Positions 1 through 46,428 of a DNA stretch of 46,428 nucleotides are shown here, in pieces. A model generated the notes under the pieces. That model saw only the letters and a program-made list of their open reading frames with translations. It had not been told where the DNA came from and did not search any database. The stretch spans positions 1 to 46,428 of the IMG/VR virus record IMGVR_UViG_3300022920_000012. One strand, written 5' to 3'. Within the stretch, counting starts at the first letter, position 1. The number at the start of each line of letters is the position of its first letter. This DNA comes from a virus. Made by a program: the position numbers and the translations under genes.

Positions 1-2
1 AG

Positions 3-404
3 TTAGATTGGACAGGTCAAGAAAGACCAATAGACTCTGGAACTCGGGACTGGTGGTATAGTGCTAAGGTAACAGATCAAGCTAGGGAAGCGTTAGATGG
101 ATTAGACGACTTAGAAACAGTTCTAGAGGAATTAGCCAACTGGCTACCTAAAGATGCTAAAGTGTGGGGTAACGGAGCAACCTTTGATATTTCTATATTG
201 GAAGATGCTTATCGTCAATGCGATATAGAAACACCTTGGGAGTTCTGGAACATACGCGACGTGAGAACTATTAAGGATATGTATGAATCACAAAGGGGAG
301 GCTTTAGTAAAAAGTCAGGCGGTGTCGCACATAATGCTTTAGATGATGCTATACATCAGGCACAATACACTTGTATGATGTGGAATAAGATAATAGGAGA
401 GTGA
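3..404 (+). CDS. 3'-5' exonuclease, DnaQ/RNase T-like (5' end cut by window edge)
   Basis: Partial copy of the gene that is complete at 45578-46111; the first 44 codons lie outside the window and the frame is open from base 3. The remaining 133 residues keep the later acidic motifs of the DEDDh exonuclease fold: WGNGATFD and the H-x4-D set in HNALDDAIHQ. The family resembles the Rv2179c-type 3'-5' exoribonuclease group, which trims RNA or DNA 3' ends. It differs from the complete copy at a few residues (for example the last residue, E against D), so the two are strain alleles rather than an exact repeat. The stop overlaps a GTG, but the next gene most likely starts at 407. Confidence 0.85.
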   Translation, partial: LDWTGQERPIDSGTRDWWYSAKVTDQAREALDGLDDLETVLEELANWLPKDAKVWGNGATFDISILEDAYRQCDIETPWEFWNIRDVRTIKDMYESQRGGFSKKSGGVAHNALDDAIHQAQYTCMMWNKIIGE

Positions 405-406
405 AT

Positions 407-892
407 ATGAGATTTATGACTAACTATACGAATATAGTAGGTTTCTTGAAGAGATTTACTTTATTACAGGTAGGCTCTCTACACATAAGGATTCATTCCA
501 TATTAGGTAATGACGTTACTAATTTTATGCATAATCACCCTTTCAACTACATTAGTGTTGTCTTATCAGGAGCTTACGAAGAACATTATATCGATAACAA
601 TATTATTAAGATTAAACATAGGGCTGCTCCAGCTATTATAGTAGCTTCGCATAGTAGGTTCCATAGAATACATAAAGTCGAGGGAAAGTGTAAGACCTTA
701 TTCATAGCTTATGGTAAGTATAAATGGAGAGCCATGAATATGTCTGTTCCCAATCATCCTGACGGTATGTATGTAAGAGTGATGAACAATGAAAGATTGC
801 ACTGTAAGAGGATAAACGATATATGGTACATAGGAAATTCAAACAGACGTATAGCGATGTTGGAAACTAGACATAGCATACATCAATATTAA
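407..892 (+). CDS. Cupin-like phage protein (strain-variable)
   Basis: The 161-residue product shows a cupin-type metal-site pattern: HNHPFNYISVVLSGAYEEHY near residues 42-61, then a second His region, SRFHRIHKVEG. Cupins bind a metal and can be isomerases, epimerases or dioxygenases; the substrate here is unknown. ATG 407 is preferred because AGGAG at 395-399 sits 7 nt upstream, whereas GTG 401 would leave only one base. The gene is absent from the otherwise matching copy at 46100-46120, where the exonuclease stop is followed directly by the next ATG. It therefore behaves as a gain/loss cargo gene. Function unassigned. Confidence 0.75.
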   Translation: MRFMTNYTNIVGFLKRFTLLQVGSLHIRIHSILGNDVTNFMHNHPFNYISVVLSGAYEEHYIDNNIIKIKHRAAPAIIVASHSRFHRIHKVEGKCKTLFIAYGKYKWRAMNMSVPNHPDGMYVRVMNNERLHCKRINDIWYIGNSNRRIAMLETRHSIHQY

Positions 893-906
893 TTGGGAGA
901 TAAGAA

Positions 907-1122
907 ATGAACAATGAAGATAACACTGTAGTAACAACTCAACTCACCAGTAAGAGACTAAAACTTAACAAGCTAGTAGCTTACTCATTTATAATGATAG
1001 GATCGCTATTATTAGTATTGGGAGAAACAGAACACTCTAAGGTATGGGGCAGTTTATTTAGCTTGTATGGATTTGGTCATCTAACAGTAACTCGCATTAG
1101 AATATGGTGGAATCACAAATGA
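907..1122 (+). CDS. Small membrane protein, 71 aa
   Basis: Two hydrophobic stretches are visible: residues about 23-40 (LVAYSFIMIGSLLLVLG) and about 47-58 (WGSLFSLYGFGH), followed by a basic end RIRIWWNHK. It probably spans the inner membrane twice. GGGAG lies 7 nt before the ATG. The stop overlaps the next start as ATGA, so the two are translationally coupled. A diverged copy is at 46113-46328. I do not recognise the family; small membrane proteins in early phage operons are often host-takeover or superinfection factors, but nothing here shows that. Confidence 0.7.
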   Translation: MNNEDNTVVTTQLTSKRLKLNKLVAYSFIMIGSLLLVLGETEHSKVWGSLFSLYGFGHLTVTRIRIWWNHK

Positions 1123-1352
1123 ATTCAGAAGATAACGTGTCTAAGATGAGAATAACTGAGTCTTCAGGAGGATTAGATCCTAAAGAGACTTACCGATGTG
1201 AATTAGAAGGTGGCATGATCTACAGCTTAAGAGGTATCCACTGGTTCCGATATACAGTATACGATGAATGGATGAAAGTTCGTGATGATTGCGTCCCAGC
1301 TTGTGTAATTAAGGATTACGACAAGTTTAGCCGAGGTTATATGCACGGTTAA
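1119..1352 (+). CDS. Hypothetical protein, 77 aa
   Basis: Start at ATG 1119, overlapping the previous TGA, with GGTGG 8 nt upstream; the in-frame ATG at 1104 would lie deep in the preceding gene. The product is soluble and mixed in charge, with a tryptophan/tyrosine-rich middle (GIHWFRYTVYDEW) and two Cys near the end. It has no recognised domain. The start of an identical copy is at 46325-46428, cut by the window end. Confidence 0.65.
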   Translation: MNSEDNVSKMRITESSGGLDPKETYRCELEGGMIYSLRGIHWFRYTVYDEWMKVRDDCVPACVIKDYDKFSRGYMHG

Positions 1353-1437
1353 ATTAGTTCTTTACTTACTACTAATGATGACCCATAATATTACTCATCA
1401 CTTAATTATAATTGAGGAATAATAAATATTATTTAAC

Positions 1438-1674
1438 TTGAATCAATATATCCACGTAAAATTAACAGAAGAAGGTAAACAAGAACACATAAGACAACAC
1501 GATCAGTTAAGAATAAGATTTCCTAAGATAGGAGAATACGTACCTCCTATAGAAGATGAAGAGGGATTTAGTAGATGGCAAGCATGGGACTTGTTCGGTA
1601 CTTTCGGTCACATGTTCAAATTAACAAACCCTCCACCTTTTAATATCAATATAAAACTTGAAACTGATAAATAG
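1438..1674 (+). CDS. Hypothetical protein, about 78 aa, with unusual start codon
   Basis: The product begins NQYIHVKLTEEGKQ and has a conserved-looking core (FPKIGEYVPP, SRWQAWDLFGTFG) of the kind seen in small proteins of other tailed phages. There is no ATG. TTG 1438 gives the natural N-terminus but has no Shine-Dalgarno sequence at a useful distance. The only good ribosome site, GAGGA at 1414-1418, is 7 nt from an in-frame ATA at 1426, which would add MLFN. The gene may have lost its ATG by mutation or use a rare start. A 6-bp dyad (TGATGA/TCATCA, 1376-1400) lies in the gap before it. Confidence 0.6.
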   Translation: MNQYIHVKLTEEGKQEHIRQHDQLRIRFPKIGEYVPPIEDEEGFSRWQAWDLFGTFGHMFKLTNPPPFNINIKLETDK

Positions 1675-1681
1675 GTTAAGC

Positions 1682-1981
1682 ATGAGTATATTACCAAATA
1701 ACACCGATATCTGTCCGCATTGTAATGAGGTTAACGTGGATTATGATGAGACTTGTTCTGAATGCGGAGAACCTGTTAGCATAAGCCTGAAGTCTTTATC
1801 TGAATTAGCAGATAAGCTAAATATACCTTATTCCTTTGTCAAACACGGTAGAATCAATACTCTTACCTATGTTATACAAGAAGACCCATATCCAGGGCAA
1901 TGGGGAAATAATAACATTGAAGTTCAATATAGAATGGAAGGAGAAATACAGCATGTTAATATTACAGGAACATTCCAATGA
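1682..1981 (+). CDS. Small zinc-ribbon protein, 99 aa
   Basis: Residues about 11-30 hold two CxxC knuckles, CPHCNEVNVDYDETCSECG, typical of a zinc ribbon. The rest is a small alpha/beta segment, possibly with a second folded part (SLSELADKLNIPYSFVKHGR). ATG 1682 has AGG six bases upstream; the TTG further upstream (1658) would run inside the previous gene. The end overlaps the next start as ATGA. Nucleic-acid or protein binding is possible; no specific role can be assigned. Confidence 0.65.
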   Translation: MSILPNNTDICPHCNEVNVDYDETCSECGEPVSISLKSLSELADKLNIPYSFVKHGRINTLTYVIQEDPYPGQWGNNNIEVQYRMEGEIQHVNITGTFQ

Positions 1982-2151
1982 GTAAAGAAATAGAGTTAGA
2001 TATGCAACTAACTAAGAACACTAAGGGTACTCACGTATATACTAATGATGAGGAAGGTATTGCTGTTCCCACTTTGTATATCAAGAAATCAGCCTTACCT
2101 AAACAGCCGCCTCAGGTTGTAACGGTTACGATTAAATCTAAGGAGTTATGA
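1978..2151 (+). CDS. Small conserved phage protein, 57 aa
   Basis: ATG 1978 overlaps the previous TGA. The product has the pattern NTKGTHVYTND...PTLYIKKSALP then a short basic beta strand (VVTVTIKSKEL), resembling a small protein common in tailed-phage early regions. Function unknown. It sits in a chain of coupled small genes between the zinc-ribbon gene and the DNA ligase. Confidence 0.65.
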   Translation: MSKEIELDMQLTKNTKGTHVYTNDEEGIAVPTLYIKKSALPKQPPQVVTVTIKSKEL

Positions 2152-2152
2152 A

Positions 2153-2329
2153 ATGAAGAAACTATTTTTGTTCCCACTTTCTTGTTTCCCATATCCTAAA
2201 GGTATGTACCATAGGACTATATTAATGAGAGGAACTAATGAAGAGGATGCTAGATCAGCTGTCTACCACAAATTAAAATCTGAAGGTAGTCGGGACTACG
2301 TAGGCAAAGGAGTAGAACAAAATGACTAG
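2153..2329 (+). CDS. Hypothetical protein, 58 aa
   Basis: ATG 2153 follows AGGAG at 2141-2145 (7 nt spacing), and the stop TAG overlaps the ligase start by 8 nt, so translation of the two is linked. The N-terminus (MKKLFLFPLSCFPYP) is hydrophobic but short; the rest (NEEDARSAVYHKLKSEG) looks helical. I do not recognise the family. Confidence 0.55.
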   Translation: MKKLFLFPLSCFPYPKGMYHRTILMRGTNEEDARSAVYHKLKSEGSRDYVGKGVEQND

Positions 2330-3185
2330 AGTAATCAAACCCTTATTAGCCACCAAAGCCGAATACGACAAGATTCGTTATCCAGTATTGGCTACTCCTA
2401 AACTGGATGGTATACGATGTTTAATGGTTAAAGGTACTGCGATGTCCCGTAGTATGAAACCCATCCCCAATACTTTTGTTCAAGATGAGTTATTTGGTTA
2501 TGATGAAATGGACGGAGAGCTTATGCTCAATGGTGATTACAACGCTGTGCAAAGCGGCATTATGTCTAGGACTGGCGAGCCTGACTTTGTGTATCATGTT
2601 TTTGATCATTACGGTTCTGATGATACGTATCGTAATCGTATTCACGAAATATCTTCTGTGTTGGGTTCGGACGATACTCGTATACGTGTACTCACTCCCA
2701 TTGAGATTAATACGGAAGAAGAGTTAGAAGCGTATATGGATAAATGTATTGCTGAAGGATATGAAGGAGTTATGATTCGTGATCCAAACGGTAAATATAA
2801 ACACGGTAGGTCAACTGTCAAAGAAGGTATTCTACTAAAGATTAAAAGATTCCACGATGACGAAGCTGTGCTTGTAGAAGTCACAGAAAAGATGCATAAT
2901 GGTAACACCTTAGAACAAGATGAGCTAGGCCATGCTAAACGCTCTAGTCATAAAGAGAATCTGGTTCCAGCAGGTACAGCAGGTTCTTGTATACTCAATT
3001 GGAACGGGTTAGAGTTCCGCGTAGGATTTGGTCCAGGATGGACTGATGAACGTAAGCAAGGTTTATGGGACAACAGAGGGCGCAATATAGGCGATCTATA
3101 TACTTTCCGTTATCAAGAATTAAGTAAGGACAGGGTTCCTCGCTTTGGTAAGTTAGTAGGTAAAAGACATGAGGATGATTTATAA
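2322..3185 (+). CDS. ATP-dependent DNA ligase
   Basis: Seals nicks in duplex DNA using ATP. The 287-residue protein has the nucleotidyl-transferase motifs: I PKLDGIR with the adenylated Lys27, III-like MDGEL at 63-67, IV EGVMIRD at 148-153, V LLKIKR at 171-176, then a C-terminal OB-fold region. This is the short phage-type ligase (core catalytic plus OB domains), so length is normal. It lies in the plus-strand early-type operon, away from the other replication genes on the minus strand. It probably joins Okazaki fragments or repairs nicks in phage DNA. Confidence 0.93.
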   Translation: MTRVIKPLLATKAEYDKIRYPVLATPKLDGIRCLMVKGTAMSRSMKPIPNTFVQDELFGYDEMDGELMLNGDYNAVQSGIMSRTGEPDFVYHVFDHYGSDDTYRNRIHEISSVLGSDDTRIRVLTPIEINTEEELEAYMDKCIAEGYEGVMIRDPNGKYKHGRSTVKEGILLKIKRFHDDEAVLVEVTEKMHNGNTLEQDELGHAKRSSHKENLVPAGTAGSCILNWNGLEFRVGFGPGWTDERKQGLWDNRGRNIGDLYTFRYQELSKDRVPRFGKLVGKRHEDDL

Positions 3186-3352
3186 TGAGCGGAGTATTAG
3201 AAGAGATAAACAAATTACAGAAAGAACTATCTATTAAACAAGATGGATTTTCTGATCCCAACTTAAATTCTATGCAAGTAGCTATGCTCAACGCTGAGTG
3301 CGGAAAACTTAGACGTCGTATTCGTGAACTACAAATTCAGTTGTATGCGTAA
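3185..3352 (+). CDS. Small coiled-coil protein, 55 aa
   Basis: ATG 3185 overlaps the ligase stop by one base. Two amphipathic helices are predicted by eye: VLEEINKLQKELSIKQ and AMLNAECGKLRRRIRELQIQLY. A dimeric coiled coil is likely; function unknown. The stop overlaps the next gene start by 8 nt. Confidence 0.6.
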   Translation: MSGVLEEINKLQKELSIKQDGFSDPNLNSMQVAMLNAECGKLRRRIRELQIQLYA

Positions 3353-3635
3353 CATTAAACGTAAAGACACCAGACCTATATGTGTTTGTTCTGCTTATAA
3401 ATTCCCTCATAGGGTAGGCGGTAAATGCACTGGGTCTGCGTTTGTTGAATTTTATCATACTTATGTGCGTAGTTCTTGTAACGGATGTAACTGTAACTCT
3501 AATAACGGGTGCGACGTAGCCAATGGATCGGAGTCTATAAATAACGCTGAGTGCTATCAAGAAGCACAACATTATAATCCAGGAGAAGTATTACCTATAA
3601 AATTGGAAGATATAATTCCCAACTACCCACACTAG
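3345..3635 (+). CDS. Cysteine-rich conserved phage protein, 96 aa
   Basis: The product contains many Cys and Asn residues (CVCSAYKFPHRVGGKCTGS; CNGCNCNSNNGCDVANGSE; ECYQEAQHYNPGE) that look like a metal-binding scaffold. The same order of motifs occurs in small uncharacterised tailed-phage proteins. Start ATG 3345 is chosen over GTG 3324, which would lengthen the overlap with the previous gene; the ribosome site is weak, which fits translational coupling. Probably a zinc-binding protein of unknown role. Confidence 0.7.
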   Translation: MRNIKRKDTRPICVCSAYKFPHRVGGKCTGSAFVEFYHTYVRSSCNGCNCNSNNGCDVANGSESINNAECYQEAQHYNPGEVLPIKLEDIIPNYPH

Positions 3636-3700
3636 AATTTACAGATTGCACAAATTGAATTATATTACCCTTAATATTACGGGAAATATAGATTAATTGC

Positions 3701-4105
3701 ATGTCACACAAACCATTATCCATTGATGACCTAAGAGAACTCATACACAAGGGGGAAGCCAAAGACCCACTTGTGTTCTTAGAGTCGGTGATGAATGGTC
3801 AAGATCCGCGTAGATTATCATCTATTTATGAACTAATCTTAGAAATAGATTCGTTTACTGGAGGCGATATTAGTCAGGGAGAATGGGCTGAGATTGTAGA
3901 TCACGTTTCTGCTCGTTATAAATACCATACTGTCCCTATCAGTGAATCCATGTCAGCGGCTAAAACTCTAGCCGAATACATACACGCTAAACGCAAGCAA
4001 GTAGAGATAAAAGGTGACGGAGGAGCAGGGGGTAACGCTGCTGACGCCCCATTAACAGAAGAAGAAATCGAACTATTTAAAGAGAAATTCAACGATGACT
4101 TCTAA
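3701..4105 (+). CDS. Probable terminase small subunit
   Basis: The 134-residue acidic-tailed protein lies immediately upstream of, and overlaps by 11 nt, the large terminase gene, the usual place for TerS. It is mostly helical, with a glycine-rich linker near residues 106-111 (GDGGAGG) and a C-terminal helix EEEIELFKEKFNDDF of the type that docks TerL. No clear HTH can be assigned, so the call rests on position, size and the C-terminal helix. The gap before it (3636-3700) has a small CCC/GGG dyad around TTAATATTAC and no strong ribosome site. Confidence 0.6.
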   Translation: MSHKPLSIDDLRELIHKGEAKDPLVFLESVMNGQDPRRLSSIYELILEIDSFTGGDISQGEWAEIVDHVSARYKYHTVPISESMSAAKTLAEYIHAKRKQVEIKGDGGAGGNAADAPLTEEEIELFKEKFNDDF

Positions 4106-4958
4106 TATCTTGTTACCTGACGATATAGACCAGTGGTCGTTCAATGAGAAACGTATGCTCAAGTATATGCTAGAGCAAGACGGTATGCAATTTATGCGTT
4201 ATTTCTTTAAGCTCCGTGAAGGTAACAAGATGCTACTTAATTGGCATCATTATGCTATAGATTATGTGTTGCAAGCTGTTTTAGATATGAAGATAAACAG
4301 GCTGATTATAAACATAGCACCGGGATACACTAAGACAGAACAAGCAGTACTGAATTTTATATGCCGTGGGTTAGCATTGAATTCTCGTTCTAAATACATA
4401 CACACTTCTTATTCTGGTGACCTAGCTCACGAAAACTCTTCCAAGATAAAAGATACAGTACAAAGCCCTGAATTTCAAGAACTCTGGCCAATGGAAACTC
4501 GTACCGATACTAAAGGTAAGAAACGATGGTTCACCGAGCAAGGTGGAGGTATGATGGCGGCTGCATCTGGAGGCCAGATAACAGGATTCCGAGCAGGTAG
4601 AATGGAACCTGGATTTACAGGAGCGTTCATAAACGATGATCCCTTAAAACCTGATGACGCTTACTCAACTCCAAAACGTAACGCTATTAATAACCGCTTT
4701 AACAATACTCATCGTTCTCGTTTAGCAGTAGAAGAAGTACCCATGATCAACATCATGCAACGTATTCATGAGGACGACTTATCTGGGTTCTTGCTTAAAG
4801 GTGGCTCAGGTGATATTTGGCATCACCTCGTAATACCTACGCATTTTAGTGAAGAGTTATTAGCCAAGCCGTACCCTGAAGATTATACCCACGGCATACC
4901 CATAAATATAGATGGTATTTTAGCTGCATTGCATGGGGGCTCTGAGTATGCTTTTTAG
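4095..4958 (+). CDS. terL: Terminase large subunit, ATPase part (frame interrupted)
   Basis: DNA-packaging motor ATPase. Walker A is IAPGYTKTE at residues 74-82, with the variant PGYTKT form common in this terminase group; the Walker B/acidic pair is GAFINDDP at 176-183. The frame stops at TAG 4956-4958 after SEYAF, while the nuclease half continues in the +1 frame from 4933. A single-base shift near 4936-4956 would make one protein of about 530 residues, the usual TerL length. TTT TAG at 4953-4958 allows tRNA-Phe to re-pair on TTT in the +1 frame, giving EYAF followed by SMDMLARMP. A homopolymer error (5 T or 5 G) is an equally simple cause. Confidence 0.85.
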   Translation: MTSNILLPDDIDQWSFNEKRMLKYMLEQDGMQFMRYFFKLREGNKMLLNWHHYAIDYVLQAVLDMKINRLIINIAPGYTKTEQAVLNFICRGLALNSRSKYIHTSYSGDLAHENSSKIKDTVQSPEFQELWPMETRTDTKGKKRWFTEQGGGMMAAASGGQITGFRAGRMEPGFTGAFINDDPLKPDDAYSTPKRNAINNRFNNTHRSRLAVEEVPMINIMQRIHEDDLSGFLLKGGSGDIWHHLVIPTHFSEELLAKPYPEDYTHGIPINIDGILAALHGGSEYAF

Positions 4959-5691
4959 TATGGATATGCTTGCCCGTATGCCAAACCAAGTAGTCCCAGA
5001 TAGCATGCTCTGGCCGTTTAAACATGACCGTAAAAAGTTCCGCACTTTAGAAGAGGGTGACCCGTACACTACATCTTCTCAGATGCAACAAAACCCTAGT
5101 CCGCTAGGTGGCGGTATGTTTAAAGATAAGTACTGGAAGTATTATGACGTCCTACCTGCCGACATAGATTTAATGCGTATATACGGAGACACAGCCCAGA
5201 AGACTGCTGAACGTAACGACTGGTCAGTATTTCAGTTTTGGGCTAGGTCTATGTCTAAAGGTATATTCTTAGTAGACCAAGTAAGAGGCAAATGGGAAGC
5301 TCCAGAATTAGAATCCATGATGGTAGAATTCTGGAACAAACATAAACCCACTCAATTCAAACCGAGGGGAGCTCAGATAATTAGAATTGAGGACAAGAGT
5401 TCTGGTTCTAGTTTAATACAGTCTATTAAGAAGGACTATTTGATACCCGTAGAACCTATACAACGTAATACAGATAAGGTATTACGTGCAATGGGAGTGG
5501 TAAAATATTTTGCAAGCGGCTATATACACTTGCCTTTAGATGCTGATTGGGTGCATGATTACAAGGATGAATTTAGAAAATTTACTCCGTTGATGACTCA
5601 CAAACATGACGATCAGATAGATCCCACCATGGACGCAGTAGAAGACATGATAGTATTTGAAGATATGATATACAGCTCCAATTCAATTTAA
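4933..5691 (+). CDS. terL: Terminase large subunit, nuclease part (+1 frame)
   Basis: Continuation of TerL. It begins with the linker region (PDSMLWPFKHD, SSQMQQNPSPLGGG) and then the RNase H-like headful nuclease: IYGDTAQKT with Asp86, IEDKSSG near 155 and HKHDDQIDPTMDA near 228 supply the three acidic sites. No good ribosome site precedes ATG 4933 inside the upstream coding region, so separate translation is less likely than fusion with 4095-4958. If fused by the +1 shift at 4954-4959, the segment before MDMLARMP is not translated in this frame. Confidence 0.85.
   Translation: MGALSMLFSMDMLARMPNQVVPDSMLWPFKHDRKKFRTLEEGDPYTTSSQMQQNPSPLGGGMFKDKYWKYYDVLPADIDLMRIYGDTAQKTAERNDWSVFQFWARSMSKGIFLVDQVRGKWEAPELESMMVEFWNKHKPTQFKPRGAQIIRIEDKSSGSSLIQSIKKDYLIPVEPIQRNTDKVLRAMGVVKYFASGYIHLPLDADWVHDYKDEFRKFTPLMTHKHDDQIDPTMDAVEDMIVFEDMIYSSNSI
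4953..4959 (+). promoter_or_regulatory. Possible +1 frameshift site in terL (TTT TAG T)
   Basis: In the ATPase frame the codons read GCT TTT TAG. Moving one base forward gives TTT AGT, so the P-site tRNA-Phe can re-pair perfectly while the slow stop codon waits. This is the logic of known +1 shifts (as in prfB), but it is not proven here. A miscounted 5-T run is the main alternative. Confidence 0.4.
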
Positions 5692-5702
5692 GAGGACTCA
5701 CA

Positions 5703-7127
5703 ATGACTCAAGAAGCAAAAATACTAACCGACGAAGATTCTAAATTGAAGGACAGCTTAGAGAACTTAGTCGCCCAATTAGGTACACAGCAAGATAAACG
5801 TAGCCAGTCTAGATTTGTAAACTCCAAGAGATTATCAGCTCAAGGTAACGAAGCAGAATTAGACGCTCTATACCGAACAGATTGGTTAGCTGGTAAGGTA
5901 GTTGATATTGTACCCGAGGATATGACTAGAGAATGGAGAGAGTTCACGGGTGATATAGATCCAGAAACAATTAAGAAAATAATCCAGGAAGAAGAAAGAT
6001 TAGAACTTTCTAATTGTTTTGAGGTAGCTCATAAGTGGGCTAGATTATACGGTACTGCATTTATAATCTTATCTGTGGACGATAGTCAAACTCCAGACAA
6101 ACCGTTAGACATTAACAAAATAAGAGAAGGATCACTACGTCACATAAAAGTAGTGGACAGACATAGAATAAACCATGCCGAACAACAACCTGTCAGTGAT
6201 CCTTTGGATGCTAATTATGGCTTCCCTGAATTTTATCGATTTAACGAAACTAACGTGAGGATACATCACAGTAGAGTTATTAGGTTTGACGGAATACCTT
6301 TACCCTTTACTCAGTTCCGAGAAAACAATTACTTCTCTGATTCGGTATTAGATAGGTTGTACGAAGCCATAACCAACTTCAACACTACGGCAGATGGTTC
6401 AGCTAGTATGGTATACGAGACCAACGTAGATATCGTTAAAGTTAAAGGATTGATGGGGTATCTTCAATCTCCAGAAGGTGAAGCGTTACTAAGAAAGAGA
6501 TTCACATTGGCAGGTATGCTCAAATCATTTAACAATATGCTATTGTTAGATAACGAAGAAGAATTCACTACCAAGACCAATACTTTTGCTGGCTTACCTG
6601 ATCTACTAGACCGATTTGCTAAGTTTTTAGCCGCCGCCACGGATATACCTGCTACAAGATTATTAGGGACTTCGGCCACTGGTTTAAATGCTACTGGAGA
6701 AGGCGATTTAAAGAATTACTACGACATGATAAGTAGTAAGCAACGCTCAGTATATAAACCTAAGTTAGATTATTTTGACGATATAATGATGCTCAGTTTA
6801 GGCTTGTCTTTAGATGACGACTATACTTATAAGTTTAGTTCCTTATTCCAGATGACTCCTGAACAACAATCCATAGTAGATATGAATAACTCCACTCGTG
6901 ATAAAAACTATTACGATATGGGAGTGGTTACGGAAAGTCAGATAGCCAAAGAACTACAACAAAACGGCACGTACACTAATATCACAGATGACGATATTAA
7001 AGAGTTAGAAGAACTAGAGGAACTTGATAATGAGTTTGAACCCGATACCGACAAAATTGAAGCTGGAAATGAACAGGAATCATCGGAAGCAGAACAAGAG
7101 GAAGATGAGGGCGGTATCGAGTCCTAA
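5703..7127 (+). CDS. Portal protein, DUF1073 family
   Basis: Forms the dodecameric ring at the capsid vertex through which DNA enters and leaves. The 474-residue sequence has the family's early signature (ELDALYRTDWLAGKVVDIVPEDMTREW), the wing/stem region with LLDNEEEFTT, and the crown-side DIPATRLLGTSATGLNATGE motif near residues 315-335. The C-terminus is a long acidic tail (EELEELDNEFEPDTDK). It follows TerL at an 11-nt gap with an AGAGGA ribosome site. Its end overlaps the MuF gene by 23 nt. Confidence 0.93.
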   Translation: MTQEAKILTDEDSKLKDSLENLVAQLGTQQDKRSQSRFVNSKRLSAQGNEAELDALYRTDWLAGKVVDIVPEDMTREWREFTGDIDPETIKKIIQEEERLELSNCFEVAHKWARLYGTAFIILSVDDSQTPDKPLDINKIREGSLRHIKVVDRHRINHAEQQPVSDPLDANYGFPEFYRFNETNVRIHHSRVIRFDGIPLPFTQFRENNYFSDSVLDRLYEAITNFNTTADGSASMVYETNVDIVKVKGLMGYLQSPEGEALLRKRFTLAGMLKSFNNMLLLDNEEEFTTKTNTFAGLPDLLDRFAKFLAAATDIPATRLLGTSATGLNATGEGDLKNYYDMISSKQRSVYKPKLDYFDDIMMLSLGLSLDDDYTYKFSSLFQMTPEQQSIVDMNNSTRDKNYYDMGVVTESQIAKELQQNGTYTNITDDDIKELEELEELDNEFEPDTDKIEAGNEQESSEAEQEEDEGGIES

Positions 7128-7848
7128 AAGTCCTGAGATAAAATACAGACGGCAGTTAGATTTCTTAGTGCGGAAGTTGAAACAAGAAATCAATGTTAGC
7201 CTTATACCTGCTCTCAAAGCGTTTGAATCTGAGTATGTTACAGACGCTTACGCTAAGTCACTGGAAGAAGTATTCGATAGAATGAGACGTTCTTTTGATA
7301 ACGTAGGTAAACAAGCGGCTATTGTGTCTAACTCTTTTGTCAATGAATCTAATCAAGTTAATAAGCGTAGATTCTACAAAGCAATGGAAGAAGCAGTAGG
7401 AGTGGATTTGCAATCGGTAGTTAAAAGTGAAAATTTAGAAGATATATTAGTCGCTACAACTAGAGAAAATGTTTCCTTGATAAAATCTATACCTGATGAG
7501 TATTTTAAAAACATAGAATCTATAGTTTTCACTAACACCACTCAAGGTAGAACAGCTTCTTCTATGATCAAACAAATACAGAAACAAGGTAAGGTGACTA
7601 CAAGACGAGCCAAGTTGATAGCTAGAGATCAGAGTTCTAAATTGAATTCAGCTCTAAACCAGCAACGTCAGAAAAACTTAGGAGTAGAAGAATACATCTG
7701 GAGAACAGCAGGGGACTCCAGAGTAAGGGAAGACCACAATAGCAAGAACGGCAAAATATTCAGATGGGATTCTCCTCCTGCCGACACTGGTCATCCTGGG
7801 CAAGATATACAATGTAGGTGTGTTGCGCAACCTATAATAAACATTTAA
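7105..7848 (+). CDS. Minor head protein, MuF-like (phage head morphogenesis)
   Basis: The C-terminal 80 residues match the MuF/SPP1 gp7 domain: LIARDQSSKLNSALNQQRQ, then WRTAGDSRVREDHNSKNGKIF and the Cys/Gly-rich end GHPGQDIQCRCVAQP. Such proteins sit inside or at the portal and are ejected or assist head assembly. Start: ATG 7105 gives the usual N-terminus (EIKYRRQLDFLVRKLKQEI); ATG 7069 is possible, and a TTG at 7024 would overlap portal by 100 nt. Neighbours portal and fibre genes are consistent. Confidence 0.9.
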   Translation: MRAVSSPKSPEIKYRRQLDFLVRKLKQEINVSLIPALKAFESEYVTDAYAKSLEEVFDRMRRSFDNVGKQAAIVSNSFVNESNQVNKRRFYKAMEEAVGVDLQSVVKSENLEDILVATTRENVSLIKSIPDEYFKNIESIVFTNTTQGRTASSMIKQIQKQGKVTTRRAKLIARDQSSKLNSALNQQRQKNLGVEEYIWRTAGDSRVREDHNSKNGKIFRWDSPPADTGHPGQDIQCRCVAQPIINI

Positions 7849-7897
7849 TTGTAAGTCAATACAAACTAAACATTAACGGTAAACAGGTTAAATCGAG

Positions 7898-10741
7898 ATG
7901 AGCACTTATAGTATAAATGGCATAGTAGACTACTCCTCACTACCTATTGTCGCTGATACAGATACCATTGATATCCAAAATGAAGGTAAATTTACATGTT
8001 CCTCGTCAACCGTCCCTCTGCTGATAATGTGGTGCAATACAAGGTTTCGCACATTTGAAGTAACAAATAATTCCCCCTCTACCCCCATATTCATCAGGTT
8101 TTCCGCTGCAAGTAACTCTTCCATAAACGGGGGAGGAAACCTAAATTTCAATGGCGAGTTCATCGATTTATTTACGGCAGATGGTACAACTCCTAATATC
8201 GCTCATACTTTACCGCTCGATTCCGCTGGTGATAAATATGCGAGAGCTTCCCATTTAATAATCGATGGGAAAATATGGGTAAGAGCACCGAACCTGACTA
8301 ATATGTATGGTACGGGCGACCCTCGTGGTATGCACTACACTTACGATGAATCTACTGGAGCGGTAACTTTTGGTGACGGGATCAATGGAGCGATACCTAA
8401 CGGGTTGGTGCAAATCTACAATATTGAACTGCAAGGAAACGGCGTACAAATTAACCACGGTAACACTATCACAACAGTAAACAAGGCATTATGGTGTGAT
8501 GTGGATTTACGCATAGGCGGTTCATATCACGCCACCGATTTCGCCATTTACAACAATACTCAGGAATTTAGAGCCTCGGACGTCGATGATAGTTTCTTGG
8601 TTAATTTCGGATATAGCGGAGACGCGTCCAATAACACTAGGATTCGCACACCTCGTGGGGTTCACGACAACATACGTAAAACGACATATAACACAAACAG
8701 CACCGAAGTTTTTCAGGATGCAGGAAAGAAAACAATAGGTGAGATACGTTGCGACATAGTAGCGCAGAAATCAGGAATATACCCTAGAGTTAGATTTGAT
8801 AATGACGACTCCGCAATACAGGTGCTCAGGGTTTACAGTGGGGGGTCTGGCATATACGCCTCGTACGATGGTGTGAATGGCGGAACGATTGAGGAATTAA
8901 GGTGGTCTACAGGATACTTGAGAACCGACACAATCCCGTTTTCTATAGTGCAACACGCTGGTTCAGGCCAAAATCAATACATAAATAATGTGATCCGAGA
9001 CGGCAATGAATCTTGGTCGGGAGAAATGGAGTTTCCGATATATGGGCGGGAAGGTGAACTTCATGTCGCAAACATGGAACTTCCTAGTGATGCATCGGTG
9101 GATGAATTAATTCATATAGAATCCGCCGCATCGGGTTCCGCCAGTAATATTCTGTTTTTGGGAACGTCTAACTCTGGCACTAGAGATATAAATGTATACG
9201 CAGAGGCTACCTACACATGCAACAATGTAAAAGTACCTAACGATACTAGCTTCGGTAATCAGGCGTCATCCGACTGCGCTTATAACTTTGTGTCCATAAT
9301 TAATCAAACATTTTCGCCAAATGGTGGTTTGCGATCAGCTACTATATATAAAAATGCAACTTATGACGAAGGTGAGCTAGTGTTCCAACCTTACTATAAG
9401 GCGACAGACTCAGCTACAACATTACTATCGGGTGTAGCTGAGTCTGTAATTAATATCACTAGTAGTTTTTATTTGGCAGATACTATCACAAAGGTCCAAG
9501 TAACTTCTAATGCGTTAGCTGGAGTGGAAGCGATAAACTCCATAACGTTAAACGGAGCCAACACCAGTAATTTTGATATTGAATTTAGACTTGCGAATGT
9601 CGGTGACTCTTTCACTGGGAGCTTTGTCGAATTAACATTATCTAATTTTCAAACCTCATTTGATACCTTAGCATTACTTAATTCTAACGAGAGCTGGAAA
9701 GTTCAATATAATGTTATTCGTACAGCAGGAACAGTATCAAATAGCTATTTGAGGGGTATTTTTATAGGATGCGACATAGATCCGCTCTATGTTTGGGAAC
9801 CTATTGGTGCTGAAATTGAATTTACTATGTTCAATATCTTACACGGCTCTCAGTTTGTAATATGGAACACTACTCAATCTAGATATGTAGATATTGGCTT
9901 TGCTGGTATTGACGGGATTTATTCGAATTTACTAGAAGGTATTGATTTTAATGACGGAGATAGCGGTCAGATATGGGTAGCTTATCAAAATGGCCTGACT
10001 GTAATGAACAAAGTTAAGGTTGATTTTACTTTTGGAACTAACAATATATCTATACCTACTACTCAAGATCAACTAGAAGAGTTTAGTTCAGCAAACGGAT
10101 TTATAGACGGTTCTACTGTAACTTGGTTAGGACTAGATCCCAATGATCCTCATATATTGCAATTTGATGCTTCTACTTCTAATTTACCTCAAGATAGTAA
10201 CGGTAATGCAACAGCCGCTAAGTGGGAACTAGCAAGCTGGTATTACTATGCTATTGCTCACATTCCCGATGGCATATTGTTGTTCTTTGATGAGATGGAT
10301 ATAATTGACGGCTCTAACGTCAGACTCAACAATGGAGTCAAGCTAGATAACATTGGTAATAGGCAAATATACTTCACAGATAGAGATAAAAATCTATTTA
10401 CTTCCGATGGCTCTAGCTGGACATTGGGTCAAATGACAGGAAATTACGGAGTTGTTTCTGAAAACGCAATTCCTTCAACTATCGTAGTTACTTCGCCTTT
10501 AAGTTCTTCTCAAGAAGCGAATATAGCATTGATTTCAGAGATCGATTCCTTAATAGAACAGAGATTAGATGTAGCTATATCTACTCGAGCCAGTCAGAGC
10601 TCTTTGAGTAATATTCCTACTTCTCCTTTGTTGAGCAACGATTCTAGATTGGATAATCTTGATGCACCTGTAAGCGGAGTGTCTATTTCTGAACAAGATA
10701 AGAACGATATTGCTACCAAAGTGTGGGATGAGGAATTATAA
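7898..10741 (+). CDS. Large head-module fibre-like structural protein, 947 aa
   Basis: Located between MuF and the prohead protease, where some phages encode capsid fibres or decorations. It has no enzyme motif. The sequence is beta-rich with many Ser/Thr/Asn/Gly, as in fibre shafts and beta-helices. The last 25 residues (SEQDKNDIATKVWDEEL) resemble the repeat-like C-termini of capsid-associated fibres. The first roughly 1.4 kb (to about 9350) uses many G/C-ending codons, unlike the AT-rich second half, and a 15-bp inverted repeat lies near the change (9404-9447). I infer a mosaic surface protein; a tail-spike or glycan-binding role cannot be excluded. Confidence 0.6.
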   Translation: MSTYSINGIVDYSSLPIVADTDTIDIQNEGKFTCSSSTVPLLIMWCNTRFRTFEVTNNSPSTPIFIRFSAASNSSINGGGNLNFNGEFIDLFTADGTTPNIAHTLPLDSAGDKYARASHLIIDGKIWVRAPNLTNMYGTGDPRGMHYTYDESTGAVTFGDGINGAIPNGLVQIYNIELQGNGVQINHGNTITTVNKALWCDVDLRIGGSYHATDFAIYNNTQEFRASDVDDSFLVNFGYSGDASNNTRIRTPRGVHDNIRKTTYNTNSTEVFQDAGKKTIGEIRCDIVAQKSGIYPRVRFDNDDSAIQVLRVYSGGSGIYASYDGVNGGTIEELRWSTGYLRTDTIPFSIVQHAGSGQNQYINNVIRDGNESWSGEMEFPIYGREGELHVANMELPSDASVDELIHIESAASGSASNILFLGTSNSGTRDINVYAEATYTCNNVKVPNDTSFGNQASSDCAYNFVSIINQTFSPNGGLRSATIYKNATYDEGELVFQPYYKATDSATTLLSGVAESVINITSSFYLADTITKVQVTSNALAGVEAINSITLNGANTSNFDIEFRLANVGDSFTGSFVELTLSNFQTSFDTLALLNSNESWKVQYNVIRTAGTVSNSYLRGIFIGCDIDPLYVWEPIGAEIEFTMFNILHGSQFVIWNTTQSRYVDIGFAGIDGIYSNLLEGIDFNDGDSGQIWVAYQNGLTVMNKVKVDFTFGTNNISIPTTQDQLEEFSSANGFIDGSTVTWLGLDPNDPHILQFDASTSNLPQDSNGNATAAKWELASWYYYAIAHIPDGILLFFDEMDIIDGSNVRLNNGVKLDNIGNRQIYFTDRDKNLFTSDGSSWTLGQMTGNYGVVSENAIPSTIVVTSPLSSSQEANIALISEIDSLIEQRLDVAISTRASQSSLSNIPTSPLLSNDSRLDNLDAPVSGVSISEQDKNDIATKVWDEEL
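9404..9447. repeat. 15-bp perfect inverted repeat inside the 947-codon gene
   Basis: ACAGACTCAGCTACA (9404-9418) and TGTAGCTGAGTCTGT (9433-9447) are exact reverse complements with a 14-base loop. They are in frame in the coding sequence (KATDSATT...SGVAESV) and lie where codon use changes from GC-richer to AT-rich. The repeat could be a recombination joint or an mRNA hairpin. Confidence 0.85.
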
Positions 10742-10743
10742 TA

Positions 10744-11016
10744 ATGCCTACTGCTAGAGAACGCTTATTAGAACTATCGGCTCTTCCTAGCGGTAATTCT
10801 GCGAGACAACATATTGTTAATACCGTATCTTCTGTAGTGTTGATCCCTGAGCAGGGGGATATTATCGACACTGAAATAGATCAACAGATATTAAGTGTCG
10901 ATATAATTTTAAATCAGATAGATGAAGAAATAATAGATGTTTCTATTGGAGAAACTATCGAAGAATATAAAATAGAGGATAATACAGATGGCGATACAAT
11001 TCAAGAATATTGTTAA
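10744..11016 (+). CDS. Acidic hypothetical protein, 90 aa, head module
   Basis: Starts 2 nt after the fibre-like gene and overlaps the next by 29 nt. It begins MPTARERLLELSALPSGNSARQH and continues as a very acidic beta-type chain with repeated short phrases (IDTEIDQQILSVDIIL, IDEEIIDVSIGETIEEY). Family not recognised; coupling to its neighbours suggests a subunit or assembly partner of the head-associated fibre. Confidence 0.6.
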   Translation: MPTARERLLELSALPSGNSARQHIVNTVSSVVLIPEQGDIIDTEIDQQILSVDIILNQIDEEIIDVSIGETIEEYKIEDNTDGDTIQEYC

Positions 11017-11308
11017 AGAGAGTAACTATAGTAAGCACTATTCTTTTGCTGATTCTAGAGACTTAACGGGTTACGAACTAAGAATACAGTTGAGATCCAA
11101 ATCTGATTCGGAAGTTGTTAATTCTATAGACCGATTAATAACCGATACTATAGAATCCAACACTAAGTTCGTAGTAAATCTAACCCCTTCAGATTTGAAT
11201 ATACCTGAAGGGGAATATGTGTTGGGTGCTCAGATATTCAATACTACAACTGAAGAATCTAAAGAATCATTGAGTTACATTAAAATTGTGAAACAATGGG
11301 TCTATTAA
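10988..11308 (+). CDS. Hypothetical head-module protein, 106 aa, beta-sandwich-like
   Basis: Pattern of alternating strands (YELRIQLRSKSDSEVV, KFVVNLTPSDLNIPEGEYVLGAQIF, SLSYIKIVKQWVY) resembles BppU/Ig-like N-terminal domains of phage fibre attachment proteins, where SDLNIPEGEY is a turn typical of such folds. Probably a linker or cap of the preceding fibre-like protein. The resemblance is by eye only. Confidence 0.55.
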   Translation: MAIQFKNIVKESNYSKHYSFADSRDLTGYELRIQLRSKSDSEVVNSIDRLITDTIESNTKFVVNLTPSDLNIPEGEYVLGAQIFNTTTEESKESLSYIKIVKQWVY

Positions 11309-11374
11309 CGCCAAATAACTTTACTAAATACGAAACATTAGTTATGATTGAGAAAAATAGTTAGGGTTATTTTA

Positions 11375-12523
11375 ATGCTTTTAAAAGACAGACTACAAAT
11401 AGCTAGTCAGAGAGAATATACTGACGAAGGGTTTTTGAAAGTCCCAGCTAGAATATCTAGAACTGGAATACAAGAATACCTAGCTATAGAATTAGATGCT
11501 CCTGGTAGAGAACACAATGATAAGATAAGAGTGTATCGTTCTCCTGAAGAAGTGTTTTCAGATATTTCACTAGCTTCTTTTTCTAGAAAACCTGTTACCG
11601 ATAACCATCCTCCAGAATTAGTTAGCCCTTCAAATTCAAAACAATATTCAGTAGGAATGTCAGATCCTGAGATAACTCGGGACGGAGATTTCGTAACGGC
11701 TATATTAAATATAACTGACGAAGAAGCCATTAAGAATATTGAGTCGGGTAAAGTAGAATTGTCCAATGGCTATACCGCCGACATAGATTGGACTCCAGGA
11801 GTTACTCCGGAAGGCGAGCAGTACGACGCAATCCAGAGGAACATAAAGGGCAATCACATTGCGATTGTCAAACGTGGTCGCGCAGGATCTTCCTGTCGAG
11901 TGGCCGATAACTCACCTGAAAGTGGAGAAGTCAAAATGGCTAAAATCACAATTGATGGGGTGGATTACGAAGTGTCAGATCAAGCTGCTCAAGCTGTTAA
12001 TAAAGTACAGACGCGACTTACTGATACGGAAAATGAAGCCGAAAAGAAAGACGAAGAACTGAAGAAGAAAGAAGATGAAATGGAGGAGGCTGAAAAAGAA
12101 GCCAAGAAATCCGAAGACTCTTTAAAAGCTCAGTTAGATGATGCTGTTTCTAAAGTCCCTACTGCCAAAGTTATTGATCAGATGGTTTCTGATAGAACTA
12201 AACTGGTAGATTCGGTTAAGAAGATCCAACCTAACATCGTAGTAGATGGTAAGGATAAGCAAACTCTGATGAAAGAAGTGGTGGCCGCTAATTGTTCTAA
12301 CGTTCAATTGGATTCAGCTTCTGAAGATTATATTGAAGCTCGATTCGACATGCTAGTCGAATCGGCTACAGCTAATCCTCAGCATCATTTAGACCAAGCC
12401 TTTGTAACTCAGGTTACTGACTCAGAAGGTAAGGTAATCGACAATCGCCCTGCTGACATTATCGCTCGTGAAAAGATGATGAAAGACAGCCAAAACGCAT
12501 GGAAATCTGGAGGTAACGAATAA
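11375..12523 (+). CDS. Prohead protease fused to scaffold, DUF2213 family
   Basis: The 382-residue protein has two parts. Residues 1-180 match DUF2213 protease-like proteins (EYTDEGFLKVPARISRTGIQEY; SFSRKPVTDNHPPELV; GNHIAIVKRGRAG), which cleave scaffold and capsid during maturation; the His of DNHPP and the GRAG region are family features. Residues 188-382 are a scaffold: IDGVDYEVSDQAAQAVNK, a highly charged coiled coil (about 215-260, EKKDEELKKKEDEMEEAE), then a globular end. ATG 11375 has AGGG 8 nt upstream and is preferred to TTG 11348. Confidence 0.85.
   Translation: MLLKDRLQIASQREYTDEGFLKVPARISRTGIQEYLAIELDAPGREHNDKIRVYRSPEEVFSDISLASFSRKPVTDNHPPELVSPSNSKQYSVGMSDPEITRDGDFVTAILNITDEEAIKNIESGKVELSNGYTADIDWTPGVTPEGEQYDAIQRNIKGNHIAIVKRGRAGSSCRVADNSPESGEVKMAKITIDGVDYEVSDQAAQAVNKVQTRLTDTENEAEKKDEELKKKEDEMEEAEKEAKKSEDSLKAQLDDAVSKVPTAKVIDQMVSDRTKLVDSVKKIQPNIVVDGKDKQTLMKEVVAANCSNVQLDSASEDYIEARFDMLVESATANPQHHLDQAFVTQVTDSEGKVIDNRPADIIAREKMMKDSQNAWKSGGNE
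11936..12523 (+). CDS. Nested scaffolding protein from an internal start (putative)
   Basis: An in-frame ATG at 11936 inside the protease gene is preceded by GGAG with 8-nt spacing and begins MAKITIDGVDYEV, the usual N-terminus of stand-alone scaffolds. Translation would give a 195-residue coiled-coil scaffold without the protease, as in lambda C/Nu3. The internal start is inferred from the ribosome site and domain border only. Confidence 0.5.
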   Translation: MAKITIDGVDYEVSDQAAQAVNKVQTRLTDTENEAEKKDEELKKKEDEMEEAEKEAKKSEDSLKAQLDDAVSKVPTAKVIDQMVSDRTKLVDSVKKIQPNIVVDGKDKQTLMKEVVAANCSNVQLDSASEDYIEARFDMLVESATANPQHHLDQAFVTQVTDSEGKVIDNRPADIIAREKMMKDSQNAWKSGGNE

Positions 12524-13005
12524 TGAGTGTTCAAACTTCATATTCAATCAATCAAGCGGTAGCTTATGCAGGTATGTTATATGCTCAAGCTCCTCATAAT
12601 ATTTCTTCTTTCGCTGTAGAAACTGTAGCTGGTATTGGATTCGCAGTAGCAGTTAAACGAGGAACCGATTTAGAACAACAATGTGATCTAGCTGGCAGTG
12701 CTGATTTCGTAGGCATTACTCTTCGATCTTTGGATCGAGAAGCTATCGCTAATACTGGAGCTATTAATTACAGTCGTTATGAAACAGCTGGAGTTATGCG
12801 TAAAGGTTATGTATGGGCAGTATGCCCTACAGGTTGTAATCCTGGAGATTCAGTAAAGTACACTGATGACACTGGGGTTCTGGATGCTGGTTCTGCAGGA
12901 GCTGGTGAAACTCAACTAGATGGCGCAAATTGGGAAACTGCTGCTTCGGCTGGTGGTTTGGCAGTTCTTCGTCTAGAATCTGACGCTGTAACGGCTGGTT
13001 CATAA
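12523..13005 (+). CDS. Capsid decoration / structural cement protein
   Basis: The 160-residue Ala/Gly-rich protein overlaps the protease stop (TAATG) and precedes the capsid gene, the normal slot of a head decoration protein. It has the DUF2190/cement-like sequence pattern: FAVETVAGIGFAVAVKRGTDLEQQ, FVGITLRSLD, GVMRKGYVWAVCPTGCNPGDSVKY. These pack on the outside of HK97-fold capsids and stabilise them. Trimer formation is inferred from the family. Confidence 0.75.
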   Translation: MSVQTSYSINQAVAYAGMLYAQAPHNISSFAVETVAGIGFAVAVKRGTDLEQQCDLAGSADFVGITLRSLDREAIANTGAINYSRYETAGVMRKGYVWAVCPTGCNPGDSVKYTDDTGVLDAGSAGAGETQLDGANWETAASAGGLAVLRLESDAVTAGS

Positions 13006-13018
13006 TCGGAGGATAATT

Positions 13019-14065
13019 ATGAAAACTATTAAATTGAAAGACGGTTCAACTCTGGTCATGGACGGTATGAGCGCAGTTCACACTAGCGGTCCTAGTTCTA
13101 GACAAGTGCATCTAGACGTAGCTATTTCTATGGCTATTGGTAACGGTATCATGGATGCAGATGGCGCGGTATTCTTCCAACGTCAACTAGAGCATATTAA
13201 GGCTCGTAGCTATGATGTTAAGTATGCTGAGTTAAAAGCTCGTTCTCTATTCCCAGTTAGTAACGAAGGTGGTGCGGGTATCACATCTATTACTTATCGT
13301 ACTTATGATCAAGCTGGTTCTGCTAAAATCATCAATGCTTATGCTGATGATTTGCCTCGTGCGGATGTAGCAGGTAAGGAAACCACTATTCCTGTTCGTT
13401 CAGTGGGTATTTCTTACGGTTACAACTTGGATGAGATTCAAGCTTCTCAGTTGACAGGTATGTCATTAGATCAACGTCGTGCTAATGCTGCTCGTCGTTC
13501 TAATGAACAAGTTGTTAATGATGTGGCTTTCTTCGGAGACGCTGAATCTAATCTTCCGGGATTATTTAGCAATCCTAATATCCCAACAGGTGCGGTAGTT
13601 AATCCTGGTTCTGGTACTGAATGGGTTAACAAGACTCCGGATCAAATCTTATTTGACGTTAACGATTTGTTCGCTGACATTTTTGAGACAACTAACATGG
13701 TCGAGCAAGGTAATACGTTACTTATGCCTCCTGCTCAGTGGTCTTACATTATGTCTACTCCTCGTTCTAGCAATAGCGACACTACCATTGCTCAGTACTT
13801 GGCGAACAATAGCCCGTATCTAAACAGCATTGAAGATATGATCCCTATTAACGAATGTTCCGCAGCCAATAATCCAGAATTGTCTACGGATGCGATGGTA
13901 GCTTATGATCGTAACCCTGATAAACTTCAATTGGAAATTCCAGTTGAATTGGAAATGCTACCTATCCAGCAGAAGAATTTGGAATTTGTTGTTCCAGGTC
14001 GTTCTCGATTAGCTGGATTGAACATTTATTATCCAATGTCACTTGCTATTGCTACGGGGATTTAA
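13019..14065 (+). CDS. Major capsid protein, DUF2184 family (HK97 fold)
   Basis: 348 residues. Family signatures include RQVHLDVAISMAIGNGI, ELKARSLFPVSNEGGAG, ISYGYNLDEIQASQ and TLLMPPAQWSYIMSTPRSS. The upstream GGAGG-type site (CGGAGGATAATTATG) is strong and the codon use favours T/A-ending highly expressed codons, both fitting the most abundant virion protein. Proteolytic trimming by the upstream protease is possible but no cleavage site is evident. Confidence 0.93.
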   Translation: MKTIKLKDGSTLVMDGMSAVHTSGPSSRQVHLDVAISMAIGNGIMDADGAVFFQRQLEHIKARSYDVKYAELKARSLFPVSNEGGAGITSITYRTYDQAGSAKIINAYADDLPRADVAGKETTIPVRSVGISYGYNLDEIQASQLTGMSLDQRRANAARRSNEQVVNDVAFFGDAESNLPGLFSNPNIPTGAVVNPGSGTEWVNKTPDQILFDVNDLFADIFETTNMVEQGNTLLMPPAQWSYIMSTPRSSNSDTTIAQYLANNSPYLNSIEDMIPINECSAANNPELSTDAMVAYDRNPDKLQLEIPVELEMLPIQQKNLEFVVPGRSRLAGLNIYYPMSLAIATGI

Positions 14066-14067
14066 TC

Positions 14068-14364
14068 ATGTCTGGGATCACAAACAACACTGCTCGTCAA
14101 TTTAACTTAAAAACTATCAATGAAAACGGAAGTAGAGTTACCGTTAGGATCGCACCAGGATTTAACGTGGTTGAAGATTCTCACTGGGTTTCTTTTGTTT
14201 CCAAAGACGGTAAGAAAGTTGACCCTTATGTCGCTGAACTCAAAAAGAAAGGTCAACTTTCTTTTGGTAAAGAGGAAGACGACAAGGAGCTAGATCAAGA
14301 CCCTGACACTAAGTCTAAGTCTAAATCTGTACCAGCTCCAAAGGCTAAAAAGACTGACAAGTAG
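14068..14364 (+). CDS. Small lysine-rich head protein, 98 aa
   Basis: Starts just after the capsid stop. N-terminal 65 residues form a compact beta segment (RVTVRIAPGFNVVEDSHWVSFVSKD); the C-terminal third is charged and low-complexity (EEDDKELDQDPDTKSKSKS, PAPKAKKTDK). Position suggests a head accessory or head-tail joining factor; family not recognised. Confidence 0.6.
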   Translation: MSGITNNTARQFNLKTINENGSRVTVRIAPGFNVVEDSHWVSFVSKDGKKVDPYVAELKKKGQLSFGKEEDDKELDQDPDTKSKSKSVPAPKAKKTDK

Positions 14365-14373
14365 TAAGTAATA

Positions 14374-14449
14374 AGAATGAGCCTTGATTTATTTCGAGGC
14401 TCATTCTAATTGTACATACTTAACGTAGGGAATGCACAATTAGAATGAG
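14374..14449 (+). promoter_or_regulatory. Three-arm mutually exclusive hairpin (attenuator-like switch)
   Basis: Arm A AGAATGAGCCT (14374-14384) pairs perfectly over 11 bp with arm B AGGCTCATTCT (14397-14407). Arm B extended, CTCATTCTAATTGT (14400-14413), also pairs perfectly over 14 bp with arm C ACAATTAGAATGAG (14436-14449). A-B and B-C cannot form together. Arm C holds the only Shine-Dalgarno-like GAG before the ATG at 14458. A-B would leave the next gene open; B-C would hide its ribosome site. There is no U-tract, so a simple terminator is less likely. Confidence 0.75.
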
Positions 14450-14457
14450 ATCATCTT

Positions 14458-14898
14458 ATGGGTATTAATGAGATAAATAGTAAAGGGCTTTCTACAGTGA
14501 ACGAATTATCAGAAGCTAGGCTGTGGAAAACTTTAGACAATATCTCAGAAAGACTAGGTACTATAGAAGAAAGACTCGCAGAAGTAGTTAGATTAGAAGA
14601 AAGAGTTAATAGCCATGAGCAAGCTCTTTCTAGATATGGTAACAGATTGGATACTCACGATAAGCGAATACATGACTCGGAAATATGGCAAGCTAGTTAC
14701 GGAGATAAATCTTCGTTGGAGAGAACAATATCCTCAATAAAAAAGGACTTACATGACACCAGACTTAAGATAGAAGATCTTGAGTCTAACGGAAACATAC
14801 GTAGGGGTCAGCGAGACATAAGTAAAGAGATTTTCAAATGGGTAGCTGGTATATTAGGTGCGATATTGGTTTACACACTCACTAAGGGTTCACAATGA
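14458..14898 (+). CDS. Coiled-coil protein with C-terminal membrane anchor, 146 aa
   Basis: Residues about 10-110 are a long heptad-type helix (TIEERLAEVVRLEERVNSHE, RLDTHDKRIHDSE, SIKKDLHDTRLKIEDLES). The end has one transmembrane segment, KWVAGILGAILVYTL (about 127-142). The layout resembles XhlA-type haemolysin/holin accessory proteins, but the gene sits between capsid and head-tail connector genes, not with the lysis genes. It could be a membrane-acting virion or lysis factor. Expression probably depends on the switch just upstream. Confidence 0.6.
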   Translation: MGINEINSKGLSTVNELSEARLWKTLDNISERLGTIEERLAEVVRLEERVNSHEQALSRYGNRLDTHDKRIHDSEIWQASYGDKSSLERTISSIKKDLHDTRLKIEDLESNGNIRRGQRDISKEIFKWVAGILGAILVYTLTKGSQ

Positions 14899-15287
14899 GT
14901 ATTAGTGTTTCGGAATTTAGAATTAGGTTTCCCGAGTTTTCAGATGAAGCTGAGTACTCGGATCCCAGAGTCTTGTTGTTTATAGGAGACTCTACTGCGT
15001 ATATAGGTACGGATGAGTTGAGATGGGGAAACAAATACAACCTAGCCCAATCTTATTTGTCAGCTCATTTATTGATATCAGCTGAGAAAACGGAACTGGG
15101 AGATATATCATCTAGTTCCGGAACAATACAGTCTAAGTCCGCAGGAGGAGTCTCAGTATCTAAATCAGTAGTTGCCAAAGACCGATCCGATTTAGATGAT
15201 TTTTATATAGGTACTTCTTACGGTCAACAGTTCCTAAATATTAGGAACTTATGTTTTGCTGGCGGCATAGTAGCAAATAAATTATGA
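14895..15287 (+). CDS. Head-tail connector, DUF4054 family
   Basis: 130 residues with the family pattern: SVSEFRIRFPEFSDEAEYSD at the start, helical middle (NLAQSYLSAHLLIS), Ser/Gly loop SSSGTIQSKSAGGVSVSK, and end SYGQQFLNIRNLCFAGG. DUF4054 proteins are adaptor subunits below the portal (gp6/gp15-like). The start overlaps the previous stop by 4 nt. Confidence 0.85.
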   Translation: MSISVSEFRIRFPEFSDEAEYSDPRVLLFIGDSTAYIGTDELRWGNKYNLAQSYLSAHLLISAEKTELGDISSSSGTIQSKSAGGVSVSKSVVAKDRSDLDDFYIGTSYGQQFLNIRNLCFAGGIVANKL

Positions 15288-15736
15288 AATCTAAAACTAG
15301 AATCAAATCTAAACCTGACAAAGCCATAAAGGAATTGGAAAAGATAAACAAATCAATGAGGGGAGATAGCTCAGTAAAAGTGGGTCTCCCCAAAGGTAGT
15401 AACGATTATCCTGATGGGACTTCAGTTGTTATGGTAGGAGCGGTTCACGAGTTTGGATCTCCTTCCAAAAGCATACCCCAAAGGAGTTTCCTTAGATCTA
15501 CCATGAAAGAGAATAGAAAGAAATACTTAAGATTTTTCGCTTCTCTATCTAAGAAAATAATACAAGGTAAAATGAACAAGAAAAAAGCGTTGAACTTAAT
15601 AGGGCTTAATGTTCAATCGGACGTAGTTCAAAAGATTACAGATATTAAAAGTCCGGAATTGAAATCTAGAGATGGAAACCCTTTGGTAGATACTGGTCAT
15701 TTAAGGCAGTCTATAATATACAAGGTAGGTAACTAA
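15284..15736 (+). CDS. Neck/tail-completion protein, HK97 gp10-like
   Basis: The 150-residue basic protein shows the morphogenesis signature VKVGLPKGS...VHEFGSPSKSIPQRSFLRSTM and ends with PLVDTGHLRQSIIYKV, the conserved 'DTG.L..SI' strand of gp10/virion-morphogenesis proteins. It connects head and tail or caps the tail end. Overlaps both neighbours by 1-4 nt in the neck operon. Confidence 0.8.
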   Translation: MKSKTRIKSKPDKAIKELEKINKSMRGDSSVKVGLPKGSNDYPDGTSVVMVGAVHEFGSPSKSIPQRSFLRSTMKENRKKYLRFFASLSKKIIQGKMNKKKALNLIGLNVQSDVVQKITDIKSPELKSRDGNPLVDTGHLRQSIIYKVGN

Positions 15737-16089
15737 TGACTATATCTGTTTCCGAAGCTCTAGACTTAGACACGTGTTTGAAGTTGACAGTTGAGAGAAC
15801 GGCTTCTGGGGATTATATAGACGGAATATATTCAGCAGGTTCTATTTCCACGTTTAAGAGTTTAATAAGTCCTCAGCAACCTACTCCTGAACAGTTGCAA
15901 ATATTACCTGAGGGAGAAAGAGATAAGAACATAATGATGTTCGTTTCTAAAAGAAAACTGAGGACAGCTGACGATAGGAACAATTTAATAGCCGACGTAA
16001 TATTGTTTGACAACGCTAGATACAAGATAATCAGCCTAGCCAACTGGTCTACGTTCGGTCACAACATAGCGTATGGAGCCAAAGAATGA
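15736..16089 (+). CDS. Head closure / neck protein, 117 aa
   Basis: Small beta-rich protein beginning TISVSEALDLDTCLKLTVERTASGDYIDGIY and ending ARYKIISLANWSTFGHNIAYGAKE; the 'W...G..I' end is typical of head-tail joining or stopper proteins. The assignment rests mostly on position between the gp10-like protein and the neck terminator protein. Confidence 0.6.
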   Translation: MTISVSEALDLDTCLKLTVERTASGDYIDGIYSAGSISTFKSLISPQQPTPEQLQILPEGERDKNIMMFVSKRKLRTADDRNNLIADVILFDNARYKIISLANWSTFGHNIAYGAKE

Positions 16090-16622
16090 TATTAGAAGAA
16101 ACTATTAATAAATTAATTAGAGACATAGTTGGTTTATTACTAGATTCTCCTGGATACGCTATAAAGGCTAAACAGATAAACGCTCCTAGACCTAGCACTG
16201 AATACGCTGAAATAGATACTATTAGTAATTCTAGATTAGGATGGGAAACTAGAAAATATAAGGACAACGAATCAGACCCAGACATAACCGAAGAAATAGA
16301 AGGTATGAGAAGTATAATGATGTCTCTATCTTTCTTTCGAGGAGAAGCAATAGATAATGCTAATAAGGTCAGAATCGGATTCATTAGAGAGTCCATACAA
16401 GAATTATTAAGAAGTGCTAAACTGGGATTTACTAGTACTTCTGAAGTAAGAGAAATTTCTGAACCACTGGAAAACGGTTGGGAGAAGAGATCACAATTTG
16501 ATATTGTGTTGAATGCTGTGGGAACTGACTCGGATATAATACGCTCTATTCAGAGTGTCAATATATCGGGAGAATATCAAGCTCGCGGTTTAATTTATAA
16601 CTTAGATATACAGGTGCAATGA
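16086..16622 (+). CDS. Neck/tail terminator protein, LIC_12616-like
   Basis: 178 residues, matching the phage neck terminator pattern: helical start (INKLIRDIVGLLLDS), INAPRPSTEYAEI, and a closing antiparallel pair (KRSQFDIVLNAVGTD ... IYNLDIQVQ). Such proteins end the tail tube and join it to the neck. Placed directly before the sheath gene, as expected. Confidence 0.75.
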   Translation: MILEETINKLIRDIVGLLLDSPGYAIKAKQINAPRPSTEYAEIDTISNSRLGWETRKYKDNESDPDITEEIEGMRSIMMSLSFFRGEAIDNANKVRIGFIRESIQELLRSAKLGFTSTSEVREISEPLENGWEKRSQFDIVLNAVGTDSDIIRSIQSVNISGEYQARGLIYNLDIQVQ

Positions 16623-16623
16623 C

Positions 16624-18102
16624 ATGACAATACCCGTTTCTACTGTAGTCAATGTTGCTATCGCCATCGGCGCAACATTCCCAGCCAGAAAAGGCTTCGG
16701 CACTCTTAACATCGTTACAGCTGAGACAGGTGTTATCGGTATTGCCGAGCGAATTCGTTCTTATGTAAATTTAGACGGAGTGACCGCCGATTGGGGTGCT
16801 AACACCGAAGTCGTTAAAGCGGCTACGGCTTATTTTAGCCAACAACCTAAACCCACTTCGTTGAGAGTTTCCACTCGTTACCCTACTGCTCAATCTGCTC
16901 AATTACGAGGAGGAGCAGTTATCGATCCTACCGCACTATTAACCGTTTCTGACGGTAGTTTTACTATCAGTATAGATGGCGGTACTGAGGACATCACAGG
17001 GCTTGATTTTAGCGATTCAGAAACTACTCTTGACGATATTGCGGCTTCTATACAATCCGCATTGCAAGCGGTTGGAACCGGAGGCTACACTTCAGCCACT
17101 TGTACTCACGATGGGTCTAGGTTCTACGTCAATTCGGGTACTACGGGTATCTCGTCTACTGTTCAGTTTTTAACTCCAGTAGATCCTGCTTCAGGAACAG
17201 ATGTATCCTCTCTATTGCAGATGCAGCAAGGAGAAGGAACCAAAACTGACGGTATCGCAGCGGAAACAATTACCGCTTCTTTAAACGCTATCCAAAATGT
17301 AAATCCAGATTGGTACGGTTTGTTATTCACGAAAGAAGTTCGTGACGGAGTCGAAATCAACGGAGAAGACGCTGTCGAAGCTGCTGCTGATTGGTGTGAA
17401 GCTCGTATCAAAGTGTTCGGTAATACCAGTAATGATCTGGACGTATTAGATAGCGTTACTACCAACGATATCGCTTCTGTACTTAAAGGTAAAAAGTTAA
17501 GAAGAAGTATTACTACTTATAGTTCTTATCCTAACCAATACCCTTCAGCTTCCATATTAGGTAGGGCGTTCACTGTTAATTTCAATCAACCTAATAGCAC
17601 ATTGACTCTCAAGTTCAAACAGTTACCTACTATTTCGGTAGAGAACTTGACTCAGTCTCAAAAAGCAGTACTAGACAGTAAAAAAGCTAACGCTCTTATT
17701 GAGATAGGCGATAGCGATATGTTTGCTGAATCATTCATGGCTAATGGTACTTTCTTCGATGAAGTCCATGGTATTGACTGGTTAGAAAATGCTATCCAAA
17801 CTAATGTTTTTGGATATCTATTAACGCGAACAACTAAAGTCCCTTACACTAATAAAGGTGTGGCTTCTTTAGAACAGCAAGTCATTAAAGCACTGGACGA
17901 AGCAGTTAGAAATGGATTAATAGCTCCAGGAGAAACAATAGACGGTGAGTTCTTAGCCAACGGCTATAAAACTATCGTCATACCAGTTGAAGATATCAAT
18001 CAGTCGGATAAAGAAGCTAGATTTTATCCTGGCCTCAGCTTCGTAGTATTAGGAGCAGGAGCTATCCATGGTGTTCAAATCAACGGCATATTCGAAAGAT
18101 AA
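16624..18102 (+). CDS. Contractile tail sheath, DUF3383 family
   Basis: 492 residues. Contains the DUF3383 start (VVNVAIAIGATFPARKGFGTLNIVTAE), an inserted Ig-like segment with DFSDSETTLDDIAASIQSAL (the 'fibronectin-like' sheath insertion), and the C-terminal sheath domain with NALIEIGDSDMFAESFMANG and FYPGLSFVVLGAGAIHG. It is a contractile sheath subunit, so the phage is a myovirus. It has one of the better codon biases in the tail block and is followed by the tube gene at 12 nt. Confidence 0.92.
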   Translation: MTIPVSTVVNVAIAIGATFPARKGFGTLNIVTAETGVIGIAERIRSYVNLDGVTADWGANTEVVKAATAYFSQQPKPTSLRVSTRYPTAQSAQLRGGAVIDPTALLTVSDGSFTISIDGGTEDITGLDFSDSETTLDDIAASIQSALQAVGTGGYTSATCTHDGSRFYVNSGTTGISSTVQFLTPVDPASGTDVSSLLQMQQGEGTKTDGIAAETITASLNAIQNVNPDWYGLLFTKEVRDGVEINGEDAVEAAADWCEARIKVFGNTSNDLDVLDSVTTNDIASVLKGKKLRRSITTYSSYPNQYPSASILGRAFTVNFNQPNSTLTLKFKQLPTISVENLTQSQKAVLDSKKANALIEIGDSDMFAESFMANGTFFDEVHGIDWLENAIQTNVFGYLLTRTTKVPYTNKGVASLEQQVIKALDEAVRNGLIAPGETIDGEFLANGYKTIVIPVEDINQSDKEARFYPGLSFVVLGAGAIHGVQINGIFER

Positions 18103-18114
18103 GAGGATAATACA

Positions 18115-18534
18115 ATGAAAGAATATAGTTTCTTAGATACAATATTCCTAGTGAATGGAGTTGAAATATCAGGCTACGATGAAGGTGATGATGTTATTTC
18201 TTTGGACAGACTTAACGACTCGGCTTCCCACAAAATAGGTACTGACGGAGAAATGACAGTTGGATTAAGTGCTGACCGATCTGGAACAATAGTTTTCAGA
18301 TTAATGCAGACTTCAGACTCCAATTCTTATATGTCTGGTTTAATCACTGCTCAAGAAAATGGAATTTTCGTTCCTATTTTCGCTCAGTTTAAAGACACTA
18401 GGGGTAATGATTTAGGTTCAGGAACTCAAGGTTACATACCTAAACCCGCAGGTATGACTAGAGGTACAGCCCCTGGAAATCAAGAATGGAGTATTGTTGT
18501 TGAAAGATTAGACCTCTTACATTTAGGAGGTTAA
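18115..18534 (+). CDS. Tail tube protein, DUF3277 family
   Basis: 139 residues with the family motifs MKEYSFLDTIFLVNGVEISGYDEGDDVI, DGEMTVGLSADRSGTIVFRLMQTSDSN and EWSIVVERLDLLHLGG. It stacks as hexameric rings inside the sheath. An AGAGGAT ribosome site precedes it and a long stable hairpin follows the stop. Confidence 0.92.
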   Translation: MKEYSFLDTIFLVNGVEISGYDEGDDVISLDRLNDSASHKIGTDGEMTVGLSADRSGTIVFRLMQTSDSNSYMSGLITAQENGIFVPIFAQFKDTRGNDLGSGTQGYIPKPAGMTRGTAPGNQEWSIVVERLDLLHLGG

Positions 18535-18538
18535 TAAG

Positions 18539-18600
18539 TTTCCTAGGGAGGGATGAGTGCCTTGTGATCCCGACACCATAAGAGCACTCTCCCTAGGAAA
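18539..18600 (+). promoter_or_regulatory. Long hairpin between tube and tail-chaperone genes
   Basis: TTTCCTAGGGAG (18539-18550) is the exact reverse complement of CTCCCTAGGAAA (18589-18600). Inside it GAGTGC (18555-18560) pairs with GCACTC (18584-18589) after a short bulge. There is no U-tract downstream. It may protect the abundant tube mRNA from 3' decay and lower read-through. The AGGA of the 3' arm could also serve the GTG at 18609, which the hairpin would hide. Confidence 0.75.
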
Positions 18601-18644
18601 ACCTTAATGTGTCGGAAATCATAATCAATTGGTCGGAGTTTATT

Positions 18645-19070
18645 ATGGCGTGTAGAACAGAAACTAAAGAAATAGGCGATAGCGAATATAGCGTTACGCA
18701 GTGGTCAGCAGAGAAATCTATGCTGATGAAATTCAAATTAGGTAAAACTTTCGGAACCTCTATCGCTGCTTTAATGAGAAGCTCTAACGATAAAAAGGAT
18801 TCTGAAGCAAAAGCATTTTCTGAAATCATCTCTGTATTTTTCGATAATAATTCACCTGAAGAATTAGTAGCTCTCATGAAAGCGTGTGTGTTAGGTACAG
18901 CTTGCAATGGTAAGCGTATAACAGATACTTCGTTCAATGAATTGTTTTCCGGTGACGACTTGGTAGAAGTTTACAAAGTTTTCATATTCGTGCTACAGGT
19001 TAATTACTCAAATTTGTTCAAAGGCCAGTTAGCCGAAAACTTTCTGGCCAAAATGAAGGATCACCTATAG
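18645..19070 (+). CDS. Tail assembly chaperone, short form (gpG-like)
   Basis: 141-residue helical protein (EYSVTQWSAEKSMLMKFKLGKTFG ... SPEELVALMKACVLGTACNGK). Such chaperones coat the tape measure before tail assembly and are not in the virion. ATG 18645 is chosen because GGAG lies 6 nt upstream and the protein then begins MACRTETKEIGDSEYSV; a GTG at 18609 is possible. A -1 frameshift signal near the 3' end makes the extended form. Confidence 0.8.
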   Translation: MACRTETKEIGDSEYSVTQWSAEKSMLMKFKLGKTFGTSIAALMRSSNDKKDSEAKAFSEIISVFFDNNSPEELVALMKACVLGTACNGKRITDTSFNELFSGDDLVEVYKVFIFVLQVNYSNLFKGQLAENFLAKMKDHL

Positions 19071-19252
19071 AGAAAGGCAAGTTCCCGAATGTAGATCCGT
19101 TTCTACATAGGCCGCTATTATGTGAGCCGCCTATGTGTAGTTTAAAGGATTTACAAGACGGTACATACTCTATAGAAGACTTGTTCATGATGAACGAGTT
19201 ATTAGATTTAAAGGCTCATTCATCAAATAAAGGTAAAGCGAAAACCCGATGA
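18645..19252 (+). CDS. Tail assembly chaperone, -1 frameshift fusion (gpGT-like)
   Basis: Reading shifts -1 at AAATTTG (19010-19016), after which a frame open from 19004 continues to TGA 19250-19252. The fusion has about 202 residues. The 78-residue extension ends with GTYSIEDLFMMNELLDLKAH, which resembles the T-part of tail chaperones that contacts the tape measure. The stop overlaps the tape measure start. An imperfect hairpin (CTACATAGGC/GCCTATGTGTAG, 19103-19140) lies inside the extension. Confidence 0.8.
19010..19049 (+). promoter_or_regulatory. Programmed -1 ribosomal frameshift signal
   Basis: Slippery heptamer A AAT TTG (19010-19016) in the correct frame. It is followed after 6 nt by a perfect 6-bp stem GGCCAG (19023-19028) / CTGGCC (19044-19049) with a 15-nt loop. 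Heptamer, spacing and stem all fit the X XXY YYZ rule for -1 shifts. It joins the chaperone to the extension ending at 19252. Confidence 0.85.
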
Positions 19253-20631
19253 AATTAGACGAACTGTTAGTAGAGTTAGGTTTTGAATACGATCCTGAAG
19301 AGATGAAGGATTTTAAAAAAGACCTAGACAATAGTGTTAAGCTCTTAAAGGGTTTAACTACTGCGGCTATTGCAGGAGCTGTAGCCATAACTGGACTAAC
19401 AGTGGCGTCTACCAAAGCCAGTGATGAACAAGGAAAATTAGCAGACGAAATTGGAGAAACAGTAGATAATATAGCGGCTCTCCAATTTGCTCAACAAAGA
19501 GCAGGAGGAAGCACTGAGGAGATGACTAGCTCCTTAAGAGACTTCTCAATAAGAGCTGCGGAAGCGGCTAGGGGAACAGGTAGTGCTTTAGAAGCATTGG
19601 GTATATTAGGTATATCTGCCACTGGAGTAAGCGGCGAATTGAAACCTCTAAGCTCATTGCTACTCCAAGTTTCTCAAAGATTCCAAGGTCTTAGTAGAGC
19701 AAAACAAATAGAACTAGCCGACAAGCTAGGTTTGAGAGGTTCTATTAGATTACTTCAGCAAGGTCCAGAAGCAATACAAGAACTAATAAAAGAAGCTAAG
19801 GCGTTAGGAGTAACCACTGCCGAAGATGCTAAAATAGCTGCAGATTTCCAAGATTCGCTTACCGATTTATGGGCTATAACTAAACAAGTATCTAGAACTA
19901 TAAGTCGTCAACTAGCACCCATACTTACTGATTTAGTAAACACTTTCACTGATTGGTGGAAATCCAATAGAGAACTAATAGAACAGCGATTACCAGAATG
20001 GGTAGAGAATTTAGCTAAAGCATTTAAGATAGCCGCATTAGCGGTAGCTAGTTTTTTAACTTTCCAGTTACTTTCCAATTTAACCATAATGGGAACATTG
20101 ATATTCAAATTGGTCAAGGGAATGCTCTTATTTAACGCGAGCGCGGTATTGTTACCTACCTTAATAGGAGCTATAGCTTTAGCTTTTGTAGCTCTGGTAG
20201 AAGATTCTAAGGTGTTTTTTGAAGGTGGAGAAAGTTTCATAGGGGACATGTTAGAGAAGTATCCTAAATGGGCTGACGAAATAAAAGTTATCGCAGCGTT
20301 GTTTGCCACTATAGGTGATCTAACTAATATGATATTTGACGGTTGGTCTCAAATAATAGATCTGTTTGATAAATTCTCTATAGACAATATTAAAGAAGTA
20401 GCTTCTAATCTCCCTGGATTTTTAGGAGACGTCACAGGTATATACAATTCAGATGGTACAGGTACGATACCCGAACTAGGTAATTCTATATCTAATAGAG
20501 CCTCCACGGTAGTTGATAAAGTTGAGATACTTATTCAAGGAGGAGCGGACACAGCTGAGAACATAGCAGATGCGGTGTTTAATGTTTTCCAACAAACTTC
20601 TCAAGATTTAAATAGCGCGGTGGATCAGTAA
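19249..20631 (+). CDS. Tail tape measure protein (short)
   Basis: 460 residues. Helical N-terminus with MKLDELLVELGFEYDPEEMKDFKKDL, a hydrophobic stretch at about 44-62 (TAAIAGAVAITGLTVAST), a middle helical part, and a second hydrophobic zone about 262-316 (LTIMGTLIFKLVKGMLLF, LIGAIALAFVALV) that probably inserts into the host membrane. Using the general rule of about 0.15 nm per residue, a tail of roughly 70 nm is inferred. It follows the chaperone pair, the standard order. Confidence 0.88.
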   Translation: MKLDELLVELGFEYDPEEMKDFKKDLDNSVKLLKGLTTAAIAGAVAITGLTVASTKASDEQGKLADEIGETVDNIAALQFAQQRAGGSTEEMTSSLRDFSIRAAEAARGTGSALEALGILGISATGVSGELKPLSSLLLQVSQRFQGLSRAKQIELADKLGLRGSIRLLQQGPEAIQELIKEAKALGVTTAEDAKIAADFQDSLTDLWAITKQVSRTISRQLAPILTDLVNTFTDWWKSNRELIEQRLPEWVENLAKAFKIAALAVASFLTFQLLSNLTIMGTLIFKLVKGMLLFNASAVLLPTLIGAIALAFVALVEDSKVFFEGGESFIGDMLEKYPKWADEIKVIAALFATIGDLTNMIFDGWSQIIDLFDKFSIDNIKEVASNLPGFLGDVTGIYNSDGTGTIPELGNSISNRASTVVDKVEILIQGGADTAENIADAVFNVFQQTSQDLNSAVDQ

Positions 20632-20632
20632 T

Positions 20633-21244
20633 ATGGCTTTTGAAAATTTATTTATAAGAACTAAAAAGTCCATAGGCGGTATAGAGTTGGACGCAGTTAT
20701 AAGTGAGACTCATAGTAATCAAGTTAGACTCACCAAAAACCCAATAGAGTTGGGAGCTGACATAACAGACCATGCTATAATAGAGCCTAAGAAGTTAAAC
20801 ATTATAGCTCAAGTTAGCGACACTCCTTTAGGTTCAGCGGCTTTCGGTCAAATAATAGATTTAGTAACGGGTTTGTTTGGAACAGCTACTAGCGGTAATT
20901 TAACTCGTAGCAATGCGGCATATAATGCCATGGAACAATTGATGGAACAACTAGAACCTATAAATATTCAAACTAAGTTGAAGCTATACAAGAACATGAT
21001 GATAACCAATTTGAGTACTACTCAGGACAAAGACACTTCCAAAATAGTGCTAATGAATATCTCGTTAGAAGAAGCAATAATAACCGAATCTAAGATTATA
21101 AAACTAGATCCCAAAAGATTGAGATCGGGATCTACCAGAACCCAAGGCTCTTCAGCAGATAACAAGGGTAGACAAGAAGGTAAGACACCTGATGAAACTA
21201 CCAATAAATCGGTATTAAAATCAGTACTAGACTGGGTAGGGTAA
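20633..21244 (+). CDS. Baseplate protein with Dit-like N-terminal domain
   Basis: 203 residues. The start FIRTKKSIGGIELDAVISETHSNQVRLTKNPIE followed by GADITDHAIIEPKKLNIIAQVSDTPLG is the pattern of Dit-like tail proteins that form the ring at the end of the tube. A Ser/Gly/charged tail (GSSADNKGRQEGKTPDE) links to a short C-terminal helix. Follows the tape measure, as expected for the tube-baseplate hub interface. Confidence 0.75.
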   Translation: MAFENLFIRTKKSIGGIELDAVISETHSNQVRLTKNPIELGADITDHAIIEPKKLNIIAQVSDTPLGSAAFGQIIDLVTGLFGTATSGNLTRSNAAYNAMEQLMEQLEPINIQTKLKLYKNMMITNLSTTQDKDTSKIVLMNISLEEAIITESKIIKLDPKRLRSGSTRTQGSSADNKGRQEGKTPDETTNKSVLKSVLDWVG

Positions 21245-21245
21245 T

Positions 21246-21557
21246 ATGATTGAAATACCATTAAGTTCAGAACCAGAACAGTTATTTTCTATAGTATTGG
21301 GAGAAACAACTTACGATTGTAGGTTAACACTAAACTCTAGAACTGGTATATGGGCTATCTCATTATCTAGTTTGGGAGTTTACGTAGTTAGAGGAGTATC
21401 TTTATTGGGAGGGATAGATATTTTCGGTCAATACAATATAGGTATATCTAATGCGTATGTTGTCAATCTAGAAAACTCCTCTCTAGACCCAGACATTAAT
21501 TTGGGAATTTCTGCGAAGCTATTCATATTGACCGAAGAAGAAATTCCCAATGAGTAG
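21246..21557 (+). CDS. Baseplate plug-like protein, DUF6983 type
   Basis: 103 residues: IEIPLSSEPEQLFSIVLGETTYDCRLTLNSR then beta strands RTGIWAISLSSLGVYVVRG and LGGIDIFGQYNIG. This small all-beta protein occurs right after the Dit-like gene in related myophages and is thought to plug the hub. Overlaps the hub gene by 8 nt. Confidence 0.7.
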   Translation: MIEIPLSSEPEQLFSIVLGETTYDCRLTLNSRTGIWAISLSSLGVYVVRGVSLLGGIDIFGQYNIGISNAYVVNLENSSLDPDINLGISAKLFILTEEEIPNE

Positions 21558-22416
21558 GCAATATAAAAGAGCTTACGAGTTAACTGTAATTCCCGATAAC
21601 GGGGAAGCTAGGGTCATATCTGATCTAAGAGTTAATTTCGAAATAACCAAGAGCTTGTTGAGCTACCCTAATTTATTTAAGATAAATATATACAATGCTA
21701 ATTTTCAAACTTTGTCGGCCATAAATAGCAAATACGCTAAAATCATATTTAATGCGGGATACGAAGGTAATTTAAAACTATTGTTTAAAGGTGAGATAAG
21801 AAACGCATTCAAAAGTAGATCTGGAGTAGATAGTATAGCCACTGTTTATGCTGGGGATGGGGAAAGAGATTGGCAGAACTCTACATTCAATAAGACGTTT
21901 AATTCTAACGTGACTATTAAATCTGCGGTAGAAGAAGTCATTAAAACTTTTAAAAACTTAACAAGTGGATCTATAGAAGGTGTTCCTAATGTTGCTGACA
22001 AATTAAGAGGTCAATCTTTGTCTGGATCTTCTAAAGATATAATGGATAATTTTGCTGAAGAATACGGATTTAATTGGAGTATACAGAATGAACAAATAGT
22101 GGTCACTCCCATAGAAGACCCTATTAAAAATGACGAAGCCATACTGGTTAGTAATTCTACGGGCATGATAGGTTCTCCCACAATAACCGAAATAGGTGCT
22201 GATGTTAGGACATTGTTAAATCCAGACATGTTGCCCAACAGAGCATTTAAAATAGAGTCTACCAATGCGGCTGTTCAGTTAGCTAACTTGTCTTTTAGGA
22301 AGATAAAAAAGACAAATGCAGAAGGTCTATACAAGGTTCAAGAAGTCGTATTCAAAGGTGACTCAAGAGAAAAAGATTGGTTTTCATTGAGCAAAGGTAG
22401 GACTATAAATGCGTAA
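21550..22416 (+). CDS. Baseplate hub protein (gp27/gp44-like)
   Basis: 288 residues with features of hub proteins: AYELTVIPDNGEARVISDLRVNFEITKSLLSYPN, a gp27-type ring domain, and SGSSKDIMDNFAEEYGFNWSIQNEQIVV in the second domain. It joins the tail tube to the central spike. Overlaps its neighbours by 8 nt at both ends. Confidence 0.8.
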   Translation: MSRQYKRAYELTVIPDNGEARVISDLRVNFEITKSLLSYPNLFKINIYNANFQTLSAINSKYAKIIFNAGYEGNLKLLFKGEIRNAFKSRSGVDSIATVYAGDGERDWQNSTFNKTFNSNVTIKSAVEEVIKTFKNLTSGSIEGVPNVADKLRGQSLSGSSKDIMDNFAEEYGFNWSIQNEQIVVTPIEDPIKNDEAILVSNSTGMIGSPTITEIGADVRTLLNPDMLPNRAFKIESTNAAVQLANLSFRKIKKTNAEGLYKVQEVVFKGDSREKDWFSLSKGRTINA

Positions 22417-23059
22417 AGAAGAAAACTTATCTACTTTGGCTTCTAATATTAAAAACGGCATAGAAGCGAGGATGAAAGAACTTCACACTTCTATGCCTGG
22501 AATAATAGAGTCTGTGAATTTCAGTAATCAAACTGTGACTGTTCAACCTGCTATACGTAGGATATTTGTAACTCGAGACGGAGATAAAGAAATACTAGTG
22601 CCTACCGACTTACCTATTCTTATTAATGTACCTTTTATATATCCTAGAGGGGGAGGATATTCTATAACATTACCTGTTGCCAAAGGTGATGAGTGCTTGT
22701 TAAATTTCTCAGAAAGATCTATAGACAACTGGCACAATACTGGTAAAGTTTCTAAACCTTTAGGTAAGAGATTCCACTCATTGAGTGACGCTACTGCGAT
22801 AGTAGGTCTTTCTTCTATACCTAATAAGATTGAAAACTATAGTAATTCTGAATTGCAATTGAGGAAAGACGATGGATCAGCAGTGATTTCTATTAAGTCG
22901 GATTCTTCAATTAAAATGCAAAACTCCAACGGATTCGTTGAACTCCAATCTAATGGTCAGTTTAATATTAATGGGGTTGTATTCGACATACATTATCACG
23001 ATCAACCCAATGATTCAGACGGGGACACCCAAGAACCAACAGGAGTACCTCAATCATGA
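22409..23059 (+). CDS. Central spike protein, gp138-like (membrane-piercing tip)
   Basis: 216 residues. The N-terminal OB-type region (MPGIIESVNFSNQTVTVQPAIRR ... PTDLPILINVPFIYPRGGGY) matches gp138 N-terminal domain proteins. The C-terminus, VVFDIHYHDQ, has an HxH motif; in phage spikes the tip His residues of the trimer bind iron. It punctures the outer membrane when the sheath contracts, which supports a Gram-negative host. Confidence 0.82.
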   Translation: MRKEENLSTLASNIKNGIEARMKELHTSMPGIIESVNFSNQTVTVQPAIRRIFVTRDGDKEILVPTDLPILINVPFIYPRGGGYSITLPVAKGDECLLNFSERSIDNWHNTGKVSKPLGKRFHSLSDATAIVGLSSIPNKIENYSNSELQLRKDDGSAVISIKSDSSIKMQNSNGFVELQSNGQFNINGVVFDIHYHDQPNDSDGDTQEPTGVPQS

Positions 23060-23421
23060 TAGGTAGAGCTTTAAATTCCAGCAACGATTTAATAATAGAG
23101 AACGGCTCTTTAAAATTGGTATCAGAAGGAGCCGAAACAGTTCAGCACGTTAGGACTAGATTATTGTTTTACATGGAAGAATGGTTTTTAGATTTAGAAT
23201 CTGGCGTTCCTTATTTCCAAGAAGTATTTACAAAACCTGCGAACTTAGCTAATATTGAGTCCATATTCAAGGCTAAAATATTGAATACTCCGGAAGTAGA
23301 ATCTTTATTGGAATTCTCTATGGATTATCAAGGAGAGTCTTCTAGATTACTTACTGTTTCTTTTTCTGCGGAAACTACTTACGGCACTATAGATAATGAG
23401 AAGGTGACCATCAATGTCTGA
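23056..23421 (+). CDS. Baseplate wedge protein, gp25-like
   Basis: 121 residues with the gp25/GPW pattern: VQHVRTRLLFYMEEWFLDLESGVPYFQEVF and a C-terminal beta pair (LLTVSFSAETTYGTIDNEKV). This subunit nucleates sheath polymerisation. Adjacent to baseplate J, as in T4 and P2. Confidence 0.82.
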   Translation: MIGRALNSSNDLIIENGSLKLVSEGAETVQHVRTRLLFYMEEWFLDLESGVPYFQEVFTKPANLANIESIFKAKILNTPEVESLLEFSMDYQGESSRLLTVSFSAETTYGTIDNEKVTINV

Positions 23422-24592
23422 GTTCGGCATATCTAATAAGGGCTTCAATAGAAAAAGACTAGATACGATATTAGAAGATTTGAATTCTGAAGTTAAGTCT
23501 ATATTCGGTACTAATTTTAATATATCTCCTGAATCTCCGGACGGACAGATAAATGGGGTTATTTCTGAATCCAACGCTAACTTGTGGGAAATAGCCGAGG
23601 AATCCTATAACGCTTTCAATCCTTCGGCAGTCACGGGGGTAACTCAAGATAATTTATACCAGCTTAACGGATTAACGAGATTAGAAGCTAGATCCTCTTT
23701 TGCACTACTAACTCTATCTGGAACTCAATCCACTACGATTCCTGAAGGGAGTTTAGTTTCTACTTCCGACACTAATGTTCAGTTTAGCATACAATCAGAA
23801 GTCGTTATTCCAGTTGGAGGTTCTATATCGGTTATCGCCAATGCGGTGGAGACAGGAGCTATATCGGCGTTAGCAGGCACTCTAACTAACATTGATACTC
23901 CCTTATCTGGATGGGATTCAGTGACTAATGTTTCAGATGCTATAAAAGGAACTGAAGAAGAAACGGATGTGGAGTTTAGAGCTAGGCGAGCTAGATCTGT
24001 AGCTAGAGATGCTCAAGCTTTAGTAGATGCTATATTCTCAGAAGTTAGATCAGTATCCGGAGTAACTCAAGCCACCGTGTTGGAGAACGACACTAATGTT
24101 AATCCCGACGCTAACGGTTTGCCCGATCACTCCATACACGTTATAGCTGTAGGAGGAGAAGACGAAGATATTGCTAATGCTATTTTTATTAAGAAAACAT
24201 TAGGAGTCACTCCGTTCGGAACAACTACCGTGGTTGTGAATGACAATCAAGGAATAGAACATAATATATCTTTTTCTAGACCTAATAAGATAGACATATA
24301 CGTAGAGGTCAATCTTACTACTTTTTCTACTTACCCCTCGGAAGGGGACGCTCAAATAAAACAAGCCATTGTGGATTACGCTCAAGGTAACTTGATAGAA
24401 GGTAGGGGGTTTTTCTTAGGAGACAAGGTTATTCATTCTGAAATATACACTCCTATAAATACTATATCTGGTCATACAGTAGATAGCATGTTCATTAAGA
24501 CTAGTTCTCCTGCTGACCAGACTTCAGACATTAGTATCAGTGTGTCCGAAGTGTCTAATTTTACTATTAGCAACATAACGGTAAATTCGTAA
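23414..24592 (+). CDS. Baseplate J-like protein (gp6/gp47-like)
   Basis: 392 residues. Contains the J-family features: ESPDGQINGVISESNANLWEIAEESYNAFNPSAVTG at the start, TGLTRLEARSS-type strand LNGLTRLEARSSFALLTLSG, EEETDVEFRARRARSVARDAQALVDAIFSEVRSVSGV in the middle, and LIEGRGFFLGDKV near 330. It forms the wedge periphery where tail fibres attach. Confidence 0.88.
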   Translation: MSEFGISNKGFNRKRLDTILEDLNSEVKSIFGTNFNISPESPDGQINGVISESNANLWEIAEESYNAFNPSAVTGVTQDNLYQLNGLTRLEARSSFALLTLSGTQSTTIPEGSLVSTSDTNVQFSIQSEVVIPVGGSISVIANAVETGAISALAGTLTNIDTPLSGWDSVTNVSDAIKGTEEETDVEFRARRARSVARDAQALVDAIFSEVRSVSGVTQATVLENDTNVNPDANGLPDHSIHVIAVGGEDEDIANAIFIKKTLGVTPFGTTTVVVNDNQGIEHNISFSRPNKIDIYVEVNLTTFSTYPSEGDAQIKQAIVDYAQGNLIEGRGFFLGDKVIHSEIYTPINTISGHTVDSMFIKTSSPADQTSDISISVSEVSNFTISNITVNS

Positions 24593-25296
24593 TGTCATCA
24601 CCTATAAATCACAGAGAATTAGCTGAGAGCCGATTAGCTACGCAATTTAAAGAGTCTGTGAATTTAATAAGTTATATTAAGGCTCTTTTATTGGAATCGG
24701 ATTCTCTAGAAGAAGTTTTTAGAAACCTATTGACTGATCGCTGGATAGATACTGCAGAAGGTACTAACTTAGACATAATAGGTTCTATTGTAGGTCAACC
24801 TAGAATATTGGTTGATGCTCTTATTATTAATTATTTTGGATTCCTACCTAATAGTGGTGCTTCTTCTTTCGGCAGCGTTTCTAATGTTTCATTGGGTGGT
24901 AGATTTAGAAGTAAAGAAGAATCTACCACTGGGAATAGGAAATTAACTGACGAAGAATATCGCTTGTACATTAGAGCTAGAATTATCAAAAACTCTATAA
25001 GCCCTAATTTACCAGAAACCTTGAGTTTTTTCAAATTCTTATTTTCAGTGGATCAAGTCGTTATAGTAGACGGGACTATGAACTACGCAGTTCAGATAGG
25101 CAGGAGGCTGTCTCCAAACGAGAAAGCCTTTTTGATAAACACTGATTTAGTCCCCAAAGTGGCCGGAGTAGGAGTTTCTTATCAAGAATATGAAGCTGAT
25201 TTGGCTTTTGGTTTTAGTGGCATACCTACCAGTAAAGGATTCGGATCAGTTAACAACTCGTCTTTGGGCGGCAAATTTTCATATATTATATCTTGA
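24592..25296 (+). CDS. Baseplate/tail protein, DUF2612 family
   Basis: 234 residues. The start (ESRLATQFKESVNLISYIKALLLESDSLEEVF) and DRWIDTAEGTNLDIIGSIVGQPR are typical of DUF2612/tail-protein-I-like wedge proteins that hold the tail fibre. Two similar phrases occur: SFGSVSNVSLGGRF near residue 99 and GFGSVNNSSLGGKF near the C-terminus, suggesting a repeated fibre-docking loop. The next gene begins 11 nt downstream. Confidence 0.82.
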   Translation: MSSPINHRELAESRLATQFKESVNLISYIKALLLESDSLEEVFRNLLTDRWIDTAEGTNLDIIGSIVGQPRILVDALIINYFGFLPNSGASSFGSVSNVSLGGRFRSKEESTTGNRKLTDEEYRLYIRARIIKNSISPNLPETLSFFKFLFSVDQVVIVDGTMNYAVQIGRRLSPNEKAFLINTDLVPKVAGVGVSYQEYEADLAFGFSGIPTSKGFGSVNNSSLGGKFSYIIS

Positions 25297-25306
25297 GGAA
25301 AGATTA

Positions 25307-26287
25307 ATGACTACTAAACCCGATCTAACTAGAATATGGGCAGAAGGAGCTCCAGCAGCTAACATTGAAGACCCAGACGTAACTAGTCCAGGTAAATTCA
25401 ATGCAGGTTGGTTAGCTGAGATACCTCCTTTTGAGAACTTCAACTATCTCCAACAGCTATTTACACAAGCTCTTGCTCATGCTAACGAATACGGCATTAT
25501 GCAATGGGACGCAGCTACACCTTATCCAGACGGAGCATGGGCGAGATCGACGGTTGATGACGAGGTCTATGTTCTTAAAGTAGGAGGCGATCCTTCTAAT
25601 GAACCTAGCGTTAGTCCTGCGGATTGGGAAACTATAAAAGATAGCTTTAATATACCTGTTTTTGGCACAGCCGCAGAAAAAGATATCGGTACTGCGAGTG
25701 GCGAACTTCCTATTTACACCTCTGGCGGATTAGATGGACTGGGCTACGGGGGTATGAGCATCGCTCCCGTAGGTAGTATCGACGCGCTTGTAATAACGGG
25801 GTTTTACACTACCGCAGCCTCTACAGCGGGAAGTTTTCCATCGGGGGGCAGTAAAATAGGCGTACTGACTGTCGTAACGCGAAGCTCTACGTATGTAAGC
25901 CAGCAATTTCACGACACTATGCTGGACAAGGTGTACACTAGGGTAATAGTCAACGGAACCCCATTACCGTGGACCGACTTAAATCCAATTAAAGCGTGGG
26001 TTCAATTCAATGGAACAGGGACCGTTTCGATAAATGCTTCAAAGGGGGTGTCCAGTATAACGGACAGAGGTGTAGGGTTATATACAGTTAACCTCTCTTC
26101 TGCTATGCCCAGTAATAACTACGCTACCTTTGGGTTTGCTAATAGAGGCGGCGCGGGAGTTTCAGCAGTAGTGATGGGGGATACTTCGGTTTCTAGGACG
26201 GTTACTGCCGTACCAATACAAGTTCGTGCGGTAGACAATACTGCTCAAGACGCTGGTGAAATATCAATACAAATTGTAGGAGTTTAA
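25307..26287 (+). CDS. Tail fibre protein
   Basis: 326 residues. N-terminal 120 residues (TRIWAEGAPAANIEDPDV, FNAGWLAEIPPFENFNYLQQ) match tail-fibre attachment regions; FGTAAEKDIGTASGELP near residues 121-137 is the familiar fibre shaft motif; the C-terminal part is beta-rich and probably binds the receptor. ATG 25307 has GAGGAA 7 nt upstream. From about 25670 on, codons become G/C-rich, unlike the attachment end, so the tip has probably been exchanged between phages. Confidence 0.82.
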   Translation: MTTKPDLTRIWAEGAPAANIEDPDVTSPGKFNAGWLAEIPPFENFNYLQQLFTQALAHANEYGIMQWDAATPYPDGAWARSTVDDEVYVLKVGGDPSNEPSVSPADWETIKDSFNIPVFGTAAEKDIGTASGELPIYTSGGLDGLGYGGMSIAPVGSIDALVITGFYTTAASTAGSFPSGGSKIGVLTVVTRSSTYVSQQFHDTMLDKVYTRVIVNGTPLPWTDLNPIKAWVQFNGTGTVSINASKGVSSITDRGVGLYTVNLSSAMPSNNYATFGFANRGGAGVSAVVMGDTSVSRTVTAVPIQVRAVDNTAQDAGEISIQIVGV

Positions 26288-26288
26288 T

Positions 26289-26504
26289 ATGAAAGTTGTT
26301 GTTTTTAACGAGGGTGGGCGCGTGTGCGTTGTTCATCCCGCAGAAACTATCTCCTCGCATAGCGAATGCGTAAAACTGGGTGAGGAAGTTGTCCCGACGG
26401 GGCTTCCGTTCGGGATTCTTGAGTCAACGGAATTACCAGATCGGGGAGAGCGGGATTTCTGGAAAGTAGATAACACCAAGTTAAATGACGGAGTAGGCTT
26501 ATGA
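26289..26504 (+). CDS. Tail fibre accessory protein, 71 aa
   Basis: Pattern MKVVVFNEGGRVCVVHPAE ... GEEVVPTGLPFGILESTELPDR ... FWKVDN matches small proteins placed between tail fibre and fibre chaperone genes, where they probably help fibre assembly or cap it. Same GC-rich codon use as the fibre tip, consistent with being carried in one cassette. The short dyad TCCCGA/TCGGGA (26392-26415) lies inside. Confidence 0.65.
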   Translation: MKVVVFNEGGRVCVVHPAETISSHSECVKLGEEVVPTGLPFGILESTELPDRGERDFWKVDNTKLNDGVGL

Positions 26505-26800
26505 TCACCGTAGATGCAAGTAGGGCGGCAGAAAGAAAAGTCGCCATGTTCCGAAAAGCTGTGGGGGATTATATCAATACTAAAGCCACTCTAGAGGGAT
26601 TTGACTCTATTGTTACTGCCGTCACTTATGCAGACGAGCCAGCTGATCCAGTAAACCAACTAAAAGGGGTCGCTCTCAGGGAATGGAGATCATTGTGCTG
26701 GGAGCATTGTCGTAATGAGCTAGGTGTGTGGGAATCAACGGGAGTTGAGCCTGTCGTCGAAGATTTAATCGCGGGACTACCCATGTTAACTATACCATAA
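26501..26800 (+). CDS. Tail fibre assembly protein-like, 99 aa
   Basis: Helical protein with ERKVAMFRKAVGDYINTKATLEGFDSIVTAVTYADEPADPV and ALREWRSLCWEHC ... IAGLPMLTIP, a pattern of proteins encoded right after tail fibres in myophages. Overlaps the preceding gene by 4 nt. Chaperone function is inferred from position. Confidence 0.65.
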   Translation: MITVDASRAAERKVAMFRKAVGDYINTKATLEGFDSIVTAVTYADEPADPVNQLKGVALREWRSLCWEHCRNELGVWESTGVEPVVEDLIAGLPMLTIP

Positions 26801-26810
26801 GGGGTCACTT

Positions 26811-27191
26811 GTGGTAACATATACAACTTTAGAATCTGGAAACTTATTGAGTCCTTCAGGAGAAACCATTGTCGTGGGTCATAGAGCTCACAACAATGTA
26901 TTGGACGAAGTAGGTAGAGGTAATGCGGAAATATTACCTTATGTAAGTAGTGAATTGAGTAGATCCAAACTTATGTATTTGGGAGTTGAATTCCAAGGTA
27001 TAATGTGTAGTGGTTTAAAAAGAAGACCAATGGGATTGAGTTCGGTTAGGAACTTCATAGTTGCTGGTAATCCTATTCCTTTTGAATTCTCTAACGGTAG
27101 TGTACTAACATTAAGTCCTGAAAATTTAAGTCTATTCGAAGCGACTTGGATACCCTTCAGATTTAGCTTTTCCAATAAGGAGATAAAATGA
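26811..27191 (+). CDS. Hypothetical protein, 126 aa, near lysis genes
   Basis: Starts at GTG 26811 with AGGGG seven nt upstream. Beta-rich small protein (TLLSPSG-like start NLLSPSGETIVVGHRAHNN; ATWIPFRFSFSNKEIK end). AT-rich codon use returns here after the fibre cassette. Overlaps the next start. It may be a minor tail or host-attachment component; family not recognised. Confidence 0.55.
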   Translation: MVTYTTLESGNLLSPSGETIVVGHRAHNNVLDEVGRGNAEILPYVSSELSRSKLMYLGVEFQGIMCSGLKRRPMGLSSVRNFIVAGNPIPFEFSNGSVLTLSPENLSLFEATWIPFRFSFSNKEIK

Positions 27192-27640
27192 AAGTAGTAA
27201 TTTACGAATCAAACAAAACTTTCTTCAGTGTGATATGTTCATTAGTAACTGGGGCAGGATATAGTCACGGAGCAATTTGGAACAAAGGTAAGTTGTACGA
27301 TACTACGTTTCTTAAAGGTGAGTTTTCTGAATGTGAAGAGGTAGCGGATAACAGAACTGTGGCGGTTTGCGAAATAGAAGGTAATCCTGATATTTGGATC
27401 ACTAATAATTTAGGTGTTGGATACGACACACTGGGATTGGTGTTTTGGTGGTTAGGTGTTTCATTTGCTCAAAAGTTATATTGTTTTGAGGCAGTGGATG
27501 AGTCTTTAAAATCAATAGGGGTCGATTTGAACTTAGGAATGAGAAAAGACGGAGGAACTATAATAGACAAACTATTAGATCTGGGATACGATATAGAGTT
27601 AATGCAAGGTAAACAATTCAACGAGAGGTATTTAAAATGA
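27188..27640 (+). CDS. Permuted papain-fold (NlpC/P60, YiiX-like) protein
   Basis: 150 residues. His27 in TGAGYSHGAIWNKGKLYD and Cys99 in KLYCFEAV, with GYDTLGLVFWWLG between them, fit circularly permuted NlpC/P60 or YiiX-like thiol hydrolases, in which the His precedes the Cys. Such enzymes cut peptide or amide bonds, sometimes in cell-wall peptides. It lies just before the holin gene, so it is a candidate lysin, but no canonical endolysin domain is visible. Confidence 0.6.
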   Translation: MKVVIYESNKTFFSVICSLVTGAGYSHGAIWNKGKLYDTTFLKGEFSECEEVADNRTVAVCEIEGNPDIWITNNLGVGYDTLGLVFWWLGVSFAQKLYCFEAVDESLKSIGVDLNLGMRKDGGTIIDKLLDLGYDIELMQGKQFNERYLK

Positions 27641-28176
27641 TACTAAGTATATTAGCAGCACTTTCCACTGGAGCTGGTGGGGGATTGTTAGGTGGGTTTT
27701 TCGGTTTGTTTAAACAAAGCCAGGAGCGAAAAGAACGAGTTGAAATGGCTCGTATAGAATTAGAAAGAGACAATGCGGAATACGCCAATGATAAGGCAGA
27801 AAGAGAACACGCATTGTCCATGCTAGAAAAAGGAGGTCGTTTAGAAATAGAAAAAGTAATGACTGAGTCTGAAGCCGAGATAGAAGTTTCTCATCAAGAA
27901 ACATTAGGTAAGGCTACTATTGCTGAGTTCGCTAATTTGAATACTTCTTCTTGGATGGACAACTTCAGAGCTTCTATTAGGCCGTCATTAGCAGTTTGGG
28001 CTTCGGCTTTATTTACTGCTATGCTTATATGGGCTTTTAAAGAATTTTCAGGAGATCTAACGGCTCAAGAAGGTAAAGAAATATTACTAGGTTTGTTCGC
28101 AACCTTATCATTCACAGTATCTAGCGTGGTGACTTTCTATTATGTATCCCGTCGTAACTCTGCACCGAAAATATAA
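27637..28176 (+). CDS. Holin-like membrane protein (3TM holin family)
   Basis: 179 residues: one N-terminal hydrophobic segment (ILAALSTGAGGGLLGGFFGLF), a long charged coiled coil (about 27-100), then two transmembrane segments (LAVWASALFTAMLIWAF and EILLGLFATLSFTVSSVVTFYYV). This is the layout of three-TM holins (gene-transfer-agent release type). It permeabilises the inner membrane to trigger lysis. It overlaps the next gene by 35 nt, which is unusual and suggests coupled expression. Confidence 0.72.
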   Translation: MILSILAALSTGAGGGLLGGFFGLFKQSQERKERVEMARIELERDNAEYANDKAEREHALSMLEKGGRLEIEKVMTESEAEIEVSHQETLGKATIAEFANLNTSSWMDNFRASIRPSLAVWASALFTAMLIWAFKEFSGDLTAQEGKEILLGLFATLSFTVSSVVTFYYVSRRNSAPKI

Positions 28177-28543
28177 AAAGGATTGCACTCTAGCTACTGT
28201 CACATTACCTAGCGGCAACCAAATAAAGACCATAGAAAGACCTTGGTTGGATAACAAGAGTAATGTGTCTTGTTATCCAGAGGGTCTGTATATGGCTAAA
28301 TGGTTAGCTAGGTCAGGTAGTGGTAAATACAAAAGAGTGTGGCACATTATAAATGTCCCAAATAGATCTGGTATATTGTGGCATCAAGGTAACTTAGTAA
28401 AACATAGTAGAGGATGTACCATAGTAGGTTCTAGGCATGGAGTATTAGGAGGACTACCTGCTGTATTAGGGTCTAAGTCCGGTCTTAATAAGATGAGAAG
28501 AGAGTTAGCTGGTAAAGATTTCATATTGCTAGTTATTTCTTAA
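28142..28543 (+). CDS. DUF5675 family protein
   Basis: 133 residues with the family core: GLYMAKWLARSGSGKYKRVWHIINVPNRSGILWHQGN ... SRGCTIVG. His81, Ser89 and Cys92 form an H-x7-S-x2-C pattern resembling L,D-transpeptidase (YkuD) sites. The function is not proven; position after the holin suggests a cell-wall role. It ends convergently with the helicase gene, overlapping it by 15 nt at the 3' end. Confidence 0.7.
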   Translation: MYPVVTLHRKYKKDCTLATVTLPSGNQIKTIERPWLDNKSNVSCYPEGLYMAKWLARSGSGKYKRVWHIINVPNRSGILWHQGNLVKHSRGCTIVGSRHGVLGGLPAVLGSKSGLNKMRRELAGKDFILLVIS

Positions 28544-29962
28544 TCGGTATCTCTTGAGGGCTTGTCTTAAGTCCTCTTGATTTTCAGCTCTTTCTCCTAA
28601 TCTCATCATCATGGCTTCGTCAGTAGTATTCTTAGCTATTATGTGATGTACTCTAACTTCCCTACCCTTAACACCTTGTCTCCATATCCTAGCTATGAAT
28701 TGAATATAGTTCTCTAAATTCCAAGTTAAACTGAACCAGCATATATCATTACCGCTTTCTTGGAAGTTCAAACCGTGAGCCATAGCATCTGGATGACCTA
28801 ATAATATGGGCATTAAACCAGCGTTCCACTTTACTTCCAGTTCCTTAGCTTTAACTGGAGAAATCCCACTACCTATATACGGTACGTCGTCGCCTAGCAA
28901 CCCTCTGAGGGCTTCTAAATCGTGCTTAAAATGATAAGCTATTAATATAGGCTTACCGTTAAGCTCATTTATTAAATCAGCTAGGGCTTCTAATTTAGCA
29001 TTATGTATACGTATTGTTTTACGAGTACGCTTGAATATTTTTATTTCATCTTCGTCAAGGTTGTCTGGGATATCTTCATATACATTACCATTGGCGATTT
29101 GATGACACTTCATACTAACTTGAGCGGCGGCTTCTGCGGAAGCTTCCATGCCATCTAACTCTATGAAGAATTCTTTCTCCATTTCTTTATAATGCTTTTC
29201 AGCTTTAGGCGGTAGAGTTACAATTATGTTGTTGTACAACAAATCGGGCATGTCTAGATAATCAGTAGCAGACATCTCCAGTACCATAGGTGCTACTAAC
29301 TCGTGTATCTTTTCTGCTGAGAAATCTTTTATTTGCCAGTTGTATTTATCCCAGTCCTCAGATTGGAAATACTTAGCACGGAACTTGTGGAAATTATGAC
29401 CCAGTGTTTCACCTTCATCTAATATGTATAATTGAGACCACAAATCTAATAACGATTTAGGAGAAGGAGTTCCCGTCATTATATGTCTACGCTTGAACAA
29501 GGGTAACATATCACATAGTAGTTCGAATCGTTTAGACTCGTGAGATTTAAATTTAGTACTCTCATCTACCCAAAGAGTATTGAAGGGAGGCTTCTTACCT
29601 CCTCTTAAACCGCTCAATAATTCTTTATGTAGCCAAGGTAATCCTTCGGGGTTTATTAAGTATATGTCTTTATCGCTGTTCCATAACGAGTTCTTATTGT
29701 CGTCGTGTAATATGGTACAAGTTAGGCCATTGAAATTGACCCACTTTTCTATTTCGCTAGGCCAAACACTATAAGTCACTCTCAAAGGAGCAATCATTAA
29801 TATACCTTTTGTTTCTCCACTATTTATTAATATTTTGGCTGTGGCTAAACTGGTAGAAGTCTTACCTAAACCTGGATCTAAGAACAATCCAGAACGAGGA
29901 TTAGAAATTAAGAAGGATATAGCGGTTAACTGGTAATTGTGAGGTTCCCATTTTATTGCCAT
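28529..29962 (-). CDS. SNF2/DEAD-type superfamily 2 helicase
   Basis: 477 residues with the SF2 set: Q-like motif HNYQLTAISFL, Walker A DPGLGKT (29-35), motif II VDES (132-135), motif III TGTPSP (163-168), and motif VI with RIWRQGVKGREVRVHH. Such proteins unwind or translocate on DNA in phage recombination and replication. The start overlaps the VRR-NUC gene by 10 nt, a pairing seen in other phage replication blocks. It is the last gene of the minus-strand operon, facing the lysis genes. Confidence 0.9.
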   Translation of the reverse strand: MAIKWEPHNYQLTAISFLISNPRSGLFLDPGLGKTSTSLATAKILINSGETKGILMIAPLRVTYSVWPSEIEKWVNFNGLTCTILHDDNKNSLWNSDKDIYLINPEGLPWLHKELLSGLRGGKKPPFNTLWVDESTKFKSHESKRFELLCDMLPLFKRRHIMTGTPSPKSLLDLWSQLYILDEGETLGHNFHKFRAKYFQSEDWDKYNWQIKDFSAEKIHELVAPMVLEMSATDYLDMPDLLYNNIIVTLPPKAEKHYKEMEKEFFIELDGMEASAEAAAQVSMKCHQIANGNVYEDIPDNLDEDEIKIFKRTRKTIRIHNAKLEALADLINELNGKPILIAYHFKHDLEALRGLLGDDVPYIGSGISPVKAKELEVKWNAGLMPILLGHPDAMAHGLNFQESGNDICWFSLTWNLENYIQFIARIWRQGVKGREVRVHHIIAKNTTDEAMMMRLGERAENQEDLRQALKRYRLRNN

Positions 29963-30294
29963 TCTAAGAACTCATCTAAGTGTTTTTCGGCTTGACCTAT
30001 TTCGTCACATACATAATATTCAAATCCGAAAGATTCCAATAATTTCTGTACGACTATTTGCACTGGAGATTGGGTCTTACCTTTTTTCTTGAACTCAATA
30101 AAAAGGACTCTACCTTTAGGACATAACGTAGTCCTATCGGGAAAGCCCTTTTTATTTAGAAAGATAAGTTTTACAGCTATGCAGCGTTTAGATTTAGCAT
30201 ACTTGCAATACTTATCTTCAATGTCTACCTCTTTTATTTCTAACTTTTTAGCTAATGTTTTAGTAGCACGAGTTAAGAACTCTGAGGTAGACAT
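29953..30294 (-). CDS. VRR-NUC nuclease
   Basis: 113 residues with the PD-(D/E)XK arrangement: GFPDRT (Asp53), then LFIEFKKKGKTQSPVQ (Glu67, Lys69, Gln75). Standalone VRR-NUC proteins act as structure-specific nucleases (for example Holliday-junction-like) next to helicases. The overlap with the helicase gene suggests that the two work together. Confidence 0.88.
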   Translation of the reverse strand: MSTSEFLTRATKTLAKKLEIKEVDIEDKYCKYAKSKRCIAVKLIFLNKKGFPDRTTLCPKGRVLFIEFKKKGKTQSPVQIVVQKLLESFGFEYYVCDEIGQAEKHLDEFLEWQ

Positions 30295-30300
30295 TCACTA

Positions 30301-30654
30301 TTACAACTCTTCTAGTTCAGCAGATGCTTTAGCGAACTTGCGAATGGTAGCTGCTAATTCACTAGCTACTTCCATTACTCCGTCTGCCAATGCTTCAACA
30401 GCTTCAGCATCGCCATCTGAGAAAGTTGAATAAACTTTAGCGGCCATGTCACGAAGTTCAGCTTTCTGTTCGCGCACTGCTTTACGAGCTTCAGATTGAA
30501 CTTTACGAGCTGCAATACGCTCAGCTTTTGATTCGTTAAGCTCTTCACGTAGTGCTTTTTGTTTATCAGCGAGGGCTTTTTTCTCAGCGTTAACTTGCTT
30601 CAATTGTTCAGATTTACTAAGAGTTTTTGTTTCTGTGTTTTGTGTTTCCGACAT
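30301..30654 (-). CDS. Coiled-coil hypothetical protein, 117 aa
   Basis: Almost all helix, with a long Lys/Glu/Ala heptad (about 10-73) then a second Ala-rich helix (AVEALADGVMEVASELAATIR). AGGTGAT lies before the ATG. Its own promoter-like sequence (30709-30737) is present upstream, so it may be made in higher amounts than its neighbours. Family not recognised; possibly a nucleoid- or polymerase-associated factor. Confidence 0.65.
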   Translation of the reverse strand: MSETQNTETKTLSKSEQLKQVNAEKKALADKQKALREELNESKAERIAARKVQSEARKAVREQKAELRDMAAKVYSTFSDGDAEAVEALADGVMEVASELAATIRKFAKASAELEEL

Positions 30655-30708
30655 GATATCACCTGTTAATTTCGGTTAAAGTTTCTGGCCTTGTTAACCA
30701 GTAGAGTC

Positions 30709-30737
30709 AGTATGGGCTATACTCCATTAAAAGTAAA
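30709..30737 (-). promoter_or_regulatory. Promoter, minus strand, for the coiled-coil gene
   Basis: Read on the minus strand: -35 TTTACT (30732-30737), 17 nt, -10 CATACT (30709-30714), then GACTCTACTGGTTAAC. The post -10 sequence is nearly the same as at 42326-42354 (GACCCTACTGGATAAC), which supports a shared regulatory site. Confidence 0.6.
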
Positions 30738-30750
30738 GCCCAAACACTGG

Positions 30751-32664
30751 TTATTTGTAACCTATTTTCTTGAGAATGTCGTGGGCTTCGTTTACGTACC
30801 AATCGTAATCCATATCTACGGGAAATTCTTCTGGTAAATCCATTAACGGGACAGCACCATCTGAGCGAGGAACTTTATTACCATTGGTATTGTAACGTAT
30901 CATATCTAATTCGTGGCATCCGTAATACCACCTAATAGCCTTGCCGATAATCTGACCTTCGTATACTGCTCCGCCATTTACAGTTCTCAAAGTTAGAAAT
31001 TTAGTTACGTCTTTACACGCCATTATAGTTTCTATAGGTAGTGTTCCGTCTTTCAAAAACGCCTTAACAGCTTCCGTACAAATATCATTTGTAGGATTAC
31101 TTCTCAAACTATAAAAATGTTCTCGTTGATCCGAATACGCTCCTTTGCCTTTGAACTTACCCTTAGTAGTTACTGCTATGTAGTTATTTACATCTCTACT
31201 ATTTAAGCTGGAATACTCATTAGCTTCCATGTCGTAATTGGTTTCAAATTCCCAATCTTCTACTATCTCATTAGCAGTATCTTCTTTTTCTGGAGGTATC
31301 TTAACTACTATACCATCAGTGTTGGCACTGACTACTGATATACCTGCTAACTCTAATCTCTCTATCAACATCAATAATGATAACTGACCTGTAACAGTAA
31401 CTTGCATCATCAGGTCTGGGGAATACATAAATGACCACTTGCTGCCGAACTTACCGAAAGAACCATTAATAGTAATTTTCAGACTTTCATTTACAATGCC
31501 GTAATCTTCTTTTTCAGCTTGGCTGTTTTTATCATTCTTAGCTTCGGCTTTAGCTTCTAATCTTCTATTCACAATAGATTCATAAATGTCTAAGAATGGT
31601 TCTCCAATGTGTTTAGGGTATAAACGATTATTTAGAATTATACGAGGATAGAATGTGGCAACATCCCATTCCCTTAATATATGACGTTCATTAGTGTGAC
31701 GAATAGATTTCTCACAACTATGTATACCGCCAGTTCCTACCGTGTACTTGGTGGAACCGATTGTGAATTGCAACTTACTTTTCTTATCTGGAAATTCACC
31801 TTTGCGCTTTCCTGATTTAAATCTATCAGTATCGTTCATTTCAAAATTGAACTCTACGTGACCGCTTTTACCTACCGTAAAAGGTAATGAAGTATATTGT
31901 CTTTTGACATCTTTTAGTAATTCCGTTTGAAAAACTATATTATCAGGACATTGAAAGTAATACTGAGTGCCCGTATCCACTTTTGTTCTTTTAGGTGTTA
32001 TGCCGTACTTGTTCTCCATTTCGCATTTTATAACTGACTCAGCTATTTGAGCATCAGACTTAGATCTCAAATCCACTCCGTACTCATCGCTCATAGATTG
32101 ACGTAGTTTTAATTCCTGCTCCATGTGCATTAACAGTAGAGCGGTTACTTCGTTATCATTGCCGCAATATTTACGCATATCTACTAACTGGTGCTCTTCA
32201 ATGGTCGCACTAGGTTCTATTGGCAAGTCTTGCATTTTGGGAGAATGAATACGACCACCGTATATTTTCAATGTGGCTTGTAAGGGAGCGACTTCCATGA
32301 TGTCTATTTGATCTACTTTTAACGCGGCTATACCGAATTGTTTTCTTACTTGCCAAGGTTGCAATCCTTTTATCCCAGCTTTCTTATCCTCATCACTGGG
32401 AATAATAGAATCGTTTATCTTCTTTATAGAGGCGTTAGAAAATCCTGCGGTAGCTGCTTCCAAGATACACATATCATACTTAAGACCGTTATAAGTTATT
32501 AAAGTATATTTAGATAGGATATGTAATATGTTTTTGATATTCAGTTCTGATTCGTTGAACTTTTCAAAATAAATAATATCACCGCCTACTACCTTACGAA
32601 ACATAACCAACAAGTAATTATGATAACACTCTATATCTAAAGTGACTACTTTACTATAATCCAT
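30751..32664 (-). CDS. DNA polymerase, family B
   Basis: 637 residues: replicative polymerase with proofreading. Exonuclease motifs: Exo I LDIECYHN (Asp10, Glu12), Exo II YNGLKYD (Asn59, Asp64), Exo III YCGNDNEVT (Tyr166, Asp170). Polymerase motifs: A DVATFYPRIIL, B KITINGSFGKFGSK, C SANTDGIVV. Motif C reads NTDG where many family B enzymes read DTDS; this variant is common in phage relatives. It overlaps the dCTP deaminase by one base and belongs to the minus-strand replication operon. Confidence 0.92.
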   Translation of the reverse strand: MDYSKVVTLDIECYHNYLLVMFRKVVGGDIIYFEKFNESELNIKNILHILSKYTLITYNGLKYDMCILEAATAGFSNASIKKINDSIIPSDEDKKAGIKGLQPWQVRKQFGIAALKVDQIDIMEVAPLQATLKIYGGRIHSPKMQDLPIEPSATIEEHQLVDMRKYCGNDNEVTALLLMHMEQELKLRQSMSDEYGVDLRSKSDAQIAESVIKCEMENKYGITPKRTKVDTGTQYYFQCPDNIVFQTELLKDVKRQYTSLPFTVGKSGHVEFNFEMNDTDRFKSGKRKGEFPDKKSKLQFTIGSTKYTVGTGGIHSCEKSIRHTNERHILREWDVATFYPRIILNNRLYPKHIGEPFLDIYESIVNRRLEAKAEAKNDKNSQAEKEDYGIVNESLKITINGSFGKFGSKWSFMYSPDLMMQVTVTGQLSLLMLIERLELAGISVVSANTDGIVVKIPPEKEDTANEIVEDWEFETNYDMEANEYSSLNSRDVNNYIAVTTKGKFKGKGAYSDQREHFYSLRSNPTNDICTEAVKAFLKDGTLPIETIMACKDVTKFLTLRTVNGGAVYEGQIIGKAIRWYYGCHELDMIRYNTNGNKVPRSDGAVPLMDLPEEFPVDMDYDWYVNEAHDILKKIGYK

Positions 32665-33209
32665 TATCTCAATCCTTTACTAGGAGTAGTGGAAGTCTGC
32701 CCGTTATACTGACCCTTACTTGCGTAAGAATGTTCTTCTGGTACGGGATCGCATTCAAAGAATACCATTTGACCTATTTTCATTCCTGGTTCCAACACTA
32801 ACGTATGGAATTGAGTAACATTCTTAAGCTCCAATGTTAATGTTGAATCGTTCCAGCCTGGATCGCACCACCCAGCCAACATATGCTGAAGTCCATTACG
32901 AGCTAACGAGCTCTTCAATTTGTATTCGCAAGCTATATTATTGGGTAGGTTAAAAGTTTCATTGGAAGAAGCTAATAAGAATTGATTAGGATGTAGATGA
33001 AAACAAGAACCCTTATCCATAACAAACTCGTGCATCTTTATATTATGTTTATCTTTCAAACTTACGTGTTTTCTAGCTGGAGTAACTTCTTCTAACATTA
33101 CCGTGTTAGATAATGTTATATCTATAGAAGCACCGTTTACATTTTCTAACGGTACGTTTATCACGCCTGACTCTATCAACTCTATCAATTTATTATATGA
33201 TAATAACAT
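32664..33209 (-). CDS. dCTP deaminase-like enzyme
   Basis: 181 residues. Family signatures: KLKSSLARNGLQ (Ser100, Ser101, Arg104), AGWCDPGWNDSTLTLELKN with the catalytic Glu127, and GQMVFFECDPVPE. It converts dCTP to dUTP, feeding the dUMP pool used by the TS-family enzyme two genes upstream. In phages with modified thymine, this supply of dUMP is a common partner; bifunctional dUTPase activity cannot be excluded. Confidence 0.88.
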   Translation of the reverse strand: MLLSYNKLIELIESGVINVPLENVNGASIDITLSNTVMLEEVTPARKHVSLKDKHNIKMHEFVMDKGSCFHLHPNQFLLASSNETFNLPNNIACEYKLKSSLARNGLQHMLAGWCDPGWNDSTLTLELKNVTQFHTLVLEPGMKIGQMVFFECDPVPEEHSYASKGQYNGQTSTTPSKGLR

Positions 33210-33216
33210 AATCGCC

Positions 33217-33624
33217 TCACAGATCAGGATTTACATAGGTACGACTAGGAGCGCATTCTATGTCTGATATCAGCTCACCCAATGAATGTTGAGCACCTGA
33301 TAGATTGTTTTGAAGTATTTCAATGACTATCTGTTTTTCATCATTTCCTATACTATTTATAAATTCCATATACGCTTTGTTCATAATCATCAACTTGCTA
33401 TGTATCTCGAATTTATAATGGTAAGCACATTGTTCTTCAGCTTTAGCAATGTAATGGACTGCTTTGCGCAAATCTTCAATTCCGTTTTTCTTCTTCCATC
33501 TAATGACATATTTGGTAGCACAACCTAATAAATAATTAAGTTGATTCAACATAGCAAAATCCCAATGTTGAAGTTCTGTGTCTGAGTAATGCGTACCACC
33601 TATCTGATAATTGTTAGCTTCCAT
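33217..33624 (-). CDS. DUF3310 protein
   Basis: 135 residues, with the DUF3310 signature HYSDTELQHWDFAMLNQLNYLLGCATKYVIRWKKKNGIEDLRKAVHYIAKAEE at 12-64 (helical, conserved W/Y/K). DUF3310 proteins occur in phage nucleotide-metabolism blocks; the function is unknown, though a nucleotide-binding role has been suggested. The C-terminal half is less conserved. Confidence 0.85.
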   Translation of the reverse strand: MEANNYQIGGTHYSDTELQHWDFAMLNQLNYLLGCATKYVIRWKKKNGIEDLRKAVHYIAKAEEQCAYHYKFEIHSKLMIMNKAYMEFINSIGNDEKQIVIEILQNNLSGAQHSLGELISDIECAPSRTYVNPDL

Positions 33625-34111
33625 TTCGCAATTCCTCCATTTCTTGGATTAATGATTGGTAGAGGTATGTACTACTCATATTTAAATTACCGCATATAAA
33701 TTTTCTCCATGCGTTAAAAGGTGTTAGTGCATTTTTCTCTCCACACTTATATCTTTGCAAACAATACCACATGCCCTCTAATGAGTCAGCTAGTTTCAAT
33801 GTCGCTTTTTCTTCATAAGAGAGATCAAAATTAATATCGTTTTCTTTTTCCCATTGTACTTCCAGTTTGCGTAAAATAACACTTAATTCTGGGTGATCTT
33901 TCTTGACTGGAAAAGGGCTATCTCCAGTGTAAGATTCAGCCGCATCGTGAGTTAAAGCGGCTAATAGTAAATCTTTAGAACAATCAGGGTTAAGGTGTTG
34001 AACTATTAGTGCGACTCCCCATTGATGTTCTGAGTTCTGTTGTTTGGTGACTCCTACTTGCTGATGGAATCTAACCACTCCACCGCTATTTAGTATGTTT
34101 TTAATATTCAT
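33614..34111 (-). CDS. HD-domain nucleotidase (YfbR-like)
   Basis: 165 residues. Metal ligands of the HD family are visible: SEHQWGVAL (His29), LTHDAAES (His55-Asp56), and LADSLEGMWY (Asp). The YfbR type removes phosphate from deoxynucleoside monophosphates. In phages with modified thymine, degrading dTMP or unwanted dNMP would keep the unmodified base out of DNA; that purpose is inferred. Confidence 0.78.
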   Translation of the reverse strand: MNIKNILNSGGVVRFHQQVGVTKQQNSEHQWGVALIVQHLNPDCSKDLLLAALTHDAAESYTGDSPFPVKKDHPELSVILRKLEVQWEKENDINFDLSYEEKATLKLADSLEGMWYCLQRYKCGEKNALTPFNAWRKFICGNLNMSSTYLYQSLIQEMEELRNGS

Positions 34112-35118
34112 AATGATTTCACTCGGTTAAGTAACCAGTCTCGGCAAGCAAAATGCCAATCGTCAGCTACAATATGGGTCAAATAGTTAATAGCATGATT
34201 TGCTCCGCTAGATTTATGTACTAAATAACAACATAGTACAGGCAAAATAAGATCATTGAAATAACGGGACTTCCAACAATCCATTTCGCCTAACTCTTTT
34301 AATCCAAACTCGTCATATACATTGAAGAATTGTTTCAAGTCATGTTCGAAATCATCCATATCTTCTTCAATCATATAAACCGCATTACTTACATTGTCGT
34401 AAGGGGATTCGTGTAATTCGAAGTTGTTTATTAATCTGTCCCAAACTTCACCTCCTGGACCTTCAGTATATACGTGGAATGAGTTACTAACTTGTGTGTA
34501 AGTACCTAATGGTAATCCTAAATGAGCCGCTACGTATTCTTGTATCATACTAAACTGAACTACGTTGGCTCCATAAGCCCCCCATACCATATCGTTGGAT
34601 CTATTATTAACAGTCATGCACAAGTATCCAGATCTAATGCGGAATACGATTTGCATATTACAGGCTTTATCTTTAGTCTGCCTATGTAGATCTTCTTCAT
34701 CCCATATTTGGCATACAGCTTGGCGACTATTGGGATCGTTTTTGAGAGTACGTATTACGGTGGCTAGTTGATCGTTGTCGTAACCTATACCATTACGTAA
34801 TCGGTATCCGTATGGAGCATTGAACACCTTACCATCGTCGCTGTATTCACTCATACGTTTGTTAAATTCACTTAAGAACTTTACATCTTTGCGACCAGCT
34901 AAAATCCATAAAGATTCCATAAGATGGAAGAAAGGATTAGCATCCCTCACCCTACTAATTAGTACTCTCTCCCACGGTTTACGGTAGACTGTAGCTACTG
35001 GCATGGGTATTTCTAGAGTTTGCCCTGCTCGGCTATTTAAGGGTTCTCCGTGTTCACACATAATAGCGATACCTTGAGTTAAAGCATCATTCACGTTATT
35101 CGCATTAATCACTAACAT
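34108..35118 (-). CDS. Thymidylate synthase family enzyme (dTMP synthase or dUMP hydroxymethylase)
   Basis: 336 residues. Catalytic Cys153 is in KDKACNMQ; the phosphate-binding Arg is in NDPNSRQ (Arg132); the RSxD motif is at 173-176; and an Asn at 185 in GAYGANVVQFS matches the residue that selects uracil over cytosine, so dUMP is the likely substrate. HVY at 215-217 is also conserved. It converts dUMP to dTMP or 5-hydroxymethyl-dUMP. The next gene (5-hmdU-DNA-kinase-like) favours the hydroxymethylase reading. AGAGG precedes the start. Confidence 0.82.
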   Translation of the reverse strand: MLVINANNVNDALTQGIAIMCEHGEPLNSRAGQTLEIPMPVATVYRKPWERVLISRVRDANPFFHLMESLWILAGRKDVKFLSEFNKRMSEYSDDGKVFNAPYGYRLRNGIGYDNDQLATVIRTLKNDPNSRQAVCQIWDEEDLHRQTKDKACNMQIVFRIRSGYLCMTVNNRSNDMVWGAYGANVVQFSMIQEYVAAHLGLPLGTYTQVSNSFHVYTEGPGGEVWDRLINNFELHESPYDNVSNAVYMIEEDMDDFEHDLKQFFNVYDEFGLKELGEMDCWKSRYFNDLILPVLCCYLVHKSSGANHAINYLTHIVADDWHFACRDWLLNRVKSL

Positions 35119-35119
35119 A

Positions 35120-35986
35120 TTAACCTCTTCCGTTGTATTTTTGACGTAAGAAACTTTTGTCTGTTCCTACTCGTTGATATTTATCGAACTCACAAAGAGA
35201 ATGTTCTATATCTCTCATTTCCAAAACTGGAAAACCGTTATCGAGATACAAGTCACTGTCTATGAGTAATTGTTGCATTTCTGTGTTAGTTTGGCAAGAG
35301 TTTATTTTACTGTTTAGCGGTCTATTATATAGACGATTCAAACCTCTAACGGCTCCAGGTCCTGCATTAGCCCATGTGTAAATGTCGGTAGCTTCTCTCA
35401 GATATTTAGTGTGTCTCATATCGGTCACTATCTCATAAGCTAAGAAATTACTATATCCAACATGACCGTTAGCAAAAAGATAAAACGCACTTTCTATACT
35501 GTTTATATATTTTAGAGTGTTTGTTATTGCTTCTCGTTTAGCCCATAAAGGCTCTAATATATTCCAGCAAGTATCTTCGTTCTTGGGAACTTTACGACCA
35601 CCAGTGGTAATCATATAAGCTCCGTTGTATATACGCTTATCTGAATCTTTACGATTGTTCAATATAGAATGCGCTTTTTCTGCATCCCAATTAACCATTA
35701 GATCGTCCAACTCTACCATAGTATCTATTAGGTTTATTCTCCTAGCTAAACATAAAGCAAACCACAAATAAGGATGATCTTCCCATCTATCTCTTATATT
35801 TTCTTTAATCCAGATAGTAGTAGTATCTAGTTCACGGAAAACATTGCAAAATTTGTAATCCTGCATGATAGTATCTTGTGTCCAAGGTTTGGATTCACCT
35901 GTTAATTTACGTAGATAAATTTTGTGTCTCTCTTCTATCCACCAATAAAAAGAATCCAACAAATCATCATTAATATTAGAAGTCAT
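35120..35986 (-). CDS. 5-hmdU DNA kinase-like / aGPT-PPlase2 family protein
   Basis: 288 residues. The family's helical domain motifs are clear: KPWTQDTI (33-40), FCNVFRELD (46-54), GPGAVRGLNRL (209-219) and MRDIEHSLCEFDKYQR (257-272). Members act on 5-hydroxymethyluracil in phage DNA, first defined computationally as alpha-glutamyl/putrescinyl-thymine pyrophosphorylase clade 2, later shown for some to phosphorylate hmdU in DNA. ATG 35986 is chosen because GGAA lies 7 nt upstream; ATG 36013 lacks a ribosome site. It overlaps the glycosyltransferase gene by 11 nt, so the two are coupled. Confidence 0.82.
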   Translation of the reverse strand: MTSNINDDLLDSFYWWIEERHKIYLRKLTGESKPWTQDTIMQDYKFCNVFRELDTTTIWIKENIRDRWEDHPYLWFALCLARRINLIDTMVELDDLMVNWDAEKAHSILNNRKDSDKRIYNGAYMITTGGRKVPKNEDTCWNILEPLWAKREAITNTLKYINSIESAFYLFANGHVGYSNFLAYEIVTDMRHTKYLREATDIYTWANAGPGAVRGLNRLYNRPLNSKINSCQTNTEMQQLLIDSDLYLDNGFPVLEMRDIEHSLCEFDKYQRVGTDKSFLRQKYNGRG

Positions 35987-37223
35987 CGAAGTGTTCCATT
36001 TTACGAGCCGCATCTACTATTAATTTTTCAGATGGAATACCTACTGAACCGCCATTACTTTCACTAAATTCTATAATAGCTTTGGCTACATTAACTTTGT
36101 CGAACGCTTCCATCAATTTTAAATTGTTTTCTTGAATATCACTTAGCAACTCTTCATCAGCCATAGCTTCGTCTACTATTTTAGCATATTCCTGAGGACT
36201 ACTATTATAAGGTATTTCTATATAATTTATACCTGATTTGAAAAAGAAACTATTCTTCATGGCTAAATCGGTGCAAACAGGAACACAACCTTGAGCCATT
36301 GCCTCTACCATAACTCTATTAAAGTGGCAACCTAATTTAGAATAATTCAAAGACCAGCTAGGGTCTATTAATAGTTTCACATCGGCTAATAATTCATCTC
36401 TCTTACTGGTGGTTACATAGCCTAAATATTCCATTCCGCTAGACAAGGCGTTTTCCCATATGCGGGAACCGTCTTCCTCCAAATAACACGGTTTGACTTT
36501 TTCTTTGGAAGTCATATAATGATATTCTATACCGCCACCACAGATATATTTATCCGAAAAATCATCCATATAAGGTATAGCTCGTATTAGATCGTCAACG
36601 CGCTTCCATCTTTTAAATGTCTGCAAAGAAACAAAAGCATCATCACGATTAGATATGCTTTTTATGTAGTCTTTCTGTTCATGAGGATTAGGTATGAAGG
36701 CTCTACGAATAGGTAATTCTTCACAAGAATGAAAAGCTGCATCATGAACACATACAACACCGTCTATCTTATCGCATATATTCAATATGTGCGGATACAG
36801 TTTTTTCATATTGCCGTCATGTACTACAGCCAACTGATTAGCAAAGGGCTGATTGAATATTTTAATCCACTGGTCATCCCCTTTAGTCGCTTTGGAACAA
36901 GTAGGTACGGATATATGATGGAGTATTAGGTCAAATTCAGAACTCCACTCTTCCCAGCTCAATCTATCGTTGTGATAATTGAGTTGGTACATCCCATCCC
37001 ATCCATTTTTCTGGTGCATCCATAATCCTAACCCTTCACCGAATTCCCATCCTTGCTGGTCACTGCGATCTTTTGTTTTGGGTGTACCTGTTACGCCTTT
37101 GTTCTTTAACATAACGCTCTGTACGGTGTGACCTAATGCTTTTAAACCGCGAGCCATAAACTCACTATAGTTTACTATACCGCCCCAATCCTGTATTTGA
37201 AAATGAGTTATTAATATATTCAT
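35976..37223 (-). CDS. Glycosyltransferase, GT4-like (GT-B fold)
   Basis: 415 residues. N-terminal Rossmann start MNILITHFQIQDWGGIVNYSEFMARGL (first NTP-sugar domain) and the C-terminal donor-site motif MVEAMAQGCVPVCTD of GT4 enzymes. A retaining transferase using a nucleotide sugar is expected. Its overlap with the hmdU-kinase-like gene suggests the acceptor is a modified base in phage DNA rather than LPS or protein. GAGGAAGGATT before the ATG is a strong ribosome site. Confidence 0.82.
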   Translation of the reverse strand: MNILITHFQIQDWGGIVNYSEFMARGLKALGHTVQSVMLKNKGVTGTPKTKDRSDQQGWEFGEGLGLWMHQKNGWDGMYQLNYHNDRLSWEEWSSEFDLILHHISVPTCSKATKGDDQWIKIFNQPFANQLAVVHDGNMKKLYPHILNICDKIDGVVCVHDAAFHSCEELPIRRAFIPNPHEQKDYIKSISNRDDAFVSLQTFKRWKRVDDLIRAIPYMDDFSDKYICGGGIEYHYMTSKEKVKPCYLEEDGSRIWENALSSGMEYLGYVTTSKRDELLADVKLLIDPSWSLNYSKLGCHFNRVMVEAMAQGCVPVCTDLAMKNSFFFKSGINYIEIPYNSSPQEYAKIVDEAMADEELLSDIQENNLKLMEAFDKVNVAKAIIEFSESNGGSVGIPSEKLIVDAARKMEHFDDF

Positions 37224-37846
37224 AATCCTTCCTCAAGAGCGATATTACCTTTCTTAACAAAATATTTAATATTATGTTCAGCGAATTTAACATCAGCTAA
37301 CTCACCAGTTTTGGGTATAACATGATTAGCTATTATATAATCTACCACCTCACCTACTGTGTCACACAACTCATCATCAATAGCTATTAAGATAGTGCTT
37401 AATATGCTACCCGACTTACCTTTACCTTGCAATACACAAATAGGATCATCTCTGTTTAAATTAACACGAGGGCTAGAAGTTTTAGGCTTGGTAGATCCCT
37501 TAACCTTATTAGGCTTGGAAGATATTTCTTTCTTAATAACCTTCATTAACTTCTTGCCGATTGCGGGAGTAAAATCAGGGAAGTTATTTTTGGATTCCTC
37601 TAATATTTCCCACACTATATCAGCTAATAATTCTTCGTCATCTACCAAGGCTACATCTGTTTCGCAGATATTTTTGTGTAGCTCGTTCATTTCATCTAGT
37701 GAAAATTGTAAACATAGTTCATCTGCGCTGTCTATAAGAGCCACTGCTTGAGACAAATCATTGTCTAATATATAAGCTGCTAATAACTCTTCATTTTCAC
37801 TTTTCGATTCTACCTTACGGGTATCAAAATCTATAGCATAAAACAT
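37220..37846 (-). CDS. Hypothetical protein, paralogue A (acidic)
   Basis: 208 residues. The C-terminal roughly 45 residues (CDTVGEVVDYIIANHVIPKTG ... FAEHNIKYFVKKGNIALEEGL) match those of the next gene, so the pair share a C-terminal domain. The N-terminal part is acidic (DDEELLADIVWEILEESKNN) and a basic loop (SSKPNKVKGSTKPKTSS) sits between. Unknown function; the stop overlaps the glycosyltransferase start (ATGA). Confidence 0.7.
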   Translation of the reverse strand: MFYAIDFDTRKVESKSENEELLAAYILDNDLSQAVALIDSADELCLQFSLDEMNELHKNICETDVALVDDEELLADIVWEILEESKNNFPDFTPAIGKKLMKVIKKEISSKPNKVKGSTKPKTSSPRVNLNRDDPICVLQGKGKSGSILSTILIAIDDELCDTVGEVVDYIIANHVIPKTGELADVKFAEHNIKYFVKKGNIALEEGL

Positions 37847-37847
37847 A

Positions 37848-38351
37848 TTACTCCTCCAACTTCAAGTGACCTTTGTTAACGAACCACTTGATGTTGTGAG
37901 TCGCATATTGAGCGTCAACACCTAAACCGCTACGAGGGCGTCTATGGTTGTTAACTATATAATTTACTAATTTTTCTACAGTGTCTTCTCCAATAGAAAT
38001 ACCATGATGCAGAGAATTCTCTATTGAACATTCCTTACCTTTATCTAATACGCTGATAACTTTGGCCGACTTGGCAAGGTTGTGGATTTTATCTTCTTTG
38101 GCTTGTTCGTTTTTCTTAGCTTTTTCGATCTTAGCTACTGCTTTGGTCGCTTTATTTTTATGTTGTTCAGCGAACTCTTCAGAATATAAATCTTGATTCT
38201 GAATAGCTCTGGTCACGGCTTTGTCTTTAGATGCAAAGCGTTTAGTAATTTTAAGACCTAACTCATTTGCGAAGCTATTGTTGATATCAGTTATCTCAGC
38301 TAACTTCATTTCTTCAAGTTGGTTTTTAGTGTAAGTTGTTAATGTCTTCAT
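37848..38351 (-). CDS. Hypothetical protein, paralogue B (basic)
   Basis: 167 residues. The same C-terminal domain as the previous gene: EDTVEKLVNYIVNNHRRPRSG ... YATHNIKWFVNKGHLKLEE. The N-terminal part is Lys/Ala-rich and helical (KATKAVAKIEKAKKNEQAK). Likely an ancestral duplication. Basic and acidic N-termini suggest binding of opposite partners. It has its own promoter-like sequence (38387-38415) and the leader motif; function unknown. Confidence 0.7.
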   Translation of the reverse strand: MKTLTTYTKNQLEEMKLAEITDINNSFANELGLKITKRFASKDKAVTRAIQNQDLYSEEFAEQHKNKATKAVAKIEKAKKNEQAKEDKIHNLAKSAKVISVLDKGKECSIENSLHHGISIGEDTVEKLVNYIVNNHRRPRSGLGVDAQYATHNIKWFVNKGHLKLEE

Positions 38352-38353
38352 GG

Positions 38354-38378
38354 CTGTTTTCCTGTCTTTCTGTTTAAG
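38354..38378 (-). promoter_or_regulatory. Conserved leader motif before paralogue B
   Basis: On the minus strand the leader has three ACAG-containing blocks: CTTAAACAG, GACAGG and AACAG, spaced evenly and including the AGG of the ribosome site. The same pattern lies before three other minus-strand genes (39057-39079, 41369-41393, 42282-42305), so it may be a shared translational control site. Confidence 0.6.
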
Positions 38379-38386
38379 TTGAATTC

Positions 38387-38415
38387 ATTATTGTTCATCT
38401 CTAATTAGAAAGCAA
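38387..38415 (-). promoter_or_regulatory. Promoter, minus strand, for paralogue B
   Basis: -35 TTGCTT (38410-38415), exactly 17 nt, -10 AATAAT (38387-38392), followed by GAATTC and the leader motif. The same -35 hexamer and 17-nt spacer are found at 42326-42354. Confidence 0.65.
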
Positions 38416-38448
38416 GTATTATCATAAAATAAATCTAAAATAAATCGA

Positions 38449-38464
38449 GGTGGCCGAAACCACC
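38449..38464 (-). terminator. Short terminator-like hairpin after the ssDNA-binding protein gene
   Basis: On the minus strand GGTGG/CCACC (5-bp stem, 6-nt loop) is followed by a T-rich stretch (TCGATTTATTTTAG). It lies 15 nt after the ssDNA-binding protein stop and just before the next promoter (38387-38415), the expected place for a weak terminator. Confidence 0.55.
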
Positions 38465-38479
38465 AAGAAATACTACGGC

Positions 38480-39052
38480 TTATGTCCAATCATCATCTTC
38501 TGAACTAGAATCGCTTCCTTCAGCAAAATCTGAAAACTCACTAGTCGCCGCTACAGAACCGTCTAATCGTTCACCTTTCTTGCGGAGCATAACATTGTTA
38601 AGCCCTAGTGCGATTCCTGGTTTACCGCCATCTTTAGCAGGGAAAGAATAAACATTTACCGACACATGGAAATACGCACCGCTATAGCAGTATTCTTCAA
38701 TATCGTCTTGGTCTGCAGGTTCGTTATTGCGATTCACAATTCCGGGCTTCTTCTTAGAAGAATTAGCATTCATGAAATACACACCTTCGTATTCTTCACC
38801 ATCTTTATCTTCATGTTCAGATTCGGGATCACGAATAGGTAGTTTAAACTTACCGCGTTTCTTAGTAGCGTCAGCACCAAAATTAGCAGTGAGAGTTTCG
38901 TCAATCATCTTTTTAAGTTTCTTGACTTGTGGATCGTCTTTAGGTAACAAGATTTGAACCGAGTAAGAACCATCCTCACCATTGTCTTTCTTGCGACGCT
39001 CATTAACGAACACATAACTACAACGAACATTTTGTAAAATAATTTTAGCCAT
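38480..39052 (-). CDS. ssDNA-binding protein, DUF2815 family
   Basis: 190 residues. Core OB-like pattern MAKIILQNVRCSYVFVNERR ... SYSVQILLPKDDPQ ... GAYFHVSVNVYSFPAKDGGKPGIALGLNNVMLRKKGERLDG matches DUF2815, the phage SSB-type family. The end (EGSDSSSEDDDWT) is an acidic tail like those SSBs use to recruit partners. Start ATG 39052, with AGGAAA upstream, gives the family N-terminus; 26 upstream codons are leader. It coats single-stranded DNA during replication by the family B polymerase. Confidence 0.85.
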   Translation of the reverse strand: MAKIILQNVRCSYVFVNERRKKDNGEDGSYSVQILLPKDDPQVKKLKKMIDETLTANFGADATKKRGKFKLPIRDPESEHEDKDGEEYEGVYFMNANSSKKKPGIVNRNNEPADQDDIEEYCYSGAYFHVSVNVYSFPAKDGGKPGIALGLNNVMLRKKGERLDGSVAATSEFSDFAEGSDSSSEDDDWT

Positions 39053-39056
39053 TAGA

Positions 39057-39079
39057 CTGTTTCCTGTTTTCTGTTTAAG
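39057..39079 (-). promoter_or_regulatory. Conserved leader motif before the ssDNA-binding protein gene
   Basis: On the minus strand: CTTAAACAG, AAACAGG and AAACAG blocks directly before ATG 39052, overlapping the Shine-Dalgarno AGGAAA. No promoter is obvious here, so the motif more likely acts on mRNA than on DNA. Confidence 0.55.
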
Positions 39080-39083
39080 TTGA

Positions 39084-40367
39084 TTAATCGTCCAGATTTG
39101 CAAAGTCACCGACAATAGAAGGCTGAACACCCATACGCTTGTCGGATTCGGGAGCTATAACTAATTCACCAGTAGGCTTGGTAGTTACTTCTTCCATAAT
39201 TTCTTTAGATTTTTTGACAAAACCTTTAACACCTTGAGATTTCAATTCTTCTTTAATTGATTTTTCTAACTCACCTATACCTTTAGGTTTACGAGTATAC
39301 ATATCATCTTCCTCTATATAATCCAATAGAGGGGAAAAATCAGGATCTAGTGCGTCCTCAGTCAATTTGCGCTGAGTTGTCTTGCGTACTAACTTATAAT
39401 GACCTGAGTAATCTTGAGAACCGCTATCTACTTCTAATTTTATTTGGTTTTCTACAGCTACTATAAATGAGCGTAAAGCTCCAGCGTGATCCATTATGAA
39501 TCGTTTCTGATCTGCAGTTAGAGTATCTATCATAGGTAACTCAGCTTCTACGTCATCAAAATCCATCATGGCTACTTCTTGAGTGCGCTTGAATAATGCT
39601 GGGCATTGACCTGCGGCATCACAGAAACGACAACCATCATCACTAGGTACGAATGGAGCGTCTTCATCATGGCAGCGTTTAGCTTTAGGGATCAATTCTT
39701 CCTCTTCCCAATTTAATACATATTCTTTACTGACGTTCCAAGAGCGTATGCGACCTTCCGGATGATGAGCACGAGGCTGACTAATAGTAATCGTAATACC
39801 TTCTGGAATACCTTGACCGTTAAAATCTGGATTCATTACAACTCCTAAGCCGTAATGTAGAGCCTGAGTGTTGTTAGTAACGTCTACCGCCACACCTGCT
39901 CCGTGCTTGTAATCCACCACTTCTATTTCTATAAGAGATTCGCCTTCCCAGAATAACAATACTACGTCGCTAGTTCCTCCGTCTAATCCTTCTATACCTA
40001 AGTATTTCAGATCAGCCCATACTTCCACTAATACTTCTACTCGCATATCCATATCTTCAGCTTCGGCAATACGTTCGCGAATATAATCTAGGCTTTCTTG
40101 GACAGCGTCAGCCATTTCTTGATTCACTTTAAATTTGAAACCATCTGACTCAAAAGTCTGACCGATATACTCATTGGCTTCTTGCTTATTGAGTAAACAT
40201 TTCTCATGAACTTCGTGAGCTACTGTACCCTCAGCTGCGAACTTGCTCGCCTTGTTAGGAATGTTTAGAGCTTCTATTAAGCGAGCAGAACCAGGACAAG
40301 TCATCCAGCGTTTACTAGCTGAAGGACTTATACGAGCATGGAACTTATCTTCTATTACGTTTGACAT
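39084..40367 (-). CDS. DUF2800 nuclease (RecB/Cas4-like, PD-(D/E)XK)
   Basis: 427 residues. The N-terminal signature HARISPSASKRWMTCPGSARL holds Cys24; the AEGTVAHEVHEKC helix follows; the active-site core is GGTSDVVLL (Asp134) and EVVDYKHG (Asp152, Lys154). Cys246, Cys249 and Cys255 (GCRFCDAAGQC) with Cys24 would form an Fe-S or zinc cluster, as in AddB/Cas4. Such proteins resect DNA ends or join DNA during replication-recombination. Usually next to DUF2815 and polymerase in phages, as here. Confidence 0.85.
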   Translation of the reverse strand: MSNVIEDKFHARISPSASKRWMTCPGSARLIEALNIPNKASKFAAEGTVAHEVHEKCLLNKQEANEYIGQTFESDGFKFKVNQEMADAVQESLDYIRERIAEAEDMDMRVEVLVEVWADLKYLGIEGLDGGTSDVVLLFWEGESLIEIEVVDYKHGAGVAVDVTNNTQALHYGLGVVMNPDFNGQGIPEGITITISQPRAHHPEGRIRSWNVSKEYVLNWEEEELIPKAKRCHDEDAPFVPSDDGCRFCDAAGQCPALFKRTQEVAMMDFDDVEAELPMIDTLTADQKRFIMDHAGALRSFIVAVENQIKLEVDSGSQDYSGHYKLVRKTTQRKLTEDALDPDFSPLLDYIEEDDMYTRKPKGIGELEKSIKEELKSQGVKGFVKKSKEIMEEVTTKPTGELVIAPESDKRMGVQPSIVGDFANLDD

Positions 40368-40369
40368 TA

Positions 40370-40654
40370 TTAATATCCTTTGTTATATTCAATTTCAGTT
40401 ACTTTGCACCAGTTAGATATCTCTAACGTATTACCTGTATCGCTGACAATGGCTGAACGAGGACACCAGAAACCGTAACTACCGTTTATACCCTCGCTAG
40501 TCATAAAGAATTGAGCTTTAGGTGTTCCTCTTCCTTCTTTATACAGGTATTCTTTGGAGTAAGTGTCTTTTGTTTGGCTAGGGCTAGGTGTCAACTCAAA
40601 CTGATCACTATCGGCGCGTAACCATTTAGCCCAGTCGGAATCAGTCATATTCAT
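40370..40654 (-). CDS. Hypothetical protein, 94 aa
   Basis: ATG 40654 has GGAG 7 nt upstream and follows the previous stop by one base; an upstream extension would run into the DUF2786 gene. The sequence is rich in W/F/Y (SDWAKWLRADSDQFELTPS; NGSYGFWCPRSAIVSD; ISNWCKVTEIEYNKGY) and probably forms a small beta barrel. Family not recognised. Confidence 0.6.
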   Translation of the reverse strand: MNMTDSDWAKWLRADSDQFELTPSPSQTKDTYSKEYLYKEGRGTPKAQFFMTSEGINGSYGFWCPRSAIVSDTGNTLEISNWCKVTEIEYNKGY

Positions 40655-40655
40655 A

Positions 40656-41366
40656 TTAATTCTCCAACAATTTAGGTGAAGAGTTACCTTGTATAGTACG
40701 TGACAACTGAACCTTATTGCCTGTTTTAATTCCCGCAACATGTCCCGCTTTATCGGTTACTTTGGTTCTTATAGTTTTAGTGCTCAGACCTTTCTTATTG
40801 TTCATGAAGACTCCTACTAAGATTTCATTCTGTTCATAAACAGAAAGTAACGCTGGCAACGTGTTTCCTTCTTCATCTTCCATCCTACCTTCTTTAGCAT
40901 CACTTATCATTTCTTTGCAACGATCGCTAATACGATTAGAAGCCCCTGTCCAAAATGAATTCACAAAAGAGCAAACTTCTTTACCATAATGAGCTTTAGA
41001 TTGTTTGCGAGATTCTCTTTCCACAGTTTTGAAAATCATTTGTAATATATGAATGGCAAAAGTACGATTCGCTTCCGTACCTACTAACATGAAATTAGAG
41101 TTCTTACCTGCCCGACAATTTATAAATTCACAGAAATATAATTTAGCTACATACATTGCAACTAAGCGTTTCCAGGGTCTTGACGTAGAAGTGAAATAGT
41201 CTTCACCTATATCTTCTTGATCGTTAAGCTCAGACATAGAGACATTATGTTTAGCCAACATAGCGTGTAACTGTTTAGTAGCTACCATTGCTTCGTGTTC
41301 GTTAGCTGTACCCTCAGACATAGCTAAGAGTTTCTTCATCTTTTCAATTAAGCGTTTATTATTCAT
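40656..41366 (-). CDS. DUF2786 protein
   Basis: 236 residues. The first 45 residues (RLIEKMKKLLAMSEGTANEHEAMVATKQLHAMLAKHNVSMSELN) are the DUF2786 helical domain, followed by a DUF7168-like domain with YFCEFINCRAGKNSNFMLVGTEANRTFAIHIL. Found widely in phages and plasmids; function unknown, with nucleic-acid binding suspected. It has its own promoter-like sequence and leader motif. Confidence 0.82.
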   Translation of the reverse strand: MNNKRLIEKMKKLLAMSEGTANEHEAMVATKQLHAMLAKHNVSMSELNDQEDIGEDYFTSTSRPWKRLVAMYVAKLYFCEFINCRAGKNSNFMLVGTEANRTFAIHILQMIFKTVERESRKQSKAHYGKEVCSFVNSFWTGASNRISDRCKEMISDAKEGRMEDEEGNTLPALLSVYEQNEILVGVFMNNKKGLSTKTIRTKVTDKAGHVAGIKTGNKVQLSRTIQGNSSPKLLEN

Positions 41367-41368
41367 AA

Positions 41369-41393
41369 CTGTTGACCTGTTTCACTGTTTAAG
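41369..41393 (-). promoter_or_regulatory. Conserved leader motif before the DUF2786 gene
   Basis: On the minus strand CTTAAACAG, AAACAGG and AACAG blocks lie between the -10 and ATG 41366, matching the motifs at 38354, 39057 and 42282. Confidence 0.6.
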
Positions 41394-41401
41394 ATAGAAT
41401 C

Positions 41402-41430
41402 ATTATTACCTATCTTTATCTAAATTACAA
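41402..41430 (-). promoter_or_regulatory. Promoter, minus strand, for the DUF2786 gene
   Basis: -35 TTGTAA (41425-41430), 17 nt, -10 AATAAT (41402-41407), then GATTCTATCTTAAACAG. The 17-nt spacer and the -10 box are the same as those at 38387-38415. Confidence 0.65.
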
Positions 41431-41446
41431 CTATTATTTAACTCGG

Positions 41447-41616
41447 AAAGAACTCTAAGGATTATCGGAACGCTTGGCTCTTAACCTAACAGTTGATTAC
41501 TGAACTCCGGTCTCATAGAGTTCTTTGCGAGTCAACCTAGTTTTGTCACTCAGACTAGGAACTGAGAGTGTATCTTACCTCCAGGCAGGGGGAACCCTTC
41601 AACGGTCTATAGATAC
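41447..41616. other. Structured intergenic region, candidate ncRNA or 3' UTR structure
   Basis: Three helices follow one another: H1 AAAGAACTCTA (41447-41457) with TAGAGTTCTTT (41516-41526), 11 bp; H2 CCTAGT (41536-41541) with ACTAGG (41554-41559); H3 GTATCT (41570-41575) with AGATAC (41611-41616). GAGTTC (41518-41523) can also pair with GAACTC (41502-41507), and CTCAG (41549-41553) with CTGAG (41562-41566), giving alternative folds. No ORF fills this 255-nt gap. It lies after the stop of the gene at 41622 and before the DUF2786 promoter. Confidence 0.6.
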
Positions 41617-41621
41617 AATTA

Positions 41622-42245
41622 TTAAACTAAATCAGCCATCATAGCTGCTAGTTGTTTGGGAGTGCAATTAAGAACATCACTTAACGCTTTCGCACCGTGT
41701 TTAGTCATAATCGCTTTAGCTTCAGCGCGACCCGTATCTTTAGAATACGCTTTTAACGCGGTTTGTACGGCCTCTGGAGAAACATTGGCAGTCTCATCAC
41801 CTAAACCGTCGTCATCCAAATCATCATCTAGATCGTCGTCATCTAAATCGTCAGAGGCTTGAGGTCCTGCTTGCCATGCGGCGATAATAGTATCGTAAGC
41901 TGACTCTTCAATAGCACCCATACGGCGACCCAAACTAACTGCTTCCTTAACACCGTTGGCGTCTAGAACCGACATTGCAAAATCTTCACCGTGATCTTTT
42001 TTAGCAGCTTTAGCTGCGACCTTAACTTGGTCTAAGGTTGTTCCGTTAGCAACAGGGGTAGGATCCTCCGCAATAGATTTCTGTGCAGCAGGTTTTGACG
42101 TTTGAGGGGAAGACTCTTTGTCAGTCTTTGCAGACTTCGGGTTCGTAGCGGAACCTGTAATGAGTAGCTCATTGAGTTGATTGATGAGTGCAGCGTTCTC
42201 AGGTAATAAAGCTACTTGATAATTAACGTAATTAGTATTGGACAT
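41622..42245 (-). CDS. Hypothetical protein with duplicated helical domain and Asp-rich linker
   Basis: 207 residues. Two similar helical domains (about 75-128, TLDQVKVAAKAAKKDHGEDFAMS onward, and about 157-207, SPEAVQTALKAYSKDTGRAEA onward) flank an acidic linker DDLDDDDLDDDLDDD. The first 45 residues (QVALLPENAALINQLNELL) are followed by a Lys/Ser-rich stretch. Acidic linkers can mimic DNA, and the first gene of the minus-strand operon is often an early regulator, but the function is unknown. Confidence 0.65.
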   Translation of the reverse strand: MSNTNYVNYQVALLPENAALINQLNELLITGSATNPKSAKTDKESSPQTSKPAAQKSIAEDPTPVANGTTLDQVKVAAKAAKKDHGEDFAMSVLDANGVKEAVSLGRRMGAIEESAYDTIIAAWQAGPQASDDLDDDDLDDDLDDDGLGDETANVSPEAVQTALKAYSKDTGRAEAKAIMTKHGAKALSDVLNCTPKQLAAMMADLV

Positions 42246-42281
42246 TTGTCGTTTCCTTTATTAATAGTAAGTAATGTTTCT

Positions 42282-42305
42282 CTGTTTTACTGGTTATCTG
42301 TTTAG
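42282..42305 (-). promoter_or_regulatory. Conserved leader motif before the duplicated-domain gene
   Basis: On the minus strand CTAAACAG, ACCAGT and AAACAG blocks lie in the 5' leader, a slightly diverged form of the motif at 38354, 39057 and 41369. The ribosome site here (AAGGAAACGACAA) is separate and further downstream, at about 42250-42258. Confidence 0.5.
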
Positions 42306-42325
42306 CAGTGTTATCCAGTAGGGTC

Positions 42326-42354
42326 ATTATGGGTGATGCTTTTGTAAAAAGCAA
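42326..42354 (-). promoter_or_regulatory. Promoter, minus strand, for the first minus-strand operon gene
   Basis: -35 TTGCTT (42349-42354), 17 nt, -10 CATAAT (42326-42331), then GACCCTACTGGATAAC, nearly the same as at 30709-30737. It lies back to back with the plus-strand promoter at 42382-42410. Confidence 0.7.
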
Positions 42355-42386
42355 CCCCTTTTACCATTTAATTATTAACCCTTTAC
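42353..42386. promoter_or_regulatory. Candidate operator pair between divergent promoters
   Basis: AACCCCTTTTAC (42353-42364) and AACCCTTTAC (42377-42386) are near-identical direct repeats 24 nt apart. The first overlaps the -35 of the minus-strand promoter and the second overlaps the -35 of the plus-strand promoter. They are good candidates for binding the HTH protein encoded at 42442, but no binding is shown. Confidence 0.45.
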
Positions 42387-42410
42387 TTGACGTGTTATTT
42401 AACGCATAAT
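42382..42410 (+). promoter_or_regulatory. Promoter, plus strand, for the HTH/primase operon
   Basis: -35 TTTACT (42382-42387), 17 nt, -10 CATAAT (42405-42410). It shares its -35 with the promoter at 30709 and its -10 with the one at 42326. A TTGACG just downstream (42387-42392) overlaps the -35 and gives no good -10. Confidence 0.6.
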
Positions 42411-42441
42411 TCAACGCGATACTTACAATAAGGAAGCTACA

Positions 42442-42678
42442 ATGCTTATATTCACTAAAGAAACACTAGACAAAGAACACAAGGCTAAACTCAGCCTATT
42501 AATAAAGGAAGCAGGTAACTACAGTTTTCTAGCCAAAATGCTGGGGATATCACCTAGTACGGCTCAGGGCTGGGTTACTCGTGGGCGTATAAGTAAAGAA
42601 GGAGCCAAGTTAGTAGAAGATCACCCCATACTAGGAGAAAAATTTAAAGCTATAGAATTGCGCCCTGATTTAAAATAA
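42442..42678 (+). CDS. Cro-like HTH regulator, 78 aa
   Basis: The middle region YSFLAKMLGISPSTAQGWVTRGRIS is a helix-turn-helix of the YdaS/Cro type, with GIS as the turn. It is the first plus-strand gene after the divergent promoters and probably binds the repeats at 42353-42386 to balance the two arms. AAGGAAG precedes the ATG. There is no CI-type repressor, so it is more likely a Cro-like early regulator than a lysogeny switch. Confidence 0.8.
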   Translation: MLIFTKETLDKEHKAKLSLLIKEAGNYSFLAKMLGISPSTAQGWVTRGRISKEGAKLVEDHPILGEKFKAIELRPDLK

Positions 42679-42692
42679 TAGGATACACTCTT

Positions 42693-45281
42693 ATGTCATA
42701 CGACAAGAATCAACTGAGTGTGTATCTAGAACGCAATGCCGATCTAATACCTATACACACTTGGAACAAACAAATAAAAGGTAAGGTACGAGGGAAAACT
42801 CCTCTGCATTCAGACTGGACTACCAAACAGTATCCATCTGGTAAACATAATAGTTGGATAGAATCTGGATTCAACTTAGGCTACCGCATACCAGCTAATG
42901 AATTAATAGTGGATATGGATCCACGTAATTATAAAGGTGAAGAATGTGAAGAACTTATTGCAGAGCTTTTTGGATTCTTCGATTGGGAAGAACTCACAGA
43001 AACTCTTCCTACGGTCAAGACGGGTGGCGGCGGCTATCATATATACTGTTTGCTCCCTGAAGAAATTGATTATCGTTACTTACGAGAAACATTAGAGGAA
43101 TATCCTGGTGTCGAATTCAAAAGAAAAGGTAGACAAGTCCTGTGTGCAGGTTCAAAACATCCCTCGGGAGAATATTACAAGTGGTTGCACAAAGCAGAAC
43201 CACGTACTGTACCCCAAAGTGTGCTTGAGAAAATTGAAAGACCAAGAGTCGAGAGGTCAGCGGACTACGTTAGCGGAGCTGGAGCGTTGTCCGGCTTGCA
43301 ACTGCAAGAACTCATATTAGATAAATTAGACCCTGCTGATTATAGTGACAACGATTCTTGGTTCCCGTTATTATGCGCAGCACACCACGCCACTGACGGT
43401 AACGGTTGTGATGAATTCGTGGAATGGTCAATACAAGACACTAAGTACGATGATGAAGAATCTACTATCCGTGCTCGCTGGGAATCTTTATGGGAAAAGG
43501 ACGTAGCAGTAACAATAGGTACTCTAATAAGAGAATTAGAAAGGCAAGGTGAAGACGCAGCTAATCTTAAAGCTGTATTGGCATTCTCCAATCAACCTAA
43601 TCTTGACGATACAGACGAAGAAGATAGCGAAGAAGCTCAGTTACTACAAGAAGGTAAAGACGCAGCTTCCGAAATAGACATCGACGATATGTATCACACT
43701 CCAACGGGTGAAGGTGGTGTAGAAGGTTCGGCTATACAAGCCGCCAACGAATTACATCCAACCAGTAATCAAGAAGAAGTGATGAAGTGTTTACGCTTAA
43801 TAAAAGCGGCTAGTAGTTTTGAGTCGGCTAAAGCACAAGAGATACTACTAAGTAAAAAACTACTAAAGCAGTCTAGTATTAATAAGCTATTAAAAGAATT
43901 GGATGCTAGGATAGTAGATGATCTCGCTTTGTTATTAGCACAGAAAACTCTAGAGAAAACCTTTAACAGCGGTAAGCATCTAACGTGCCCTCCTAATGGG
44001 ATACTCTGGGCTTTCCATAACACTCACTGGAAGAAGATGTCTGACGAGTTCTTAGCCAAACTTATACAAAATGTATTGGTGCAGCTAAAGCAGAAAATGA
44101 AAGTAGAAGTACAGGAACTTTCGTTAATACAACAAGCGGTAAAACTTAGCCGTATTCAAGTGGCTACGTTGACTGATCGTATTCACCGTACGGAACTCCC
44201 TCCCTCAGTTGTCAACTGTAATAACGGGGAACTATGGTTAGGTAAAGACGGTACTCACACTCTCAAACCGCACAACTATCGTAGTTACCTACTTAACTGC
44301 CTAAACGTGGATTACGATCCTTCAGCGGAATGTCCTCTATTCATGGAGACCCTAAAAGGTATATTCGGTAATTTCCCCGACACCGACGATATGATCCGTC
44401 ACATGGGCGAGCTAATGGGTTACACAATCCAACCGTACAAGAATATAGCCAGCTGGTGGTTGTTCCGTGGTCCTGGTGGTGACGGCAAATCTACTATACT
44501 AAAAATATTAGGCGGTATATTACAGGACGCTCAAGTGATGTCCACGGTTAAGTTATTGTCTAGTGGGAGTTCCAACGGCGATAACCACGCCACCACATCT
44601 TTGGTCGGTGCGCTTAATGTAGTGATTGAAGAACTACCTGCTAACCATTTGTTGAAGGACGAGGGGGTTAAGTTATTCAGTGAGAACACTAAAATGGAAT
44701 GTAATTATAAAGGTAAAGATCGCTTTCCATTCATGTATGCTGGCAACTTGATTATGTGTAGTAACGGATTCCCAGCTACTAGGGACTTGAGCCACGGTAT
44801 GACTCGTCGTGCTAATGTTATTCCTTTTAATGCTAAGTTCGACGCCAACGGTACAGCGGATATAGACCGAGCGTATGATATCCTCTCTAGTAAAGAAGAG
44901 ATGTCTGGAGTGTTAAACTTTATGTTGGAAGGTCTTCAGCGTTTACGTAACCGAGGCTATTTCCAAGCACCAGAATCTTGTAAAGCAGCTAAAGAAGAGT
45001 GGATGGGTGAAGCTAATAATGTAGTGCGGTTTGTTAATGACACGGTTATTAAAACTACCAACGCGGAAGACTGTCTTGGAGATGTTTCCAGCTTTTATGG
45101 GATTATCTACAATACATGGTGTGAGAATAATGGTATAGATGAGCGTGTTCGTAAAGGTAAAGGTCACTTCATTAAAGACTTAAATCATCTAGGACTGACT
45201 GTTAAAGTAGGTGGTCGTAATGTTCTTAAAGTCTATGGGGGTACACTGGTTGATCTTGAATCCAATGATGAAGATTGGTAA
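42693..45281 (+). CDS. Primase-polymerase / helicase fusion (P4-type)
   Basis: 862 residues. N-terminal AEP (Prim-Pol) domain: GYRIPANELIVDMDPR with Asp74 and Asp76, TGGGGYHIYCLLPEE, and GRQVLCAGSKHPSGEYYKW. The middle holds a Glu/Asp linker. The C-terminal D5/SF3 helicase has Walker A GPGGDGKST (about 593-601) and Walker B ALNVVIEELP (about 640-649). It primes and unwinds DNA at the origin; no separate replicative helicase or loader is visible, so this fusion probably does both. The candidate origin follows directly. Confidence 0.88.
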   Translation: MSYDKNQLSVYLERNADLIPIHTWNKQIKGKVRGKTPLHSDWTTKQYPSGKHNSWIESGFNLGYRIPANELIVDMDPRNYKGEECEELIAELFGFFDWEELTETLPTVKTGGGGYHIYCLLPEEIDYRYLRETLEEYPGVEFKRKGRQVLCAGSKHPSGEYYKWLHKAEPRTVPQSVLEKIERPRVERSADYVSGAGALSGLQLQELILDKLDPADYSDNDSWFPLLCAAHHATDGNGCDEFVEWSIQDTKYDDEESTIRARWESLWEKDVAVTIGTLIRELERQGEDAANLKAVLAFSNQPNLDDTDEEDSEEAQLLQEGKDAASEIDIDDMYHTPTGEGGVEGSAIQAANELHPTSNQEEVMKCLRLIKAASSFESAKAQEILLSKKLLKQSSINKLLKELDARIVDDLALLLAQKTLEKTFNSGKHLTCPPNGILWAFHNTHWKKMSDEFLAKLIQNVLVQLKQKMKVEVQELSLIQQAVKLSRIQVATLTDRIHRTELPPSVVNCNNGELWLGKDGTHTLKPHNYRSYLLNCLNVDYDPSAECPLFMETLKGIFGNFPDTDDMIRHMGELMGYTIQPYKNIASWWLFRGPGGDGKSTILKILGGILQDAQVMSTVKLLSSGSSNGDNHATTSLVGALNVVIEELPANHLLKDEGVKLFSENTKMECNYKGKDRFPFMYAGNLIMCSNGFPATRDLSHGMTRRANVIPFNAKFDANGTADIDRAYDILSSKEEMSGVLNFMLEGLQRLRNRGYFQAPESCKAAKEEWMGEANNVVRFVNDTVIKTTNAEDCLGDVSSFYGIIYNTWCENNGIDERVRKGKGHFIKDLNHLGLTVKVGGRNVLKVYGGTLVDLESNDEDW

Positions 45282-45287
45282 ATAGGT

Positions 45288-45307
45288 AGGGTTAGAAGGG
45301 TTAGTTT
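45288..45307 (+). repeat. Iteron copy 1
   Basis: AGGGTTAGAAGGGTTAGTTT: two GGGTTAG units separated by AA. Starts 7 bp after the primase stop. Matches copy 2 exactly. Confidence 0.9.
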
Positions 45308-45332
45308 ACAAGGGATGTTTTGTGGCGTGTTA

Positions 45333-45362
45333 GGGTAAGGGTTAGAAGGGTTAGTTTTTGGG
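45333..45362 (+). other. Potential G-quadruplex
   Basis: Four GGG runs with loops TAA, TTAGAA and TTAGTTTTT (3, 6 and 9 nt). Loops are within the usual limit for a DNA G-quadruplex, the last being longest. Confidence 0.5.
45338..45357 (+). repeat. Iteron copy 2
   Basis: Identical to copy 1 over 20 bp; start-to-start spacing is 50 bp. Preceded by GGGTAA, which adds another G-run. Confidence 0.9.
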
Positions 45363-45401
45363 TGGTGGTTTGGTGCGTCGATCCTCTTAAAATTGGTGAT
45401 C

Positions 45402-45419
45402 AGGGTTAGAAGGGTTAGT
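45402..45419 (+). repeat. Iteron copy 3
   Basis: Identical to copies 1 and 2 over the first 18 bp; start-to-start spacing from copy 2 is 64 bp. Confidence 0.88.
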
Positions 45420-45449
45420 AATTTTAATACCCTATAACGTATAGCAAAA

Positions 45450-45467
45450 TTAATTTTTAAAAATTAA
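45450..45467. repeat. 18-bp perfect AT palindrome
   Basis: TTAATTTTTAAAAATTAA reads the same on both strands and contains no G or C. Suits a DNA-unwinding element beside the iterons. Confidence 0.85.
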
Positions 45468-45495
45468 ATTCTAATAGGCTTATGTATGGTCCGAT

Positions 45496-45515
45496 AAACT
45501 AACCCTACTAACCCT
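45496..45515 (-). repeat. Inverted iteron copy
   Basis: AAACTAACCCTACTAACCCT is the reverse complement of the iteron with one mismatch (19/20). It flanks the AT-rich part on the far side from the direct copies. Confidence 0.85.
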
Positions 45516-45577
45516 TGGTAATTTGGAACAAAGAACTCTCAAAGTTTTGGGAACTCATAATTAAAAGGTAAACAAGT

Positions 45578-46111
45578 ATGAAACTCAATCACGTAATGAT
45601 AGATTTAGAAACAATGGGGTTAACTCCTGATTCAGCTATTGTCTCGGTAGGAGCAGTAGTGTTTGATCCAAGAGCTAATAAGGTAAGTAAGAAGACTTTC
45701 TATCGGGAGTTAGATTGGACAGGTCAAGAAAGACCAATAGACTCTGGAACTCGGGACTGGTGGTATAGTGCTAAGGTAACAGATCAAGCTAGGGAAGCGT
45801 TAGATGGATTAGACGACTTAGAAACAGTTCTAGGGGAATTAGCCAACTGGCTACCTAAAGATGCTAAAGTGTGGGGTAACGGAGCGACCTTTGATATTTC
45901 TATGTTGGAAGATGCTTATCGTCAATGCGATATAGAAATACCTTGGAAGTTCTGGAACATACGCGACGTGAGAACTATTAAGGATATGTACGAATCACAA
46001 AGGGGAGGCTTTAGTAAAAAGTCTGGCGGTGTTGCACATAATGCTTTAGATGATGCTCTACATCAGGCACAATATACTTGTATGATGTGGAATAAGATAA
46101 TAGGAGATTGA
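45578..46111 (+). CDS. 3'-5' exonuclease, DnaQ/RNase T-like (complete)
   Basis: 177 residues. DEDDh residues: HVMIDLETMGL (Asp9, Glu11), WGNGATFDIS (Asp) and AHNALDDALHQ (His, Asp). The length fits a single-domain exonuclease of the Rv2179c-like type. AAGG precedes the ATG. It trims 3' ends of DNA or RNA; in phages such enzymes help replication or degrade host nucleic acid, but the substrate is not known. First gene after the candidate origin. Confidence 0.9.
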   Translation: MKLNHVMIDLETMGLTPDSAIVSVGAVVFDPRANKVSKKTFYRELDWTGQERPIDSGTRDWWYSAKVTDQAREALDGLDDLETVLGELANWLPKDAKVWGNGATFDISMLEDAYRQCDIEIPWKFWNIRDVRTIKDMYESQRGGFSKKSGGVAHNALDDALHQAQYTCMMWNKIIGD

Positions 46112-46112
46112 G

Positions 46113-46328
46113 ATGAATAATGAAGATAACATTACAGTGACAACTCAGTTAACTGCTAAACGGTTAAAATTTAACAAGTTAGTAGCTTACTCATTTATAA
46201 CGATAGGATTAGTCTTATTAGTATTGGGAGAAACAGAACACTCTAAGGTATGGGGTAGTTTATTTAGCTTGTATGGCTTTGCCCATCTAACAGTAACTCG
46301 TATTAGAATATGGTGGAATCACAAATGA
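46113..46328 (+). CDS. Small membrane protein, 71 aa (second allele)
   Basis: Diverged copy of the gene at 907-1122 with the same two hydrophobic segments and the same RIRIWWNHK end; several substitutions in the N-terminal half (for example TVV against ITV). Here it starts 1 nt after the exonuclease stop with no cupin gene between, so it shows the ancestral or cupin-less arrangement. Confidence 0.75.
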   Translation: MNNEDNITVTTQLTAKRLKFNKLVAYSFITIGLVLLVLGETEHSKVWGSLFSLYGFAHLTVTRIRIWWNHK

Positions 46329-46428
46329 ATTCAGAAGATAACGTGTCTAAGATGAGAATAACTGAGTCTTCAGGAGGATTAGATCCTAAAGAGACTTACC
46401 GATGTGAATTAGAAGGTGGCATGATCTA
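46325..46428 (+). CDS. Hypothetical protein (3' end cut by window edge)
   Basis: Start of the same gene as 1119-1352, apparently identical over its 104 bases, overlapping the previous stop as ATGA. It ends at the window border after 34 codons. Confidence 0.7.
   Translation, partial: MNSEDNVSKMRITESSGGLDPKETYRCELEGGMI

Follow-up and report, generated by a model that had tools for sequence, protein, structure and literature searches.

A tandem of hairpins sharing one strand behind phage capsid genes: a possible leaky terminator with a read-through duplex

How does a phage make capsid subunits in their hundreds for every single set of neck proteins, when one operon often encodes both? The question is raised by a short stretch of RNA, 14374-14449, encoded in a 46.4-kb virus record (IMG/VR IMGVR_UViG_3300022920_000012; all 46,428 nucleotides were analysed and are called the window here). 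The record carries a late operon of the myovirus type, in which the genes for portal, protease, cement protein and major capsid protein are followed by a 98-aa gene, the element, a coiled-coil gene and the genes for DUF4054, neck and sheath. The capsid gene (PF09950, phrog_264, by profile matches) occupies 13019-14065 of the plus strand. Behind it, the 98-aa gene (14068-14364, plus strand) has no assigned function and is conserved between the capsid gene and the element. The coiled-coil gene (14458-14898, plus strand) encodes a hydrophobic C-terminal stretch and is weakly similar to the phage 'hemolysin' families phrog_937 and phrog_1193; the DUF4054 head-to-tail protein gene (14895-15287, plus strand, by profile matches) is the next conserved gene downstream. 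The 98-aa gene matches no family and was found only among metagenomic relatives of this virus, with no protein relative among cultured phages; it also had no relative in cellular genome contigs, and there is therefore no prophage or host context. Its product has an invariant N-terminal motif, TARQFNLK, and a variable Lys-rich tail. Among cultured phages, the closest capsid relatives reach no more than about 40% identity, and a DNA search returned none.

An earlier note on this DNA had described three arms, of which the middle one, B, could pair perfectly with A over 11 bp or with C over 14 bp, and both pairings are indeed there. Sequence, arm search and folding place arm A at 14374-14384 (AGAATGAGCCT), paired perfectly over 11 bp with 14397-14407, the first part of arm B; a U.G, a G-C and an A-U pair lengthen this helix to 14 bp (14374-14387 with 14394-14407). 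We call this hairpin H1. Arm B also pairs perfectly over 14 bp (14400-14413) with arm C (14436-14449), and the helix continues beyond one mismatch up to a 6-nt loop, giving a second hairpin, H2 (14400-14449, with arms 14400-14417 and 14432-14449, by arm search and folding), which would form in read-through RNA only. Arm C ends 8 nt before the start codon at 14458. An inverted-repeat search returned the same arms (14370-14387 with 14394-14411, 89% complementary; 14400-14417 with 14432-14449, 94%), all on the plus strand. The predicted fold of the element has an energy of -33.1 kcal/mol, as compared with a mean of -16.6 for shuffled sequences (z -5.66; equalled by 0 of 200 shuffles), and is the third strongest local structure in the whole window.

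The same 8-mer, AGAATGAG, stands in arm A (14374-14381) and at the end of arm C (14442-14449), and both copies compete for CTCATTCT in arm B (14400-14407; sequence and folding). Because the two copies are identical, the contest is clean on these eight nucleotides, and to that extent A and C exclude each other on B as the earlier note had it; elsewhere the pairings are not wholly exclusive, the upper part of A:B and the complete B:C coexisting in the minimum-energy fold. Forcing the full A:B helix gives -32.4 kcal/mol, a cost of only 0.7 kcal/mol, and the strand exchange is therefore nearly neutral. The predicted fold of a nascent RNA that ends before C is the full A:B helix, and H2 takes over once C is out. 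A three-arm element with A and C competing for B is thus genuine.

Relatives were fetched by capsid gene (39 loci) and by 98-aa gene (65 loci), which gave 50 distinct intergenic regions. Forty of these have H1 and H2 at the same place and in the same layout: the stop codon, a GC-rich H1 and then directly a long AT-rich H2, in which the U-tract of H1 serves as 5' arm (14403-14413 in the window, by alignment of relatives, where it reads ATTCTAATTGT and is weak). The remaining 10 have almost no gap, a single hairpin or a doubtful second hairpin. Sequences diverge widely among the relatives and the pairing is retained, so that the base-pair conservation on which the earlier note had staked its reading is present, with pairs that covary. 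Across 18 members aligned with a covariance model, 92.6% of cells paired (75.2% when shuffled, 37-54% when slid), the covariation score was 0.544 against 0.206, and two-sided changes were found in all 6 H1 pairs and in 12 of 16 outer H2 pairs. The effect size leans towards this structure, to which the alignment had been fitted, but every slid control collapses. The model matches the window at 14373-14449 with an E value of 9.8e-7, a score that, like those of the other members, is not independent, because the window and other family members went into building the model. In 26 representatives H1 measures 8-17 bp and H2 15-23 bp. Sequence counts here and below are not counts of independent events. 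A search of Rfam returned nothing above the curated gathering thresholds for any family, and only short stems and variable loops are conserved, in agreement with the earlier note, which had seen no ligand domain. Ordinary homology searches and Rfam miss the element because it is tied to a position rather than to a sequence. An outer helix around both hairpins that reaches the start codon is present in the window and was discarded, as it is not conserved in relatives.

The conserved molecule is the RNA. Scored symmetrically in the stems of the 26 representatives, G-U combinations number 84 and A-C combinations 11, with G-U in excess in 23 of them, and plus-strand RNA is therefore what is conserved. 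Nearly perfect inverted repeats would also suit a feature of the DNA itself, such as a recombination site, and the minus strand, too, scores weakly with the covariance model. However, this strand asymmetry, the fixed place in the operon and the single strong match per genome led us to reject a cruciform, a packaging site or a mobile inverted repeat, and we consider a DNA-level role of any of these kinds very improbable.

H1 has the GC-rich hairpin of an intrinsic (Rho-independent) terminator and, in the family, its U-tract. Directly behind the last G-C pair of H1, U makes up 85, 69, 73 and 81% of the bases at the first four positions, and just 1 of the 234 bases in the first nine positions is G. 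The tract of the window itself (ATTCTAAT) is among the weakest of the set, and a simple terminator scan does not flag it. In all 9 distant cultured phages of the same capsid family that we inspected, a hairpin lies right behind the capsid gene, 6 times with a U-tract; that of Klebsiella phage Sin4 is annotated as a terminator. None of the nine has an H2 on its U-tract, H1 standing alone. Given the U-tract and these distant hairpins, H1 is best read as this family's version of the post-capsid intrinsic terminator. Such a terminator would have to be leaky, because plus-strand genes run on for 14 kb beyond the element and no sigma-70-like promoter was seen on the plus strand between 13909 and 15082. 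A weak terminator in a phage intergenic region has been measured, at T4 mobE, where about 30% of transcripts end (PMC2988022).

The two hairpins are joined through one strand. H2 starts on the U-tract and pairs all of it, and the bases of H1 and H2 share arm B. Arm A reaches into the U-tract by 2.54 nt, as compared with 1.09 nt in shuffled flanks (0 of 400 shuffles as high). In the alignment, 80.6% of cells in the columns of this extension are paired, as compared with 42-69% in slid controls. Arms A and C change in step with B across relatives: A/B/C read AGAATGAG/CTCATTCT/AGAATGAG in the window, GAAAGTTC/GAACTTTC/GAAAGTTC in locus L106, TAATACC/GGTATTA/TAATACC in L060 and AAGAA/TTCTT/AAGAA in L072. 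Only 0-2 bp are contested in L101, L056, L057, L092, L067 and L097; sharing of the strand is therefore not obligatory.

A scan for the H2 core pattern led to a separate, T5-like group, in which a T5-type capsid gene (Peptidase_S78 and PF05065) is followed by a gene for a head completion protein (PF24163). The tandem lies just upstream of the PF24163 gene in 25 of 25 fetched loci, and 4-9 pairs are contested in each of 14 representatives; B reads TGTC, TTGTC, TTGTTC, TGTTT, GATC or TATC, in each case with an A and a C that match it. Cultured carriers, with three divergent versions of the tandem, are the Tequintaviruses NR01 and FGS017 and the T5-like contig LM 4-11-1. In NR01 and FGS017 an endonuclease gene stands behind the capsid gene, and the strand-sharing tandem precedes it (L267 3513-3601, L273 1014-1102, L270 364-455). 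Behind the capsid gene of T5_ev212, Spivey, Bennett, DU_PP_V and VCPH stands just one terminator of the ordinary kind; in NR01 this terminator of its relatives is found after the endonuclease gene. The Tequintavirus tandem may have arrived together with the endonuclease insertion. Altogether, pattern scans for AT palindromes gave at least 356 loci, which were passed through a filter for tandems. Among the 356 loci listed, at least 14 places passed, 12 of them behind a capsid gene or its 98-aa neighbour, all in the two families; this speaks for consistency of place and not for frequency, because most loci were recruited by the H2 core of these same families. Similar strand-sharing tandems at L178 and L332, among the loci listed, are not behind a capsid gene. 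The element thus recurs behind two capsid families, PF09950 and PF05065, and in at least three phage groups, with common descent and separate arrival both possible.

Is H2 needed to explain the locus? H1 might act alone as an ordinary terminator or 3' stabiliser of the capsid mRNA, with H2 a by-product, a palindrome kept by template-switch repair at quasi-palindromes. Template switching perfects inverted repeats and could also yield matching A and C arms, and both the distant relatives and the T5-like phages without the inserted gene have just H1 with a good U-tract. Repair of this kind, however, predicts Watson-Crick pairs and no excess of G-U, yet in H2 alone G-U outnumbers A-C by 90 to 7 (42 members), 16 of 18 members retain a U.G beside the loop-closing pair, and H2 stays within the constant length range given above. 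We therefore regard a role for H1 only as unlikely, if still the strongest of the competing explanations.

The apex of H2 has a recurrent order beside the loop (U-A, U.G, N-N', U.G; columns 62-73 of alignment A5). Wobbles conserved near a loop could mark the operator to which a protein of the phage or its host binds, perhaps in capsid feedback or as a processivity factor. Such a site would fit with the U.G in columns 62-73 of 16 of 18 members; counting from the loop, moreover, 11 of 26 members have U.G at the second position and 10 at the third. Against this, neither the sequence nor the length of the loop is conserved, and the Tequintavirus versions do without this apex; we consider a protein operator improbable.

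The earlier note had read the three arms as an attenuator or a translational switch, and neither reading fits the order of the arms or the relatives. In attenuators the anti-terminator forms first. Here the terminator-like helix, A:B with its U-tract, is transcribed before C, and because C lies downstream of the U-tract and is made after H1, B:C cannot control termination at H1. As to translation, H2 could hide the ribosome site and start of the coiled-coil gene, to be freed by full A:B pairing or by a ribosome stopped at 14362-14364. In the window the ribosome-site element placed in arm C by the earlier note is present as GAG (14447-14449), merely 3 nt, when about two thirds of the operon genes examined have a match of 4-6 nt; in the ensemble this GAG is mostly paired, as is the AU of the start codon. 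The energies of the two states hardly differ, and L062 likewise has AAGGAG within H2. In most relatives, however, H2 ends 10-60 nt before the start codon and the ribosome site lies outside it, with clear overlap found only in L062, in L049, which is a near twin of the window, and in the window itself. Across relatives the start region pairs with its 5' flank no more than expected by chance (mean z 0.18; p 0.13 in the window), and in the T5-like group the ribosome site lies just 3' of H2, free in both states. In addition, L072 keeps the element and has no coiled-coil gene (L060 has another gene in its place). A translational switch is thus doubtful, more so than a role for H1 alone and less so than a protein operator. 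The suggested trigger, the arrival of ribosomes from the 98-aa gene, is possible in the window's family, where mostly 2-12 nt separate the stop codon from H1; this distance is larger in the T5-like group (8-24 nt).

We favour, by a little better than even chances, a leaky post-capsid terminator with a hairpin made only on read-through, which together would set the capsid-to-neck stoichiometry and the boundary between two messages. The form of H1, the placement of H2 on the U-tract and the co-variation of A and C with B are computed, and from them we infer the role of H2. H1 would act as a leaky terminator and provide the 3' end of the capsid mRNA, so that fewer polymerases would get to the neck and tail genes. 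On read-through, arm C would emerge, capture B by branch migration and open the base of H1, burying the U-tract in a duplex of 15-23 bp stacked on H1. Read-through RNA would thus be structurally unlike terminated RNA. The duplex may then be cut, most obviously by RNase III, so that H1 would remain to cap the 3' end of the capsid message; alternatively, it may shield the AU-rich junction and cap the downstream message. Both processing and protection would fit the sequence, and either would give high expression of the capsid genes, lower expression of the genes downstream and a defined boundary between two messages. Counting against this mechanism are the window's weak and unflagged U-tract, the relatives with almost no contested pairs and the distant relatives that manage with H1 alone. 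More tentatively, at somewhat less than even chances, the tandem may be a new kind of RNA element, which has arisen or spread in these phage groups and in which strand exchange on read-through dismantles the base and U-tract of a post-capsid terminator, so that one place yields two messages with different ends and stabilities and the capsid-to-neck ratio is fixed.

Three other places on the window deserve mention. A large imperfect hairpin at 18540-18603 (plus strand, fold z -4.6, no U-tract behind it) follows the tail tube-position gene (18115-18534) and precedes the tail assembly chaperone; it is a candidate second boundary after a highly expressed gene. The gap of 178 nt between the chaperone and the tape measure gene (19071-19248) is a site where many phages hide a frameshifted second chaperone. 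A very strong local structure (28216-28305, plus strand, fold z -6.3) lies inside the last plus-strand ORF (28142-28543), just before the start of the convergent minus-strand operon.

If the proposed mechanism is true, such ratios could be set quite generally by a small conserved RNA boundary that distinguishes terminated transcripts from read-through ones, and designed operons would gain a usable part. Its recurrence behind PF09950 and PF05065 capsid genes makes the question testable in cultured phages.

Several known systems resemble the element in part. Attenuators and riboswitches also have three arms and a middle arm with two alternative pairings; here the terminator-like hairpin comes first, there is no leader peptide or ligand domain, and the ribosome site is not conserved in arm C. 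Hairpins that hide ribosome sites are known upstream of T4 homing endonuclease genes, soc, e and others (PMC2988022). They, too, are intergenic phage hairpins upstream of a gene, and the Tequintavirus tandems also precede an endonuclease gene, but the ribosome site is not hidden in most members here. A nearer parallel is the hairpin just upstream of a free ribosome site at seg43 of Aeromonas phage 25 (PMC2988022). In our literature search, partial for subscription journals, no publication was found that describes such a strand-sharing tandem behind capsid genes. The intrinsic terminators that follow capsid genes in phages, such as that of Sin4 and T-phi behind gene 10 of T7, are alike in position, GC-rich hairpin, U-tract and the need to be leaky; here a second hairpin starts right on the U-tract and has the base strand in common with the first. 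The late genes of T7 have RNase III processing sites between them, which are likewise intergenic duplexes in late phage mRNA; these are not known to be built on a terminator U-tract. The length of H2 is compatible with an RNase III substrate, no more. The nearest precedent for a read-through duplex would be retroregulation at lambda tI/sib, where read-through creates an RNase III substrate, whose cleavage lowers expression of the gene upstream. In both cases a terminator is followed by RNA that, on read-through, can form a longer duplex absent from terminated RNA, arm C lying here downstream of the U-tract. In contrast to lambda sib, which acts behind int and lengthens the terminator stem itself, the element described here stands behind capsid genes and would use a separate downstream hairpin to invade the terminator base.

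Follow-up and report, generated by a model that had tools for sequence, protein, structure and literature searches.

The window, a stretch of 46,428 nucleotides from the genome of a bacterial virus, contains a cassette of six minus-strand genes at positions 32664-37223, next to which lies the gene of a DNA polymerase. An earlier sequence-only reading had placed six open reading frames here; all were found, with the same limits, and the Pfam E-values put the family assignments of the six cassette genes far from chance. The genes are as follows:

35976..37223, minus strand: GT4 (GT-B fold) glycosyltransferase, 415 aa (Pfam Glycos_transf_1, E 3e-8)
35120..36013, minus strand: HMUDK_hel (PF18723; 'aGPT-Pplase1' in phage records), 297 aa, no P-loop (Pfam E 8e-50)
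34108..35118, minus strand: TS-like protein, predicted dUMP hydroxymethylase, 336 aa (Pfam Thymidylat_synt, E 3e-22)
33614..34111, minus strand: HD-domain nucleotide phosphohydrolase, 165 aa (Pfam YfbR-like, E 5e-9)
33217..33624, minus strand: DUF3310 protein, 135 aa (Pfam E 7e-8)
32664..33209, minus strand: dCTP deaminase, 181 aa (Pfam DCD, dCTP deaminase-like, E 5e-32; PHROG 1663, 2e-47)
30751..32664, minus strand: DNA polymerase, gene next to the cassette, 637 aa (PHROG 1252, E 3e-182)

As called, the GT4 and HMUDK_hel genes share 38 nt. The overlap shrinks to 11 nt (ATGACTTCTAA) with HMUDK_hel beginning at Met10 (~35986), its probable start and the point at which the conserved part of the protein begins. 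Relatives at ~38-97% identity keep the gene order of the cassette. Synteny of the dCTP deaminase gene is seen only in close kin, and not in the relative L004. A nucleotide search with the replication half against deposited phages gave no match.

HMUDK_hel and its alternating neighbours

Thymidine hypermodification is understood from phages in which 5-hmdU is phosphorylated and amino acids are attached. The cassette of Pseudomonas phage M6 (5-NedU) and its relatives, in the order HMUDK_hel, TS-like protein, HD protein, DUF3310 protein and polymerase, is collinear with the window, and both have a dUMP-type hydroxymethylase, in the window as judged from the sequence. M6, however, carries the gp054 kinase (PF18748), the gp051 ADDT (PF18724) and tailoring enzymes, all missing from the window, where GT4 stands in the place of the kinase. 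Neither the 5-hmdU DNA kinase (PF18748) nor the amino acid:DNA transferase (PF18724, ADDT, aGPT-PPlase2) had a match in the whole genome record, and the M6 controls were positive for both. Scanning the window for a kinase by its Walker A motif turned up the primase only. The pathway would therefore lack the phosphorylation step of M6 and ViI and branch off at 5-hmdU.

The product of the middle gene had been taken for an aGPT-PPlase2 or kinase acting on 5-hmdU in DNA. Its tie to 5-hmdU in DNA stands, as a member of the 5-hmdU-DNA-associated HMUDK_hel family. The other part of the assignment was rejected: the protein has no P-loop and matches PF18723 only, which is the helical domain alone (positions 3-276 of 281, E 8e-50). 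A sequence search against the PDB found no match even at E 10, and fold comparison alone gave matches. Via the AF2 model (pLDDT 93.6), HMUDK_hel resembles the PaMx11 gp46 glycinyltransferase (8z2n, Z 11.6) and the MjOgg-DNA complex (3knt, Z 11.1); chance alone can give helical proteins high scores, but the top fold rows are nearly all from one superfamily. The model predicts an HhH DNA-glycosylase (base-flipping) fold. A weak profile alignment to OGG-type enzymes puts Glu194 at the place of the catalytic Lys and Asp210 at that of the Asp. HMUDK_hel also has an LCEFDKY motif.

The enzyme encoded beside HMUDK_hel alternates. Among 110 HMUDK_hel clusters at 90%, a kinase is present in 23, TAGT or GT4 in 72 and both in none (Fisher 5e-14); the 83 clusters fetched by HMUDK_hel alone give 23, 45 and 0 in the same order (8e-11), these counts resting on related sequences, whose relatedness the tree and the clustering lessen but do not remove. 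Of 19 cases with ADDT, 18 also have the kinase and none has a glycosyltransferase. In the remaining 15 of the 110 clusters neither kinase nor TAGT/GT4 was detected, and several of them carry other glycosyltransferase-like or tailoring genes. The HMUDK_hel tree requires that kinase, TAGT and GT4 replaced one another 14 times. The window and two other GT4 loci, L003 and L029, form one starred set in this tree with the close relative L004, where two TAGT genes occupy the position of GT4 in an otherwise nearly identical gene order. Since relatives pair the same HMUDK_hel with a sugar-adding or a phosphate-adding enzyme, never with both, these findings suggest a swappable DNA-writing machine. They also support, on grounds of comparative genomics, the earlier reading of a sugar-bearing thymidine as the putative product.

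The logic of the window, TS, HMUDK_hel and a glycosyltransferase, recurs in HTVC023P-type pelagiphages and in Brevibacterium phage LuckyBarnes, the latter likewise without a kinase. LuckyBarnes, whose host is B. iodinum ATCC 15728, has its genes in the form TS-TAGT-TAGT-HMUDK_hel. These phages use a TAGT of the GT-A fold (in the pelagiphages by annotation name), which is unrelated to the fold of the window's GT4. DNA modification has already been suggested for the cassettes of the pelagiphages (PMC9599517) and of LuckyBarnes (PMC6588365).

HMUDK_hel is predicted to be the base-presenting, DNA-binding partner of GT4, the pointers to an interaction between the two being the overlap and adjacency of their genes. 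It is also conceivable, if unlikely, that HMUDK_hel acts independently of GT4 and modifies or excises 5-hmdU itself, GT4 working alone on DNA as T4 AGT does. The 21 residues invariant among 49 diverse HMUDK_hel sequences are more than a scaffold may need, the fold is shared with the glycinyltransferase gp46, and the GT4 found beside TET manages without HMUDK_hel nearby. Against independent action, however, HMUDK_hel is kept in the kinase route and the sugar route alike; in Bacillus phage SBSphiC the kinase and HMUDK_hel are one polypeptide; and the Glu/Gln at the likely position of the catalytic Lys, in the weak alignment, speaks against OGG-like lyase chemistry. A search for HMUDK_hel-glycosyltransferase fusions found none.

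The predicted hydroxymethylase and the nucleotide supply

The TS-like protein has Asn185 at the dUMP-discriminating position of TS and retains Cys153, and the equivalent of Trp80 is absent. The MilA CMP 5-hydroxymethylase is its best PDB match (E 6e-26). In a residue table of 137 TS-family proteins, the window's included, 133 have Asn at the dUMP position and none has Trp at the Trp80 position, which is likewise not Trp in MilA. The protein is thus predicted from its sequence to be a dUMP hydroxymethylase of the TS family, in support of what had been proposed from Asn185. The TS family spans dTMP synthesis and the hydroxymethylation of both dUMP and dCMP, and the related LuckyBarnes cassette has been described with a predicted dCMP hydroxymethylase (PMC6588365). 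It is nevertheless improbable that the window's enzyme yields no 5-hmdU because its product is dTMP or its substrate dCMP: Asn185, instead of Asp, speaks against dCMP, and the lost Trp80 position and the match to MilA speak against dTMP. Cytosine-type hydroxymethylases are present at four TAGT loci, and HMUDK_hel is therefore not strictly a uracil marker.

The HD protein matches PHROG 6047 (E 9e-34) and PHROG 7076, 'dATP triphosphohydrolase' (2e-13), and probably depletes dTMP/dTTP or another dNTP. A Z-genome system, to which the PHROG name of the HD family might point, was rejected because no other part of the Z pathway was seen among the families scanned. The DUF3310 protein matches PHROG 5839 (E 5e-27) and PHROG 236, 'nucleotide kinase' (7e-14); it may be a nucleotide kinase of the T7 gp1.7 type that acts on 5-hmdUMP.

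The GT4 glycosyltransferase

GT4 has a Pfam match to glycosyltransferase group 1 and a GT-B fold in its AF2 model, which is of moderate confidence (pLDDT 80.5, from 8 sequences). Via this model, entries of T4 AGT, two of them with 5-hmU DNA, occupy the top five rows (Z 26.1-25.1), followed by TarM (Z 24.7) in a second tier that also holds HepE, PimA and an LPS enzyme; AGT leads the other GT-B enzymes by little (26.1 vs 24.7), and likeness of fold does not show the substrate. Of the EX7E motif of retaining GT4 enzymes, in an alignment read by eye, the second Glu (E307) is present, being Asp in some relatives, and there is no acid eight residues earlier.

T4 alpha-glucosyltransferase (GT63), the solved structure nearest to the GT4 model, T4 beta-GT (GT72) and T6 TAGT all transfer sugar to a hydroxymethyl-pyrimidine in phage DNA, as is predicted for GT4. 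The T-even enzymes act on cytosine-derived bases, whereas the window's GT4 belongs to Pfam glycosyltransferase group 1 and adjoins a hydroxymethylase of the uracil type. The predicted substrate of GT4 is 5-hydroxymethyl-dU in DNA.

The GT4 family is essentially viral. A collection of genomes of 84,980 species yielded one match, on a phage-like contig with the order HMUDK_hel-GT4-TS, and 50,697 phage records held no relatives, either of the HMUDK_hel form or of the TET form. Of 84 GT4 loci, 55 have HMUDK_hel, 25 a TET/JBP dioxygenase (identified by Pfam), 3 a TS at the contig edge and 1 another neighborhood. The window and all HMUDK_hel loci examined lack a TET/JBP dioxygenase. Because the family is virus-specific and its genes rarely lie anywhere but next to genes for making hydroxymethyl-pyrimidines, GT4 very probably acts on DNA and not on LPS, as had been suggested earlier.

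GT4 enzymes often glycosylate LPS, capsule or protein, and the structural matches of the second tier (TarM, HepE, PimA and the LPS enzyme) could be read in this sense. GT4 would then modify a host surface polysaccharide or protein, for example in superinfection exclusion, and lie beside the 5-hmdU genes by chance, the 5-hmdU in DNA being otherwise modified or bare. This is very improbable in view of the near absence of cellular members, the 80 of 84 loci near HMUDK_hel or TET/JBP, and the alternation of GT4 with TAGT in one slot, never together with the kinase.

Proposed pathway and its significance

What was observed is the gene content, the predicted folds, the key residues, the conserved synteny and the strict switching between kinase and glycosyltransferase next to HMUDK_hel; from this we infer all enzymatic activities, the succession of steps, a complex of HMUDK_hel with GT4, the sugar and the benefit. 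The cassette likely serves to replace thymidine, in part or in full, with 5-hmdU. Once incorporated, 5-hmdU would be glycosylated within the DNA by GT4, HMUDK_hel being the base-presenting partner. The dCTP deaminase would supply dUTP/dUMP, the TS-family enzyme would hydroxymethylate dUMP, and the HD protein would probably clear competing thymidine nucleotides. DUF3310 or host kinases would convert 5-hmdUMP to the triphosphate, and the phage polymerase would presumably build 5-hmdUTP into DNA. After replication, HMUDK_hel would bind the duplex and offer the flipped 5-hmdU, and GT4 would draw on a host NDP-sugar to attach a sugar at the oxygen of the hydroxymethyl group. The product would be a base-J-like thymine that blocks host nucleases. 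The sequence-only interpretation as a whole is partly supported.

That the sugar is added to 5-hmdUMP or 5-hmdUTP before replication is highly improbable, even though the timing of sugar addition has been reported as unclear in SP-15 (PMC5977210), given the DNA-glycosylase-fold protein conserved beside the glycosyltransferase and the resemblance of the GT4 model to T4 AGT, a DNA-acting enzyme.

The product predicted for glycosylation in DNA is of the same type as kinetoplastid base J, a glycosyl-O-methyl-uracil in DNA. Base J begins with thymine oxidised in DNA, whereas the hydroxymethyl group in the window is predicted to be made on the nucleotide. Sugar-bearing thymine derivatives are also found in the DNA of Bacillus phage SP-15, which uses dihydroxypentyl-uracil, unlike the 5-hmdU predicted here, and of Yersinia phage YerA41, with a modification of ~1 kDa.

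Parts of the sugar-cassette idea have been noted before. More tentatively, with somewhat less than even confidence, HMUDK_hel may serve a modular DNA writer as the subunit that generally presents the base, handing a flipped hydroxymethyl-pyrimidine to an exchangeable head: the kinase, the GT-A TAGT, the GT-B GT4 and perhaps other glycosyltransferases, sulfo- or methyl-transferases. Among environmental phages, sugar heads would be no rarer than the kinase heads familiar from cultured phages, and glycosyl-thymine DNA would then be widespread. The window and its relatives suggest that a second branch, leading to sugar addition, leaves from 5-hmdU; it would be built on the same DNA-reading protein, HMUDK_hel, which thereby gains a testable role. 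The GT4 family would likely be new DNA glycosyltransferases, LuckyBarnes offers a cultured phage in which the sugar branch can be tested, and base-J-like thymines are predicted in many marine and freshwater phages.

The cassette and its genome

The locus that the sequence-only reading proposed for thymidine hypermodification and glycosylation is borne out as six closely packed minus-strand genes, whose Pfam and PHROG matches are strong. They are transcribed, ahead of the DNA polymerase gene, in the following order:

35976-37223, minus strand, GT4 glycosyltransferase
35120-36013, minus strand, HMUDK_hel protein (PF18723 helical domain)
34108-35118, minus strand, thymidylate synthase (TS)-like enzyme
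33614-34111, minus strand, HD protein
33217-33624, minus strand, DUF3310 protein
32664-33209, minus strand, dCTP deaminase
30751-32664, minus strand, DNA polymerase

As called, the GT4 and HMUDK_hel genes overlap by 38 nt. The conserved part of HMUDK_hel starts after Met10, and a start there would give an overlap of 11 nt. Just upstream of the cassette, orf208 and orf167 (37220-38351) have a similar C-terminal stretch (35-39% identity), are kept in the compared loci L002-L004 and match no Pfam family on a scan.

The window probably represents a phage genome, complete or almost so, that closes circularly, because stretches from its left end recur at its right end: 1-404 is repeated at 45708-46111 (97%), and 896-1222 (327 bases) at the extreme end, 46102-46428 (91%). 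The repeat is imperfect, with an insertion of about 490 bp at the left end, and the record was probably assembled from two slightly different variants.

The TS-like enzyme and the HMUDK_hel protein

The top solved relative of the TS-like enzyme is the CMP 5-hydroxymethylase MilA (E 6e-26), which ranks above every thymidylate synthase. Asn185 occupies the position of the uracil-selecting Asn of thymidylate synthase, which is Asp in cytosine enzymes; 133 of 137 TS-like proteins have Asn there. The segment reading RMSEYSDDG in the window enzyme corresponds to that of Trp80 and Trp83 of thymidylate synthase (E. coli numbering). From TS mutants, a hydroxymethylase is expected to have lost Trp80, and none of the 137 proteins has Trp at this position. 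Because of the MilA match, Asn185 and the Trp80 loss, the best reading of the sequence is a predicted dUMP hydroxymethylase. In Brevibacterium phage LuckyBarnes, the TS-like protein has Asn rather than Asp and HMUDK_hel adjoins genes of TAGT, a GT-A-fold glycosyltransferase (PF20691). Loci L015, L018, L019, L025 and L199 (Microbacterium phage Zayuliv) carry HMUDK_hel and TAGT, but their TS-like enzyme is of the cytosine type, with Asp at the base-selecting position; judging from these, HMUDK_hel may serve 5-hmC too.

The label 'kinase' given earlier to the middle protein is wrong, as PF18723 spans the entire protein and a motif search found no P-loop in it. In Pseudomonas phage M6, the 5-hmdU DNA kinase (PF18748) is gp054, adjoining the HMUDK_hel protein gp055, and the amino acid:DNA transferase ADDT is gp051; a single 636-aa protein of Bacillus phage SBSphiC combines kinase and HMUDK_hel. 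Two P-loop proteins, M6 gp054 (L030 6429-6992) and Ab19 gp12 (L195 3914-4483), are nevertheless labelled 'terminase small subunit'; the former matches PF18748 and the latter other P-loop/kinase families.

For the AlphaFold2 model of HMUDK_hel (pLDDT 93.6, from 49 sequences), fold comparison gives the glycinyltransferase gp46 of PaMx11 (Z 11.6) and several HhH DNA glycosylases, one of them DNA-bound (Z 11.1); the protein is best read as a predicted base-flipping DNA binder. In a profile alignment with ADDT, itself weak (hhalign E 0.016, probability 2.9%), Glu194 falls at the catalytic Lys and the invariant Asp210 at the catalytic Asp, a lead rather than a result.

Partners of HMUDK_hel

Loci from IMG/VR and phage records were scored, with profiles built for the analysis, for kinase, TAGT, GT4, ADDT and others, and near-copies of the HMUDK_hel loci were collapsed into 110 clusters. 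The kinase is present in 23 and TAGT or GT4 in 72, and no cluster has both kinase and glycosyltransferase, or TAGT together with GT4. The pattern is unchanged in the 83 clusters fetched by HMUDK_hel only (kinase 23, TAGT/GT4 45, both 0). Of the 19 clusters with ADDT, 18 also have the kinase and none a glycosyltransferase; PLP-type tailoring genes accompany 10 kinase loci and no glycosyltransferase locus. Since the HMUDK_hel tree needs 14 changes among kinase, TAGT and GT4 partners, the exclusion is not a single ancient split. The best single case of partner exchange is L004, where two TAGT genes fill the slot held by GT4 in the window, L003 and L029. Its HMUDK_hel has 62% identity and the order from DUF2800 to the polymerase is otherwise shared, except that L004 has no dCTP deaminase. 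Kinase and ADDT were not found in the whole records of the window, L002, L003, L004 and LuckyBarnes, the M6 control being positive.

Other arrangements were also seen. In L081 (596-4031), HMUDK_hel and APS-kinase-like, sulfotransferase-like and LmbE-looking proteins (the last judged by its N-terminus) surround TS, possibly yielding a sulfated thymine. In L090 (4848-7879), HMUDK_hel and TS are preceded by genes for a GT4-like enzyme and a PIG-L protein (GlcNAc de-N-acetylase-like); a glucosamine-type base is possible there. A methyltransferase-like gene, a possible further catalytic head, lies immediately 5' of HMUDK_hel and TS in L095 (6153-6992, by Pfam) and L106 (6138-6992, by likeness), with neither kinase nor glycosyltransferase. 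Radical SAM genes and GT-like proteins, most of the latter with no significant match in a Pfam scan, adjoin HMUDK_hel and TS in L007, L093, L103 and L107.

The GT4 family and a proposed pathway

Viral contigs and 84,980 bacterial/archaeal species were scanned with a profile; with the window counted and repeats of one contig removed, this gave 84 GT4 loci. HMUDK_hel lies within 6.5 kb in 55 of them, a Tet_JBP protein adjoins GT4 in 25, 3 have TS at contig edges and 1 is of another kind (35, 10, 1 and 1 of 47 after collapse at 90% identity). The Tet_JBP call was made by Pfam in the members scanned (E as low as 1e-26), GT4 is usually 0-7 nt away, and the TET-linked GT4 members form a single clade. 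The sole cellular-genome match is a MAG contig, which carries HMUDK_hel-GT4-TS. The sharing of GT4 by two distinct routes to hydroxymethyl-pyrimidines, HMUDK_hel/TS and TET, argues strongly that its predicted acceptor is DNA. T4 alpha-glucosyltransferase entries take the top five places in the fold list of the GT4 model (Z 26.1-25.1), and two of these structures include DNA that contains 5-hmU; the lead of these entries over other GT-B folds is modest, TarM (Z 24.7) and HepE (Z 24.4) coming next.

L183, L189, L161 and 22 other loci, in phages that look T4-like by eye (clamp and clamp-loader-like neighbours), have a TET/JBP dioxygenase closely followed by GT4. These pairs are likely a separate DNA glycosylation system, and a search of phage records found no representative among deposited phages. 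In the searchable literature, no description was found of the strict kinase/glycosyltransferase alternation, the virus-specific GT4 family or its pairing with both TET and HMUDK_hel. The glycosyltransferase name used in pelagiphage annotation stands for TAGT (PMC13216743).

The simplest pathway would be sugar transfer onto 5-hmdU after incorporation. dCTP would be converted to dUTP/dUMP and dUMP to 5-hmdUMP, which would be phosphorylated and incorporated; GT4 would then put the sugar on 5-hmdU in DNA, with HMUDK_hel presenting the base. On duplex DNA, T4 beta-GT glucosylates 5-hmU only if it is mispaired with G (PMC4111573), so that well-paired 5-hmU may need help in flipping, a reason for the HMUDK_hel partner. 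The lack of HMUDK_hel beside the TET-side GT4 would fit another substrate there. As no sugar-nucleotide genes were recognised among the families scanned in the window, the sugar donor is likely supplied by the host. The earlier idea of a sugar-bearing thymidine is well supported, and sharpened, by the analysis.

Follow-up and report, generated by a model that had tools for sequence, protein, structure and literature searches.

A noncoding stretch (45282-45577) directly behind the primase-helicase gene of this virus is, with a probability that we put at roughly 0.87, a replication origin of the P4, pRN1 and SaPI kind, bound by the primase-helicase itself. We favour this reading because the place and layout of the site are conserved, because the same layout is present in pRN1 and in the crr site of P4, because the C-terminal domain of the primase-helicase has a predicted fold like that of the P4 origin-binding domain, and because the repeated words vary together with the wing of this domain in related proteins.

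The noncoding gap and its iteron array

The window, i.e. the whole stretch of DNA that was analysed, is a record of 46,428 bases. Its first ~720 bases resemble its last ~720 (1-721 versus 45708-46428), with differences, and the genome, at about 45.7 kb, is therefore probably complete. It looks as if a circularly complete contig had been assembled from two variants. As a tail sheath, a portal and a major head protein are encoded, the virus is probably a myovirus. A separate observation concerns the minus-strand region 33217-37223, where genes for a 5-hmdU DNA kinase-like protein (35120-36013), a thymidylate synthase-like protein (34108-35118) and a glycosyltransferase (35976-37223) are grouped with a dCTP deaminase gene (32664-33209). 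Since these four kinds of genes are present, the phage probably carries hypermodified thymidine.

Table 1. Features at and around the candidate origin, in window coordinates
Feature	Position	Strand	Basis
Small ORF, 78 aa, 5' of the primase-helicase	42442..42678	+	weak HTH/YdaS matches below cut-off
Primase-helicase, 862 aa, proposed initiator	42693..45281	+	Pfam domains, PHROG DNA primase families
C-terminal winged helix, aa 773-862, proposed iteron-binding domain	45009..45278	+	predicted fold
Noncoding region, proposed replication origin	45282..45577	+	no ORF of annotated size
Iteron pair 1, two 9-bp units	45288..45305	+	
Iteron pair 2, two 9-bp units	45338..45355	+	
Iteron pair 3, two 9-bp units (best facing array, left arm)	45402..45419	+	
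AT-rich spacer, 78% AT, proposed unwinding element	45420..45497		
Exact 18-bp AT palindrome TTAATTTTTAAAAATTAA, within the spacer	45450..45467		
Inverted pair of iterons (AGGGTTAGT AGGGTTAGT; facing array, right arm), one mismatch to AGGGTTAGAAGGGTTAGT	45498..45515	-	

The gap of 296 bp begins immediately 3' of the primase-helicase stop and is followed by an exonuclease gene (177 aa, 45578-46111). Three direct copies and one inverted copy of a repeat, an AT palindrome and an AT-rich tract had been described here in the initial annotation, and the coordinates bear this out (Table 1). The three direct pairs are exact plus-strand copies of AGGGTTAGAAGGGTTAGT. The repeat is better described as a 9-bp unit occurring in pairs, AGGGTTAGA AGGGTTAGT, and the functional unit is the 9-bp word, with tandem pairs facing each other. 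Its likeness to telomere repeats, which had been part of the same description, is a coincidence, because the step is 9 bp instead of 6 and no tandem of TTAGGG is present (TTAGGGTTAGGG occurs on neither strand).

Eight of the 12 GGGTTAG copies in the window fall within the gap and the remaining ones are isolated single copies; a count of 12 was matched in 0 of 100 shuffles. When the window was scanned for facing tandem repeats (period 7-12, z>=1.7), the array in the gap was the sole match. The spacer between its arms spans 78 bp and is far richer in AT than the window (61% AT). One palindrome search lists the palindrome of the spacer in an imperfect 24-nt form. No terminator above chance was found in 45282-45577. 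The GC skew switches at ~42 kb along with gene direction, and not in the gap; as it tracks gene direction, it is uninformative on the origin.

The primase-helicase and its close relatives

Prim-Pol (PF09250), PriCT_2, D5_N and DUF5906 (SF3-type helicase) domains were found by Pfam in the primase-helicase, D5_N and DUF5906 scoring above cut-off, and its Walker A motif, GPGGDGKST, is invariant among relatives. The C-terminal 90 residues were modelled by AlphaFold2 as a winged helix with a mean pLDDT of 83.4. This shorter domain was folded because a longer C-terminal model was of low confidence and gave only weak structural matches. The closest structural matches obtained with VIA-align were RFX DBDs (Z 9.5 and 8.4), followed by the P4 origin-binding domain 1ka8 (Z 8.1, rmsd 2.4, 77 residues) and the winged helix of the ASFV PrimPol (Z 7.9), on a background where unrelated rows reached Z <=5.8. 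A profile of the C-terminal sequence gave no meaningful match among PDB chains. The C-terminal domain is thus predicted to be a winged helix resembling the P4 origin-binding domain, a fold match which by itself is no demonstration of function.

An ORF comparable to the small one 5' of the primase-helicase gene is present in L116, L117, AchV4 and the Bradleyvirinae. Two relatives encode the winged helix of the primase-helicase a second time, as a stand-alone copy directly after the array (L120:8885-9244 and L116:7905-8189), and this copy could compete for the iterons and restrict replication.

A DNA-level search of annotated phages gave no match, and relatives were therefore sought by protein search. 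A scan of genome contigs with query A2 found no relative. In IMG/VR, relatives of the primase-helicase were found in L001 (98% identity), L002 (67%), L116 (64%), L117 and L120 (both 61%) and L122 (54%). All four iteron pairs are kept in L001. GGGTTAGAAAAGTTA occurs twice directly and once inverted in L002, L116 carries an inverted GGGTTACTTATGTTATC, and L122 has a perfect 18-bp inverted repeat whose arms lack the second GTTA. The five GTTA-N5-GTTA units at the site in L120 are all that were found in its 15-kb locus; counted in the same way, the gap holds 4 of 11 matches in the window, 4 of 7 in L121 and 2 of 2 in L119.

In L001, L002, L116, L120 and L122 the site lies directly 3' of the primase-helicase stop and has an AT-rich centre. 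Position, layout and the 9-bp step stay across these relatives at 98-54% identity, while the words drift. The initial annotation had suggested a search of related phages for the same repeat unit; the site is indeed retained in these five, with words that change, and the facing array is absent behind the primase-helicase gene of L117. Four 17-bp iterons, TCAGTGAAGAATTTTGG, are found in that locus close to the contig end (L117:9889-9969), and these are possibly an origin of its own. We also observed a repeated TATAAGAAAAA-like motif in the spacers of relatives (L002:7749, L120:8670, L122:8650), possibly a component of an unwinding or priming site.

Facing words in other loci and the wing that may read them

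Tandem GGCTTAGAT-like words are present 3' of the primase-helicase gene in the Bradleyvirinae (Mallos, DoCa5, PaMx28, DLP4, Donnerlittchen, A1432, phiH2 and relatives), followed by an AT tract and by AATCTA(A/G)ACC in inverted orientation. The tandem copies are more numerous than the inverted ones, and the upstream neighbours of the gene are the same.

A blind scan for facing tandem words (periods 7-12, z>=1.7) was carried out on 30 loci (313 kb). This gave 11 clusters, eight at period 9, two at period 8, one at period 7 and none at periods 10-12. Eight of the 11 were located within ~1 kb 3' of the primase-helicase, i.e. in the window, L118, BPP-1, Methanoculleus virus L4768, mycobacteriophage Milly, AchV4, PS6 and H103, where the window and L118 are close relatives of each other. 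Behind the primase genes of Methanoculleus virus L4768 (L143:4561) and Milly (L150:5018) the array lies inside an annotated CDS. At the threshold used, no array was found in Vibrio 1.055.O, K457, RcSimone-Hastad, RDJL Phi 2, Sf11, Axy06 and Rowa, nor near the primase-helicase gene of Tedan, where the sole match was 3 kb off. With eight sampled phages giving no array, either the rule has exceptions or looser forms escape the scan.

The primases of BPP-1, PS6, Milly and Methanoculleus were then used for fetching further loci; those in which the end of the gene was usable numbered 105 (787 kb). Clusters at periods 9, 8 and 10 numbered 63, 11 and 2 in the first 1 kb behind the gene, against 4, 0 and 0 elsewhere, and no clusters at periods 11 and 12 were found downstream of the gene. 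A facing array of period 8 or 9 was present at most 1 kb downstream in 74 of the 105 loci, a frequency that is biased because the set was drawn from relatives of positives and contains many near-duplicates. As a control, 108 virus loci picked only by an unrelated 16-mer were scanned (935 kb); clusters at periods 9, 8 and 10 numbered 4, 0 and 1, and three of the four at period 9 were one repeated sequence. More than 30 distinct words occur among the arrays of the 105 loci. We regard this change of words under a constant layout as the informative part of the comparison. Full proteins were available for 59 loci, and the spacer of all but one of these measured 60-69 bp, with 64 bp as the commonest length; the spacer AT content was 0.69 versus 0.45 for the loci overall.

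Co-variation of words and protein was evaluated on 59 array-bearing proteins, in relatives of BPP-1, a group other than the window's own. The partial correlation between word distance and C-terminal distance, with the rest of the protein removed, was 0.464; the reverse, words versus the rest given the C-terminus, was -0.266. In pairs of close proteins with unlike words, BPP-1 residues 831-850 differed most. The sharpest case is given by proteins with AGTGACGTT words (n=9) and AGTGGCGTT words (n=3). These words are one base apart, and the two sets of proteins have five fixed differences in 870 residues, all at the consecutive positions 838-842 (QLIRS versus TSAKG), immediately after the recognition helix, in the wing. 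The 12 proteins make up about two lineages, and this is therefore one strong natural contrast and not twelve. The iterons appear to be read by the tail of the primase-helicase itself.

Alternative functions, mechanism and known systems

The pairs might instead be operators, through which the primase-helicase, the small HTH protein encoded upstream or another regulator controls the exonuclease and the genes following it, with replication starting elsewhere. This would suit the position of the array between two genes, the weak HTH matches of the upstream ORF, and the stand-alone winged helix encoded after the array in two relatives, a potential regulator. We consider it unlikely, as the search for promoter signals in 45282-45577 gave no excess over chance, the 2+2 facing geometry with its AT-rich spacer of ~64 bp persists across loci with differing downstream genes, the words track the C-terminus of the primase-helicase, and the counterpart in pRN1 was shown experimentally to be an origin.

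Somewhat less likely still is an extruded stem-loop formed by the inverted repeats, as was proposed for pRN1, in place of protein-binding words. The arms are complementary, and in pRN1 the integrity of the stem is required (PMC4234260), but the window has three pairs on the left and one on the right, tandem copies exceed inverted ones in the Bradleyvirinae, and the words co-vary with the winged helix. A strict tandem step of 9 bp is unneeded for a stem and fits protein binding.

We give little credence to a packaging (pac) site recognised by the small terminase subunit. The noncoding stretch with the array adjoins the small terminase gene in the Bradleyvirinae and the terminase genes are close by in BPP-1; against this, the next gene in the window encodes an exonuclease and the annotated stretch shows no terminase nearby, the plasmid pRN1 lacks a terminase, and the words co-vary with the wing of the helicase.

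Hardly any weight can be given to a telomere-like G-quadruplex of the G-rich strand as the functional signal itself: the four GGG runs at 45333-45362, pointed out initially as a potential quadruplex, match a loose pattern only (one 9-nt loop), the strict pattern (four G-runs, G3N1-7 with loops of 1-7) has no match in the window, L118 or L121, the loose match is absent from L121 and from the 98% relative, where the loss of the fourth G-run leaves the quadruplex unsupported, and the words of other families, e.g. GACGTTTGA, have no G-runs. From the initial reading, the iteron origin recognised by the primase-helicase finds good support in comparative evidence, whereas the telomere part is given up and the quadruplex, as a conserved element, is refuted.

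Under the preferred reading as an origin, subunits of the primase-helicase would use their C-terminal winged helix for binding the 9-bp words, with two neighbouring subunits on each tandem pair. The left pairs and the inverted right pair would face each other across the spacer, and from this arrangement we propose that two helicase rings assemble in opposite orientation. After melting the spacer, the opposed rings would load; priming would fall to the PrimPol domain and extension to the phage DNA polymerase (30751-32664). Iteron binding, double-hexamer assembly, melting, priming and bidirectional replication are what we infer for the window phage.

On balance we lean towards one rule for PrimPol/SF3 origins of phages, archaeal viruses and pRN-type plasmids. 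Shortly after the initiator gene, a tandem pair of words of 8-10 bp, mostly 9 bp, would be set against an inverted pair, with ~64 bp of AT-rich spacer between them. These words would be read by the C-terminal wing, with about five residues setting the specificity, and in related phages word and wing would change together, giving separate replication compatibility groups. Iteron origins read by their own helicase are already known and the window site adds one more case. The general facing rule and the wing 'code' seem unreported; in the open-licence literature searched for the 9-bp facing rule or a BPP-1 origin, only the pRN1 and SCCmec papers were found.

Most phage origins are unmapped. If the rule is true, the origin, the word and the reading residues would be predictable from sequence for many phages and plasmids of the PrimPol/SF3 type; this would extend to the binding motifs still missing for pRN1. 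Groups of near-identical proteins, where the word changes by one base and the wing by five residues, form a natural experiment on the switching of initiator specificity, and this may account for the coexistence of such prophages in one cell.

The initial annotation had found iteron origins of tandem GGGTTAG units unfamiliar in phages of this group. Iteron origins as such are no novelty among phages: in P4 and, according to published description, in the SaPIs they are read by the helicase, and in SaPIs and at P4 crr they are located directly behind its gene. The window combines an SF3 helicase, a predicted C-terminal winged helix, and short iterons with an AT-rich stretch, as expected of a self-loading initiator of the P4/D5 type; it lacks the TOPRIM domain and the second iteron site of a strict P4 replicon. 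P4 alpha similarly has an SF3-type helicase fused to a primase, and a C-terminal winged helix (1ka8) of the same predicted fold. The crr site is directly 3' of the alpha gene, and its annotated type-I iterons have 9-bp spacing with inverted ones facing. In contrast, the P4 primase is of the TOPRIM type (PMC4234260) and that of the window Prim-Pol PF09250 with PriCT_2, P4 needs two separate sites (ori and crr) where the window scan shows one array, and the iteron words are unlike.

For SaPI Rep and SCCmec Cch2, the origin lies directly downstream of the gene and its iterons are recognised by the C-terminal domain (PMC7581432). By this description they resemble the window protein as self-loading helicases recognising downstream iterons via a C-terminal domain, and they differ from it in that the primase is mostly separate and the Cch2 site consists of three short AAGTG iterons. 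BPP-1 (Rauchvirus) has the same domain order as the window protein and perfect facing pairs, (GCCTCGTTT)2, 64 bp and inverted (GCCTCGTTT)2, but here the array is ~470 bp behind the gene and beyond another ORF; a published stem-loop proposal for BPP-1 concerns another spot, adjoining the gene (PMC4234260).

A further parallel is offered by pRN1. ORF904 unites PrimPol, an SF3 helicase and a winged helix, as the window protein does, and the small regulator gene upstream (orf56) is paralleled in position by the 78-aa ORF. The pRN1 origin was mapped to an inverted repeat of ~100 bp directly behind the PrimPol/SF3/winged-helix gene, described by the authors as a stem-loop with binding motifs not yet identified (PMC4234260). 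When the whole plasmid was scanned, the top period-9 match was located in this experimentally required origin, with the array TTATGTCCA TAGTGTCCA, a 64-bp spacer and a perfect inverted copy. Inverted arms of the pRN1 type (~20 bp, with a loop of ~60 bp) are found behind the gene in the window as 18-bp arms with a 78-bp spacer; by the same scan, the arms in pRN1 are 18 bp. The difference is one pair per arm in pRN1 versus three left and one right in the window. Two helicases assembling in opposite orientation were suggested for pRN1 (PMC4234260), and the layout in the window fits such an assembly.
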